A stretch of DNA of 52,177 nucleotides from an uncultured Pelagibacteraceae bacterium (GTDB taxonomy: Bacteria > Pseudomonadota > Alphaproteobacteria > Pelagibacterales > Pelagibacteraceae), in assembly GCA_902519465.1 (NCBI GenBank), contig CABYJW010000005.1, positions 1 through 52,177 on the forward strand, given 5' to 3'. Within the stretch, counting starts at the first letter, position 1, and the number at the start of each line of letters is the position of its first letter. The position numbers and the translations under genes are program-made. Shown here piece after piece: positions 1 to 52,177 of this stretch. The notes below the pieces were generated by a model. The model did no database searches and was not told where the DNA came from. It worked only from the letters and a program-made list of their open reading frames with translations.

Positions 1-1059
<1,059 letters not shown>

Positions 1060-1099
1060 CCCAATCTGGTCAAAAATTTTAATTTTGTATAAAAATATT

Positions 1100-1127
1100 T
1101 TGCAAATTAGCGTATTAATTGTATTAT
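1100..1127 (+). promoter_or_regulatory. Predicted sigma70-type promoter of leuA
   Basis: TTGCAA (1100-1105), a 16-base spacer and TATTAT (1122-1127) lie in the ilvC-leuA gap. Transcription would begin near 1134, giving a leader of under 20 bases before the ATG at 1152. This also argues against the upstream TTG at 1119 as the leuA start, because it would fall inside the promoter. Prediction by eye only; AT-rich DNA produces such matches by chance. Confidence 0.45.
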
Positions 1128-1151
1128 ATTTATCATCAAAAATTAAACAAA

Positions 1152-3757
<2,606 letters not shown>

Positions 3758-3775
3758 TTTATTGATATTTAAGCA

Positions 3776-4648
3776 ATGGCAACAAGCAGAGATGATTTTG
3801 GAATAGCTATTCGCTCTGCTTTATTGCAGAGTGGAGCAAAACAAAAATTTTCTCTTTTTGTACTGATAATAGCTTCCGCCTTAGTTTTTGCTTTAGATAA
3901 TTTAGAATTAAAACCAATTAAAGCTTTACGAAGTGTGATTAATGATGGGGTATATCGTTTATCTGCGATATCTTCTTCTCCAATATCTTTTGCATCTGCC
4001 TCTAAAAGTTTTTTGTCAAATCATTTTAATATTTATAGAGAAAATGAAGAATTAAAGAAGAAAATAGAATTACTCGAAAAAGATAGATTTGATACTCTTT
4101 ATCTTCAAACAGAAAATAATCAATTACAAGAAGTTTTAGAACTAGATAAAACAACGTCCTATTCAACAGTTGGCGCAAAGATAATGTTGGACAAAAACAG
4201 TCCATACTTGAACTCTGTTGTAATAAACAAAGGATCAAATGTTGGGATAAAACTTGGAATGCCAGTATTGAACAAAGGAAATTTAGTTGGAAGAATAGTC
4301 GAAGTTAATTATATTTCATCAAGAATTTTATTATTAAACGATCTAAATAGTAAAATTCCTGCTGTAATTTCTCCATCTGGGGAACAAGCTATTCTCTCTG
4401 GTATAGGCCAAAAAAACCCTACATTAGAATATCTTCCTGATGGTTTTCAAAACGTAGATGATCTTACAGTTTATACATCTGGGAAAGACGGTGTTTTGTT
4501 TCCGGGGATTTCAATAGGGAAAATTATAAGGGACGAAGATGACGAAAGTGAAGAAGGCAGGATTAGAGTTAAACTTTTTAGTGATCCTACCCAGGTTCTT
4601 TATGTAAATGTTGTCTTAGATAAATCAAATGATGAAGAGGCGAAATAA
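3776..4648 (+). CDS. mreC: Rod shape-determining protein MreC
   Basis: Periplasmic scaffold of the elongasome that links MreB/MreD to PBP2. The 290 residues have a cytoplasmic tail, one transmembrane helix at about 25-45 (SLFVLIIASALVFAL), a coiled coil at about 88-125 rich in Glu/Leu/Lys, and the two-beta-barrel MreC core after that, including the characteristic NSPYLNSVVINKGSNVGIK-like stretch near residues 140-160 and a GMPVLN turn. The stop abuts the mreD ATG with no gap, implying translational coupling. It is the second gene of the elongation cluster. Confidence 0.95.
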   Translation: MATSRDDFGIAIRSALLQSGAKQKFSLFVLIIASALVFALDNLELKPIKALRSVINDGVYRLSAISSSPISFASASKSFLSNHFNIYRENEELKKKIELLEKDRFDTLYLQTENNQLQEVLELDKTTSYSTVGAKIMLDKNSPYLNSVVINKGSNVGIKLGMPVLNKGNLVGRIVEVNYISSRILLLNDLNSKIPAVISPSGEQAILSGIGQKNPTLEYLPDGFQNVDDLTVYTSGKDGVLFPGISIGKIIRDEDDESEEGRIRVKLFSDPTQVLYVNVVLDKSNDEEAK

Positions 4649-5164
4649 ATGGCTATAAATGTAAAAGGCTTCAAGGATGGTTTATTAAGATCATTACCAT
4701 TAATTATATTGATTTATGTAAGTATTTCAGAGTTTCAAACCCAGTTTTATTACTGGAAAATATTCTCTTTTAATCTTCAATTCATAATAATTTATTATTG
4801 GGTATTAAGAGACCCATCTATCCTGGGATACGGGTTTATATTTTTGTGTGGACTTATTAATGATGTGGTGTTGAGTTTAAATCTTGGAACAAGCCCACTT
4901 TCTTATTTATTTGTATCTCTTGTAGCCGCTTATATAAGAGCAGCAACTGTAAGAAGCACTCTAATATCAGATTGGTTTACTTTTGTAATTGCAGTTATGG
5001 GAGGTAATTTCATTACATTTATTTTAATCAAAAATTTTTCAGATGTTGGCGTAACTTACGCTGACTTATTCTACAACTCATTATTTACTTTTATATTATA
5101 TCCAGTCTTCTGGTTTATTTTTGAATTATATAAAAGAGGTATTTCTTTGAGGCTATATGATTAA
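4649..5164 (+). CDS. mreD: Rod shape-determining protein MreD
   Basis: Small polytopic inner-membrane subunit of the elongasome. The 171 residues contain about five hydrophobic helices with short loops. The motif FLCGLINDVVLSLNLGTSPLSY in the middle resembles the conserved GLxxDxxxxxxLGxxxL segment of MreD. Sequence conservation in this family is weak, so position between mreC and mrdA carries much of the assignment. It starts directly after the mreC stop, and its end overlaps the mrdA start by 8 bases. Confidence 0.9.
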   Translation: MAINVKGFKDGLLRSLPLIILIYVSISEFQTQFYYWKIFSFNLQFIIIYYWVLRDPSILGYGFIFLCGLINDVVLSLNLGTSPLSYLFVSLVAAYIRAATVRSTLISDWFTFVIAVMGGNFITFILIKNFSDVGVTYADLFYNSLFTFILYPVFWFIFELYKRGISLRLYD

Positions 5165-7088
5165 TTCAACCGGTGAAAGTAAATCAAAATTAATAGGTAG
5201 AAGAATGTTTATTATTTCTGCTGCGAAGGCCGTCGTCGTATTTGGCATTCTTGGAAGATTAGTTTCATTACAAATTAATGAAAGCAAAAAATACAAAACT
5301 TTATCGGATAAAAATAGATTTAGAGAATGGAAATTTTCACCACCCAGAGGGACAATAAATGATTTTTATGGAAGACAAATAGCCTCAAATAAACAAGTTT
5401 ACCAGTTACATATTATTCCTGAAAATTCAGAAAATATAGAAACCTTGATGTTTAGATTAAAAAATATTTTAAATTTAACCGACAAAAAAATTTTTAAAAT
5501 AAGAAGAAAAATAAAATCACAAAAACCTTGGGATCCTGTAGTAATATCAGACAACCTAACATGGTCAGAATTCTCAAGAATAAATTTATTTTTGCATGAA
5601 TTACAGGGTGCAGAGCCCATTGTATCAGTTGCAAGACTTTATACCGAACCTTCATCAGCTCATGTGATTGGATATGTATCTAAAGCAAGTAAAAAAGATT
5701 TACAAAACAAGGAATATTTAAAAGATAAGATTACAACGAGTACGAGGGTTGGAAAAACAGGATTAGAGAACAAATTAGACATTCAAGTGTTAGGCGATGT
5801 TGGTTACAAAAGATATGAGGTAAATGCATATGGAAAAAGAATTAAAGAAATTTCAATTAATCCTGGAAAAGCCGGAAAGAATTTTAAAACAACTTTAGAT
5901 CAAGAGGTTCAAGAGCTAGCATCTAATTTACTTAAAGACAAATCAGGTTCTGTTTGCGTAATGGATATTTACAAAGGCGACATCGTTGCTATGGTTTCAT
6001 CTCCTATTTTTGATCCAAACCAATTTGTTCATGGAATAAATAATGAAAATTGGAACAAACTAATCAAACACAGAGACAAGCCACTCATCAATAAATCTAT
6101 AGCCGGTCTTTATCCACCAGGTTCTACAATAAAAAGTTTAGCTGTAATAAGTGCATTAGAAAATGATGTTTTTAATCCCAAAACAGTAATTCGGTGCAAT
6201 GGTTCAATAGAGCTTTATGGTGAAAAATTTCACTGTTGGAAAAAAAAGGGACATGGCTATATGGACATGAGGGAAGGGCTCAAACAATCATGTGACGTAT
6301 ATTTTTATGAAGTTGCAAGAAAACTAGGTATAGACAGATTGTCAGAAACTGCAAAAAAATTTGGCTTAGGCGAAAAAGTTTTAGATGGTTTTATAGAAGA
6401 GCGAACTGGGGTTGTGCCAAATACATCTTGGAAGAAAAAGTTTATTGGTAAAAATTGGTATTTAGGAGAAACATTGCATGCTGGTATAGGACAAGGATAT
6501 TGGCAATCATCACCAATGCAATTGTGTTTAATGACCGCTCAAATTGCAAATGGTGGATATAAAATTAAACCTAGAATTATTTTAAACGATAAAGAAAATG
6601 ATAAATTTAGTGACTTAAATCAATTTATTGAAGATAGAAAATTATTTGCAGACGACGTCGTCAGTCTTTATGATTTTATTTCTAAATTTAGGTACAAAAG
6701 CTTATTTAGAAATCCCGAAAATATTAAATTTGTTATTGATGCTTTGTATGGTGCAACTAATGAACCTGGAGGAACCTCTTATGGATCTAGACTAACAAAA
6801 AAAGGATTTGTATTTGCCGGAAAAACAGGAACGTCACAGGTAAAAAGATTTACCGCGAGACAAAGAGAACTTGAAATCAAAAATGAGGATTTGCCTTACG
6901 AAGATAGAGACCATGCTTTGTTTGTAGCATTTGCTCCTTACAAGGATCCAAGGTATGCAATCAGTGTTGTAATCGAGCATGGAGGCTCCGGTAGTAAAAG
7001 TGCAGCTCCAATTGCCAAAAAGGTTATAAAAAAAGTTTTAGAAAGACATCCTTTAAGAGAGTCACAGGCTAATGGGGAGATAGCTTAA
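5157..7088 (+). CDS. mrdA: Penicillin-binding protein 2 (elongation transpeptidase)
   Basis: Class B PBP that cross-links new peptidoglycan in the lateral wall, working with the glycosyltransferase RodA. The 643 residues have one N-terminal membrane helix (about 18-36), a PBP dimerisation domain beginning at SPPRGTINDFYGR (61-73), and a transpeptidase domain with the active-site serine in PPGSTIKS (Ser323), the second motif SCD (378-380, in place of the usual SxN; SxD is common in PBP2) and KTGTS at 556-560. The ATG overlaps the end of mreD, and the stop shares one base with the rodA start (TAATG). Confidence 0.96.
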   Translation: MINSTGESKSKLIGRRMFIISAAKAVVVFGILGRLVSLQINESKKYKTLSDKNRFREWKFSPPRGTINDFYGRQIASNKQVYQLHIIPENSENIETLMFRLKNILNLTDKKIFKIRRKIKSQKPWDPVVISDNLTWSEFSRINLFLHELQGAEPIVSVARLYTEPSSAHVIGYVSKASKKDLQNKEYLKDKITTSTRVGKTGLENKLDIQVLGDVGYKRYEVNAYGKRIKEISINPGKAGKNFKTTLDQEVQELASNLLKDKSGSVCVMDIYKGDIVAMVSSPIFDPNQFVHGINNENWNKLIKHRDKPLINKSIAGLYPPGSTIKSLAVISALENDVFNPKTVIRCNGSIELYGEKFHCWKKKGHGYMDMREGLKQSCDVYFYEVARKLGIDRLSETAKKFGLGEKVLDGFIEERTGVVPNTSWKKKFIGKNWYLGETLHAGIGQGYWQSSPMQLCLMTAQIANGGYKIKPRIILNDKENDKFSDLNQFIEDRKLFADDVVSLYDFISKFRYKSLFRNPENIKFVIDALYGATNEPGGTSYGSRLTKKGFVFAGKTGTSQVKRFTARQRELEIKNEDLPYEDRDHALFVAFAPYKDPRYAISVVIEHGGSGSKSAAPIAKKVIKKVLERHPLRESQANGEIA

Positions 7089-8212
7089 TGCTTAAGCGAG
7101 GAAGTATTCAATCACACTTAAATTTAAAAGACAAAATACTTGCAATGGATTTTGTATTGCTGAGTTGTATTATTATTTTAGGTTTAATTAGCTTCTTTGC
7201 TATGTACTCTACTGATGGCGGTGAGTTCGCCTATCACACAAAAAGCCATATTGTAAGATTTTTTGTATTTTTTTTATTATTTTTTGCAGCTTCATTTTTA
7301 AAAACAAATTTTTGGTACACTACAAGTATTCCTGTATATATTGGAATTCTAATTCTATTAATTCTTGTAAAATATTTTGGTTTAACATCATCTGGCTCAC
7401 AAAGATGGTTAGACTTGTATTTTTTAAATTTACAGCCATCAGAATTAATGAAGATTGGTTTGATATTATTTCTAGCTAATTATTATCATAGAATTTCTGC
7501 TGGAGATGTTAATAGGATAAGATTTTTATTTAAGCCTCTCGTCGCCTTAATTATACCGTTTATATTAGTTGTCACTCAACCAGATCTCGGAACTGCTTTT
7601 TTAATTGGTGTTGGAGGTTTTATTGTCATTTGGTTAGCAGGGGTTAAAATGAAATATTTTGCTTACTTTGGTTTAATTTTGGTTTCTTTAATGCCTATAG
7701 CAATCTCTTTTTTAAAACCTTATCAAAAATCAAGAATTTTAACTTTTTTAGATCCGAGCAGGGACCCATTAGGTGCGGGCTATCAAATTACACAATCAAA
7801 GATTGCAATAGGATCTGGTGGTTTTTTCGGTAAAGGTTTCCTTAACGGCTCTCAAAGTTATCTTGATTATTTACCTGAAAAACATACTGATTTCATTTTT
7901 ACTTTATTTTCTGAGGAGTTTGGTTTTTTTGGTTCATCAACAGTTTTAGCACTATATGTAGTAATGACCATGAGGATCGTTTCAATTGGAAATATGGTTA
8001 GAGACACTTTTTCGAAACTATATTGTTACACTTTCGCTACAGCCTTTTTTGTTTATGTAGCTGTAAATATGGGAATGGTTCTAGGTTTAATACCCATTGT
8101 GGGCGCACCTTTACCTATACTATCTTACGGTGGGTCTTCAATGATGGCTATGATGCTGGGTTTAGGGATAGCTATGAGTTGTAAAATTCACAAAGATCAA
8201 TCAATAAATTAG
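7088..8212 (+). CDS. rodA: Peptidoglycan glycosyltransferase RodA (SEDS family)
   Basis: Polymerises lipid II into glycan strands during elongation as partner of PBP2. The 374 residues have about ten transmembrane helices. Diagnostic SEDS segments are visible: LQPSELMKIG near residue 119, TQPDLGTAFL near 162, the periplasmic loop with FLDPSRDPLGAGYQ near 220, LPEKHTDFIF near 262, and GAPLPILSYGGSSM near the C-terminus. It is translationally coupled to mrdA through the TAATG overlap. FtsW is the main alternative, but the cluster context and the RodA-type loop favour RodA. Confidence 0.96.
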   Translation: MLKRGSIQSHLNLKDKILAMDFVLLSCIIILGLISFFAMYSTDGGEFAYHTKSHIVRFFVFFLLFFAASFLKTNFWYTTSIPVYIGILILLILVKYFGLTSSGSQRWLDLYFLNLQPSELMKIGLILFLANYYHRISAGDVNRIRFLFKPLVALIIPFILVVTQPDLGTAFLIGVGGFIVIWLAGVKMKYFAYFGLILVSLMPIAISFLKPYQKSRILTFLDPSRDPLGAGYQITQSKIAIGSGGFFGKGFLNGSQSYLDYLPEKHTDFIFTLFSEEFGFFGSSTVLALYVVMTMRIVSIGNMVRDTFSKLYCYTFATAFFVYVAVNMGMVLGLIPIVGAPLPILSYGGSSMMAMMLGLGIAMSCKIHKDQSIN

Positions 8213-8256
8213 TTGATTTTTTTATAATAATTTGCTGAAATTAAAATATATATAAA

Positions 8257-8727
8257 ATGTTTGGTTCAAAAAAAAATACTACACCAAGACCGCTAAATGA
8301 TAGCGGAAGATCACAAGTCAGTGAGTCCTTTGCTTTAGAGGGAACACTAAGAACTTCAGGTGCAATTGACATATCAGGATTAATAAAAGGCGCAGTTTAT
8401 GCAAATGATATAATTATCAAAGAGACAGGTTCGATAATTGGTCCAGTTGAGGCTGATAAAATTGAAATTTACGGACACTTAGAAGGTAAAATTTTAGCTA
8501 AATCTATAGTTATAGGTAGTACGGGAGTTGTCAAAGGAGATATTTTATTTAGCGAATCTTTAAAAACTGAGGAAGGTGCCGATATAAATGGGTATTTAAA
8601 GAAAACTGACAGCACAAGCTTAGAAGCTGAACAAAGTGAATTTAAAGTTGATACAATTGAAACAAGTGACAAAAAAGAAAAAGAAAAATCTAAAAAAGGC
8701 CGTCCTAAAATAGTTGCTAGCAACTAA
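8257..8727 (+). CDS. Bactofilin family protein
   Basis: Bactofilins are nucleotide-free polymerising beta-helix proteins that organise cell-shape or wall enzymes. The 156 residues begin with a flexible tail (MFGSKKNTTPRPLND), then a right-handed beta-helix core from about residue 22 to 110 with repeating short Gly-rich turns (ALEGTLRTSGAIDISGLIKG, GSIIGPVEADKIEIYGHLEG, GVVKGDILF). The C-terminus is a Lys/Glu-rich charged tail. It lies 44 bases after rodA on the same strand, so it probably shares the elongation transcript. The partner molecule cannot be told from sequence. Confidence 0.9.
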   Translation: MFGSKKNTTPRPLNDSGRSQVSESFALEGTLRTSGAIDISGLIKGAVYANDIIIKETGSIIGPVEADKIEIYGHLEGKILAKSIVIGSTGVVKGDILFSESLKTEEGADINGYLKKTDSTSLEAEQSEFKVDTIETSDKKEKEKSKKGRPKIVASN

Positions 8728-8786
8728 ATAAAAGCAGTACAATCTATCACAGTTAAATCGCAAAGCTTTTGATTTAAACTAGAATT

Positions 8787-10034
8787 ATGTCAGATAAATC
8801 ATGTTCATCAGTAGGAATTATTGGAGCGGGTATCCAGGGAGTTTGCACAGGTCTACAATTACTCAAAAAGAATATTCCTACCACAATATTTGATCAAAAC
8901 GACCCAGGTTCTATGGCTTCATATGGAAATGCTGGTCACTTTTCTCCATATGCTGTTGTACAATTGAATAGACCAGATATTTTATATGATGTTCCTAAAA
9001 TGCTTCTAAGTTCTTCAGGACCATTAGCACTCAAGTGGAATTATATTCCAAAAATGCTTCCGTGGATTCTAAGATATTTAAAAAATTGTAACAAAAAATC
9101 TATGTTACATACCGCAAAGTATATGAACCAAATTTTAAGTCTTTCAATGGATGCATACGAAGAAATTTTTCAAGAGATTGATATGACTAATTTAGTGGAA
9201 CAAAAGGGTATAATTTATGTTTGGACAAATAAAAATCTTAAAAGTAGAGAGATGGAGATTAAAATTAGAAAAGATTTAGGTGTAGAACAAAAAATATTAA
9301 CTGTAAAAGAAATTTTAGATTTAGAACCCAAATTAAAACCAGTTTTTTCAGGAGGTTGTTTTTATGATTATGCGTACCACGCAAAAGATCCGCAAGGAAT
9401 AACAAAAAAAATATTTGAACTTTTTTTGAAGCGTGGAGGAAAATTTATTAAACAAGATGTCAAATCTGTTAATCAAACAGGAACAAATAAAACAATCATA
9501 AAAACTGATGAAAAAGATTATGAATTTGAAAAATCAGTTATCGCTTGCGGTGCATTTTCAAAAAAATTTACAGATCAATTAGGAGAAAAAATTCCACTTG
9601 ATACAGAGAGAGGTTATCATGTTCATTTTAAAGGTATGGAAAATTTATTAAGTAGACCAGTTATTTTTCTAGATAGAGGTTTTGGTTTAACACCAATGAA
9701 CCAAGGTCTTAGAGCTGTTGGTACAGTTGAACTTGGTGGACTAAAAAATCCGATATCGAAAAAAAGAATTCAATATATTGTAAATTGTGCTAAAGAACTT
9801 CTACCTCAATTAGGAGAGCATGAAGATGAATGGTTAGGATTTAGACCAACCCTACCTGATTTTTTACCAGTAATTGGTCCCTCAAAAAATAATCAAAATA
9901 TTATTTATGCTTTCGGCCATCATCATCTTGGCTGGACTCTCGGAGCAGTAACAGGAAAAATTGTATCTGGGATTTTAGCAAATGAAAAAACTAATCTAGA
10001 TTTATCTCCTTATAATTCTTTAAGGTTTAATTAA
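8787..10034 (+). CDS. FAD-dependent oxidoreductase, D-amino acid dehydrogenase (DadA)-like
   Basis: Member of the DAO (FAD amine/amino acid oxidoreductase) superfamily. The 415 residues show the FAD dinucleotide motif GIIGAGIQGV at about 9-18, a DadA-like segment SMASYGNAGHFSPYAVVQL at about 42-60, and the C-terminal flavin-contact region GFRPTLPDFLPVIG. DadA enzymes oxidise D-amino acids to 2-oxo acids and pass electrons to the respiratory chain; the true substrate here is unknown. The stop overlaps the next ATG (TTAATG). The downstream hydroxyacid dehydrogenase suggests a two-enzyme path in which a 2-oxo acid is then reduced to a D-2-hydroxy acid (inference). LhgO-type or sarcosine oxidase-type activity is less likely. 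Confidence 0.85.
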   Translation: MSDKSCSSVGIIGAGIQGVCTGLQLLKKNIPTTIFDQNDPGSMASYGNAGHFSPYAVVQLNRPDILYDVPKMLLSSSGPLALKWNYIPKMLPWILRYLKNCNKKSMLHTAKYMNQILSLSMDAYEEIFQEIDMTNLVEQKGIIYVWTNKNLKSREMEIKIRKDLGVEQKILTVKEILDLEPKLKPVFSGGCFYDYAYHAKDPQGITKKIFELFLKRGGKFIKQDVKSVNQTGTNKTIIKTDEKDYEFEKSVIACGAFSKKFTDQLGEKIPLDTERGYHVHFKGMENLLSRPVIFLDRGFGLTPMNQGLRAVGTVELGGLKNPISKKRIQYIVNCAKELLPQLGEHEDEWLGFRPTLPDFLPVIGPSKNNQNIIYAFGHHHLGWTLGAVTGKIVSGILANEKTNLDLSPYNSLRFN

Positions 10035-10981
10035 TGATTAAAGTTGCAGTTTTGGATGATTATCAGAATGTTTTTAAGGAATTTGTCGACATAGAAAAAT
10101 ATAATAATAAATATTCTTTTAAAATTTTTACAAATCCTTTTCAAAATGAAGATGAAGCAATTTTAGAATTGGAAAATTTTGATGCGATATTTGCTATGAG
10201 AGAAAGAACAAAAATATCCAAATCATTAATATCTGGGTTGAAAAATTTAAAATATATAATGACAAGTGGTATGAGAAATAAAGCTATAGATTTAGAAGAA
10301 GCCAAGAAAAGAAATATTATTGTTTGTGGAACCGAAATTAATTCTAATCCGACCGCTGAAATAACTTGGGCTTTAATTCTAGGCTTAATGAGAAATGTGA
10401 AGCAGGAGGTAGACAATATGTTTCAAGGATATTGGCAGACCACTATTGGTCTTGAACTTAAAGGAAAAATTCTAGGAATAATTGGGTTAGGAAAAATAGG
10501 ATCTCAAGTTGCAAAAATTGGTAAAGCCTTTGGAATGCAAGTTGTTGCTTGGAGTGAAAATCTTGATCTTTCAAATGCCAATAAACTTGGAGTACTGCCA
10601 ATTAGTAAAGACGAATTATTTAAACAATCAGATATTATTTCATTACATGTAGTCTTAGGGGATAGGTATAACAATTTAATTTCTGAGAAGGAATTTAAAC
10701 AGATGAAAAAATCTTCATTTTTAATTAATACATCTAGAGGACCAGTAATTAATGAAAAAGATTTAGTAAAAGCATTAGAAGATGACGTTATTGCTGGAGC
10801 AGGACTAGATGTTTATGACATAGAGCCACTACCTCAAGACCACAAACTTAGATTTTTACCGAATGCGCTTTTGTTACCTCACCTTGGTTATGTAACTGAG
10901 GAAAACTATTCCATTTTTTTTAGTCAAATGATGGAAAATCTTGATGCTTGCATAAAAGGTACCCCAAAAAAACAGTTATAA
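10034..10981 (+). CDS. D-isomer-specific 2-hydroxyacid dehydrogenase family protein
   Basis: NAD(P)-dependent reduction of a 2-oxo acid to a D-2-hydroxy acid, or the reverse. The 315 residues carry the nucleotide motif GIIGLGKIG (148-156) and the three catalytic residues of the family: Arg235 in NTSRGPVINE, Glu264 in DVYDIEPLP and His283 in LLPHLGYVTEE. The N-terminus (MIKVAVLDDYQNVF) resembles proteins related to phosphoglycerate and glyoxylate/hydroxypyruvate reductases often annotated only as D-2-hydroxyacid dehydrogenase. It overlaps the upstream DadA-like gene by one base. No ACT domain is present, so SerA is unlikely. Confidence 0.88.
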   Translation: MIKVAVLDDYQNVFKEFVDIEKYNNKYSFKIFTNPFQNEDEAILELENFDAIFAMRERTKISKSLISGLKNLKYIMTSGMRNKAIDLEEAKKRNIIVCGTEINSNPTAEITWALILGLMRNVKQEVDNMFQGYWQTTIGLELKGKILGIIGLGKIGSQVAKIGKAFGMQVVAWSENLDLSNANKLGVLPISKDELFKQSDIISLHVVLGDRYNNLISEKEFKQMKKSSFLINTSRGPVINEKDLVKALEDDVIAGAGLDVYDIEPLPQDHKLRFLPNALLLPHLGYVTEENYSIFFSQMMENLDACIKGTPKKQL

Positions 10982-11068
10982 TAAAGGTAACTATCAGTTG
11001 TATTTTTAATCATAATTTAAGTATATTTATCCACAGTTTTGTGTTTGATTCGTTTTTGAGAGGAAGAG

Positions 11069-11401
11069 ATGAAAAGAATAATTGTTTTATTATTTTTTGG
11101 TTTATTTTTAACTGGTTGTTACTCCAGCTCACTAACCATGGTTGGTCCTGCAACAGGAGTAGCCTCTGGAAAAGTTACTGAGTCTGCTTTAAGCAGCTCA
11201 TTTAATTACGCTGTAAAAAAACAAACAGGTAAATCTGCAACTGAACACATCCTGAGCGAGAGTCAAAATAGAAAACTTGCACAAACTAAAGCTAAGATTA
11301 ACCCTTGTAAAACAAACGAGTCTCTATGTGTAATGTTAAAGACCAGAGTTAATCGTATGCAAAAAAAACTTAGCGGAAAAAATCTACAAGCAAAAAACTA
11401 A
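11069..11401 (+). CDS. Small predicted lipoprotein, first of a tandem pair (unknown function)
   Basis: The 110 residues start with a clear lipoprotein signal, MKRIIVLLFFGLFLTGCYSSS, with the lipobox L-T-G-C at 14-17 and lipidation expected at Cys17. The mature part has a short Gly/Ala-rich segment (VGPATGVASGKV) and then SALSSSFNYAVKKQTGKSATEHIL, which is repeated in recognisable form in the next gene. The C-terminus is basic with two Cys residues. A GAGGAAGAG ribosome site precedes the ATG. Serine or similar residues at +2 predict outer-membrane sorting (inference). I do not recognise a named family. A TTATCCACA nonamer lies at 11027-11035 upstream. Confidence 0.8.
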   Translation: MKRIIVLLFFGLFLTGCYSSSLTMVGPATGVASGKVTESALSSSFNYAVKKQTGKSATEHILSESQNRKLAQTKAKINPCKTNESLCVMLKTRVNRMQKKLSGKNLQAKN

Positions 11402-11502
11402 AATTTAAACTCAACCCTAGGTTTACTTTTACGTAAAACATTTTATTCACAGCTTCAAAGATTAACTTTTAAAAAACCAAACATGTGCTAAGTCAATTAC
11501 AC

Positions 11503-11904
11503 ATGAAACGTATAACTCTTTTGATTCTATCGCCATTTTTTCTAATGGGTTGTTACCAGACCTCCCTTGCTCCTATGTTAGGACCTGCGGCAGGCGCATC
11601 CCAAGGCAGAATAGCTCACTCAGCTATATCAAGTGGAATAAATTATGGTGTAAAAAATCAAACTGGGAAATACCCAATTGAACACATACTAAAACGAGAA
11701 AAAAATAAGATAGCAAAAAAAATTGATTTAATTGAGAAAGAGGTATTAGAAAAATCAATTTATGTAAAAAATACGCTCGTTGACAAAAAAGACGCTTCTA
11801 AAACAAAATGGGTATTGCATCTAAAAGAGATTAAAAATGTAAAAAATCAAGAAGCATTTCTTGCAAACAAACCCAGATATTCATACTGGTCTAAGGCAAA
11901 ATAG
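11503..11904 (+). CDS. Small predicted lipoprotein, second of a tandem pair (unknown function)
   Basis: From the ATG at 11503 the protein has 133 residues; a GTG at 11485 is in frame, but starting there would put six residues before a normal MKRITLLIL signal sequence. The lipobox L-M-G-C puts lipidation at Cys17 of this form. The mature region LAPMLGPAAGASQGRIAHSAISSGINYGVKNQTGKYPIEHIL parallels the upstream protein position by position, indicating a tandem duplication, while the C-terminal Lys-rich tail has diverged and ends in SYWSKAK. It lies 101 bases after the first copy; that gap includes the palindrome TTTTACGTAAAA at 11427-11438 and a TTATTCACA at 11443-11451. Confidence 0.78.
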   Translation: MKRITLLILSPFFLMGCYQTSLAPMLGPAAGASQGRIAHSAISSGINYGVKNQTGKYPIEHILKREKNKIAKKIDLIEKEVLEKSIYVKNTLVDKKDASKTKWVLHLKEIKNVKNQEAFLANKPRYSYWSKAK

Positions 11905-11952
11905 TCTATTTTAATCGTTTAAATATCTTTATAGTTATCATAATCTCTAAAA

Positions 11953-14385
11953 ATGAAATCAAAAGCTAAAGTTGTTGTAGTAGGTGGTGGCGCTGTAGGT
12001 GTTAGCACACTTTACCATTTAGCCAAAAAAGGTTGGTCCGATGTTGTTTTAGTCGAAAGAAAAGAGCTGACATCTGGATCTACGTGGCACGCAGCAGGTC
12101 TTTTACCTCTTTTTAATATGAGTTATTCAGTAGGACAACTTCATAGATATGCAGTTCAATTATATAAATCTTTAGAAAAAGAAACGGGTAAGAAAGTTGG
12201 TTTTAGTGTTGTTTCAAATATTCGTTTAGCTCAAACAAAAGATAGAATGGACGAATATCATCAGTACGCAGGTGTTGCAAAAACAATTGGTGTAAAAGTA
12301 AAATTTCTAAAACCAGAGCAAGTTAAAGAAATTTGGCCTCTATGTAATATTGAGGGACTTGAAGGGGCAATACAACATCCGGAAGATGGTTACATTCAAC
12401 CTGCAGATCTAACTCAAGCGTTAGCAACAGGCGCAAGAAATCATGGAGCAGAAATTTATAGAAACACAACAGTTTTAGGAATTAAGCAAACAAAAGATGG
12501 ATGGACTGTAGAAACTGACAAGGGTGCAATTTCTTGTGAACACGTCGTCTCTTGTAGTGGAAACTTTGCAAGACAAACAGGACACATGGTTGGTATTGAA
12601 ATCCCCGCAATTCCAGTTGAACACCAATACATAGTTACAGAACCACATCCTGAAGTTCAGAAAAGAAAAAAAGAGGGCAAACCTGAAATGGGTGTTCTAA
12701 GAGATAGTGATAATGCTTGGTACATGAGAGAAGAAGCAGGCGGATTTCTTTTAGGCCCTTACGAAAAAGGTGCACCATGTTGTTATGTTGATGGACCATC
12801 GAAAGATAGTGAGTATGAATTATTTCAGGAAGATTTGGATCGTTTAGCTCCCCATATTGAAGGAGCAATTAAAAGAGTACCCGCATTTGCTGAAGTTGGA
12901 GTTAAAAAAGTTTATAACGGCGCAATTTGTTACACACCAGACGGCAATCCTATAGTCGGACCCGCATGGGGACTGAAAAATTTTTGGATTAATGACGGAC
13001 ATAGTTTTGGAATAACTGCAGCAGGCGGTGCAGGCTGGCAGTTGGCCGAATGGATGATAGATGGAGAGCCAACAATTGATATGCTTGGAGTAGATCCTAG
13101 AAGATATGGATCTTACGTAACTAAATCTTATTTAATGGAAAAAAATGAAGAAGCTTATGCAAATGTATTTACAATTCATTATCCAGACGAAGAAAGAGAG
13201 GCAGGACGACCGTTAAGACAAGCACCTTGTTATGACCGATTAAAAAAATTGGGCGCAGTATTTGGTCAAAAGTTTGGGTGGGAAAGAGCAAATTTTTTTG
13301 CTACTGACGGAGAGAAACAAGAAGATGATTGGTCATTTAGAAGATCAAATTGGTTTAAAAGTGTGGAGAAAGAATGCAAGAACGTTAAAGAAAATGTTGG
13401 GCTATTAGATATGTCTGCGTTTGGTAAATGTAGAATAAAAGGCCCAGGAGCTGAAGAGTTTTTAGACAAACTAGTAGCGAACAAACTTCCTAAGAAAATT
13501 GGCAGAATAAATCTTTGCCACGCACTTAATACAAAAGGTGGAGTACATTCTGAATTTACAATTATGAGAGAAGCTGAAGATAGTTTTTATTTAGTTTCAG
13601 CTGGCGCATATCAAAGATTAGATCATGATTGGATCCACAAATGGATGCCAAAAGACGGAACAGTACAATATGAAAACTTAACTAATAGCATGGGAGTACT
13701 TGTTGTATCTGGTCCAAAAGCTAGACAACTAATGCAAAAAGTTTCAAAAACAGATTTCTCTAATGAAAAATTTAAATGGCTGAGTGCACAAAATATAAAT
13801 ATTGGTTTAGCACCTTGTAATGCTATGAGAGTAAATTTTGTTGGCGAACTTGGTTGGGAATTGCATCATCCAATCGAATATCAAAATCATATATTTGATA
13901 AACTTATGGAAGCTGGAAAAGAATTTAATCTTAAACCTTACGGAATAAGAGCAATGAATAGTTTAAGAGTTGAAAAATCTTACAAGTTAGTGGGTACAGA
14001 ACTTTCAATTGAATATGCTCCATACGAGTCAGGTTTAGATAGATTTATTCATCCTAATAAAGGAGATTTTATTGGACGTGCGGCACTGGATCAATGGAGA
14101 GCGAAAGGTTTTTCAAATAAATTGGTAACTATGGAAATTCACGGAGTTTCAGATGCCGATGTACTTGGGAACAATCCAATTTACGAAAATGGATCTGTAA
14201 TCGGTAGGGCAACGGGGGGAGATTACGGATTTAGATTAAAAAAATCTATTGCTCTTGGAATGGTAAAACCTGAATATGCAAAAGTTGGACAAAAACTTAA
14301 AATAGATATATTAGGTAAAATGCATGAAGTTTCTATTATCGAAGACTCTCCTTACGACTCTGAAAATAAATTACTTAGAGCTTAA
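11953..14385 (+). CDS. Dimethylglycine dehydrogenase-type FAD/THF enzyme
   Basis: Oxidative N-demethylation of dimethylglycine (or sarcosine), with the methyl group going to tetrahydrofolate and electrons to ETF. The 810 residues have the length and domain order of DMGDH/SARDH: FAD domain with VVVVGGGAVGVS (7-18) and GSTWHAAGL (42-50), whose His46 matches the covalent FAD-histidine of the family; a linker domain at about 370-430; then a GcvT-like folate domain from about 440 to 700 and its C-terminal barrel. The stop is followed immediately by etfB, and etfA plus ETF-QO come next, which is the electron path this family needs. DMGDH is favoured over sarcosine dehydrogenase because a separate sarcosine oxidase is encoded nearby; sequence alone does not settle the substrate. 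Confidence 0.88.
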   Translation: MKSKAKVVVVGGGAVGVSTLYHLAKKGWSDVVLVERKELTSGSTWHAAGLLPLFNMSYSVGQLHRYAVQLYKSLEKETGKKVGFSVVSNIRLAQTKDRMDEYHQYAGVAKTIGVKVKFLKPEQVKEIWPLCNIEGLEGAIQHPEDGYIQPADLTQALATGARNHGAEIYRNTTVLGIKQTKDGWTVETDKGAISCEHVVSCSGNFARQTGHMVGIEIPAIPVEHQYIVTEPHPEVQKRKKEGKPEMGVLRDSDNAWYMREEAGGFLLGPYEKGAPCCYVDGPSKDSEYELFQEDLDRLAPHIEGAIKRVPAFAEVGVKKVYNGAICYTPDGNPIVGPAWGLKNFWINDGHSFGITAAGGAGWQLAEWMIDGEPTIDMLGVDPRRYGSYVTKSYLMEKNEEAYANVFTIHYPDEEREAGRPLRQAPCYDRLKKLGAVFGQKFGWERANFFATDGEKQEDDWSFRRSNWFKSVEKECKNVKENVGLLDMSAFGKCRIKGPGAEEFLDKLVANKLPKKIGRINLCHALNTKGGVHSEFTIMREAEDSFYLVSAGAYQRLDHDWIHKWMPKDGTVQYENLTNSMGVLVVSGPKARQLMQKVSKTDFSNEKFKWLSAQNINIGLAPCNAMRVNFVGELGWELHHPIEYQNHIFDKLMEAGKEFNLKPYGIRAMNSLRVEKSYKLVGTELSIEYAPYESGLDRFIHPNKGDFIGRAALDQWRAKGFSNKLVTMEIHGVSDADVLGNNPIYENGSVIGRATGGDYGFRLKKSIALGMVKPEYAKVGQKLKIDILGKMHEVSIIEDSPYDSENKLLRA

Positions 14386-15135
14386 ATGAAAATTTTAGTC
14401 GCTGTTAAAAGAGTTATTGATTACAACGTTCAAATCAGAGTTAAAGAAGATGGCTCTGGAGTTCACACAGACAACGTAAAAATGTCAACTAACCCACCAG
14501 ATGATAACGCAACTGAGGAGTCCGTTAAATTAAAAGAGTCTGGAAAAGTTAAAGAAATTGTTGCAGTTACAATCGGCGATGATAAAGCACAGGAAACAGT
14601 TAGAAAAGCTTTAGCAGTTGGAGCAGATAGAGGAATTCACGTTAAGTCTGATACATATATAGAACCGCTAGGTATTGCAAAAATTTTAAAAAAAGTTGTT
14701 GAGAAAGAAAAACCAGATATGGTTTTCTTAGGCAAGCAAGCAATCGATGATGATTGTAATCAAACAGGACAAATGCTTGCCGCGATGTTGAATTGGCCTC
14801 AAGCAACTTTTAGTTCAAAAGTAACTTTAAAAGATAAAAGCATGGAAATTGTAAGAGAAATTGACGAAGGTTTAGAAACAGTCGAAGTTAATTTACCTGC
14901 TGTTGTAACTTGTGATTTAAGATTAAATGAACCACGTTATGCCTCTTTACCAAATATAATGAAAGCTAAGAAAAAGCCAATTGATCAAATGGTTGCAAAA
15001 GATTTAGGAGTAGATATTACAAATAGAGTTCAGCAATTAAAAGTAGAGGAACCACCAAAAAGAAAAGCAGGAATTAAAGTTGCAAATGTAGCAGAGTTAG
15101 TAAGCAAACTTAAAAATGAGGCGAAGGTAATTTAA
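14386..15135 (+). CDS. etfB: Electron transfer flavoprotein beta subunit
   Basis: Small subunit of the soluble ETF heterodimer that collects electrons from flavin dehydrogenases and delivers them to ETF-QO. The 249 residues fit the family. [19 protein letters not shown] opens the protein, followed by [19 protein letters not shown] and the AMP/FAD-region motif [13 protein letters not shown] near residue 78, with [20 protein letters not shown] towards the C-terminus (ETF-beta recognition loop). The start codon directly follows the dehydrogenase stop and the stop overlaps the etfA ATG by one base, so the three are translationally coupled. Confidence 0.97.
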
Positions 15136-16088
15136 TGTCAGTATTATTAATAGCAGAACACAATAATAAAAACCTTAAACCATTTACTTTAAATGCAATA
15201 AGTGCTGCATCAAAAATCGATGCTGAGGTACATGTATTGGTTGCTGGCAGTGGATGCGAAAGTGTTGCAAAAGAAGTTGCTGCAGTTCCTTTAGTCAAAA
15301 AAGTTTTACTCTGCGATTCACCTAATTATCAAAACTATTTACCAGAAAATTTAGCACCTTTAGTAACTAAGAATGCAGATAAATATGATCATATTGTTGC
15401 ATCAGCAAATACATTTGGAAAAAACTTTATGCCAAGAGTTGCCGCTGCGTTAGACACATCACAAGTAAGCGATGTAATAAAAGTTAATTCACCCGATACT
15501 TTTGTAAGACCAATTTATGCAGGTAATGCTTTTGCGACAGTAAAAAGTAATGATAAAAAGAGATGCGTAACAATTAGACCAACTTCTTTTGAACCCGCAC
15601 CTAAAACAGGAGGTTCTGCACAAGTTGAAAAAGTAGACGCTGTTGATGTTCCTAATTTTTCAAAGTTTGTCAAAAGGGAAGAGACTAAATCAGAAAGACC
15701 TGAACTTGGAACTGCTAGAATAGTGGTGTCTGGTGGAAGAGGATTAGAAAGTGGAGAAAATTTTAAACTCATTAATGATATTGCTGATAAATTAAATGCA
15801 GCAGTTGGTGCATCACGTGCAGCTGTTGATGCTGGTTATATAAGTAACGATCATCAAGTCGGTCAAACAGGAAAAGTAGTTGTCCCAGATTTATATATTG
15901 CTGTTGGAATCTCAGGAGCGATTCAGCACTTAGCTGGAATGAAAGAGAGCAAAATAATTGTCGCAATCAACAAAGACGGTGAAGCTCCAATATTCAGTAT
16001 CGCTGATTATGGTTTAGAAGCAGACTTATTCAAAGCCCTTCCCGAGTTCCTTTCCGAGTTAAATAAACTCAACACTATCCAAAAATAA
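15135..16088 (+). CDS. etfA: Electron transfer flavoprotein alpha subunit
   Basis: FAD-binding subunit of ETF. The 317 residues have the N-terminal domain ([16 protein letters not shown]) and the C-terminal FAD domain with RIVVSGGRGLES near 194, GASRAAVDAGY near 228 and the diagnostic GQTGKVVVPDLYIAVGISGA stretch near 242-261, followed by HLAGMKESKIIVAINKD. It is coupled to etfB and lies 21 bases ahead of ETF-QO. As the only ETF in the window, it is the presumed acceptor for the dehydrogenase encoded just upstream. Confidence 0.97.
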   Translation: MSVLLIAEHNNKNLKPFTLNAISAASKIDAEVHVLVAGSGCESVAKEVAAVPLVKKVLLCDSPNYQNYLPENLAPLVTKNADKYDHIVASANTFGKNFMPRVAAALDTSQVSDVIKVNSPDTFVRPIYAGNAFATVKSNDKKRCVTIRPTSFEPAPKTGGSAQVEKVDAVDVPNFSKFVKREETKSERPELGTARIVVSGGRGLESGENFKLINDIADKLNAAVGASRAAVDAGYISNDHQVGQTGKVVVPDLYIAVGISGAIQHLAGMKESKIIVAINKDGEAPIFSIADYGLEADLFKALPEFLSELNKLNTIQK

Positions 16089-16109
16089 TTATTTTGATAT
16101 AGTCCCTGC

Positions 16110-17717
16110 ATGGCTCGAGAGACAATGCAATACGATGTAGTTATAGTTGGTGCTGGACCATCAGGTTTATCTACAGCAATCAAATTAAAACAACTAGAAC
16201 CAAAATTAAATATCTGTATCTTAGAAAAAGGTGCTGAGGTTGGTGCTCACATATTAAGTGGAAATGTTTTAGAAACCAGAGCTCTTGATGAGCTATTGCC
16301 AAAATGGAAAGAACAGGGTGCCCCTGTTAAAACAAAAGTTTCAAAAGAAAAATTTTTATTTTTAGGAAAAAAATCATCTTTAAGTTGGCCTACTTGGCTT
16401 TTACCCGCGGTACAAAAAAATCATAATAATTATATTGTGAGCCTTGCTAATCTTTGTCGATGGCTCGCGGAACAAGCTGAGAAGCTAGGTGTTGAAATTT
16501 TTCCAGGATTTCCTGCGAGCGAAGTTCTTTATAATGAAGACGGCTCCGTAAAAGGAGTAGCAACGCTGGATATGGGATTAGATAAAGAGGGTAATAAAAA
16601 AGATGGATACCAAGAAGGAATGGAGCTTCATGCAAAAGTTACAGTTTTTTCAGAAGGATGCAGAGGACATTTAGGCAAACAATTAATTAAAAAATTTAAT
16701 TTAGATGAAGGAAAAAATCCACAACAATACGGTATTGGGCTAAAAGAAATTTGGGAAGTTAGTGAGGAACAACATCAGGAAGGATTAGTAATGCATACTG
16801 CAGGCTGGCCTTTAGATAGCAAAACGTACGGTGGAAGTTTTATTTATCACGCTGAGAATAAACAAATTTTCCTTGGCTATGTTATTGGACTTGATTATCA
16901 AAACCCACACTTATCTCCATTTGATGAGTTTCAAAGATTTAAAACACATAAAGCAATAAGAAAAATGTTTGAGGGTGGAAAAAGGATTTCTTTTGGTGCC
17001 AGAGCTTTAATTGAGGGTGGTCTTCAAAGTTTACCAAAAATGTATATGCCCGGAGCATTATTAGTTGGTTGCGATGCAGGAACTTTAAATATGCCCAAGA
17101 TTAAAGGAACTCACACAGCAATGAAAAGCGGGATGATAGCTGCTGAAACTATTGTTGAACATATTAAAAATAAAAGAAAATTATCTTTATACGAAGAATT
17201 ATTTAAAAAAAGCTGGGTATACCAAGAACTTCATGCAGCTAGAAATGTTAAACCAAGTTTTAGCTGGGGGTTATTATTCGGTATTATTTTTACAGGTATT
17301 GATCAAATTTTATTTAGAGGAAAATTACCTTTCACATTAAAGCATAAACACGCAGATCACGAAGCTTTAAAACCTGCAAATCAAATGCCTAAAATTGAAT
17401 ATCCAAAACCTGACGGAAAACTAACTTTTGATAAAACAAGTTCGGTATATTTAACAGGTACAAATCATACTGAAAATCAACCAGTACATCTTAAATTAAA
17501 AAACAAATATCTACCCATACAATATAATTTAAGAGAATATGATGAGCCCGCACAAAGATATTGTCCTGTTGGTGTTTACGAAGTTCAAAAAAATGAGTTT
17601 GTAATCAACTCACAAAATTGTATTCATTGCAAAACCTGCGATATTAAAGAACCTTCTCAGAATATTACCTGGGTTGCCCCTGAAGGTGGCGGCGGACCCA
17701 AGTACGGTAATATGTAA
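16110..17717 (+). CDS. Electron transfer flavoprotein-ubiquinone oxidoreductase
   Basis: Membrane-associated FAD/4Fe-4S enzyme that oxidises reduced ETF and reduces ubiquinone. The 535 residues fit the family. The FAD motif VIVGAGPSGLST is at about 10-21, ILEKGAEVGAHILSGNVLE at about 36-54, the ubiquinone/FAD region GCDAGTLNMPKIKGTHTAMKSG near 323-344, and the C-terminal ferredoxin-like domain supplies four Cys ligands in RYCPVGVYE and NCIHCKTCDIK. It ends two residues after GGGGPKYG, as the family does. Together with etfBA this completes a dehydrogenase-to-quinone chain. Its stop overlaps the next gene by one base (TAATG). Confidence 0.96.
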   Translation: MARETMQYDVVIVGAGPSGLSTAIKLKQLEPKLNICILEKGAEVGAHILSGNVLETRALDELLPKWKEQGAPVKTKVSKEKFLFLGKKSSLSWPTWLLPAVQKNHNNYIVSLANLCRWLAEQAEKLGVEIFPGFPASEVLYNEDGSVKGVATLDMGLDKEGNKKDGYQEGMELHAKVTVFSEGCRGHLGKQLIKKFNLDEGKNPQQYGIGLKEIWEVSEEQHQEGLVMHTAGWPLDSKTYGGSFIYHAENKQIFLGYVIGLDYQNPHLSPFDEFQRFKTHKAIRKMFEGGKRISFGARALIEGGLQSLPKMYMPGALLVGCDAGTLNMPKIKGTHTAMKSGMIAAETIVEHIKNKRKLSLYEELFKKSWVYQELHAARNVKPSFSWGLLFGIIFTGIDQILFRGKLPFTLKHKHADHEALKPANQMPKIEYPKPDGKLTFDKTSSVYLTGTNHTENQPVHLKLKNKYLPIQYNLREYDEPAQRYCPVGVYEVQKNEFVINSQNCIHCKTCDIKEPSQNITWVAPEGGGGPKYGNM

Positions 17718-18610
17718 TGTCAAAAAATAAAGTTAGCTCAGCTATGTTTTTTGTTTTGTTGGCTGGGTTAATCTGGTCTTTCGGTCCATTAGTGGTAAGA
17801 AATATGGACAATGCCGAGCTAGTTCCATGGCAGTATTCTTTAATAAGAGGGTTAGCAATTTTTTTAATTTTAAATCTTTATTTATTTTTAGTCGAAGGCA
17901 CAAAGTTTATTAATAATTATAACAAAATAGGCACATCAGGATTAATCGGAGGAATAAGTCTTGGTGTTGCTAACATAACTTTTATTCTCTCATTAACAAC
18001 AACCTCAGCTGCTGTTACTCTTTTGATGTTAGGTGCATTACCTTTTTTAGCGGCAATAATTGCTTATATTGTTTTAAACGAAAAAATATCTAAAACCACT
18101 TTGATAGCCATAACAATTGCAGCAGCTGGAATAATATTTATGTGTTTTGATAGTATTCAAACTGGAACACTGTTTGGTCTTGTTAATGGATTAATATCTT
18201 CTTTAGGGTTTGCAATATTTACAGTTACACTAAGATATAAAAAAAATACTCCAAAACTAACAACTGTATCTATAGCTGGATTATTTGCAGCAAGCATTTC
18301 TTTTTTAGTTTTAATTTTTAATGATAGTAATATTTTTATGACTTTAAAAAATACTTCACTCTCGTCACTACATGGATTTATAGTTTGTTCAGCACTTATT
18401 TTATATTCAGCAAAATCAAAATATCTACCAGCTGCCGATCTAACTCTTCTATCACTCACAGAAATTTTGGGTGGAATTTTTTGGGTTTGGCTTCCTTTAT
18501 TAGGCATTAATGAGGTTCCAAGTAATAACACAATTATTGGAGGAGTTATAATTAGTTTGGCAATTATCTTTTACGGTTTGAATACTAAACGCTACATTTT
18601 TAGATATTAA
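17717..18610 (+). CDS. DMT superfamily transporter, EamA family
   Basis: Inner-membrane metabolite transporter of ten predicted helices in 297 residues, made of two EamA repeats (about 10-140 and 150-290). Recognisable points are the N-terminal AGLIWSFGPLVVRNM, the end of repeat one (LNEKISKTTLIAITIAAAGIIFM) and the closing helix. The substrate is not predictable; EamA members export amino acids, purines or other small molecules. It starts within the ETF-QO stop codon, so it is probably the last gene of the dimethylglycine operon. Its 3-prime end overlaps the convergent SDR gene by 4 bases, with no terminator between them. Confidence 0.9.
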   Translation: MSKNKVSSAMFFVLLAGLIWSFGPLVVRNMDNAELVPWQYSLIRGLAIFLILNLYLFLVEGTKFINNYNKIGTSGLIGGISLGVANITFILSLTTTSAAVTLLMLGALPFLAAIIAYIVLNEKISKTTLIAITIAAAGIIFMCFDSIQTGTLFGLVNGLISSLGFAIFTVTLRYKKNTPKLTTVSIAGLFAASISFLVLIFNDSNIFMTLKNTSLSSLHGFIVCSALILYSAKSKYLPAADLTLLSLTEILGGIFWVWLPLLGINEVPSNNTIIGGVIISLAIIFYGLNTKRYIFRY

Positions 18611-19266
18611 TTTGATTTAGCTATTCTCTCAAGCTCATCTGACTCAAAGACTATTTTATCTGAAACATTTTTAGATATGTACAATATTGCTTTAACAACA
18701 TTTTGAATCTTTATAGGTTTGTATTTCTTTAAACCTCCAAAAGCAAATAGAGTAAGTGTATTCATGACTGGGGTAAAAATTACTTCACCTAACCTAAATG
18801 ATTTTCTATTACCAATTAATAAAGACGGTCTAATGATAGCAAGCCTTGAAAAGTTTAAATTCTTTAATTCCCCTTCCACTTGGCCTTTATTTTTTAAATA
18901 ATTACTTGATGCATTTGGATTAGCGCCAATAGATGAGACGTAGTAAAAAGATTTTATAGAGTTTGCTTTTGCTATTTTCGCAACATCAACTGGAATATTA
19001 TATTCAACTCTTCTGTATTCATTTTGATCAGGAGTGTCTTTTTTTGTGGTACCAATACAAAAAAAACAATCATCTCCAATTATTTTATCTTTATATTTTT
19101 CTAAATTAGAAAAATCAGTCTTAATAATTTCTACTTTTGGATTATTGACTTCGGGTATTGAGCGAACAAAAACTTTAATTTTATCATAAGAATTATTTAA
19201 TAGAATAGTTTTAAATAACTCGTTTCCAATTAAACCTGATGAGCCAAATATTAAAGCAGTTTTCAT
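18607..19266 (-). CDS. NAD(P)-binding SDR-like protein (atypical SDR, HTATIP2/TIP30-like)
   Basis: Cytoplasmic Rossmann-fold protein of 219 residues. The N-terminus MKTALIFGSSGLIGNELFK contains the atypical SDR glycine motif (GSSGLIG, 8-14), CFFCIGTTKKDTP lies in the cofactor region, and YVSSIGANPNASSNYLKNKGQVE has the YxxxK-like pair of the family. The pattern resembles oxidoreductases of the TIP30/YbjT-like group, which bind NADPH but often have no proven reaction. It lies 25 bases downstream of the Anbu peptidase gene on the same strand and probably shares its transcript. No substrate can be inferred. Confidence 0.8.
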   Translation of the reverse strand: MKTALIFGSSGLIGNELFKTILLNNSYDKIKVFVRSIPEVNNPKVEIIKTDFSNLEKYKDKIIGDDCFFCIGTTKKDTPDQNEYRRVEYNIPVDVAKIAKANSIKSFYYVSSIGANPNASSNYLKNKGQVEGELKNLNFSRLAIIRPSLLIGNRKSFRLGEVIFTPVMNTLTLFAFGGLKKYKPIKIQNVVKAILYISKNVSDKIVFESDELERIAKSN

Positions 19267-19291
19267 AAATTAAATTTGGAAACTTTATTAT

Positions 19292-20014
19292 TTATATTTC
19301 CCAATCAAATCTTGGAAATGTGTCAAATAGCTTAACAACTTTATCTGACCACTGATTACAGACTTTGGCGTAGTCTTCGTCTGAAGTACTTAAACATTTT
19401 AAAGAAGTAATTTTGTTTGAATCTTTTTTGTAAATAGCAAAATCTATCGGAGGTCCCACAGTCAAATCACTTTTTAAAGTCGAGTCCATTGAAATTAAAG
19501 CACATCTTGAAGCATCACCTATTTTCACACTTGGCGTTATTACTCTATCAAGAATTGGTTTTCCATACTTAACCTCGCCAATTACTAAATATGGTTTGCT
19601 ATCAGCTGGTCTAATAAAATTTCCCTGCGGATACACTAAATAAATTTCTTGAGGTTGACCTTTAATTTGGCCACCAACAATAAACGTAGCTCCAAGAGTA
19701 AGAATGTCTGTGTTAACACCATCTGGCGATGAATGTTTAATGTTTAATTTACCCAAATAAGTCGCGATCTGCTCGAAATCTTTACATGTATTAAGATTCG
19801 GACCATTTTTACTTTTTAAATCTTTTTCTAAAGATTTATAGACCGCTTGAGATGTACCTAAATTCCCTGAAGTTACTATGAATATCGTTCTATCATCAAC
19901 ATCATGAGTGAACATCTTAGAATAGATATTCACATTATCCATACCAGCATTTGTTCTTGAGTCGGAGGCAAATACTAAACCCTCTTTAGTTTTTATTCCG
20001 ATACAATATGTCAT
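19292..20014 (-). CDS. Proteasome-type protease, Anbu family
   Basis: Ntn-hydrolase related to proteasome beta subunits (COG3484, ancestral beta subunit). The 240 residues start MTYCIGIKTKEGLVFASDSRTNAG; after Met removal Thr2 would be the nucleophile, and the supporting Asp18 and Lys33 (in YSKMF) are in the expected places, so the active site looks complete. Family members form open helical or ring assemblies; proteolysis is weak or unproven. Elsewhere it occurs with a circularly permuted ATP-grasp protein, an alpha-E domain protein and a transglutaminase. Only the ATP-grasp partner is seen here, divergently transcribed 112 bases away. Confidence 0.9.
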   Translation of the reverse strand: MTYCIGIKTKEGLVFASDSRTNAGMDNVNIYSKMFTHDVDDRTIFIVTSGNLGTSQAVYKSLEKDLKSKNGPNLNTCKDFEQIATYLGKLNIKHSSPDGVNTDILTLGATFIVGGQIKGQPQEIYLVYPQGNFIRPADSKPYLVIGEVKYGKPILDRVITPSVKIGDASRCALISMDSTLKSDLTVGPPIDFAIYKKDSNKITSLKCLSTSDEDYAKVCNQWSDKVVKLFDTFPRFDWEI

Positions 20015-20126
20015 GATAGAATACTTAATTAAAAAATGTTAAACATTCAAATTAATTATTACATGTCAGCTATCTAATTAATGCAATTGCTTGTAACGTT
20101 AAATTGTAAACAATGAAGGAATGTTA

Positions 20127-21569
20127 ATGGCGTCACTATGGGATAAATATGATTCCGACAATACCTATGATGAATATCTAGGTGAAGATAATAAGCTTAG
20201 AAAACAAGCTAAGGTAATCTCGAATATACTCGAAAAAATAGGCAGCAAAAAACTTCAAGAGATCGAGAGAAATTGTGCAAGCACAATCAGTGCTAGGGGA
20301 ATTAATTTTCGTGTTTATTCTTCTGGAAAAAAAGCTCAAGAAAAGAAGTGGCCACTTGATATAATTCCAAGAATTATCCCAAAAAAAGATTGGTCTAAAG
20401 TATCAAAAGGATTATTACAAAGAGTTAAGGCTCTTAATCTTTTCATTGATGATGTCTATAATGATAAAAAAATATTTAAAGATAATGTTATTCCAAGAGA
20501 ATTAGTTTTTAACTCTCCTTATTATTTAAAAGAGTGTGATGGTTTTTCTCCAAAACACAAAGCTTGGTCAAATATTTCTGGCATAGATTTAATTAGAAAT
20601 ATTAAAGGAGACTTCCTGGTCTTAGAAGACAATTTAAGAGTTCCTTCAGGAATTTCATATATGCTTGAAAATAGAATGGTTATGCGAGATGTTTTCCCTG
20701 AATTATTTACTAGATATAAAGTTTCAGATATTCACCAATACCCAAACAAACTTTATAACTGCATGCTAGAGTGTATTCCAAAAAAAACTAAAGATCCTCA
20801 CATGTGTGTTTTAACCCCAGGAAGAGCAAACTCCGCATATTTTGAGCATAGATTTTTATCTGAGCAAATGGGTATAGCTCTTGTTGAAGGTAAAGATTTA
20901 TTCGTTGAGAAAGATGTTGTTTACATGAAAACAGTTAGAGGAAAATTAAAAGTTGATTGTATCTACAGAAGACTTGATGACACATTTTTAGATCCTAAGG
21001 CTTTTTATAAAGGTTCATTGATAGGTGTTCCGGGATTATTTAAAGCTTGGAGAAAAGGTAACGTAGGAATTTTAAATGCTCCAGGAACAGGGATAGCCGA
21101 TGACAAAGCAATTTATTCTTATGTTGATAAAATGATAGTTTATTATTTAGGTGAGCAACCGAAAATACAACAAGTTGAAACTTTACTTTGTAGTGAAAAA
21201 ATTCACAGAGAGCACGTAATTGAAAATATTTCTAAGTTTGTTGTAAAACCAACAAATGGTTCTGGTGGTAATGGTATTTTAATTGGACCACATGCTTCTA
21301 AAAAAAATAGAGAAGCAATGAAAAAAAATATTTTAAAAAATCCAAGAAATTATATAGCGCAACCTTTGGAAATTCTTTCTACAACACCAACAATCACAGA
21401 AAATAGTATTGAGCCAAGACATTTGGACTTAAGACCATTCATACTAACAGGAAAATCAACTTGGGTCACTACAGGTGGACTAACAAGAGTGGCATTAAAA
21501 AAAGGAAGTACGATTGTAAATAGTTCTCAAGGTGGCGGATCTAAAGATACAATGATAATCGATATGTAG
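20127..21569 (+). CDS. Circularly permuted ATP-grasp type 2 protein (COG2308-like)
   Basis: Predicted peptide or amide ligase that uses ATP to activate a carboxylate. The 480 residues match the family: RGINFRVYSSGKKAQEKKWPLDIIPRII near the N-terminus, VLTPGRANSAYFEHRFLSEQMGI in the middle, VDCIYRRLDD, then the permuted ATP-binding lobe with VVKPTNGSGGNGILIGP and the C-terminal RHLDLRPFILTG and GGLTRVAL, ending in a Gly-rich SSQGGGSKDT. An ATG at 20121 is also in frame, but AAGGA at 20116-20120 touches it, while it sits 6 bases from the ATG at 20127. The known partners (alpha-E domain, transglutaminase) are absent nearby; the Anbu gene is divergent. Confidence 0.87.
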   Translation: MASLWDKYDSDNTYDEYLGEDNKLRKQAKVISNILEKIGSKKLQEIERNCASTISARGINFRVYSSGKKAQEKKWPLDIIPRIIPKKDWSKVSKGLLQRVKALNLFIDDVYNDKKIFKDNVIPRELVFNSPYYLKECDGFSPKHKAWSNISGIDLIRNIKGDFLVLEDNLRVPSGISYMLENRMVMRDVFPELFTRYKVSDIHQYPNKLYNCMLECIPKKTKDPHMCVLTPGRANSAYFEHRFLSEQMGIALVEGKDLFVEKDVVYMKTVRGKLKVDCIYRRLDDTFLDPKAFYKGSLIGVPGLFKAWRKGNVGILNAPGTGIADDKAIYSYVDKMIVYYLGEQPKIQQVETLLCSEKIHREHVIENISKFVVKPTNGSGGNGILIGPHASKKNREAMKKNILKNPRNYIAQPLEILSTTPTITENSIEPRHLDLRPFILTGKSTWVTTGGLTRVALKKGSTIVNSSQGGGSKDTMIIDM

Positions 21570-21571
21570 AT

Positions 21572-21943
21572 CTAAGAAAGATCTGCAGCAAATTCTTTTA
21601 ATTTTTCAATTGGAACCAACTCTAAAGTTTTTTCATGAGTTGCTTTCAAAAATATTGGACAACCTTTTCCTGCCTCAAGTGCTCTTGCATACCAGCTAGC
21701 ACAAACGCACCATTTATCTCCATCTTTTAACCCTGGAAAACCAAATTCAGGATGAGGAGTAATTAAATCATTACCAGCTTCTTTGCACCATTTCAAAAAT
21801 TCATCATTTACCTTTACGCAAACTGTGTGAAGTCCTCTATCGTTTTTATCTGTGTTACAACAACCATCTCTAAACCATCCTGTTATTGGATCGGTTGAAC
21901 AACTTTCTAAATTCTCACCTAATACATTTTTTTGTTTGCTCAT
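21572..21943 (-). CDS. DUF2237 family protein
   Basis: Small cytoplasmic protein of 123 residues, rich in Cys and Trp. The family pattern is visible: NVLGENLESCSTDPITGWFRDGCCNT at the N-terminus, HTVCVKVNDEFLKWCKEAGNDL in the middle and GLKDGDKWCVCASWYARALEAG, followed by PIFLKATHEKTL. Function is unknown. The ATG shares one base with the soxG stop (TAATG), so it is translationally coupled as the last gene of the sarcosine oxidase operon. Its stop lies 3 bases from the convergent ATP-grasp stop; the junction contains two AGATCT copies that could form a small hairpin without a T-tract. Confidence 0.88.
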   Translation of the reverse strand: MSKQKNVLGENLESCSTDPITGWFRDGCCNTDKNDRGLHTVCVKVNDEFLKWCKEAGNDLITPHPEFGFPGLKDGDKWCVCASWYARALEAGKGCPIFLKATHEKTLELVPIEKLKEFAADLS

Positions 21944-22464
21944 TATAAATCTATTGTGTCTTGCAATCTTTTTTTAAAATAATCTTCATACGATTTATTA
22001 CATGTAATTAAATATTTGTCCTCAAGATTGTAAATTGTGCAGTCAATTCTTGCTATTAAGGTCTGTGCGATTGTCAGAGGAGGAAATTTTTTCGATCTAA
22101 AATCAAAATGTGTCAGCTTATTTAAATAATCTTTCATTTTATCACCACTAAATTCAAAATAAACCTGCCCGTAAGAACAATCTGAAGCTAACAGTTCATC
22201 ATTCGAATTCATAGTATTTATCATTCTTGATAACGCCTCTTCCTCTTTATTTTTTAAACAAATTAAACTCCATTGATCAAAAGACTGTTTTGCAAAAAGA
22301 TAATTCTCATTACTTATCATCCTTAAATTATCCTTAGGCGGCAAAAGAGATATTTCTCCGTTCACAGTTTCTGCAAATCGACCATCACCTTTTCCTCTTA
22401 AAAGAATTTGTTGAAAGTCTCTTTGAGCAATATAAATTCCATCTCCCGAAAAAGTTCTTGTCAT
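21943..22464 (-). CDS. soxG: Sarcosine oxidase gamma subunit
   Basis: Smallest folate-side subunit of heterotetrameric sarcosine oxidase; its role is structural. The 173 residues begin MTRTFSGDGIYIAQRDFQQILLRG and contain DCSYGQVYFEFSGDKMKDYLNKL and a C-terminal TLIARIDCTIYNLEDKYLITCNKSYEDYF, patterns seen in SoxG (GcvT-fold relatives). The family is poorly conserved, so linkage to soxA with a 4-base overlap is a main support. The stop overlaps the DUF2237 start. Confidence 0.88.
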   Translation of the reverse strand: MTRTFSGDGIYIAQRDFQQILLRGKGDGRFAETVNGEISLLPPKDNLRMISNENYLFAKQSFDQWSLICLKNKEEEALSRMINTMNSNDELLASDCSYGQVYFEFSGDKMKDYLNKLTHFDFRSKKFPPLTIAQTLIARIDCTIYNLEDKYLITCNKSYEDYFKKRLQDTIDL

Positions 22465-25415
22465 GATAGCAGCCTTTTGTTTTCAGGATCAAAAAAACTG
22501 GGCTTAACTACTTCAACAGGTATAACATTCATATTTGAAGTTGAAACGTATATTTGACTACCTATTTTTCTGTTACCCTCTTTTATTAAAGCCATTGCAA
22601 TTGAATGATTTAAAGTCGGACTAAAATAACTCGAAGTAACCTGTCCCAACATTTTAATTGGCTTATCTATTTGTGATGGAATATTTTTGTCCTCTATAAC
22701 GTGTTGCCCTTCTTCAATACCATACGATTTATCTACTGGGACCAGACCAACTAATTGCTTCCTATCACCTTTAATAATATCTGATCTTGTTAAGGATCTT
22801 TTGCCGATAAAATCCTTTTTTTTCTTCCCTATCATCCAATTTAAATTTAAATCTAACGGTGTAACCGTTCCATCAGTTTCCTGACCAACAATTATATAAC
22901 CCTTTTCGGCTCTTAATAGATGCATAGTTTCTGTTCCATACGGAACCAAATCAACATCTCTGCTGTAATAAAAGATTCTCTCCCAAAGAGTTAAAGCATA
23001 TTTTGGAGGAACATAAATTTCATAACCCTGTTCACCCGTGAAACTGGCTCTTAGAATTCTTACTTTATAATTTAAATAATCAAAAGTATTAAAAGTCATA
23101 TAAGGAAATTTATGATTGCTAAAATCAATATTATTAAACACTCTGCTTAATATAATCCTTGATTTAGGACCACTAATATTAAAAGTAGCAAATTGTTCGG
23201 TAATTGAATTTAAGTAAACATTTAAATTTGGCCATTCTGTCTGAGCGAATTCTTCCATGTGAGATAAAACATTTGCAGCTCCGCCAGATGTAGTCGTAGT
23301 AATAAAATGATTGTCATTTATTTTGCAAACAATACCATCATCTTTAACCATACCATCTTCACCAAGCATTAGCGCATATTTCGCGCTCATTGGTTTCATT
23401 TTTGTAAAACTATTTGTGTACATCATATTTACAAATTCAAGTGCGTCTTTACCTTTTATTTCTATTTTTCCAAGTGTGCTTCCATCTAAAATTCCAGCTG
23501 AATCTCTCACTTGTTTAGATTCTCTTTGCACAGCTTCATTCATGGTTTCATTTTCATATTTTTTGTAATACCAGGGCCTTTTCCACTGACCTACATCTTC
23601 AAATACTGCATTATGTTTTATGTGCCATGGGTGAATTGGAGTTTTTCTTTCAGGGTCATAAAACTCATAAGTACTCCTTCCTGCGATGGCAGAAAAACTT
23701 ACCGGGTTATATGGCGGTCTATAAGTTGTTGTGCCAACTTCAGAAACACTTTTCTTTAATAATTTTGAGACTATACCTAATGCATTTATGCTACTAATTT
23801 TTCCTTGATCCGTTCCCATGCTGTTTGTAGTAAAACGTTTTAAGTGCTCGATACGATCAAAACCTTCCCTAATCGCTTGTGTTAAATCTTTTGTTGTCAC
23901 ATCATTTTGTAAATCTATAAAAGATTTTGACCATAATGAATTATTATTGTTTTTCGTCTCCCATATCTCTTTTATATTAAATTCTTCAGAGCCATTGACC
24001 TCTATCTTAAGGTCAATATCATTTACACCATCAATGAAATTAAGTTTTTTATTAACTTCATCAATAATATCTTTAAAAATAAAATTTCCACTCACTGAGC
24101 CTAATGTAATTGTCTTTTGAAAAGATTTTTCTGGTTTAAAGGTTAAGATTTTTTCGTCCCATTTCACTAAACCTTTTGATTGAGTAAAAAGATGTATATC
24201 AGGGTTGATACCACCAGAAACACATAGCATTGAAGCTTTTATTTTTATTATTTTATTTTTTTTTGTTCTCACGCTAATATTTTTAATCCCACTGTTACCG
24301 TCACAACCTTCAATTTCTGATTTCGGATAGAAAGGAATATTATAAGCTTCTAATAAATCTAAGGTTTCTTTCTCAATTTTTTTTAAATCTCTTACATCTA
24401 CGTATGCCTTTGGCATGCTTTTACGATCTATCAATAATTTTAGCAGACTAAAAGTTGAGGAATTATTTGTAAAAATAACAGGATTATTATCAGGGACAAC
24501 ATCGTATCTTTGAATATATTTTTCAAAAGATGCAGCAAGCATTACACCAGGCAAGTCATTATTTCTAAAAGATAAAAATCTTTCGATATGCCCATTCGCT
24601 AAAATAGTGTTTTCAGTTCTAATTTTATGAAGAACTAACTCAGATTTTTTATTATCAGGTTCAATTCCAACTGACCTGTCTTCAATTGCAGTAAGATGAT
24701 TACTGTAATTATAAGTGGTTACTGTTGTATTTTTTAAAATTTTTATATTGGCTGAATTTTTTAATAGCCTTTCAGTTTTTTCAAGCCATTCCGAAGTTTT
24801 CTGATCATTAACTGACTTAACTTTGTTTGAATTTTTTAGAATGCCTCCAAGCTCATTTTCCCTTTCAATAAGCAATACATCTTTATCTGTTCCTGCTAAT
24901 TTTTTAGCTGCGAGCAAACCGGATAAACCACCGCCTACTATCAAAATATCAATATTATGATGAAGATGTGTACTTTTTGATTTAAATTCACGAGGAGGTT
25001 TGCCCAATCCAGCTGTTCTTCTTATTAATGGTTCATAAAGATTTTTCCAAAAACCTTTCGGTCCCATGAATGTTTTATAATAAAAACCTGCTGAAAATAT
25101 TGGAGATAAAAGGTTATTAACTGAGCCAAAGTCCGTTTTAAGCGAAGGCCAACGGTTTTGGCTTTTAACGACCATTCCCTCGTAAATTTTTTTAACTGTA
25201 GCTCTTACATTTGGCTCATTATATTCATTTATTATCTGTACCAGAGCATTTGGCTCTTCTATTCCACAAGTATAAATACCCCTTGGTCTATGATACTTAA
25301 AACTTCTTCCAACAAGTTTTACATTATTTCTTAATAGAGCAGAGGCAATTGTATCACCCTTGTTACCACCATATCTCTTTCCATCAAATTTAAAATAAAT
25401 TTTATTATCAGTCAT
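22461..25415 (-). CDS. soxA: Sarcosine oxidase alpha subunit
   Basis: Large subunit of the tetrameric enzyme that converts sarcosine, THF and O2 to glycine, methylene-THF and H2O2. The 984 residues show the N-terminal 2Fe-2S-ferredoxin-like domain (FDGKRYGGNKGDTIASALL, 10-28, with RPRGIYTCGIEEPN), the NAD(P)/FAD-type Rossmann motif IVGGGLSGLLAAK (159-171), and a C-terminal folate-binding GcvT-like domain from about 590, including TSGGAANVLSHMEEF, SFTGEQGYEIYVPP and RAEKGYIIVGQETDGTVTP. Order soxB-soxD-(SHOCT)-soxA-soxG is the usual one except for the inserted small gene. No frame break is seen over almost 3 kb. Confidence 0.95.
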   Translation of the reverse strand: MTDNKIYFKFDGKRYGGNKGDTIASALLRNNVKLVGRSFKYHRPRGIYTCGIEEPNALVQIINEYNEPNVRATVKKIYEGMVVKSQNRWPSLKTDFGSVNNLLSPIFSAGFYYKTFMGPKGFWKNLYEPLIRRTAGLGKPPREFKSKSTHLHHNIDILIVGGGLSGLLAAKKLAGTDKDVLLIERENELGGILKNSNKVKSVNDQKTSEWLEKTERLLKNSANIKILKNTTVTTYNYSNHLTAIEDRSVGIEPDNKKSELVLHKIRTENTILANGHIERFLSFRNNDLPGVMLAASFEKYIQRYDVVPDNNPVIFTNNSSTFSLLKLLIDRKSMPKAYVDVRDLKKIEKETLDLLEAYNIPFYPKSEIEGCDGNSGIKNISVRTKKNKIIKIKASMLCVSGGINPDIHLFTQSKGLVKWDEKILTFKPEKSFQKTITLGSVSGNFIFKDIIDEVNKKLNFIDGVNDIDLKIEVNGSEEFNIKEIWETKNNNNSLWSKSFIDLQNDVTTKDLTQAIREGFDRIEHLKRFTTNSMGTDQGKISSINALGIVSKLLKKSVSEVGTTTYRPPYNPVSFSAIAGRSTYEFYDPERKTPIHPWHIKHNAVFEDVGQWKRPWYYKKYENETMNEAVQRESKQVRDSAGILDGSTLGKIEIKGKDALEFVNMMYTNSFTKMKPMSAKYALMLGEDGMVKDDGIVCKINDNHFITTTTSGGAANVLSHMEEFAQTEWPNLNVYLNSITEQFATFNISGPKSRIILSRVFNNIDFSNHKFPYMTFNTFDYLNYKVRILRASFTGEQGYEIYVPPKYALTLWERIFYYSRDVDLVPYGTETMHLLRAEKGYIIVGQETDGTVTPLDLNLNWMIGKKKKDFIGKRSLTRSDIIKGDRKQLVGLVPVDKSYGIEEGQHVIEDKNIPSQIDKPIKMLGQVTSSYFSPTLNHSIAMALIKEGNRKIGSQIYVSTSNMNVIPVEVVKPSFFDPENKRLLS

Positions 25416-25420
25416 ATTTT

Positions 25421-25630
25421 CTAATTAAGTATTTTCTTTTTTTCCTTTTCATATTCATATCCGGTGATTACACCATCTTTATAAAGGTCCAGAAGCTTTT
25501 TTAATTGATCAGAAACCTCACTACTTATGACTTTATTAGTTTCTATTTCATTAGATTTTTCTGCGCTTATATTTACAGAGAACAAAGAGAAAAAAAACGT
25601 GATTAAAAAAAGGGTTTTAATTTTTTTCAT
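25421..25630 (-). CDS. Small exported protein with C-terminal SHOCT-like motif
   Basis: The 69-residue protein has a signal peptide (MKKIKTLFLITFFFSLFSVNISA, cleavage likely after residue 23), a short polar linker and a C-terminal segment DQLKKLLDLYKDGVITGYEYEKEKKKIL (about 40-68), which matches the SHOCT pattern of a short helix, a D/G-x-I-T/S turn, and E/Y-F-x-x-x-K-x-x-L. SHOCT motifs are short oligomerisation or tethering elements. Its ATG overlaps the soxD stop (ATGA) and soxA starts 5 bases after its stop, so it is fully embedded in the sox operon. I know of no role for such a protein in sarcosine oxidase. Confidence 0.72.
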   Translation of the reverse strand: MKKIKTLFLITFFFSLFSVNISAEKSNEIETNKVISSEVSDQLKKLLDLYKDGVITGYEYEKEKKKILN

Positions 25631-25980
25631 AGTTTTTTCACCGTAAAATTTCCAGACCCAACATCGGGTTCTCCTGATGGAGATTTAAGTGTATTTTGGA
25701 ATTTTTTAATTGGTGGTGGTGTCTCTCCAATTTTGTAAGTTAATAATATTTCATCAGTTGATGTGTTTCTGACGGCATTAAACCATTTTTTACATCCGTG
25801 CGTGTGAACCCAACGTTCATAATAAATTCCTTTTGGATTCGATCTTATAAAAACATATTCAGCCCATTCTCTATCAGTTACTTGTTCTGGATTTTTTGGT
25901 CTTGTGACGTGCGCTTCACCACCATTTGTGAATTCAGACTGATCTCTTTCTCCACAGTAAGGACATTTAATTAAAAGCAT
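25627..25980 (-). CDS. soxD: Sarcosine oxidase delta subunit
   Basis: Zinc-binding small subunit of heterotetrameric sarcosine oxidase. The 117 residues have the family start MLLIKCPYCGERDQSEFTNGGEAH with CPYC at 6-9, then RSNPKGIYYERWVHTHGCKKWFNAVRNT, whose His and Cys complete the zinc site. The C-terminus is a longer polar tail. The gene begins 2 bases after the soxB stop and overlaps the start of the small SHOCT-like gene by 4 bases. Confidence 0.95.
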   Translation of the reverse strand: MLLIKCPYCGERDQSEFTNGGEAHVTRPKNPEQVTDREWAEYVFIRSNPKGIYYERWVHTHGCKKWFNAVRNTSTDEILLTYKIGETPPPIKKFQNTLKSPSGEPDVGSGNFTVKKL

Positions 25981-25982
25981 TT

Positions 25983-27233
25983 TTAATGTGCTACAGCCGC
26001 AGCCCCGTGTTCATCAACCAATCTTCCACTCACAAAACGCTCCAAACTAAAAGGAGCATTTATTGAGTGGGCTTTATCTTTTGCTATTGTATGTGCAAAT
26101 AGATTTGCACTTCCAGGAGTCGCTTTAAATCCACCGGTTCCCCATCCACAATTAAAATACAATCCTTCAACTTCGCATTTACTTATTATTGGACTAGCGT
26201 CTGGACAAATATCAACGATACCACCCCATTGACGTAACATTTTCATTTTTCCAAAAATTGGATAGAGTTCAACGATTGACCTAATTGTATCTTCAATAAT
26301 ATTGTAACCTCCTCTTTGTGTGAATGAATTATAACCATCAGTACCTGCACCAATAACTAATTCACCTTTATCAGATTGACTCACATAGGCATGAACTGCG
26401 TTTGACATCACCACGGTATTAATAACTGGTTTAATAGGTTCAGAAACTAATGCTTGAAGTGGTTTACTTTGAAGCGGTAATCGTACTCCCGCTGTTTCAG
26501 CCAAAACACTTGTGTGACCAGACGCAACTACTCCAACTCTTTTTGCTCTTATAATTCCTTTAGTGGTTTCTACACCATGAACTTTTCCATTTTTTGTTCT
26601 AATTTTTTTTACTTCACAATTTTGAATTACATCTACGCCTAACTCATCAGCTCTCATTGCATATCCCCAAGCAACTGCATCATGACGAGCAACACCACCT
26701 CGAGGCTGAAAAGAAGCTCCAAGAACTGGGTACCTACAATTATTAATATTCATTATTGGCACAAGTTTTTTAATTTCTTTAGGGTCTGCCCAGTGAGAGT
26801 CAATTCCGTTGAGTTGATTTGCGCTCACTCTCCTTTTTATTTCTTTAATGTCATGTTCGTTATGGGCTAGGTTTAATACTCCTCTTTGACTGAACATCAC
26901 ATTATAATTTAATTCAGTTGATAAATTTTCCCACAATTTTAAAGAATGGTCGTAAAGATGTGCGCTCTCATCCCAAAGATAATTTGATCTGATAATTGTT
27001 GTATTCCGACCTGTATTACCGCTTCCAAGCCAACCTTTTTCTATAACCGCAATATTTTTTAATCCGTGTTCTTTAGCCAAATAATAAGCAGTACCCAAAC
27101 CGTGACCACCGCCACCAACAATTATTATATCGTAAAATTTTCTTGGCTCAGGGCTACGCCACATTTTTTTCCAATTTTCATTATTTGAAAAGGAGTTTTT
27201 GATTATATTAAAGATGGAATATTTTTTTTTCAC
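25983..27233 (-). CDS. soxB: Sarcosine oxidase beta subunit
   Basis: Catalytic subunit that oxidises sarcosine at non-covalent FAD and carries covalent FMN. The 416 residues fit the family. The start [15 protein letters not shown] with the [18 protein letters not shown] segment is characteristic, then [22 protein letters not shown] (37-57) for [19 protein letters not shown] (71-85), and [16 protein letters not shown] with His184 at the FMN attachment position. The C-terminus holds [15 protein letters not shown]-like flavin contacts. It heads the minus-strand operon; no glyA or purU gene, common in other sox clusters, is present. Confidence 0.96.
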
Positions 27234-27274
27234 AACAGAAAATTAACAAAAAAAACTGAATTCATCTACTATAT

Positions 27275-27739
27275 TTAGGTTGAAGATCCCAGAGGAATTG
27301 GTTGAGAAACCACAGTTGTAAGCCAACAATTTTGTAATGGGCCACTTTCTAAAAATTTTTCAACCTGCCACCTGAATTGAAAAAATTTTTTGTTTTGATC
27401 CAAAATAACGACTTTAAAAACAGCTTTATTCTCATCTTTATAAACTTCAGAAATTTCATGACTGATATGGTTCAAAAGCATATTATAATTTTCACCTTTT
27501 ATCATCTGCTTGAACCTATCTAATGGTCCAGTAAATATTTGATTAACAGGGTGGGCAAATTCCCAAGTTTGCTCAATACCTACATCTTTATAGGGAGTAT
27601 CATTTTTTTTTAAGCTTTGGAGTTGAATTTTTATTACTTCAGCTGGTGCGATTTTGCTTTTCGGTTTTACTATTCCAGATTTTGCTATGCAAATATTTAG
27701 AAAGAAAATTATTAGTGTTAATTTAATAACATTAGGCAT
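27275..27739 (-). CDS. DUF4864-like exported protein
   Basis: The 154 residues have an N-terminal hydrophobic signal (KLTLIIFFLNICIAKSG) and a domain with PAEVIKIQLQSLKKND, GIEQTWEFAHPVNQIFTGPLDRFKQM and FQFRWQVEKF followed by CWLTTVVSQPI, which matches my memory of DUF4864 (a small alpha+beta fold related to NTF2-like proteins). No catalytic residue is known. It lies 41 bases upstream of soxB on the same strand, so it may be co-transcribed. A perfect 16-bp inverted repeat sits 22 bases upstream of its ATG (27762-27794). Confidence 0.7.
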   Translation of the reverse strand: MPNVIKLTLIIFFLNICIAKSGIVKPKSKIAPAEVIKIQLQSLKKNDTPYKDVGIEQTWEFAHPVNQIFTGPLDRFKQMIKGENYNMLLNHISHEISEVYKDENKAVFKVVILDQNKKFFQFRWQVEKFLESGPLQNCWLTTVVSQPIPLGSST

Positions 27740-27761
27740 TATTGATCTTTAAAGGAAAGTA

Positions 27762-27794
27762 TTAATACGTCAAGTGGGCCACTTGACGTATTAA
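27762..27794. repeat. Perfect 16-bp inverted repeat between metY and the DUF4864 gene
   Basis: TTAATACGTCAAGTGG at 27762-27777 and its exact complement at 27779-27794 are separated by one base. Transcribed from metY it would form a long hairpin starting 9 bases after the metY stop, so it could terminate or protect the metY message, but no T-tract follows in that direction. Its position just before the next gene would also fit a dimeric regulator site. Either role is inference. Confidence 0.75.
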
Positions 27795-27803
27795 CAAATT
27801 TTA

Positions 27804-29099
27804 TTACGCAGCTAATGCTTGTTTAATATCAGCAATAATATCGTCTGGATGTTCTATTCCAATTGAAAGTCTAACATATCCAGGTGTAACACCAGCTTCA
27901 GCCAATTGTTTTTCATTTAGCTGACTGTGAGTCGTAGACGCCGGGTGAATTGCTAAACTTCTTGCATCACCAATATTTGCAACGTGGTAAAGAAGTTTTA
28001 AATTATCTATAAATTTAGCTCCAGCCTCTATACTCCCCAAATCCATACCAACTAAAGATCCATAACCACCTTTCATGTATCTTTTGGCTCTATCTCTTAT
28101 TTCTCCCTGATGATTTGTTGGATAAATTACATTCTTAACTTTTTTCTCCGACTCTAAAAATTTGACAACTTTTTCTGCGTTTGCGCAGTGTTGTTTCATT
28201 CTTAGTGCTACGGTTTCTAAGCCTTGAATAATTTGAAATGCATTGAAAGGAGATAGTGGAGCACCAAGGTCTCTTAAAAGAACAACTCGTGCTCTTACTG
28301 CAAAAGCAACATTAGCTCCTGTCATTTTTGGAACGTCTCTTCCCCAAATAGCACCATTGTAACTTGGATCAGGCGTGTTGAACAAAGGTTGTCTCTTGGC
28401 ATTTTTTACCCAGTCAAATGTTCCTCCGTCAACAATTATTCCGCCAATAGAAGTACCGTGTCCTCCAATATATTTTGTAAGCGAATGCATTACTATAGTT
28501 GCGCCATGTTCAAGCGGCTTACAAATTACTGGTGCAGCAGTATTATCTATAATTAAAGGTATCCCGTGTTTTTTTCCAATATCAGCAACTTCTTTAATTG
28601 GAAACACTCTTAAGTATGGATTAGGACAAGACTCACCGTAGTATGCTCTTGTCTTTTCATCAGTAAGCTTCTCAAAGTTTTTTGGATCCTTTGGATCAGC
28701 AAATCTAACTTCGATACCTTGCATGCTTAATGTATTTTTAAATAAGTTAACTGTTCCACCATATAAATCAGTTGAGGAAACAATATTGTCTCCTGCTTGA
28801 CATACATTTTGTACACAGAAAGCAGAAGCTGCTTGACCCGAACCAACTGCAACTGCAGCTAATCCACCCTCTAAAGCTGCAACTCTTTTTTCAAGTATAT
28901 CGCAAGTGGGATTATTAATTCTTGTGTAAATATTTCCAGCCTCTTTAAGTCCAAATAAATTTGCCGCCGTTTTAGCATCTTTAAATTGGTAAGACGTAGT
29001 TTGATAAATAGGAACCGCTACAGCAGTCGTTGCTGGATCGCTTCTATATTCACCACCATGAAGACCTATAGTCTCTGGATTTTTTATTTTATCAGCCAT
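27804..29099 (-). CDS. metY: O-acetylhomoserine sulfhydrylase (aminocarboxypropyltransferase)
   Basis: PLP enzyme that makes homocysteine directly from O-acetylhomoserine and sulfide (it may also use methanethiol). From the ATG at 29099 it has 431 residues and begins MADKIKNPETIGLHGG. PVPIYQTTSYQF-like and NIYTRINNPT (57-65) segments, GSGQAASAF, and the PLP-lysine Lys209 in MHSLTKYIGGHG are those of the Cys/Met-metabolism family, MetY branch. The frame runs back to 29153, but the AAGGAG at 29106-29111 and the SAM-V aptamer fix the start at 29099. Expression should be switched off by SAM through the two riboswitches upstream. Confidence 0.94.
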   Translation of the reverse strand: MADKIKNPETIGLHGGEYRSDPATTAVAVPIYQTTSYQFKDAKTAANLFGLKEAGNIYTRINNPTCDILEKRVAALEGGLAAVAVGSGQAASAFCVQNVCQAGDNIVSSTDLYGGTVNLFKNTLSMQGIEVRFADPKDPKNFEKLTDEKTRAYYGESCPNPYLRVFPIKEVADIGKKHGIPLIIDNTAAPVICKPLEHGATIVMHSLTKYIGGHGTSIGGIIVDGGTFDWVKNAKRQPLFNTPDPSYNGAIWGRDVPKMTGANVAFAVRARVVLLRDLGAPLSPFNAFQIIQGLETVALRMKQHCANAEKVVKFLESEKKVKNVIYPTNHQGEIRDRAKRYMKGGYGSLVGMDLGSIEAGAKFIDNLKLLYHVANIGDARSLAIHPASTTHSQLNEKQLAEAGVTPGYVRLSIGIEHPDDIIADIKQALAA

Positions 29100-29105
29100 T
29101 TTTTT

Positions 29106-29161
29106 CTCCTTTTTTAGTACTTCGACGAAAGTCAGGCGTACAATATAGTTCAAATGCCTGG
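29106..29161 (-). promoter_or_regulatory. SAM-V riboswitch aptamer overlapping the metY ribosome site
   Basis: Read on the minus strand, CAGGC (29160-29156) pairs with GCCTG (29137-29133), enclosing ATTTGAACTATATTGTAC. GTAC in that loop (29141-29138) can pair with GTAC further on (29120-29117) to form the pseudoknot, followed by TAAAAAAGGAG, in which the last six bases are the Shine-Dalgarno site of metY (29111-29106). This matches the SAM-V consensus known from marine alphaproteobacteria (H-type pseudoknot, core shared with SAM-II). SAM binding would hide the ribosome site and block translation. Confidence 0.85.
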
Positions 29162-29180
29162 CTTTAATTTACGTACTCGT

Positions 29181-29209
29181 AAAAAAAAACCACCGACTAA
29201 AGCGGTGGT
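29181..29209 (-). terminator. Rho-independent terminator between the two SAM aptamers
   Basis: On the minus strand a stem CCACCG/CGGTGG (with one more A-T pair) and a 7-base loop are followed by nine T residues (29189-29181). It lies right after the SAM-II aptamer and before the SAM-V aptamer and metY, so it can only act as an attenuator of metY. The stem arm and loop contain CGCTTTAG (29204-29197), complementary to the 3-prime end of the SAM-II core, giving a plausible antiterminator. Confidence 0.85.
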
Positions 29210-29220
29210 CTCGAAAGATT

Positions 29221-29270
29221 CGCTTTAGCGGATTTTGTAAAGCGCTCGCAATTTGTATTAAATCAGCGCT
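29221..29270 (-). promoter_or_regulatory. SAM-II riboswitch aptamer
   Basis: Minus-strand reading starts AGCGCT-GATTTAA, continues to ATTGCG-AGCGCT and ends GCTAAAGCG. The P1 stem is AGCGCT (29270-29265) with AGCGCT (29246-29241); GCG (29249-29247) can pair with CGC (29230-29228) for the pseudoknot. GATTTAA and GCTAAA are hallmark SAM-II core bases. It begins about three bases after the expected transcription start, and leads directly into a terminator, so it should control transcription elongation into metY. Confidence 0.88.
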
Positions 29271-29279
29271 AAAAATCAA

Positions 29280-29309
29280 ATTATATTAGATTTAACCTAA
29301 ATAAGTCAA
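29280..29309 (-). promoter_or_regulatory. metY: Promoter of the metY riboswitch leader
   Basis: On the minus strand TTGACT (29309-29304), an 18-base spacer and a perfect TATAAT (29285-29280). The predicted start near 29273 places the SAM-II aptamer at the very 5-prime end of the transcript. It is one of the best sigma70-type matches in the window. Confidence 0.75.
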
Positions 29310-29362
29310 TAGCAATTTGGTCCATTTTAACTTCTCAAAAATGATATAAAATAGGAATTAAT

Positions 29363-29737
29363 ATGAAAGATAATTGGAATAATAATTTAACACCTGAACA
29401 AAATTATATTTTAAAAGATGAAGGTACGGAACCACCGGGCTCAAGCCACTTAAATCAAGAAAAGAGAAATGGTGACTATCATTGTGCTGGATGTGGCACC
29501 AAATTATTTAGCTCAGATATGAAATATGAAAGTGGCTCTGGATGGCCATCTTTTTTTTCATCTTTACCAGGTGTTTTTGAGACTAAAACTGACACACATA
29601 TTGGATACGAAAGAACTGAATATCATTGCAAAAAATGTGGTGGCCACCACGGCCATATTTTTGAAGACGGTCCGAAACCTACTGGTAAAAGGTTTTGTAA
29701 TAACGGGTTATGCCTTATATTTAAACCTAAAACTTAA
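29363..29737 (+). CDS. msrB: Peptide-methionine (R)-S-oxide reductase
   Basis: Repairs oxidised methionine (R-sulfoxide) in proteins using thioredoxin-type reductants. The 124 residues have the structural zinc pairs CAGCG (about 39-43) and CKKCGGHHGHIFEDGP (about 88-103), GSGWPSF in the substrate pocket, and the catalytic Cys in RFCNNG near the C-terminus. The usual Asn-Ser after the catalytic Cys reads Asn-Asn here. AGGAATTAAT precedes the ATG. It is transcribed away from metY, with which it shares the 29100-29362 gap; no riboswitch is visible on its side. Confidence 0.94.
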   Translation: MKDNWNNNLTPEQNYILKDEGTEPPGSSHLNQEKRNGDYHCAGCGTKLFSSDMKYESGSGWPSFFSSLPGVFETKTDTHIGYERTEYHCKKCGGHHGHIFEDGPKPTGKRFCNNGLCLIFKPKT

Positions 29738-29746
29738 CTCTTAAAC

Positions 29747-30466
29747 ATGTCATCATCAAAATCGAAGTCACTTAGAATAGCGAAAAAATTTCCTTTTTTA
29801 AAATCTGTTTATTTTTTTTACAATATTTATGTAAGAAATTTTAAATATCTTTTTGGTGGCTCACAATTTAATGAGGAAAAGAATATTTTAGATTTATTTG
29901 AAAGCAACTATAAGGGAACTTATGTAGACATAGGATGCTTTCACCCCACAAAATATAGTAATACTAGAAAAATGTATAATTTAGGATGGAGCGGTTTAAA
30001 TATAGACTTAAATCCAATAACAATCCAATTATTTAATTTTAAAAGGCCGAAAGATATCAATGTATGTGCTGCTTTATCAAATAAGATTAAAAAAACAAAA
30101 TTGTATCACCATCATGATTTAAGCTCACAAAATACTTTAAGCGATAATCACGTTCTATGGATGAAAAAAAATTTTGGTCTAAATACTTTAAAAACTAAAA
30201 TTATCAAAACTAAAAGATTAGATAATATTCTTAAAAAATTTAAAATTAATAATATTGATTTCCTAAATATTGATATTGAGGGCCTAGAATTAGAAGTGAT
30301 GTCGACAATAAATTTTAATAAATTAAATATTAAAGTTATTTGCATTGAGTTACTAGATTACAATGAAATTCAAAAAAAAAGAAAAAAGAAAATCCTTAAT
30401 TTTCTTGAGAATAATAAATTTAAAGTTGTAGAGAAATTAAGAGAAAATTACATCTTAAAAAAATAG
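29747..30466 (+). CDS. FkbM family methyltransferase
   Basis: SAM-dependent O-methyltransferase-like protein of 239 residues. YVDIGCFHPTKYSNTRKMY (about 59-77) is the SAM-binding loop of FkbM proteins, NIDLNPI (85-91) the acidic second strand, and NIDFLNIDIEGLELEVM (about 170-186) the third motif. FkbM proteins often modify glycans or polyketides, and substrates are rarely known. The Lys/Asn-rich composition and a strongly basic N-terminus are like surface-glycan genes, but no glycosyltransferase adjoins it. It starts 9 bases after msrB, perhaps on the same transcript. Confidence 0.85.
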   Translation: MSSSKSKSLRIAKKFPFLKSVYFFYNIYVRNFKYLFGGSQFNEEKNILDLFESNYKGTYVDIGCFHPTKYSNTRKMYNLGWSGLNIDLNPITIQLFNFKRPKDINVCAALSNKIKKTKLYHHHDLSSQNTLSDNHVLWMKKNFGLNTLKTKIIKTKRLDNILKKFKINNIDFLNIDIEGLELEVMSTINFNKLNIKVICIELLDYNEIQKKRKKKILNFLENNKFKVVEKLRENYILKK

Positions 30467-30469
30467 AAA

Positions 30470-30811
30470 TTAAAAAATAACATAATAAACGATAAAAAAC
30501 ACAAGAGCATATTCTAAAACCATCTTCATTTTTTTCAATTTATTTTCACCAAATTTACTTTCTAAATATTTACCTGAGAAATAAAACATAGTGTGAACAA
30601 TGGCTATCGATATGACAATTCCGATCAAAGTAGATTTAATTGTAAAATTTTTATAGCCAAAATAACAAGCTAGAATAAAAGTTATCCAAGAGACTTTTGA
30701 AATAAATAATTTAAATAAAAGAGCAGTTTTATTGCTAAAAATAGACTGTGTTCTAATAAATGAGTAGGACCAAATAAGACCTAGCAGAAAGCTAAAATAT
30801 TTTATAATCAT
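30470..30811 (-). CDS. Small integral membrane protein of unknown function
   Basis: The 113 residues form three or four hydrophobic helices (about 2-20, 32-50, 58-77 and 96-113) with one basic loop, SKYLESKFGENKLKKMKM-like, before the last helix. No family was recognised. It lies between the convergent FkbM gene (3 bases) and the divergent ccdA gene (23 bases), and nothing else fits the space on either strand. The start codon is the first ATG of the open frame; a weak ribosome site precedes it. Confidence 0.6.
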   Translation of the reverse strand: MIIKYFSFLLGLIWSYSFIRTQSIFSNKTALLFKLFISKVSWITFILACYFGYKNFTIKSTLIGIVISIAIVHTMFYFSGKYLESKFGENKLKKMKMVLEYALVFFIVYYVIF

Positions 30812-30834
30812 TATATTAATAGTATCATTATATT

Positions 30835-31548
30835 ATGTTAATTAAATCTTTCTTAGCTTTTGGTGCAGGCTTTATTAGTTTCCTATCTCCATGTGTTTTG
30901 CCTTTAATACCTGGCTACATTTCATATATTTCAGGAGAAAGTCTTGGGGATATAGTTGAAAAACAAAAAAAAATTATTTTAAAAACAGTTTTATTTTCTT
31001 TAGGCTTCTCACTCGTATTTATTAGTTTTGGTGCTACGGCATCTTTTATCGGAAATATATTGTTAGAAAACTCTAATACTCTAAGAATAATTGCAGGAAT
31101 TATAATAATAATTTTTTCTCTTCAATTGATTGGTATTTTAAACCTTAATTTCCTAAACCAAGAAAAAAGATTTCAGACAAAAAACTACTCAAATAATTTA
31201 TTTTTTCCCGTTCTCGTGGGTGCTGCCTTTGGCTTTGGTTGGACACCATGCATTGGACCAGTGCTTGGATCAATACTAACACTTGCTGCAGTTGAAAGTA
31301 GTATAGGAAAAGGAATTTTATTATTAAGTTTTTATTCTTTAGGTTTAGCAATACCTTTTATCTTATCTGGTTATGGTATTTCCAAATTCTTAGCATTTTC
31401 TAAAAATTTTAGGAAAAATATCCGTATCGTCTCTATTTCTGGAGGTGTAATTTTGCTTATTACTGGAATATTAATTCTTACAAATAAGTTGCAGACTTTG
31501 GGTTATTTTATATTGGAAGCTATACCGATACTTGGAAATTTAGGCTAA
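30835..31548 (+). CDS. ccdA: Cytochrome c biogenesis protein CcdA-type thiol transporter
   Basis: Inner-membrane protein of six predicted helices in 237 residues that moves reducing equivalents from cytoplasmic thioredoxin to periplasmic acceptors. The two redox Cys lie in symmetric motifs SPCVLPLIPGY (Cys20) and TPCIGPVLGSI (Cys139), the hallmark of the CcdA/DsbD membrane core. Uses include cytochrome c maturation and methionine sulfoxide repair. It overlaps the convergent glutaredoxin gene by 9 bases. Confidence 0.92.
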   Translation: MLIKSFLAFGAGFISFLSPCVLPLIPGYISYISGESLGDIVEKQKKIILKTVLFSLGFSLVFISFGATASFIGNILLENSNTLRIIAGIIIIIFSLQLIGILNLNFLNQEKRFQTKNYSNNLFFPVLVGAAFGFGWTPCIGPVLGSILTLAAVESSIGKGILLLSFYSLGLAIPFILSGYGISKFLAFSKNFRKNIRIVSISGGVILLITGILILTNKLQTLGYFILEAIPILGNLG

Positions 31549-31794
31549 TAATTTATCTAACTCACCACTTTTGTTAGCAGCTTGTAGTTCATCATTTCCA
31601 CCGACATGATGATCGCCTATAAAAATTTGAGGTACAGAGGTTCTTCCTCCGCTTTTTTTTAACATTTCTGCTCTTTTACCTTCATCTTCCCAAACATTTA
31701 TTTCTTGGTAAGGAACTTTTTTTGAATCAAGCAGTGCTCTTGCATAAACGCAATAGGGACAAGGATTACCAGTATACATGACAACTTTTTTCAT
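31540..31794 (-). CDS. grxC: Glutaredoxin 3
   Basis: Glutathione-dependent thiol-disulfide oxidoreductase of 84 residues. The dithiol active site CPYC is at 12-15, followed by TSVPQIFIGDHHVGG, which holds the cis-Pro and the glutathione-binding GG; this is the GrxC pattern. It starts 2 bases after the stop of the TIGR03643 gene, forming a two-gene minus-strand operon, and overlaps ccdA at its 3-prime end. Confidence 0.95.
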   Translation of the reverse strand: MKKVVMYTGNPCPYCVYARALLDSKKVPYQEINVWEDEGKRAEMLKKSGGRTSVPQIFIGDHHVGGNDELQAANKSGELDKLLA

Positions 31795-31796
31795 AA

Positions 31797-32096
31797 TTAA
31801 TATATATCACTTATTCTAACTTTTTCTCTCATTTTTTTTCTTTCGAGTTTAAATTTTTTCCTATGTTTTATACTCGTCTTGTGAACTCTTTTCCTCCACA
31901 ACCTAAATGAACTAGGTTTCAAGTTTTTTCTCATAATTTTTATAACTTGAGATTCATTTTTTCCTGTTTTTTTTTCTATTTCCTCAAATGTAATACGATC
32001 TGCCCAACCCGCCCAAATTATCCAATCTTCATTATATTTTTTTGGCTCTGGATTTTTAACTCTTGTTTCTGGAATAAGACTTCTTTTTTTCATCAA
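31797..32096 (-). CDS. TIGR03643 family small basic protein
   Basis: The 99 residues contain DWIIWAGWADRITFEEIEKKTGKNESQVIKIMRKNLKPSSFRLWRKRV, which fits the TIGR03643 pattern (a helix-turn-helix-like segment followed by LKPSSFRLWRKRV). The second half is very basic (HRKKFKLERKKMR). Function is unknown; nucleic-acid binding is a guess from the charge and the helix-turn-helix-like region. It is the first gene of a pair with grxC, and its start lies 18 bases from the divergent LysE gene start. Confidence 0.85.
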   Translation of the reverse strand: MMKKRSLIPETRVKNPEPKKYNEDWIIWAGWADRITFEEIEKKTGKNESQVIKIMRKNLKPSSFRLWRKRVHKTSIKHRKKFKLERKKMREKVRISDIY

Positions 32097-32114
32097 AAAA
32101 TATATAGTTTAATT

Positions 32115-32723
32115 ATGTTTCCTGAAAACTACTTTATTTATGTTCAATTGTTACTGTTTCTTTTTATCACACCAGGACCACCAAGAGTCGTAATAGTTAC
32201 AAATACAATAAACTATGGATTAAAAAAATCTATTTGGACTGCTTGTGGAGATGTATCTGCTAATGCTGTTCAGGCTACTTTGGTGACATTTGTAATAGGT
32301 ACTTTGCTTATAGATAACCCGAGTATCTTTGTTTATTTAAAATGGGCAGGTATTTCCTACATTATGTACTTAGCTTACGAAACTTTTACTTTAAAAGTTA
32401 AAGGACTTGGTAAAAAAAATAAAATTAAAAAAAGTAATTTAGCTATGTACAGAGATGGATTTTTAGTAGCAGGCCTAAGTCCAAAAGCTTTAGTTACATT
32501 TGGAACAGTTTTCATACAGTTTATCAATTTTGAAAATAATATTATTTCCCAATTTTTAATTTTAACTTTCACTTGGATATTTTTAGATTTTTTAAGTCTG
32601 ATGATGTATGGATTAGCTGCAAGAAAAATTTCAACTTGGCTAAAAGGTAATCCAAGACTTTTAAATACAATCTCAGCGTGTGTCTTAATAATCATTGCTA
32701 TAATTATCGCGATAAGAACATAA
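32115..32723 (+). CDS. LysE/RhtB family exporter
   Basis: Inner-membrane amino acid or metabolite exporter of 202 residues with about six helices. FITPGPPRVVIVTNTINYGLKKSIWTACGDVSANAVQ is the family N-terminal motif (usually TPGPNxxxv), and FLVAGLSPKALVTFGTVFIQFI the second signature. The open frame extends back to 31947, but those residues are an antisense reading of the TIGR03643 gene; the ATG at 32115 begins the family-like MFPENYFIYVQ. Substrate not predictable. Confidence 0.88.
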   Translation: MFPENYFIYVQLLLFLFITPGPPRVVIVTNTINYGLKKSIWTACGDVSANAVQATLVTFVIGTLLIDNPSIFVYLKWAGISYIMYLAYETFTLKVKGLGKKNKIKKSNLAMYRDGFLVAGLSPKALVTFGTVFIQFINFENNIISQFLILTFTWIFLDFLSLMMYGLAARKISTWLKGNPRLLNTISACVLIIIAIIIAIRT

Positions 32724-32742
32724 TTTTTTACATTTTAACCTG

Positions 32743-32771
32743 TTGTCTAAAAACTCAAAAGTTGCTTTAAT
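32743..32771 (+). promoter_or_regulatory. Predicted promoter of the 32806-41299 transport operon
   Basis: TTGTCT (32743-32748), a 17-base spacer and TTTAAT (32766-32771) lie between the LysE gene and the binding-protein gene. A strong AAGGAG ribosome site at 32795-32800 precedes the ATG at 32806, in line with a highly expressed periplasmic protein. Confidence 0.5.
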
Positions 32772-32805
32772 AATTACAAATTAATTAATTAATTAAGGAG
32801 AAAAA

Positions 32806-34047
32806 ATGAATAAAATAGCAAAACTATTTATTACATTAATCTCAGCTTTAACTTTAACACTATCAAGTGTCACTTCTTCTTTTGCAAAAGTTGAAGGGGA
32901 TATGATCGTGTTAGGTTCTGCGATATCTCTTACAGGAAAATATTCTTCTAACGGTGTACACACTCAAAACGGCTACAACATGGCTGTTGACCGAATTAAT
33001 AAAATGGGTGGCGTAAAAGTTGGGGGAAAAAGTTATAAATTTGAGATCATCTATTACGATGATGAATCAAATCCTAAAAGAGCTGCACAGTTAGCTGAAA
33101 GATTAATTAAGCAAGATGGCGTTCATTATATGCTTGGACCATACAGTTCAGGTTTAACGAAAGCTATTGCACCAGTAACCGAGAAATATAAAATTCCTAT
33201 GGTTGAAGCGAATGGTGCATCAAGATCTTTATTTACAAAAGGATATAAATATTTGTTCGCGGTGTTATCACCTGCTAACCAATACCTTGAAGTAGCGATC
33301 GATCTTGCAGTCGAAAAAAATGGTGGTAAGCCAGTAAAAATTGCACAAGCATTTGAACAAGACGCTTTCTCACAAGACGTGAGATTAGGTATCTTGGATG
33401 CAGCAAAAAGAACTGGATCTAAAATCATTATCGACGACAAATTACCAAAAGAGCTAAATGATATGGCTGCTACATTGGCTAAAGTTAAAGCAACTAAGCC
33501 TGATGTACTTGTTGTATCTGGACATACTAAAGGCGCATTAACTGCAATCAGACAAATTTCTGAAATGAAAGTTGATGTTCCTATGTTAGCTATGACGCAT
33601 TGTGATGCTGCAAAACTTTCTAAACAACATGGAAAGAATTCAGAATACGCATTGTGTGCTTCTCAATGGCATAAAAACTTAAGCTACAAAGATAAATTCT
33701 TTGGTGGTGGTAAGAAGTATGACAAAGACTTTAAAAAAGAATTTGGTTATGCTCCACCTTACCAATCAGCTGAGTCATCTGCCGCTTTACTAGTGTTTAA
33801 AGATGCGTTCGAGAGAGCAAATTCTTTTGACAGAGATAAAGTAAGAGACGCTCTTAAAGCTACAGATATGCAAACTTTCTATGGAAACATTAAATTTGGT
33901 CCTGGCGGTCAAAATGTTGCTAAGCCAATGATATTGTTCCAAGTAAGATGTAAAGGTGACGTGTGTGAGAATAAAGTTGTTGCTCCAACAAAATGGGCTT
34001 CAGACAAATTCTTCCACCCGATCCCTAAATGGTCTGAAAGAAGTTAA
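32806..34047 (+). CDS. Branched-chain amino acid-type ABC transporter, periplasmic binding protein
   Basis: Solute-binding protein of the HAAT (LivK-like, periplasmic binding type I) family. The 413 residues carry a signal peptide ending near residue 27 (TSSFA, then KVEGD), followed by IVLGSAISLTGKYSSNG, INKMGGVKVGGKSYKFEIIYYDDESNPKRA and PYSSGLTKAI, family features around the first lobe and ligand site. Three Cys-containing loops are present in the C-terminal half. Ligand cannot be told; the family binds branched-chain and other amino acids, urea, amides and aromatics. A strong terminator follows at 34068-34099, so this gene should be expressed well above the rest of the operon. Confidence 0.93.
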   Translation: MNKIAKLFITLISALTLTLSSVTSSFAKVEGDMIVLGSAISLTGKYSSNGVHTQNGYNMAVDRINKMGGVKVGGKSYKFEIIYYDDESNPKRAAQLAERLIKQDGVHYMLGPYSSGLTKAIAPVTEKYKIPMVEANGASRSLFTKGYKYLFAVLSPANQYLEVAIDLAVEKNGGKPVKIAQAFEQDAFSQDVRLGILDAAKRTGSKIIIDDKLPKELNDMAATLAKVKATKPDVLVVSGHTKGALTAIRQISEMKVDVPMLAMTHCDAAKLSKQHGKNSEYALCASQWHKNLSYKDKFFGGGKKYDKDFKKEFGYAPPYQSAESSAALLVFKDAFERANSFDRDKVRDALKATDMQTFYGNIKFGPGGQNVAKPMILFQVRCKGDVCENKVVAPTKWASDKFFHPIPKWSERS

Positions 34048-34067
34048 TATCTAAATAATATTATTAA

Positions 34068-34099
34068 ATGCCCCCTAAAATTTAGGGGGCATTTTTTTT
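34068..34099 (+). terminator. Intra-operon Rho-independent terminator after the binding-protein gene
   Basis: ATGCCCCCTAAA (34068-34079) pairs with TTTAGGGGGCAT (34081-34092) and is followed by a run of eight T residues (34092-34099). It lies only 15 bases before the permease ATG at 34115. The likely effect is to release most transcripts after the binding protein and leave partial readthrough for the membrane and ATPase genes. Confidence 0.88.
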
Positions 34100-34114
34100 A
34101 AAGATAAGTTTTTT

Positions 34115-35008
34115 ATGGATTTTTTAATTTTTCAAGTCCCAATGTTAATGGTCCAAGCTTCAATGGACGGAATTCTTTTAGGAATTCTATTTGCATTAAT
34201 CGCCTACGGTATGGCTCTCCAGTGGGGAGTAATGAATATAATAAATATTGCACAAGGCGATTTAGTAATACTTGGAGGTTATATTGCCTACACTATGTAT
34301 CTTGCTGGAATTCATCCAGCTTGGGGAGTTATTGTTTCTCCAATTATAATGTATTTCGTTGGTTGGGCACTTTATAAATTAGTAATTAACAAAGTTGTGG
34401 ACCGAGACCTATTTATTTCAATTTTAGCAACTTTCGGCATTGCGATTGTATTTCAACAGTTAATGAATTTTATTTTTGGCGCAGACGTAGTTGTTGCACA
34501 GTCTGGATATGGAACAACAATGTTATTTGATAATTCAGTTACTCTACCGAATTCAAAAATATTCTCTGCTTTTATAAGTCTGGTGTATGCAATTGCTTTG
34601 GTTGTTTACATGAAAAAATCTAGACTTGGACGAGCCATAAGAGCCACAGCACAAAATGCTAGAGCTGCAAAAATTCTTGGTGTAGATACTGAAAAAGTTT
34701 ATGCTGCAACTTTTGGCATTAATGCTGCGTTATGTGGGATTGCAGGAGCTCTTATTTCAATCACTCTAACTCTTCATCCTTATGTAGGACTTCCTTATAC
34801 AGTTAGATCCTTCATGATAGTTATTGTAGCAGGTCTTGGTAATTTACCGGCAGTAGCAATTTCAGGAATGGGATTAGGATTATTTGAAGAGTTTGCAGAT
34901 TATATTTTAGGAACAGAATTTAGAATTGGTGCAGTGTTTATGCTGCTAGTTTTCATATTAGTTTACAGAAGATTCAAACTTTCAAAGAAAAGAGAGTATT
35001 TAAAATGA
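34115..35008 (+). CDS. Branched-chain amino acid-type ABC permease, LivH-like
   Basis: First inner-membrane permease of the importer; 297 residues with about eight helices. ASMDGILLGILFALIAYGMALQWGVMNIINIAQGDLVILGGY at the N-terminus is the LivH hallmark, RAIRATAQNARAAKILGVDTEKVYAATFGINAALCGIAGAL the EAA-like loop contacting the ATPases. It starts 15 bases after the terminator. Its stop overlaps the next gene by 4 bases (ATGA). Confidence 0.94.
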   Translation: MDFLIFQVPMLMVQASMDGILLGILFALIAYGMALQWGVMNIINIAQGDLVILGGYIAYTMYLAGIHPAWGVIVSPIIMYFVGWALYKLVINKVVDRDLFISILATFGIAIVFQQLMNFIFGADVVVAQSGYGTTMLFDNSVTLPNSKIFSAFISLVYAIALVVYMKKSRLGRAIRATAQNARAAKILGVDTEKVYAATFGINAALCGIAGALISITLTLHPYVGLPYTVRSFMIVIVAGLGNLPAVAISGMGLGLFEEFADYILGTEFRIGAVFMLLVFILVYRRFKLSKKREYLK

Positions 35009-35874
35009 GAAAAATTATTTTATTTTTAACTTTGCTGATGGTTTCAACTGCGTTTGCTGACGAAAAACCAGGCAGATTTTTTAAAGATCAGCCAGATGTA
35101 ACAAAAGATCCTCAAGTTCATTTCATATACTTGTTAAATAAAGATAGCAAAGACAGGGAGTGGGATATTAATGGTAAAATGGAAGCCGAACTTATGGAAA
35201 TTAATGAAAAATTTTTTGAAATGACAAAGGGAAAACAAAAATTTAGATATGATACGAGAAAAGATGGAAAACTAGATATCTCTTTTGTTCGTTTTGATAA
35301 AGAATATAGAGGTAATTATGGAATGAATTATCCAGATGCTTTTCTTTCTAAAAATGGATTTAATGATCCAAATAAACTTTATTTTACATGGGCCGATGTT
35401 GGCCATCAAGATGGTGGCCAAGGATCCGTTCATCATGGATACATATTTTTAAAAAGTAAATATATTGGTGTAAAAGAAAAAAGAAGTATTATGACACTGC
35501 ACGAATTAGCTCACGTGGCTGGTTTTGCCTGGCGGTGTAACAAAGGAAATTACGGAGGCAGTCATATTAGAAATACGATCGTTGGAGGACCTGAGAGTGG
35601 TGATAAATACAAATTAGGTAGTATATATAATCACGGAGATCCTACCTGCCCAGATATGAAAGACTTGGTTTTTTTAACACCAACTTCAGATACACCTTTT
35701 AATCCAGTGGAATTAAAATGTGCTATGGCTGCAGAAGTTAAAAGAGGTATTGCGCCTAACCCTGATTATAAATGGAGAGATAGATATTCTCATAAAAAAT
35801 TACAAAAAGTATCTAAGAAAAGAACTTGGTGCACTTATAACCATTATAAAAACTTCAAAGAAGGTCATCATTAA
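35005..35874 (+). CDS. Exported protein with HELAH zinc-protease-like motif (unknown)
   Basis: The 289 residues begin with a signal peptide (MRKIILFLTLLMVSTAFA, cleavage after about residue 18). The mature protein has TLHELAHVAGFAW with HExxH at 166-170 and a Gly three residues on, as in zincins or metzincins; the residue where a metzincin has its third His is Trp. Several other His (VGHQDGGQGSVHHGY at 132-146, SHIRN, NHGDPTC) could supply the third ligand. I know of no named family. It sits between two permease genes with ATGA overlap upstream and 2 bases downstream, so it must be made with the transporter. Peptidase activity is inference. Confidence 0.75.
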   Translation: MRKIILFLTLLMVSTAFADEKPGRFFKDQPDVTKDPQVHFIYLLNKDSKDREWDINGKMEAELMEINEKFFEMTKGKQKFRYDTRKDGKLDISFVRFDKEYRGNYGMNYPDAFLSKNGFNDPNKLYFTWADVGHQDGGQGSVHHGYIFLKSKYIGVKEKRSIMTLHELAHVAGFAWRCNKGNYGGSHIRNTIVGGPESGDKYKLGSIYNHGDPTCPDMKDLVFLTPTSDTPFNPVELKCAMAAEVKRGIAPNPDYKWRDRYSHKKLQKVSKKRTWCTYNHYKNFKEGHH

Positions 35875-35876
35875 AA

Positions 35877-36932
35877 ATGAAACAAAAAGATTTAATTTTA
35901 TATTCTGGTCTAATTATCCTAGGTTTAGCCGCGCCCTATTTATTTTCTGCTTTTAAAGTTCAGCTTACATATCTTTGTGTCTTGATCGTTCTGGCGATGA
36001 CTTGGAATTTACAGGGTGGAGAAATGGGTTACAATAGTTTTGGAAATATCCTTTTCTATGGTCTTGGAATGTATCTAACCGCATCAGTTCAAGTAGGTAT
36101 GTTTTTTCCATTAGCAGAATGGACAGAGAGCGGCGGAGAAAAAACATTTGTGCATACAACAGCACAATATTTTCAAGGAATTGGTGTTGGTTTATTAGTT
36201 TCAGCTATTGTCCCAGCATTAGTCGCTGGCGCTATTGGTTATGCTATTTTAGGTTTAAGAGGTCATTATTTTGCTATTTGTACTCTAGGTTTAGGGATCG
36301 CAGCAGGTGAGATTGCTGGGGGGATAGAAATTATTGGAGCTGGTCAAGGCTTCACTACTCCACCTTTTCCAGCAGAAATAGTTGATCCTGAAGCAAGAGG
36401 AAAATTTTTCTACTTCTCAAGTTTTTTTGTATTAGTTCTAGCATTTATTTTTGTAAAATATATTTACGGTTCTAGATTTAGATTAATTTTAAATGCGATA
36501 AGAGATAACGAAGATAAAGCAGAAGCAATGGGTATTCAGACAATGAAGTATAAAATTGTTGGTTGGATGGTATCTGCATTTTTCTGTGGCCTAGCTGGTG
36601 GAATTATGGGTGGATTAATTGGATATATAGACTCAACCGATGTTGCATTTGATGGAAGAGAGATGGGAGTGTTTATGGTCTTAATGGCAATACTTGGTGG
36701 AAAAGGAACTTTGTGGGGACCAATTATTGGTGCAACTTTATTCCATTTCTTCAAAGAAGGTCTTTGGACTTTTATATTAGGTTGGCAATATGTTGCCTTA
36801 GGGGTTTTGATTGTTGTAATTGTAATTTATTTCCCAGAGGGATTAATGGGTTGGTTAAGAGAAAAATACCCTGAGAGATTTGGAGAAGTTATAGATGAAA
36901 AAGATCGTAAATCACAGGTGGAATTAAAATGA
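35877..36932 (+). CDS. Branched-chain amino acid-type ABC permease, LivM-like
   Basis: Second permease of the importer; 351 residues with about nine or ten helices. LVIVLAMTWNLQGGEMGYNSFGNILFYGLGMYLTAS matches the LivM first half, GLRGHYFAICTLGLGIAAGEIAG the conserved G-x-Y-F/L-A-x-x-T-L segment, and RLILNAIRDNEDKAEAMGIQTMKYKIVGW the ATPase-contact loop. It ends with a charged cytoplasmic tail. It overlaps the next ATPase gene by 4 bases. Confidence 0.95.
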   Translation: MKQKDLILYSGLIILGLAAPYLFSAFKVQLTYLCVLIVLAMTWNLQGGEMGYNSFGNILFYGLGMYLTASVQVGMFFPLAEWTESGGEKTFVHTTAQYFQGIGVGLLVSAIVPALVAGAIGYAILGLRGHYFAICTLGLGIAAGEIAGGIEIIGAGQGFTTPPFPAEIVDPEARGKFFYFSSFFVLVLAFIFVKYIYGSRFRLILNAIRDNEDKAEAMGIQTMKYKIVGWMVSAFFCGLAGGIMGGLIGYIDSTDVAFDGREMGVFMVLMAILGGKGTLWGPIIGATLFHFFKEGLWTFILGWQYVALGVLIVVIVIYFPEGLMGWLREKYPERFGEVIDEKDRKSQVELK

Positions 36933-37663
36933 GTCTTTTAGAAGTAAAAAATGTAAGCAAATCTTTTGGAGGAGTTAAAGCCAATGTAGATATTTCTGTT
37001 TCCGTGAAGGAAGGATCAATAGTAGGCTTAATCGGACCAAACGGTTCTGGCAAAACAACCTTATTTAATTCAATCGTTGGAACTCATCCAATTGATCAAG
37101 GGTCTATCGTTTTTAATAATACTGAGGTTTCAGAAATGCCTGTACCTGCTGTAGCTAAACTGGGATTATTAAGAACATTTCAACAAACAAGAATTTATTC
37201 TAAACTTAATTGCGTAGAAAATATGTTAATTAGCCACAAGGCTAGTGACTCAGGTTTTATATTCGCAAAAATACCTGCTGAGCTTACCGAAAAAGCGGAA
37301 AATCTTTTAAACTTTGTAGGACTCTATCAAAAAAGAAATTTAAGAGCAGGAGATTTATCATTTGGTCAGCAAAAACTTTTAGAATTAGCAATGGCATTAA
37401 TGAATGAGCCAAAAATGCTATTATTAGACGAACCTACAGCTGGAATTAATCCAACGTTAATTAATGGAATAATAGACAGATTGATAAAAATTAATAAAGA
37501 CTATGGAATTACTCTATTAGTAATAGAGCACAATATGAAAGTTATAATGAGTTTAGCTCAAAGTATTTTTTGTTTGGCTCATGGTAAACTTTTAGCCGAA
37601 GGTTCTCCTCAACAAATAAAAAGCGATAAGCGAGTTGTAGATGCTTATTTAGGAGCACAATAA
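36929..37663 (+). CDS. ABC transporter ATP-binding protein, LivG-like
   Basis: First nucleotide-binding subunit; 244 residues. Walker A GPNGSGKTT at 36-44, signature LSFGQQKLLELA (the G of LSGGQ replaced by F, a frequent LivG variant), Walker B MLLLDEPTAG, switch His in VIEHNM. The long Q-loop to signature segment (IYSKLNCVENMLISH) is LivG-type. Overlaps both neighbours (ATGA upstream, one base downstream). Confidence 0.95.
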   Translation: MSLLEVKNVSKSFGGVKANVDISVSVKEGSIVGLIGPNGSGKTTLFNSIVGTHPIDQGSIVFNNTEVSEMPVPAVAKLGLLRTFQQTRIYSKLNCVENMLISHKASDSGFIFAKIPAELTEKAENLLNFVGLYQKRNLRAGDLSFGQQKLLELAMALMNEPKMLLLDEPTAGINPTLINGIIDRLIKINKDYGITLLVIEHNMKVIMSLAQSIFCLAHGKLLAEGSPQQIKSDKRVVDAYLGAQ

Positions 37664-38448
37664 TGGCAAATCAATATGAAGTTTTAGGAAAAGCTCCAGA
37701 AGTTAAAGATTTACAAAAACTTTCAGGATCAAACTTACATTTACAAATTAAAAATTTATCAGCTGGTTATGGAAAAATGGAAATACTTCATGATTTCAAT
37801 TTACTTGTAGATAAAGCTCAATCTCTATGTCTAATCGGCCCTAATGGTGCTGGTAAGTCTACAATACTTCACTCAATTTATGGTTTTACAAATATTTTTT
37901 CAGGTCAAATAGAAATAGATGGAAAAGAAATAACAAATCTTTCTCCTGCTGAGAAATTAAAAAGTGTAGGTATAGCCTACATTCTTCAAGATAATTCTGT
38001 ATTTCCAGATATGACAGTGGAAGAAAACTTATTAATGGGAGGATATATTAAGGATAAAACAGAGGAATCCTACCAAGAAGCACAGAAAGTTCTGCAAAAA
38101 TATGAAAGATTAAATAAAAGAAAAAATCAACCAGCAAAAGTTTTATCAGGCGGTGAAAGAAGACTTCTTGAGATTTCAAGAGCTTTAGTTATGCGTCCAT
38201 CAATACTTTTAGTTGATGAGCCTTCAATAGGTTTAGAACCAAGATATATTGAGATGGTATTTGAAATTTTAGAAGATCTTCAAAAAAATGAAAAGAAAAC
38301 CATCATCATGGTTGAGCAAAATGCAAAAAAAGGTCTTGAGTTTGCAGATATTGGTTATGTTTTAGTTTCCGGCCAAACAGCAATTGTTGGTGAAGGAAAT
38401 GATTTATTAAAAAATCCTGACGTTGGAAGATTATTCCTCGGCGGTTAA
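37663..38448 (+). CDS. ABC transporter ATP-binding protein, LivF-like
   Basis: Second nucleotide-binding subunit; 261 residues. It has an N-terminal extension of about 25 residues (MANQYEVLGKAPEVKDLQK) before the usual LivF start. Walker A is GPNGAGKST, signature LSGGERRLLEISRAL, Walker B ILLVDEPSIGLEP, switch VEQNA. The stop codon shares one base with the azlC start (TAATG), so the transporter and AzlCD genes are coupled. Confidence 0.95.
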   Translation: MANQYEVLGKAPEVKDLQKLSGSNLHLQIKNLSAGYGKMEILHDFNLLVDKAQSLCLIGPNGAGKSTILHSIYGFTNIFSGQIEIDGKEITNLSPAEKLKSVGIAYILQDNSVFPDMTVEENLLMGGYIKDKTEESYQEAQKVLQKYERLNKRKNQPAKVLSGGERRLLEISRALVMRPSILLVDEPSIGLEPRYIEMVFEILEDLQKNEKKTIIMVEQNAKKGLEFADIGYVLVSGQTAIVGEGNDLLKNPDVGRLFLGG

Positions 38449-39149
38449 TGAGAAAATCAGGATATTTCTTAAAAGGTTTATATTCAGTTCGATCGGTTGA
38501 TAGCCCGGCAATTGCTTTAGGATGTAGTTTTCTAGCGATAGGAGCTCTTTTAAAAAATATTGGTTTTAATTTCCAACAAAGTTTCTTCTCTACATTCTTC
38601 ACTTATGCATTACCTGGACAATTAGTAATGGCCGAGTCTTTTTTGGTTGGCGCATCTTTAGTTAATATTTTTATTGGTGTTTGGTTAGTAAATGCTCGTT
38701 TATTTCCAATGGCAGTTTCGATGTTTCCATTATTAAAAAGTAAAAAGCAACCCAAGTGGAAATATTATATTTCGTGTCATTTTTTAGCTGTTTCTTCCTG
38801 GTTGATAATGAAAAAAGATTATAGAAAAATCAATTTGGATAATCGAATAGATTTTTGGATGGGCATCGGAACTGCAACTTGGTCAATTGCAATTTTTTCC
38901 ACTATTTTAGGATACTTGGTTTCTGACTATTTAAGTAAAGATATGATGATAGGCCTTGCTATTGTAAATCCTATTTATTTTTTTTGCATGTTGCTTGGCA
39001 CAATGAAAAATATCGCTATAGGAACTTCTGTTATTTTAGGAACTATTCTTGGACCTCTTTTTTATTTGGTATCACCTGAGTGGTGTATTTTATATGGAGG
39101 CGTAGCTGCTGGTATAGTTGCGTTTTTTGCAGGAGAAATAAATGACTGA
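38448..39149 (+). CDS. azlC: AzlC family amino acid exporter large subunit
   Basis: Membrane protein of 233 residues with about five to six helices; AzlC with AzlD forms a two-component exporter for branched-chain amino acids and analogues such as azaleucine. SPAIALGCSFLAIGALLKNIGFNFQQSFFSTFFTYALPGQLVMAE and VWLVNARLFPMAVSMFPLLK are the AzlC hallmarks. It begins inside the LivF-like stop and overlaps azlD by 8 bases. An exporter coupled to an importer of the LivFGHMK type is unusual. Confidence 0.9.
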   Translation: MRKSGYFLKGLYSVRSVDSPAIALGCSFLAIGALLKNIGFNFQQSFFSTFFTYALPGQLVMAESFLVGASLVNIFIGVWLVNARLFPMAVSMFPLLKSKKQPKWKYYISCHFLAVSSWLIMKKDYRKINLDNRIDFWMGIGTATWSIAIFSTILGYLVSDYLSKDMMIGLAIVNPIYFFCMLLGTMKNIAIGTSVILGTILGPLFYLVSPEWCILYGGVAAGIVAFFAGEIND

Positions 39150-39474
39150 TTTATCATCTAACATTATTTTGGTTATAGCGGTGACGTCTATTGCTACTTA
39201 TTTATCTAGATCTTTAGGGGTTTTGTTTTCAGAAAGAATTGATGAAAATTCTAAGATCTTCAGATTGTTTGATTGTATAGCTTACTCAACACTAGCAGCC
39301 TTGATTTCTAAAGTGGTAGTTTTTCCCGCAGGAGACTTAGGAGATGCCAGCAATTTATTAAGATTTATTGTAGTTTTTGTGTGTGTAGTCGTATTTTTTA
39401 TTACCAAAAGAAACCTTGTCTACCCCACAGTGCTATCTGCTATACTTTTAACTGTTTTAATTAAATTAGTATGA
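39142..39474 (+). CDS. azlD: AzlD family amino acid exporter small subunit
   Basis: Small membrane partner of AzlC; 110 residues, four helices. ATYLSRSLGVLFSERIDENSKIFRLFDCIAYSTLAALISKVV follows the AzlD pattern of a first helix ending in T-Y-L-x-R, then a loop and the L-x-x-x-P/Y-x-A-L-A helix. It overlaps azlC by 8 bases and the next gene by 4 bases. Confidence 0.9.
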   Translation: MTDLSSNIILVIAVTSIATYLSRSLGVLFSERIDENSKIFRLFDCIAYSTLAALISKVVVFPAGDLGDASNLLRFIVVFVCVVVFFITKRNLVYPTVLSAILLTVLIKLV

Positions 39475-40406
39475 AAAAAATATTATTAGTTACAATTTTT
39501 TCTATTTTGCTTACACCTCTTTATGCTGGACCCAATGATAAAGTAACAAAAAGTGGTTTTATCTCAAAAAAAAATATTCATCCCGTAAAAAATGATTTCA
39601 ACATTGATGATCCCAAAAATAAAATAATTGTTATTTACAATCACGGTCAAAATAAAAATGATTTTGTCTCAGGTTGTTCTTGGGTATCTATGCTAAGGAA
39701 TCATGCTTCCCTTATAGATCAAGAAGTTAATGGAAAAAAAATAATGGTTTACAATCTTTGCAGCGATCACCTTAGGGGGGATATGTCACAAGAAAAAAAT
39801 TGGTGGAACTTAAAACCTAAACCAAAAGTTTATAAAGGCAAACATATGTTAGATAAAAGGGTAGAATTAAATTTAGAGCTAATAGAAAAATTTGTAAAAG
39901 CAGGTGTTCCAAGGAAACAGGTTTTTATTACAGGACATTCTTGCGGGGGTTTAACCACTTTGTTGTTTATGACTAGACATCCAGACAAAGTAGGCGGTGG
40001 CATATCTTATATGCAAGCATGCTTTGGAAAATTATCTAATAATTACAAAGTTAAAAAAAACGGTGTTGATAAAGCTATGGAGAAATTTAAAAAAAAAGAT
40101 CCTGGACCTCACGATTTAAGACAAAAGATGAATGACGAAATTAAAAATAATCTTAAAACTCCGCTTTTAGCATTTACTCATCCCAAGGATAAATATGAAG
40201 GATTATTATCTGATTGGTTAGATGATATTCCAAGTGTTAATAGAATAGTAATTTCCCAAAATTTCAAAATTAACGGAAAAAAATGTATTCGAAAAGGAGA
40301 CGACTGGTCAGAACCTATAAAAAAAGGTCACAGTATGGATACAGGTCTTTGCTTTCAATATTATAATCCTGTAATTTTAGATTATATAGCATCAAGAATA
40401 AAATGA
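39471..40406 (+). CDS. Exported alpha/beta hydrolase (dienelactone hydrolase/peptidase-like)
   Basis: The 311 residues carry a signal peptide (MKKILLVTIFSILLTPLYA, cleavage near residue 19). The fold markers are IVIYNHGQNKN (oxyanion strand, 53-63), the nucleophile elbow GHSCGG with Ser157 (155-160), LLAFTHPKDKYEGL with a candidate acid Asp, and KKGHSM with the candidate catalytic His near the C-terminus. Several Cys could form disulfides. Substrate unknown: an ester, lactone or peptide in the periplasm. It is coupled on both sides by ATGA overlaps (azlD upstream, CsiD-like gene downstream). Confidence 0.82.
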   Translation: MKKILLVTIFSILLTPLYAGPNDKVTKSGFISKKNIHPVKNDFNIDDPKNKIIVIYNHGQNKNDFVSGCSWVSMLRNHASLIDQEVNGKKIMVYNLCSDHLRGDMSQEKNWWNLKPKPKVYKGKHMLDKRVELNLELIEKFVKAGVPRKQVFITGHSCGGLTTLLFMTRHPDKVGGGISYMQACFGKLSNNYKVKKNGVDKAMEKFKKKDPGPHDLRQKMNDEIKNNLKTPLLAFTHPKDKYEGLLSDWLDDIPSVNRIVISQNFKINGKKCIRKGDDWSEPIKKGHSMDTGLCFQYYNPVILDYIASRIK

Positions 40407-41299
40407 GTTTAGAAATAAAAGATCACTCAATATCAAAGAGAATTAAAGTTATTCAAATTCAAGAAACTGAATTAGATAAATTAATATTCCCGTTTAATAA
40501 ACACAGTGTGCAGTCTTTAGAGTACAAACCATTCTCTAGATTTTCTTTAGCCAAAAGTGTTGATGATGTTTTCTCTGGAGATTTAAGTAAAAATTTAAAC
40601 CAAATTTTAAAAGATAGAAATTCAGGCACTACAATTATTGAACCAAATATAAATAATTCAAAATTTGATAAAGATTTTCTCGTAAAACTTTCAACAGCAT
40701 TTGCTTATCTAGTTGGTCTACCTAATTTTGATTCAATGACCGATAAATATTATGCAAGATTCCATGTCAAACACTCTGACTCGAGCGATTCTTATTTAAG
40801 AAAAGCATACAGAAATTTAGATCTTCATACTGATGGAACTTTTGTAAAAGAAAAAACCGATTGGGTATTAATGACTAAAATGGAAGAAATAAATACTTTT
40901 GGGGGAGAAAGCGTTTTACTACATCTTGATGATTGGGAGCACTGTAAAGAATTAAGCGAAGATCCCGTTGGAAAACAAAACTTTGTATGGGGATCACCAA
41001 AAAGTAAAAATATTGATTATAAAGTAGAGCACCCTGTATTTTCAAAGGACAAAGATGGTAAACCTACCATTTCATATATTGATCAGTTTCCAGAACCTAA
41101 GAATATGGAGCAAGGGCTTTTTTTACAAAAATTATCAGATGCGCTTGAGCAAAGTAAAAACAAACTATCTTTTCCATTAAAACCCGGCTCAACAATCTTC
41201 TCAAATAACTATTTTTGGCTTCACGGCAGAAAACCTTTCAAACAGGATATGAATTTATCCAGAGAATTGCTTAGGATTAGAGGTGTTTTTTCTCAGTAA
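40403..41299 (+). CDS. glaH: CsiD/GlaH-like Fe(II)/2-oxoglutarate dioxygenase (glutarate 2-hydroxylase)
   Basis: Cytoplasmic oxygenase that in E. coli turns glutarate into L-2-hydroxyglutarate with 2-oxoglutarate and O2. The 298 residues align by eye with E. coli CsiD along most of their length: VQSLEYKPFSRF (36-47), NFDSMTDKYYARF (108-120), DSSDSYLRKAYR (126-137), LHTDGTF (141-147), LLHLDDWEH (172-180) and YIDQFPEPKN (225-234). Fe(II) ligands would be His142, Asp144 and His274 (WLHGRKPF), and Arg residues in SRELLRIRG are placed to bind 2-oxoglutarate. No lhgO, gabT or gabD gene adjoins it, so glutarate as substrate is inferred. It is the last gene of the operon. Confidence 0.88.
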   Translation: MSLEIKDHSISKRIKVIQIQETELDKLIFPFNKHSVQSLEYKPFSRFSLAKSVDDVFSGDLSKNLNQILKDRNSGTTIIEPNINNSKFDKDFLVKLSTAFAYLVGLPNFDSMTDKYYARFHVKHSDSSDSYLRKAYRNLDLHTDGTFVKEKTDWVLMTKMEEINTFGGESVLLHLDDWEHCKELSEDPVGKQNFVWGSPKSKNIDYKVEHPVFSKDKDGKPTISYIDQFPEPKNMEQGLFLQKLSDALEQSKNKLSFPLKPGSTIFSNNYFWLHGRKPFKQDMNLSRELLRIRGVFSQ

Positions 41300-41445
41300 T
41301 TCATCAAATAAAAATAACTTGTAACATATTTGCAACATCAAAAATGATTGAAATTACTAGCTTTTTTCAGTCAACGCAATCATTGATTGTCTTTAAGATT
41401 TAGAAGAGATTTACTTGAACTCCCTGATCCTGTATGAGTCCTCCC

Positions 41446-41465
41446 TATAAGTCAAAAGACTTATA
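41446..41465 (+). promoter_or_regulatory. Leader hairpin of the outer-membrane protein gene
   Basis: TATAAGTC (41446-41453) and GACTTATA (41458-41465) form a perfect 8-bp stem with loop AAAA, without a T-tract, in the 191-base gap before the ATG at 41491. It may stabilise the message. The gap also has CAATC/GATTG at 41377-41389 and two TCCCT copies (41421, 41442) able to pair weakly with the AAGGA ribosome site. No clear promoter was found. Roles are guesses. Confidence 0.4.
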
Positions 41466-41490
41466 TTAATATTAATATTAAGGATAAATT

Positions 41491-42165
41491 ATGAAACTAA
41501 AACTTATCATAGCTACTTTTTTAAGTTTGTTCCTATTTTCAGCCGCGCAAGCTGGAAGTTTTGGAATGGGAGTAACAGGTGGTTTAGGTATGATCGGTGC
41601 AGCTGGTAGTGAAACAAATAGTGAGTCTGGTTCTGAAACTGAAACAGGCGAAGACGCTACTGCAAGTAACGATATTGGATTTGGTGAAATTTACGCCGAA
41701 TATTCATTTGGTGATTCTGAGAGGATAACTCTTGGTTTTGCTCTTGTACCTGGTTCACATGATATTAGTTCAAGAACTTTAAAAAGAACAGACACAGAAG
41801 GTGCTGACTCTGCGGAGAATGATACGGGAACTCTAGAAGTAAATGGAGAAATCTCAGACCATCATACTTATTATGCGGAAGTACTATTAGGTGGCGGAGT
41901 TTATGTTAAAGCAGGATTATCTAAAGTAGACATTAACGTTAATCAGACGAATTCAACTGGTTACGGTACGTATCCAAATAAAGAGTTGGATGCAATAACA
42001 TATGCTTTAGGTTACAAAGGTGAGATGGGAGAACGTGGCGTTTATAAAATCGAAGGTTTTACAACTGACTACGATACATACTCAGCTTCATCAACAACAA
42101 CTAACTCAGTTTCTGCTGACTTAGATGTTACTGGTGCTAAAATTTCTTTAGGATATAAATTCTAA
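41491..42165 (+). CDS. Outer-membrane beta-barrel protein (small porin-like)
   Basis: The 224 residues have a signal peptide (MKLKLIIATFLSLFLFSAAQA, then GSFGMG), alternating hydrophobic beta strands (IYAEYSFGDSERITLGFALVPG, YYAEVLLGGGVYVKAGLSKVD, ITYALGYKGEMG) and a C-terminal Phe in AKISLGYKF, the signal for BAM-dependent insertion. An acidic, Ser/Glu-rich loop (SETNSESGSETETGEDAT) would face outwards. Length suggests an eight- to ten-strand barrel like OmpW/Opa relatives rather than a general porin. It has its own transcript with a terminator at 42191-42222. Confidence 0.82.
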   Translation: MKLKLIIATFLSLFLFSAAQAGSFGMGVTGGLGMIGAAGSETNSESGSETETGEDATASNDIGFGEIYAEYSFGDSERITLGFALVPGSHDISSRTLKRTDTEGADSAENDTGTLEVNGEISDHHTYYAEVLLGGGVYVKAGLSKVDINVNQTNSTGYGTYPNKELDAITYALGYKGEMGERGVYKIEGFTTDYDTYSASSTTTNSVSADLDVTGAKISLGYKF

Positions 42166-42190
42166 TTATTAAGAAGTTAATTCTTATTTA

Positions 42191-42222
42191 AAAAAACCCA
42201 GCTTTTAGCTGGGTTTTTTTTT
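42191..42222. terminator. Bidirectional terminator overlapping the end of the AbrB-type gene
   Basis: AAAAAACCCAGC and GCTGGGTTTTTT flank a 5-base loop, with a T-tract on the plus strand (42214-42222) and an A-tract ahead that becomes Ts on the minus strand. It ends the beta-barrel gene (plus). On the minus strand the last codons (Lys-Lys-Pro-Ser) and the TAA at 42205-42207 of the convergent membrane gene lie within the stem and loop, so it can also end that message. Confidence 0.85.
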
Positions 42223-43287
42223 ACTTATAATTTTTAACAAAAGAGGAACAAAAAATAAAATCATTAATAATCTGATAATATGATGAAAAGACACGAATTC
42301 TGGATCTAAATCAAAAAATATAGCAATAACTGCAACCTCATAAATTCCACCAGGACAATAGGAAAGCAACAAGGTATAAAAATTTTTGTCTATTACTAAT
42401 CCAGCAATAAATGCTGCTATTAAACCTAGGATAACTAATAGAAAAGTTGCAATAAAACTATGAAGCGCATTTTTGGCAATATCATTAAATGTTTTGTCTG
42501 CAAATCTACAACCAACTGATGATCCAAGAATTAATAAACAATAATTAATTATATTTGGTGGAAGTTTATATGATGCAATTTCTGAAATTTGTAAAAAACC
42601 GCTTGCTACTAATGTACCCGCTAAAAGTGCAGCAGGAATTTTAAGTTTATCAAAAATTAAAATTAAAACTATTGATAAAATAATTAAAACAAATAGATCG
42701 TAAATATTTTGTTCGATTATTATTTCTTCAACTACTTTAACATTTTCAGAATTGTTTAGACTGTGAACAATAAAAGGAAAAATAGTTATAATAATAATTA
42801 ATCTTATTAAATGAGATGTAGCAACTCTACTTAGATCAGATTTTTCATCTTCAGCCAAAATTAATAAAGGCCCTAAAGCACCAGGGGCAGCCGAAAAAAT
42901 TGATGTTTTTTCTCCATACCCTGAAAACTTTTGTAAATATTTAGAAACCAAAATAACACTTACAATTATATATCCAAGCATAATTAATGATGTCCAAATC
43001 CATTGATGGATTTGAGAAAATAAAGTTTTGTCGATATAGCTACCAATATAAAGCCCAAGAATTATTAAAATTGTGCTTAAAACTAATTTTGGCATTTTTG
43101 TTTTAACACCACTCAAAGTTACAATTGAAGTAACTAACATTGGACCTAAAAACCATGCCAATGGAACGTTAAAATATTCAGCAATTAAGGCCCCTGGTAC
43201 TGATACAACTATTACCCAAGCAAATTGCTTTGATAAAATTTGTTTAAAATTTTCTTTATTAAATGGTATTGCTTGGTTATTCTGCAT
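42205..43287 (-). CDS. AbrB family membrane protein (COG3180, putative transporter)
   Basis: Polytopic inner-membrane protein of 360 residues with about ten or eleven helices in two repeats. VPGALIAEYFNVPLAWFLGPMLVTSIVTLSG (near 35-65), SAAPGALGPLLILAE and the C-terminal SYCPGGIYEVAVIAIFFDLDPEFVSFHHIIRLL are the duplicated family motifs (PGG/PGA followed by a helix). Members were once called ammonia monooxygenase or AbrB regulators; transport is likely but unproven. Its ATG lies 5 bases from the divergent reductase start. Confidence 0.85.
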   Translation of the reverse strand: MQNNQAIPFNKENFKQILSKQFAWVIVVSVPGALIAEYFNVPLAWFLGPMLVTSIVTLSGVKTKMPKLVLSTILIILGLYIGSYIDKTLFSQIHQWIWTSLIMLGYIIVSVILVSKYLQKFSGYGEKTSIFSAAPGALGPLLILAEDEKSDLSRVATSHLIRLIIIITIFPFIVHSLNNSENVKVVEEIIIEQNIYDLFVLIILSIVLILIFDKLKIPAALLAGTLVASGFLQISEIASYKLPPNIINYCLLILGSSVGCRFADKTFNDIAKNALHSFIATFLLVILGLIAAFIAGLVIDKNFYTLLLSYCPGGIYEVAVIAIFFDLDPEFVSFHHIIRLLMILFFVPLLLKIISKKKPS

Positions 43288-43292
43288 TATTG

Positions 43293-44063
43293 ATGAATAT
43301 TGGTTTTCTAGGAACAGGACACATTACATATTCTATTATTTTAGGTATTTTTAAATCTAAATTAAAAATCAAAAAAATTTATATCTCCCCGCGTAATAAA
43401 AATATAGCAAAAAAACTTAGTAAAAGATTTAAAAAAGTAGCTATTGCTAAAGATAATCAACAATTAATAAACAAATCTAGCTTAGTTTTTTTAGCGATAA
43501 CTCCACAGGTTGGAAAAAAAATATTAAGCAAACTTAATTTTAAAAAAAATCAAAAAATTGTGAGTTTTATTTCTACAATAAATCTCTCTCAGCTTAAAAA
43601 ATATATCGGAAAAAATAATAAAATAATAAGGGCAATACCACTTCCTCCAATATCCAATAAACAGGGGCCAGTTCCAATTTTTCCTCCAGATAATCAAGTA
43701 AAAAATTTTTTTAATAAATTAGGAACTGTAATTGAAATTAAAAATGAGAAACTATCCAAAAATTTCTGGGTGACTTCCTCAATAATGGCATCTTTTTATG
43801 AATTATTAAAATTATTATCTGACTGGTTAGTTAAACGAGGTGTCAAAAGAAATGAAGCTCAGAAATATATTACATCTCTTTTTGTTGCATTATCTGAGGA
43901 CTCATCAATAAATTCCAAAAGAGATTTAAAACATTTAGTAAAATCTTCACAGACGCCAAAGGGTTTAAATGAACATGCATTAAAATATTTAAGAAAAGCT
44001 GGATTTTATAGACATTTCTCAAAATCTTTGAGTAGTATCCTTAAAAGATTAAACAATGTATAA
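43293..44063 (+). CDS. Pyrroline-5-carboxylate reductase-like NAD(P) oxidoreductase
   Basis: The 256 residues from the ATG at 43293 begin MNIGFLGTGHITYSIILG with the Rossmann motif GxGxxT/A, then SLVFLAITPQVGKKIL and RAIPLPPISNKQGPVPIF, which follow the ProC layout (N-terminal NAD(P) domain, NTP/PLPP region, helical dimer domain). The usual M-P-N-T-P/A is replaced by I-P-L-P-P-I, so proline synthesis is doubtful and another imino-acid substrate is possible. The frame extends back to 43263, but that would overlap the divergent gene. It ends 6 bases before the LivG-like gene, so it is probably first in that operon. Confidence 0.75.
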   Translation: MNIGFLGTGHITYSIILGIFKSKLKIKKIYISPRNKNIAKKLSKRFKKVAIAKDNQQLINKSSLVFLAITPQVGKKILSKLNFKKNQKIVSFISTINLSQLKKYIGKNNKIIRAIPLPPISNKQGPVPIFPPDNQVKNFFNKLGTVIEIKNEKLSKNFWVTSSIMASFYELLKLLSDWLVKRGVKRNEAQKYITSLFVALSEDSSINSKRDLKHLVKSSQTPKGLNEHALKYLRKAGFYRHFSKSLSSILKRLNNV

Positions 44064-44069
44064 TTTTCT

Positions 44070-44864
44070 ATGCAGTCAAATTCTAATATTCTGCAGGTTA
44101 AAAACCTTTCTAAATCTTTTGGGGGATTAAAGGCAATATCAAATTGTTCTTTAAAAATTAAAAAAGGTTCTATCACCGGAATTATTGGACCAAATGGATC
44201 TGGCAAAACAACATTATTTAATTTAATTGCAGGAAATCTTAAATCATCTCAGGGTAAAGTTTTATTTAACAACGAAGATATTACAAACGTTCCTTCATAT
44301 GAATTATTTTCAAAAGGAGTTTTAAGAACTTTTCAAATTGCACATGAATTTACAAATCTAACTGTTCTTGAAAATTTAATGATGGTTCCTGGGAAACAAT
44401 CAGGTGAAAAATTAATAAATGCTTTATTTAAACCAAGTCTTGTACAAAAAGAAGAAAAAAAGGTTAAAGAAAAGGCTTTGAAAGTAATTGATTTTCTAAA
44501 TTTAAAACATCTCTCGAATGAACTGGCAGGAAATTTATCAGGAGGTCAAAAGAAACTATTAGAACTTGGTAGAACCATGATGGTTGATGCCAAACTAGTT
44601 TTATTAGATGAAGTAGGCGCAGGAGTAAACAGAACTCTTTTAAAAGATATAGGAAGTGCAATTTTAAGATTAAATAAAGAACAAGGATATACCTTTTGTA
44701 TGATCGAACATGATATGGAATTTATTAGTCGACTTTGCGATCCTGTTATTGTTCTTTCAGAAGGTTCTGTTTTATTTGAAGGAACACCTGACAAAGTGAA
44801 GAGCAATGAAAAAGTTATTGAGAGTTATTTAGGAAGAGGATCAAAATCAAAGGATAAAAATTAA
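44070..44864 (+). CDS. ABC transporter ATP-binding protein, LivG-like (second system)
   Basis: Nucleotide-binding subunit of 264 residues. Walker A GPNGSGKTT near 37-45, FQIAHEFTNLTVLENL after the Q-loop, signature LSGGQKKLLELGRTM, Walker B LVLLDEVGAG (Glu then Val where Pro is usual), switch MIEHDM. Coupled to the next ATPase by a TAATG overlap at 44862-44866. Together with the next three genes it forms a complete importer distinct from that at 34-38 kb; its operon order (G-F-H-M) differs from the first (H-M-G-F). Confidence 0.94.
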   Translation: MQSNSNILQVKNLSKSFGGLKAISNCSLKIKKGSITGIIGPNGSGKTTLFNLIAGNLKSSQGKVLFNNEDITNVPSYELFSKGVLRTFQIAHEFTNLTVLENLMMVPGKQSGEKLINALFKPSLVQKEEKKVKEKALKVIDFLNLKHLSNELAGNLSGGQKKLLELGRTMMVDAKLVLLDEVGAGVNRTLLKDIGSAILRLNKEQGYTFCMIEHDMEFISRLCDPVIVLSEGSVLFEGTPDKVKSNEKVIESYLGRGSKSKDKN

Positions 44865-45571
44865 TGGCTTTTTTTGAAGGGGTAAAAATGACAGGAGGAT
44901 ATGGATCTGGACCAGACATAATTTCATCCTGCTCTGTAAATGTAAATAAAGGTGAAATAGTTTCAATTCTGGGCCCAAACGGTGCAGGAAAATCAACAGC
45001 CATGAAAGCTATGCTTGGACTACTAAAATTAAAATCAGGCAAGGTAATTATAGATGGCAAAGATATATCGAGTTTAAATCCTCAAGATAGAGTTAAGCTA
45101 GGGATAGCTTTTGTTCCTCAAAATCGCAATGTTTTTGCAGGATTATCCGTTAGAGAAAATTTGGAGATGGGAGCTTTCTTGAGAGATGAAAATATTCAAG
45201 AAATCTTGGATAGAATTTATGATCTTTTTCCCATTTTAAAAGAAAAAAAATCTCAGCTAGTTGGAGAATTATCCGGAGGACAAAGACAACAGGTTGCTCT
45301 TGGTAGAGCTTTAATGATTAAGCCATCTGTTTTAATGCTGGATGAACCAACAGCAGGAGTTTCGCCTATAGTAATGGATGAGTTGTTTGATCACATTTTG
45401 AAAGTTAAAAAAACAAATGTTGCAATATTAATGGTCGAGCAAAACGCAAAACAGGCACTAAGTATATCAGATAGAGGTTACGTTTTAGTTACAGGAGAGA
45501 ATAGATATTCTGGAACGGGCAAAGAATTATTAAATGATCCAAGAGTCAGAAGCTCTTTTTTAGGAGCTTAA
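44864..45571 (+). CDS. ABC transporter ATP-binding protein, LivF-like (second system)
   Basis: Second ATPase, 235 residues, normal LivF length. Walker A GPNGAGKST, AFVPQNRNVFAGLSVRENLEMGAFL, signature LSGGQRQQVALGRAL, Walker B VLMLDEPTAGVSP, switch VEQNA. The start overlaps the LivG-like stop and the stop lies one base before the permease ATG at 45573. Confidence 0.95.
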   Translation: MAFFEGVKMTGGYGSGPDIISSCSVNVNKGEIVSILGPNGAGKSTAMKAMLGLLKLKSGKVIIDGKDISSLNPQDRVKLGIAFVPQNRNVFAGLSVRENLEMGAFLRDENIQEILDRIYDLFPILKEKKSQLVGELSGGQRQQVALGRALMIKPSVLMLDEPTAGVSPIVMDELFDHILKVKKTNVAILMVEQNAKQALSISDRGYVLVTGENRYSGTGKELLNDPRVRSSFLGA

Positions 45572-45572
45572 A

Positions 45573-46583
45573 ATGGATTTTTTAAATGCAATAATTCTAC
45601 TTTTAAATTATTTATTTGTACCCGCGTTAGCTTATGGTTCACAATTAGCACTTGGAGCTATTTTTGTTTCATTAATTTATGGAATTTTAAGATTTGCATA
45701 CTTTACTGCTGGAGACCTAATGTCTTTTGGCACAATGTTCACAATTCTATTTACTTGGTATTTTCAATCTCTAGGAATAAGTCTGGGTTTTCTACCAACC
45801 GCTTTAATAGCCATACCATTTGGAATTATAGTTACAATTTTTTATGTACTTCTAAAGGATAAATTAGTTTTTAGTTATTATAGAATGAAAAAAAGTCCTC
45901 CTGTTATGCTTGCTATGGTTAGTATAGGAACCATGTTCGTTACCCAAGCAATAGTAAGAATTGTTATCGGCCCTTTTGATAGAAGATTTTTTGATGGTGA
46001 AAAATTTATTATAAAGGCAAACGAGTTTAAAGAAATGACAGGATTAAATGAAGGACTCGCAATTAAATCAACGCAAGTTATTACTTTGTTTGTTACAATA
46101 ATTGTTGTTTCAATTTTATTTTGGTTTTTGAACAAAACAAAAACTGGAAAAAGTATGAGAGCTTATTCAGATAATGAAGACTTGGCTCTTTTATCAGGTA
46201 TAGATCCTAAAAAAGTTGTTATGATTACCTGGGTGATCGCAGCGATTTTAGCAACAGTAGGTGGCGCTCTTTACGGACTAGACAAAAGCTTTAAGCCATT
46301 TACATATTTTAATAATATGCTTCCAATTTTTGCTGCAGCTATCGTTGGAGGTATAGGAAATCCCTTTGGAGCTTTTTTAGGCGGTTATGTTATCGCGTTT
46401 TCAGAAATACTTTTAACGTATGCATATAAAAAGTTTTTTGTATATCTTTTACCAGAAAGTTTAGAGCCAGACGGACTTTTACAATTACTGTCCACTGACT
46501 ACAAGTTTGCAGTATCTTTTTCAATTTTAGTTATAGTTCTATTATTTAGACCATCAGGCATTTTTAAAGGGAAAGTTTTATGA
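45573..46583 (+). CDS. Branched-chain amino acid-type ABC permease, LivH-like (second system)
   Basis: Inner-membrane permease of 336 residues, about eight or nine helices. GSQLALGAIFVSLIYGILRFAYFTAGDLMSFGTMF is the LivH N-terminal motif with the usual I-N-F-A-H/Q-G-D replaced by R-F-A-Y-F-T-A-G-D. SMRAYSDNEDLALLSGIDPKKVVMITWVIAAILATVGGALYG is the coupling loop. It is longer than the 34 kb LivH because of a loop near residues 130-160 (FDRRFFDGEKFIIKANEFKEM). It overlaps the next permease by 4 bases. Confidence 0.93.
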   Translation: MDFLNAIILLLNYLFVPALAYGSQLALGAIFVSLIYGILRFAYFTAGDLMSFGTMFTILFTWYFQSLGISLGFLPTALIAIPFGIIVTIFYVLLKDKLVFSYYRMKKSPPVMLAMVSIGTMFVTQAIVRIVIGPFDRRFFDGEKFIIKANEFKEMTGLNEGLAIKSTQVITLFVTIIVVSILFWFLNKTKTGKSMRAYSDNEDLALLSGIDPKKVVMITWVIAAILATVGGALYGLDKSFKPFTYFNNMLPIFAAAIVGGIGNPFGAFLGGYVIAFSEILLTYAYKKFFVYLLPESLEPDGLLQLLSTDYKFAVSFSILVIVLLFRPSGIFKGKVL

Positions 46584-47950
46584 GAAAAAACTTAGATGTA
46601 ATCGCCGCGTACTCAATAATGTTGGGTCTAATCATTCTGGTTGGCTTTCTTCAGTCATGGAGCATGGCATTATCAATCTTATGTTTATGTTTAATTTCTG
46701 CAGTTATGACAATAGGGGCAAATATCCAATGGGGATACGCTGGATTAATAAATTTTGGAATAATGGGATACACAGCTCTTGGAGGTTTAGCTGCAGTTTT
46801 AGTTTCGGCACCTCCCGTAGAAGAGGCGTGGAAAGCTGGCGGTTTAGATATGTTGTTATGTGCCTTTATAGTCTTTTCAATGATACTTGTTATTAGATTA
46901 ATTCTAAAAAAATTTTCTAAATCAAAAAATAGGAATTATATTATTGCGGCAGTAATAATAGCTGGGTTAATTTTATTAAGATTAATATCTGCACCAGCAA
47001 TAGAGTCGATTGAGGCTGTAAATCCAGCGACCACAGGCTTTTTAGGCGGCATGGGTCTGCCAATACTTTTTTCATGGATAGTAGGTGCTTTTTTTGCTGG
47101 AGGTTTAGCATACGTTATTGGAAAAATCGCATTAGGGTTAAGAGCAGATTATCTGGCAATAGCAACTTTATTAATTTCAGAAATTGTAATTGCAGTAATT
47201 AAACATGAAGATTGGTTATCACGTGGTGTTAAAAATGTAATTGGATTAAAAAGACCAGTCCCATATGAAATAGATTTACAAGGTAAAGAATGGTTTATTA
47301 ATTTAGTTCAAAAATTTAATCAAGGAAGTTTAAATTTAATTTCAAATAGTTTAGAAAAACAACAAGCTTTAAAACAATTAGTTATCGAGTCATCAACTGT
47401 TTTTGTAAAGTTATGTTTCGCAGGACTTTTTACAGCTGTTGTAATTGTTCTTTTAATTGTAACTCAAAAAGCCCTTTACTCACCATGGGGAAGAATGATG
47501 AGAGCTATTCGCGATAATGAAGAAGCAGCAAATGCAATGGGGAAAAATGTTGTTAAGCAACACTTATTAATTTTTGTTCTTGGATCTGCAATTGTAGGAA
47601 TTGCAGGAGCAATGATGGTAACATACGACGGCTTATTCACTCCAGGAAGCTATAGACCAATGAGATATACATTTTTAATTTGGGTAATGGTTATTGTTGG
47701 CGGAAGTGGGAATAACTTTGGAGCAATACTGGGCGGTTTCGCCGTTTGGTTTTTATGGATTGAAGCAGCTCCAATTGCATTATTTTTAATAAATTTATTC
47801 ACAAGTGGATTAGAGGAAACTAACGCATTAAAAGTTCATCTTATTAATAGTATTCCATATTTTAGATTTTTAATGATGGGAGTTGGATTGTTATTAATAA
47901 TGAGGTACAGACCAAAAGGTATTTTACCAGAAAAAATTAAAAGAGTATAA
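46580..47950 (+). CDS. Branched-chain amino acid-type ABC permease, LivM-like, extended (second system)
   Basis: Inner-membrane permease of 456 residues, about 100 longer than usual. The N-terminal MTIGANIQWGYAGLINFGIMGYTALGG and the later GLRADYLAIATLLISEIVIAVI, RMMRAIRDNEEAANAMGKNVVKQHL and GGSGNNFGAILGG segments are LivM. The extra sequence is a helical insert at about 85-165 and a polar segment (about 215-270, DLQGKEWFINLVQKFNQ) that probably lies in the periplasm and may contact the binding protein. The stop is followed by a bidirectional hairpin. The matching binding protein is encoded convergently. Confidence 0.92.
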   Translation: MRKNLDVIAAYSIMLGLIILVGFLQSWSMALSILCLCLISAVMTIGANIQWGYAGLINFGIMGYTALGGLAAVLVSAPPVEEAWKAGGLDMLLCAFIVFSMILVIRLILKKFSKSKNRNYIIAAVIIAGLILLRLISAPAIESIEAVNPATTGFLGGMGLPILFSWIVGAFFAGGLAYVIGKIALGLRADYLAIATLLISEIVIAVIKHEDWLSRGVKNVIGLKRPVPYEIDLQGKEWFINLVQKFNQGSLNLISNSLEKQQALKQLVIESSTVFVKLCFAGLFTAVVIVLLIVTQKALYSPWGRMMRAIRDNEEAANAMGKNVVKQHLLIFVLGSAIVGIAGAMMVTYDGLFTPGSYRPMRYTFLIWVMVIVGGSGNNFGAILGGFAVWFLWIEAAPIALFLINLFTSGLEETNALKVHLINSIPYFRFLMMGVGLLLIMRYRPKGILPEKIKRV

Positions 47951-47985
47951 AAAAAGCCCCAGCGGCTTAAACCATTGGGGCTTTT
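47949..47985. terminator. Bidirectional terminator between the LivM-like and binding-protein genes
   Basis: AAAAGCCCCA (47952-47961) pairs with TGGGGCTTTT (47976-47985) around a 14-base loop. On the minus strand the stem is followed by a run of seven T (47955-47949), making it strongest for the convergent binding-protein gene; on the plus strand the run is only four T. The stop codon of the permease (47948-47950) overlaps its edge. Confidence 0.8.
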
Positions 47986-47995
47986 AAATTAATTT

Positions 47996-49177
47996 TTATC
48001 TTTGTTTTTTATTTTTAAATTTACCGCCTTTAACTTCTTTTTCAATGAAGTTACCAACGTGTTCTCCAACATCTGTAAATTTAACCGCAGTTGCTCCTTC
48101 GTAATCTATTGCTTTGCCTTTAGCCAAAAGATCTAAACCTTTTTTAAGCTGTCCAGGATAAATCTTAGTACCCGGTGCATTTGCAACAGACATTACATTT
48201 TTTGCAATTGAACCACGATCTGTTGAACCTCCAGCTTGCATTGCAAGTACAATTAAAGCTGCAGCATCATAAGACTCTCCAGTATATGGACCGGAAGAAT
48301 CTATTCCAGCTGCACTAGCAACTTTTGTAAATACTCCTGCTCCTTTACCCATTGATCCCGGAAGTGAACCAAAAGATTTATTTAAGCTTTTACCAAAAGT
48401 ATCTGTAAGTGAGTCACCAATCATACCATCTGATAAAATAAATGTATCAAAAGCACCAGAGTCAAGTGATCCTTGGATTATTCCCTTACCACCTTGGTCA
48501 AGATAACCAATTACAGCTACAGCATCTCCACCAGCAGAAGCTAGTGTTGACACTTCAGAACTGTAGTCAGCTTTTCCATCTTCATGAGCGGTAACAGTTG
48601 TTACTTTAATACCATGAGCTTTTACGGCTGCTGAGTAAACATCAGCTAATCCTTTACCGTAGTCATTGTTTGTATAAGTAATTGCTACGCTTTTAATTTT
48701 TCTATCTTTAGTAATGTCAGCTAATATCTGTCCACCACGTGCATCAGACGGAGCTGTTCTGAAAAACAAACCTTTATCGTCTAAAGTTGTTAATCCAGGA
48801 GAAGTCGCTGATGGAGATATCATAACTATTCCATTAGAAACTGCCACATTACTTGCTATAGCTCCAGTAACACCAGAGCAGTCCGCTCCCATAATTGCAG
48901 CAACACCTTGTGAAACTAATCCTTCAGCAGCTGTAGTAGCCGCAGCTGAATCAACACAAGTTGAGTCCGCTCTTATAGGTTTAATTGTTTCTCCGCCAAG
49001 CAACGCGCCTGAGTCAGAAGCTTCTTTAAAAGCTAATTCCGCTGAAGCCGCCATAGCTGGAGTTAAAGATTCAATTGGACCAGTGAATCCTAAAATTATA
49101 CCCATTTTAACCTCTGCAAAAGTATTTGTAGTCAAGACAGACAAATACATAATTGCAGCAATAAATACTTTTTTCAT
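47996..49177 (-). CDS. Branched-chain amino acid-type ABC transporter, periplasmic binding protein (second system)
   Basis: LivK-like solute-binding protein of 393 residues. The signal peptide ends near residue 21 (NTFA, then EVKMG). IILGFTGPIESLTPAMAASAELAFKEAS begins the first lobe; MGADCSGVTGAIASNVAVSNGIVMISPSATSPGLTT lies in the ligand cleft; ITYTNNDYGKGLADVY is the classic lobe-two entry. Two Cys (about 73 and 100) may form a disulfide. It is rich in Ala, Gly and Ser, unlike its AT-rich neighbours, typical of abundant periplasmic proteins. It is transcribed from its own promoter towards the transporter genes; pairing with them is inferred from adjacency. Confidence 0.93.
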   Translation of the reverse strand: MKKVFIAAIMYLSVLTTNTFAEVKMGIILGFTGPIESLTPAMAASAELAFKEASDSGALLGGETIKPIRADSTCVDSAAATTAAEGLVSQGVAAIMGADCSGVTGAIASNVAVSNGIVMISPSATSPGLTTLDDKGLFFRTAPSDARGGQILADITKDRKIKSVAITYTNNDYGKGLADVYSAAVKAHGIKVTTVTAHEDGKADYSSEVSTLASAGGDAVAVIGYLDQGGKGIIQGSLDSGAFDTFILSDGMIGDSLTDTFGKSLNKSFGSLPGSMGKGAGVFTKVASAAGIDSSGPYTGESYDAAALIVLAMQAGGSTDRGSIAKNVMSVANAPGTKIYPGQLKKGLDLLAKGKAIDYEGATAVKFTDVGEHVGNFIEKEVKGGKFKNKKQR

Positions 49178-49210
49178 ATTACCCCTCTATTAGTATTATT
49201 AATTTTAAAT

Positions 49211-49239
49211 ATTATTGACCTTTAGAACACACTTTTCAA
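49211..49239 (-). promoter_or_regulatory. Predicted promoter of the second binding-protein gene
   Basis: On the minus strand TTGAAA (49239-49234), 17 bases, AATAAT (49216-49211). A GAGGGG ribosome site lies just before the ATG at 49177. The separate promoter fits the need for excess binding protein over membrane subunits. Confidence 0.5.
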
Positions 49240-49262
49240 TGCCAAAATTTCATTTATTTACC

Positions 49263-49291
49263 TTGTAGAATAAGGTGTTACCTCATTATAT
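49263..49291 (+). promoter_or_regulatory. Predicted promoter of csaA
   Basis: TTGTAG (49263-49268), 17 bases, TTATAT (49286-49291), with the ATG at 49314. It lies 24 bases from the predicted divergent promoter of the binding-protein gene. The rest of this 136-base gap shows nothing else. Confidence 0.4.
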
Positions 49292-49313
49292 ATACACAAA
49301 ATAAAAATTAAAT

Positions 49314-49655
49314 ATGAAAAACGAAATTACATTTGATGATTACCAAAAAGTTCAAATTTCAGTTGGAACTGTATTAAAGGTTTCAAAAAATATTAAAGCA
49401 AGAAAACCCTCTTTAGTTTTGGAAGTTGATTTTGGTTCAAAAATTGGAATTAAAAAATCTTCAGCACAAATAACACACTATTATAATTCTGAAAATTTAG
49501 TTGGAAAACAAGTTATCGGGGTTTGTAATTTTCCAAAAAAAAATATTGCCGGTATTGTATCTGAGGTTTTAATTTTAGGAGCTATAGAAAAAGACGGGAA
49601 AGTAGTTCTAGTTCATCCCTCACAAAAAACTGAGAATGGTTTAGACATAGCATAA
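49314..49655 (+). CDS. csaA: CsaA-like tRNA-binding domain protein (export chaperone)
   Basis: Small OB-fold protein of 113 residues. ITFDDYQKVQISVGTVLKVSKNIKARKPSLVLEVDFGSKIGIKKSSAQITHYY and GKQVIGVCNFPKKNIAGIVSEVLILGA match CsaA closely, including the conserved FPKKxIAG and SEVLxLG segments. CsaA in Bacillus is proposed to assist protein export; the fold is that of the MetRS C-terminal tRNA-binding domain. A LysE-type gene starts 2 bases after its stop, so they are likely co-transcribed. Confidence 0.92.
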   Translation: MKNEITFDDYQKVQISVGTVLKVSKNIKARKPSLVLEVDFGSKIGIKKSSAQITHYYNSENLVGKQVIGVCNFPKKNIAGIVSEVLILGAIEKDGKVVLVHPSQKTENGLDIA

Positions 49656-49657
49656 AA

Positions 49658-50248
49658 ATGTATCCTCAGTTTTTAACTTTAATTTTATTCGGGATAGCCA
49701 CATCATTCACCCCAGGACCAAATAATATAATGGCATCCCACTCTGGTTTTAATTTTGGTTTTAAAAAAACCGCACCTTTAATGCTAGGTGTTATTTTTGG
49801 TTGGACAGCTATGTTAATTTGTATGGAGGCCGGGTTAATAGTTGTCTTTCAAAAATTTGAAATATTGCAGTTAATTATAAAAATTTTAGGAAGCTTTTTT
49901 TTAGTCTATCTAGCTTACAAAATTGCATTTTCAAGCGATACAAATCAGACAAAAGTTAAACAACCAATAGGTTTTTTTGAAACATTTTTTTTTCAATTTA
50001 TAAACCCCAAAGGCGTTGTAGTAGCCATGATAACTGTTTCAACATTTGTAGATGTTCAATTCAATTATTTAAGAGATTCGATAATAGTTACTACAGTTTA
50101 TTTCTTTATGGCGATTGGAAGCATTACAACATGGTGTTTAATTGGAAAATATTTGAGAAAATTTGCCACAAGTAAAAAATTTATAACGAATTTTAACTAT
50201 ACAATGTCTTTTTTGCTTATCGTTTGCGTAATTTTGTTCTATGTATAG
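49658..50248 (+). CDS. LysE family translocator
   Basis: Inner-membrane exporter of 196 residues with about six helices. FTPGPNNIMASHSGFNFGFKKTAPLMLGVIFGW is the family motif (TPGPNNxMxxxSG), and FFFQFINPKGVVVAMITVSTFV the second conserved region. Substrate unknown, probably an amino acid or a related small molecule. It is only distantly like the LysE protein at 32115. It is followed 3 bases later by acnA. Confidence 0.9.
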   Translation: MYPQFLTLILFGIATSFTPGPNNIMASHSGFNFGFKKTAPLMLGVIFGWTAMLICMEAGLIVVFQKFEILQLIIKILGSFFLVYLAYKIAFSSDTNQTKVKQPIGFFETFFFQFINPKGVVVAMITVSTFVDVQFNYLRDSIIVTTVYFFMAIGSITTWCLIGKYLRKFATSKKFITNFNYTMSFLLIVCVILFYV

Positions 50249-50251
50249 GGC

Positions 50252-52177
50252 ATGGAATTTAAAAGTAAAAATTCATTCCAATCACTAGACAAACTGACAG
50301 TATCAGGGAAAAAATATAATTTTTTTAACCTAGCAAAAGCTGAAAAGAATGGTTTAAAAAATATTAATAAATTACCTAAATCCATTAAAGTTTTATTAGA
50401 AAATTTGCTTAGATTTGAAGACGATATAACTGTTAACAAAAAACAAATCGAAGCAATTGCCAATTGGTTAAAAACCAAAAGCTCAAAACAAGAAATAGCT
50501 TACAGACCAGCAAGAATTTTATTACAAGATTACACAGGCATTCCAGCTGTGGCAGATTTAGCAGCAATGAGGGATGCTGTAAAATCTAAAAATAAAGATC
50601 CAGAGAAAATTAATCCGCTATCAACAGTCGACTTGGTTATTGATCATTCTGTAATGGTAGACAATTATGCAAAAAAAGATTCATTTTCAAAAAATGTTCA
50701 AAGAGAATTTGACAGAAATGGTGAAAGATATTCTTTTTTAAAATGGGGACAAAGTGCATTTAACAATTTTAGAGTGGTCCCTCCTGGAACAGGCATTTGC
50801 CATCAGGTTAATTTAGAATATTTGTCTAAAGTTGTTTGGTCTTCAGAGACAAACGGAGAATTGTTTGCTTATCCAGATACCTTAGTTGGAACAGACAGTC
50901 ACACCACAATGGTAAATGGCTTGTCAGTTCTTGGTTGGGGAGTTGGTGGTATAGAAGCCGAAGCGGCTATGTTGGGCCAACCAATTTCAATGTTAATACC
51001 AGAAGTGATTGGTTTTGAAATTAATGGAAAACTTACAGAGGGAACAACCGCAAGTGATTTAGTTTTAACAATAGTTCAAATGTTAAGAAAAAAAGGTGTT
51101 GTAGGTAAATTTGTAGAATTTTTTGGAAGCGGATTAAAAAATCTTTCTTTAGCTGATAGAGCTACGATCGCAAATATGGCACCAGAGTATGGAGCTACTT
51201 GTGGATTTTTTCCTACAGATGATGAAACAATAAAATATTTAAAATTTTCTGGAAGAGATGAAAACACAATCGCACTTGTAGAAAAATATTCTAAAGAGCA
51301 GGGTTTGTGGGCTGATCAAAATGAGAAAATAGAATTCACCGACACTATATCTTTAGACCTAAATTCAGTTGTGCCAAGTATTTCTGGACCTAAGCGGCCA
51401 CAAGATAAAGTTTTATTAACTAGTGCTTCTAAAGATTTTGACAAAGCATTTAAAGAGAATACAAAACGAAAAGTTCCATTAGAAACTAAAGTAAAAAATA
51501 AAGATTTTAAAATTAAAGATGGAGATATTGTAATCGGCGCTATCACTTCATGCACAAATACTTCAAACCCGAGCGTGATGATCGGTGCAGGATTATTAGC
51601 AAAAAAAGCTGTTGAAAAAGGTTTAAAAGTAAAACCATGGGTTAAAACTTCATTAGCTCCAGGTTCACAGGTTGTTACAGACTATTTAGAAAAAGCTGGA
51701 CTAAATAAATTTTTAGATCAATTAGGTTTTAACCTAGTAGGTTATGGTTGCACAACTTGTATTGGAAATTCCGGACCACTAGACAAAGAAATCTCTGACA
51801 CTATACATAAAGAAAACTTATATGCAGTTTCAGTTCTATCGGGAAATAGAAATTTTGAAGGCAGAATAAATCCAGACGTAAAAGCAAATTATTTAGCCTC
51901 ACCACCTTTAGTAGTTGCCTACGCTTTAGCAGGAAATATGCATCATGATCTTTATAAAGAGCCACTAGGTAAAGACAAAAATGGAAAAGATGTATTCCTA
52001 AAAGATATTTGGCCATCAAATAAAGAAATTGAGGAACTAATACTCAGATCTATAAATGCAGACATGTTTGTTAAGCGCTACTCAAATGTTTCAGAGGGAC
52101 CAAAAGAATGGAGCTCAATTAAAACAAACCAAAGCAGTATTTATAATTGGGAAGATAATTCTACCTATGTAAAAAGA
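50252..52177 (+). CDS. acnA: Aconitate hydratase A (partial, truncated by window end)
   Basis: 4Fe-4S enzyme of the TCA cycle that converts citrate to isocitrate. Translation from the ATG at 50252 is open for 642 codons to the last base; the full family length is near 890, so the swivel domain is missing. RPARILLQDYTGIPAVADLAAMRDA is at about residues 83-106, GTDSHTTMVNGLSVLGWGVGGIEAEA follows near 211, and the cluster ligands Cys434 (SCTNTSNPS), Cys500 and Cys503 (GYGCTTCIGNSGP) are in the AcnA/IRP1 spacing. It starts 3 bases after the LysE stop, so they may be co-transcribed. Confidence 0.95.
   Translation, partial: MEFKSKNSFQSLDKLTVSGKKYNFFNLAKAEKNGLKNINKLPKSIKVLLENLLRFEDDITVNKKQIEAIANWLKTKSSKQEIAYRPARILLQDYTGIPAVADLAAMRDAVKSKNKDPEKINPLSTVDLVIDHSVMVDNYAKKDSFSKNVQREFDRNGERYSFLKWGQSAFNNFRVVPPGTGICHQVNLEYLSKVVWSSETNGELFAYPDTLVGTDSHTTMVNGLSVLGWGVGGIEAEAAMLGQPISMLIPEVIGFEINGKLTEGTTASDLVLTIVQMLRKKGVVGKFVEFFGSGLKNLSLADRATIANMAPEYGATCGFFPTDDETIKYLKFSGRDENTIALVEKYSKEQGLWADQNEKIEFTDTISLDLNSVVPSISGPKRPQDKVLLTSASKDFDKAFKENTKRKVPLETKVKNKDFKIKDGDIVIGAITSCTNTSNPSVMIGAGLLAKKAVEKGLKVKPWVKTSLAPGSQVVTDYLEKAGLNKFLDQLGFNLVGYGCTTCIGNSGPLDKEISDTIHKENLYAVSVLSGNRNFEGRINPDVKANYLASPPLVVAYALAGNMHHDLYKEPLGKDKNGKDVFLKDIWPSNKEIEELILRSINADMFVKRYSNVSEGPKEWSSIKTNQSSIYNWEDNSTYVKR

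Follow-up and report, generated by a model that had tools for sequence, protein, structure and literature searches.

A two-stage SAM-responsive leader proposed for metY in a marine Pelagibacteraceae bacterium, and a candidate compact SAM-II-like element in Pelagibacter

Introduction

The leader of metY in a marine SAR11 bacterium (Pelagibacteraceae) raises the question of whether one metabolite gates the same gene twice, at transcription and again at translation. The tandem arrangement of SAM-II and SAM-V is already known in SAR11. The bhmT tandem was listed in PMC2704228, and 149 SAM-II/SAM-V tandems, named bi-mechanism riboswitches, were counted in 2022 (PMC9481103). A sequence-only reading of the metY leader had arrived at a core interpretation that is the published one. 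It also placed such tandems in Pelagibacter, which is right (PMC2704228, PMC9481103, PMC11508383), except that the tandem in HTCC1062 precedes bhmT, not metY. Here, we describe the metY leader, its conservation in relatives, and a related compact element found upstream of other SAM-V aptamers.

Results and Discussion

Organization of the metY leader

The leader lies on the minus strand of the window (the whole stretch of 52,177 nucleotides that was analysed), where promoter, SAM-II, terminator hairpin, SAM-V, Shine-Dalgarno (SD) sequence and metY ATG follow one another in the 5' to 3' direction. The individual features are as follows.

29280–29309, minus strand: sigma-70-type promoter (-35 TTGACT 29309–29304, 18-nt spacer, -10 TATAAT 29285–29280; 11 of 12 consensus matches)
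29219–29272, minus strand: SAM-II-type aptamer, predicted H-type pseudoknot (P1, 29270–29265 with 29246–29241; P2, 29251–29247 with 29230–29225)
29221–29231, minus strand: antiterminator 5' strand CCGCUAAAGCG (overlaps the SAM-II P2 3' strand; pairs with 29204–29193, -16.5 kcal/mol)
29193–29204, minus strand: antiterminator 3' strand CGCUUUAGUCGG (terminator loop and part of both arms)
29181–29209, minus strand: intrinsic terminator, hairpin 29209–29189 and nine U 29189–29181 (hairpin search, duplex energies and folding)
29103–29168, minus strand: SAM-V riboswitch aptamer (RF01826, 68.9 bits, cutoff 41, model positions 1–66 of 66)
29106–29111, minus strand: SD AAGGAG of metY, assigned by sequence, within the SAM-V match, with the ATG (29099) six bases on
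27804–29099, minus strand: metY, O-acetylhomoserine sulfhydrylase, 431 aa from ATG (TIGR01326, 563.7 bits, cutoff 495.1)

These features bear out the anatomy drawn from the letters, namely a TTGACT-18-TATAAT promoter, a SAM-II aptamer at the 5' end of the predicted transcript, a T-tailed terminator between the aptamers, and a SAM-V pseudoknot that reaches into the metY SD, AAGGAG. The promoter is also found in 42 of 44 tandem leaders, where its -10 element ends 10–15 nt upstream of GAUUU. In the window, transcription is predicted to start near 29273, just before the SAM-II aptamer. A TTG-started ORF of 449 aa (start 29153) was rejected as metY, as it would begin inside SAM-V and bypass the SD.

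The divergent neighbour of metY is msrB (29363–29737, plus strand). Directly 3' of metY is an inverted repeat of 17 pairs (27796–27760, minus strand), which is terminator-like with a poor U tail and precedes a DUF4864 gene and sarcosine oxidase genes (25983–27233, 25627–25980, 22461–25415). The nearest named relatives are uncultured Pelagibacteraceae single cells (AG-430, AG-435 and others).

The SAM-V aptamer

The RF01826 match (E = 3e-9 over the whole window) is the only RNA match at gathering level in the 52 kb, and the 770-kb assembly (63% complete) has no other SAM-V. Its 3' end overlaps the metY SD, with AAGGAG (29111–29106) inside the match. SAM binding has been shown for SAM-V relatives, and an SD-occlusion mechanism has been proposed for metY (PMC6061858).

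Variants of SAM-V leaders were also observed elsewhere. Seven solo, diverged SAM-V-like leaders before metY (L193, L198, L199, L200, L203, L204 and L205) carry CACAAAA in place of CACUAAA; this loss of a conserved pocket U possibly reflects an altered ligand or decay. In another genus (L056, L061, L182, L321 and L323), a short ORF lies between SAM-V and the regulated gene, with a second SD in some cases. A leader peptide or translational coupling is possible there.

The SAM-II aptamer

The SAM-II core (29270–29219) reads AGCGCU-GAUUUAAUACAAAUUGCG-AGCGCU...CGCUAAAGCG. The Rfam comparison, suggested in the sequence-only reading as a check on both aptamers, gave a divided answer: SAM-V passes (68.9 vs 41 bits), and SAM-II falls below both cutoffs, with 22.4 vs 36 bits for RF00521 (E = 0.005 in a 351-nt search) and 19.0 vs 44 bits for RF01726. 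A curated Rfam score is a detection threshold and not a biological property, and the RF00521 cutoff was passed in only 1 of 24 SAR11 genomes searched. The bhmT tandem SAM-II of G011, whose coordinates match those given for HTCC1062 in PMC2704228, scores 15.5 with RF00521, lower than the window copy. The bhmT SAM-II has a reported Kd for SAM of 1.2 µM (PMC5069961). Because a relative with a reported Kd also fails, the cutoff was not taken as decisive against SAM-II, even though a missing covariance-model hit is literally what the earlier reading had named as refuting it. Other low-scoring Rfam matches (Phe_leader, GcvB, freshwater-2 and others) were taken as chance.

The pocket bases GAUUU, AAUUGC and GCUAAA are all present in the window copy; some relatives have GAGUUA in place of GAUUUA. 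Judged by position, all contact bases named in PMC11508383 (U10 and U11; A20, U21 and U22; U46, A47 and A49 in bhmT numbering) are in place. Across 19 sequences, 100% of the cells of P1 and P2 are paired, compared to at most 61% in slid controls; this reflects conservation more than covariation, because most P1 and P2 pairs never vary. A P2a helix was not seen in the window copy.

Model R2 was trained on 19 tandem SAM-II domains, a set that did not include the metX SAM-II. It recovers L172, the P. ubique metX SAM-II in the HTCC1062-like genome, at E = 3.9e-8. Three further SAM-II-like leaders are also recovered (E = 7e-10 to 2e-7), of which two precede metX-like genes. The match of R2 to the window itself reflects relatedness to the R2 seed. 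We regard the identity of the element as settled because the bhmT SAM-II with a reported Kd scores lower, R2 finds the metX SAM-II, and the contact bases are present. By its sequence, the window element is thus a SAM-II-type aptamer, which would bind SAM as its family does.

The terminator and antiterminator

The terminator hairpin (ACCACCG-CUUUAGU-CGGUGGU) is followed by nine U. Nine terminator-like matches were found in the 900-nt region vs 0.6 expected from shuffles, and the hairpin of the metY leader has the most pairs. The 3' strand of SAM-II P2 also serves as the 5' strand in an 11-bp antiterminator: CCGCUAAAGCG, consisting of this P2 strand and its tail, is complementary to CGCUUUAG(U)CGG in the loop and arms of the terminator. 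The antiterminator and terminator folds are mutually exclusive. In 40 unique tandem leaders, the antiterminator has a mean energy of -16.4 kcal/mol (mean z -4.4 vs shuffled targets), and the terminator a mean of -11.7 kcal/mol.

Folding predicts the antiterminator at 0.98 in a window RNA that ends just before the U-run, and the terminator at 0.91 once four U have been made. Since the two folds are exclusive and the U-run tips the balance, SAM on SAM-II should favour termination, as expected from the family. In the 19-sequence alignment, no compensatory double change was found in the antiterminator (94.3% of cells paired, with 385 of 500 shuffles as high), and its support is therefore energetic and positional. 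Per-sequence duplex energies were also used because MAFFT misplaces the 3' arm of the terminator in some rows.

Conservation of the tandem in relatives

SAM-II and the terminator precede SAM-V in all 18 genomes of the same genus that have a SAM-V match. Among the 80 nearest metY genes on named contigs, 64 have the SAM-II/terminator/SAM-V leader, 62 of them by pattern, plus L274 and L325, whose imperfect SAM-V was read by eye; the upstream aptamer of L325 is in the compact form described below. The other 16 lack the triple leader by pattern. In those that were read, metY lies behind another gene, which is bhmT-like in at least one case. In G090 (L244), SAM-II and a terminator, without SAM-V, stand before a bhmT-like gene upstream of metY. 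The SAM-II/SAM-V tandem is thus an ordinary metY leader in several Pelagibacteraceae lineages, of which the window offers a fully readable example.

A proposed two-stage switch and its alternatives

We propose, with a probability of about 0.9, that the leader is a two-stage SAM-responsive switch that turns the same gene off at transcription and then at translation. That both aptamers bind SAM, and which way each responds, is inferred from their families. RNA polymerase would start just before the SAM-II aptamer. At high SAM, the SAM-II pseudoknot would lock CGCUAAA into P2, blocking the antiterminator and allowing the nine-U terminator hairpin to form, so that transcription would end ahead of SAM-V synthesis. 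At low SAM, the antiterminator would form and the polymerase would read through, giving an mRNA that still carries SAM-V. In such a read-through mRNA, SAM-bound SAM-V would fold over AAGGAG and block ribosome binding. The idea that one metabolite gates metY twice is in agreement with both the anatomy (SAM-II P2, antiterminator and terminator, then SAM-V over the SD) and the relatives. The sharper or deeper shut-off suggested in the sequence-only reading is a published proposal (PMC9481103), and no synergy between the tandem aptamers was seen in vitro (PMC11508383).

It is improbable, in our estimate, that only SAM-V regulates metY, with SAM-II as a relic and the hairpin as a constitutive attenuator or transcript end. 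The SAM-II score under both Rfam cutoffs and the silence of the SAM-II domain in the full-length bhmT RNA (PMC11508383) would fit such an arrangement. However, the pocket and both SAM-II helices are kept in relatives, the antiterminator is energetically beyond chance in 40 leaders, and antiterminator folding itself predicts the published silence. Differences in P1 and P2 lengths between the aptamers, and affinities about 100-fold apart in bhmT (1.2 and 120 µM; PMC5069961), could suggest that the two bind different ligands or form an allosteric pair instead of acting as independent SAM switches. The named SAM-contact bases, however, are identical in both aptamers and the in vitro work found no synergy, which leaves this a very unlikely reading. 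We give almost no weight to the terminator being unrelated to metY and marking where an upstream transcript, or an antisense one, ends. Such hairpins do also end genes, and msrB lies on the other side, but msrB is divergent, so that no upstream gene ends at the terminator, and in relatives the hairpin's position between the two aptamers hardly varies.

The bhmT linker and the published silence of SAM-II

The two-stage reading bears on a published observation. In the full-length bhmT tandem, SAM-II did not respond to SAM in vitro and was reported to be blocked by the linker, whose strongest response runs from C68 to C110 (PMC11508383). The words terminator and antiterminator are absent from the main text of that paper. 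Its poly-U at 82–90 fits our bhmT leader (L049) with an offset of one and, with this offset applied, C68 falls within the 3' strand of the bhmT antiterminator. Folding of the full-length bhmT RNA predicts the antiterminator at a probability of about 1.0. The antiterminator would explain the 'linker inactivation', an explanation that Poiata et al. 2009 may already give: SAM-II would be silent in the full-length RNA because an RNA at equilibrium is past the decision point and folded in the ON state. The antiterminator thus provides a testable reason for the published silence.

Under sulphur limitation, the mRNA of bhmT rises 33.8-fold, that of metY 7.1-fold and that of mmuM 6.1-fold (PMC5069961, Table 1). 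The larger rise of bhmT, the tandem gene of HTCC1062, is consistent with attenuation, but could have other causes.

A compact SAM-II-like element in Pelagibacter

The metY and mmuM leaders of HTCC1062 have been described as SAM-V only (PMC5069961). We collected 139 unique SAM-V leaders from the order, drawn mainly from the stronger SAM-V matches. A SAM-II pattern is present upstream in 42 and a compact pattern in 94; of the three with neither, two (L105 and L123) have SAM-II and a terminator on reading. The upstream aptamer is absent, by reading, in 9 of 24 further, mostly weak SAM-V matches, which rules out that every SAM-V has an upstream partner.

The genus of G011 carries the compact element, UGCCGAUUUG-AUCC-UAUUGCGGGC-n-ACUGCUAAAAAGGA, in its metY and mmuM leaders, about 55–62 nt upstream of SAM-V. 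Examples are L050 (G011:C1:1005761-1005809), L051 (G011:C1:732858-732906) and L002–L031, among others. Its pairing consists of P1 (GCC/GGC, 3 bp), P2 (UUGCG/C(U)GC(U)AA, 5 pairs) and P2a (UCC/GGA, 3 bp). In this structure, 98.2% of cells are paired, and none of 500 shuffles is as high in paired cells or covariation score, a count that is not a probability because the structure was read off these same, related sequences. Both sides have changed in three pairs, namely the terminal pair of P2 (G-C/A-U/U-A), one pair of P2a (U-A/A-U) and one of P1 (G-C/A-U). A model of the element (R1) matches in 127 of 397 genomes. In the first 24 genomes searched, every match that was read, or that has a SAM-V match next to it, is in a metY, mmuM or metX leader. 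In G011, an Rfam search of the metY and mmuM leaders with E as high as 5 allowed gave no match at the compact element.

An extended -10 element (TGnTAnAA/T) is found within 24 nt upstream of the compact element in 82% of leaders, compared to 0–5% in neighbouring windows. In a slightly looser form, it ends 10–11 nt before GAUUU in 77 of the 78 leaders that have one. The P1/L1 strand of the compact element can also pair with the linker in a competing helix (mean -10.5 kcal/mol, mean z -3.5); on reading, mmuM leaders retain this helix in other registers. L236–L240 are mmuM leaders with the compact aptamer alone and no SAM-V; in L236 and its like, the competing helix has 8 bp (AUUUGAUC:GAUCAAAU). 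No terminator was seen in the Pelagibacter compact-element leaders, and an ORF search by eye found no conserved start codon after the compact AGGA.

Intermediate leaders, in G389 (L156/L189) and AG-439-A05 (L325), have the compact form followed by an intrinsic terminator, SAM-V and metY, and tie the compact form to SAM-II. In metX-like leaders of another genus, the compact form stands directly before the gene. R2 gives weak matches (E = 0.02–0.4) at the position of several compact elements, and R1 reaches the metX SAM-II (E = 0.0009–0.05).

The Pelagibacter metY and mmuM leaders, the HTCC1062-like ones included, probably open with this compact SAM-II-like aptamer, placed where the transcript is predicted to start and in competition with the P1/L1:linker helix. 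Most of these SAM-V leaders would then sense SAM twice, with a second regulatory step that uses no terminator; in some mmuM leaders, the compact aptamer stands alone. The element is apparently unreported, though Poiata et al. 2009 may note it, and is best regarded as a candidate SAM aptamer. Should it bind SAM, two sensors would be present in leaders so far taken to hold a single SAM-V. It could then also account in part for the rise of metY and mmuM under sulphur limitation at the mRNA level and not just in protein. Translation-coupled mRNA decay could be another cause of this rise.

Comparison with known systems

The window SAM-II resembles the SAM-II and SAM_alpha families (RF01726 and RF00521; P. 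ubique metX) in its H-type pseudoknot, its pocket bases and the cross-detection by R2. It differs in scoring under the Rfam cutoffs and in having no evident P2a helix.

The downstream aptamer is comparable to the metY SAM-V of HTCC1062 (RF01826; crystal structure in PMC6061858), with a full-length model match, SD overlap and the same regulated gene. The two metY leaders differ upstream, where the HTCC1062-like leader has a compact SAM-II-like pseudoknot without a terminator, whereas the window has a classical SAM-II.

The leader as a whole can be compared to the bhmT tandem of Pelagibacter ubique (Poiata et al. 2009; PMC2704228, PMC11508383, PMC9481103), as the sequence-only reading had suggested. 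The regulated gene is different (bhmT there, metY in the window), the window lineage is another genus of Pelagibacteraceae, and the P2 pair next to UUGC is probably A-U in bhmT and G-C in the window. Both share the order of the parts, the terminator after SAM-II, SAM-V over the SD, and an antiterminator, which in bhmT (L049) uses GCUAAAGCG.
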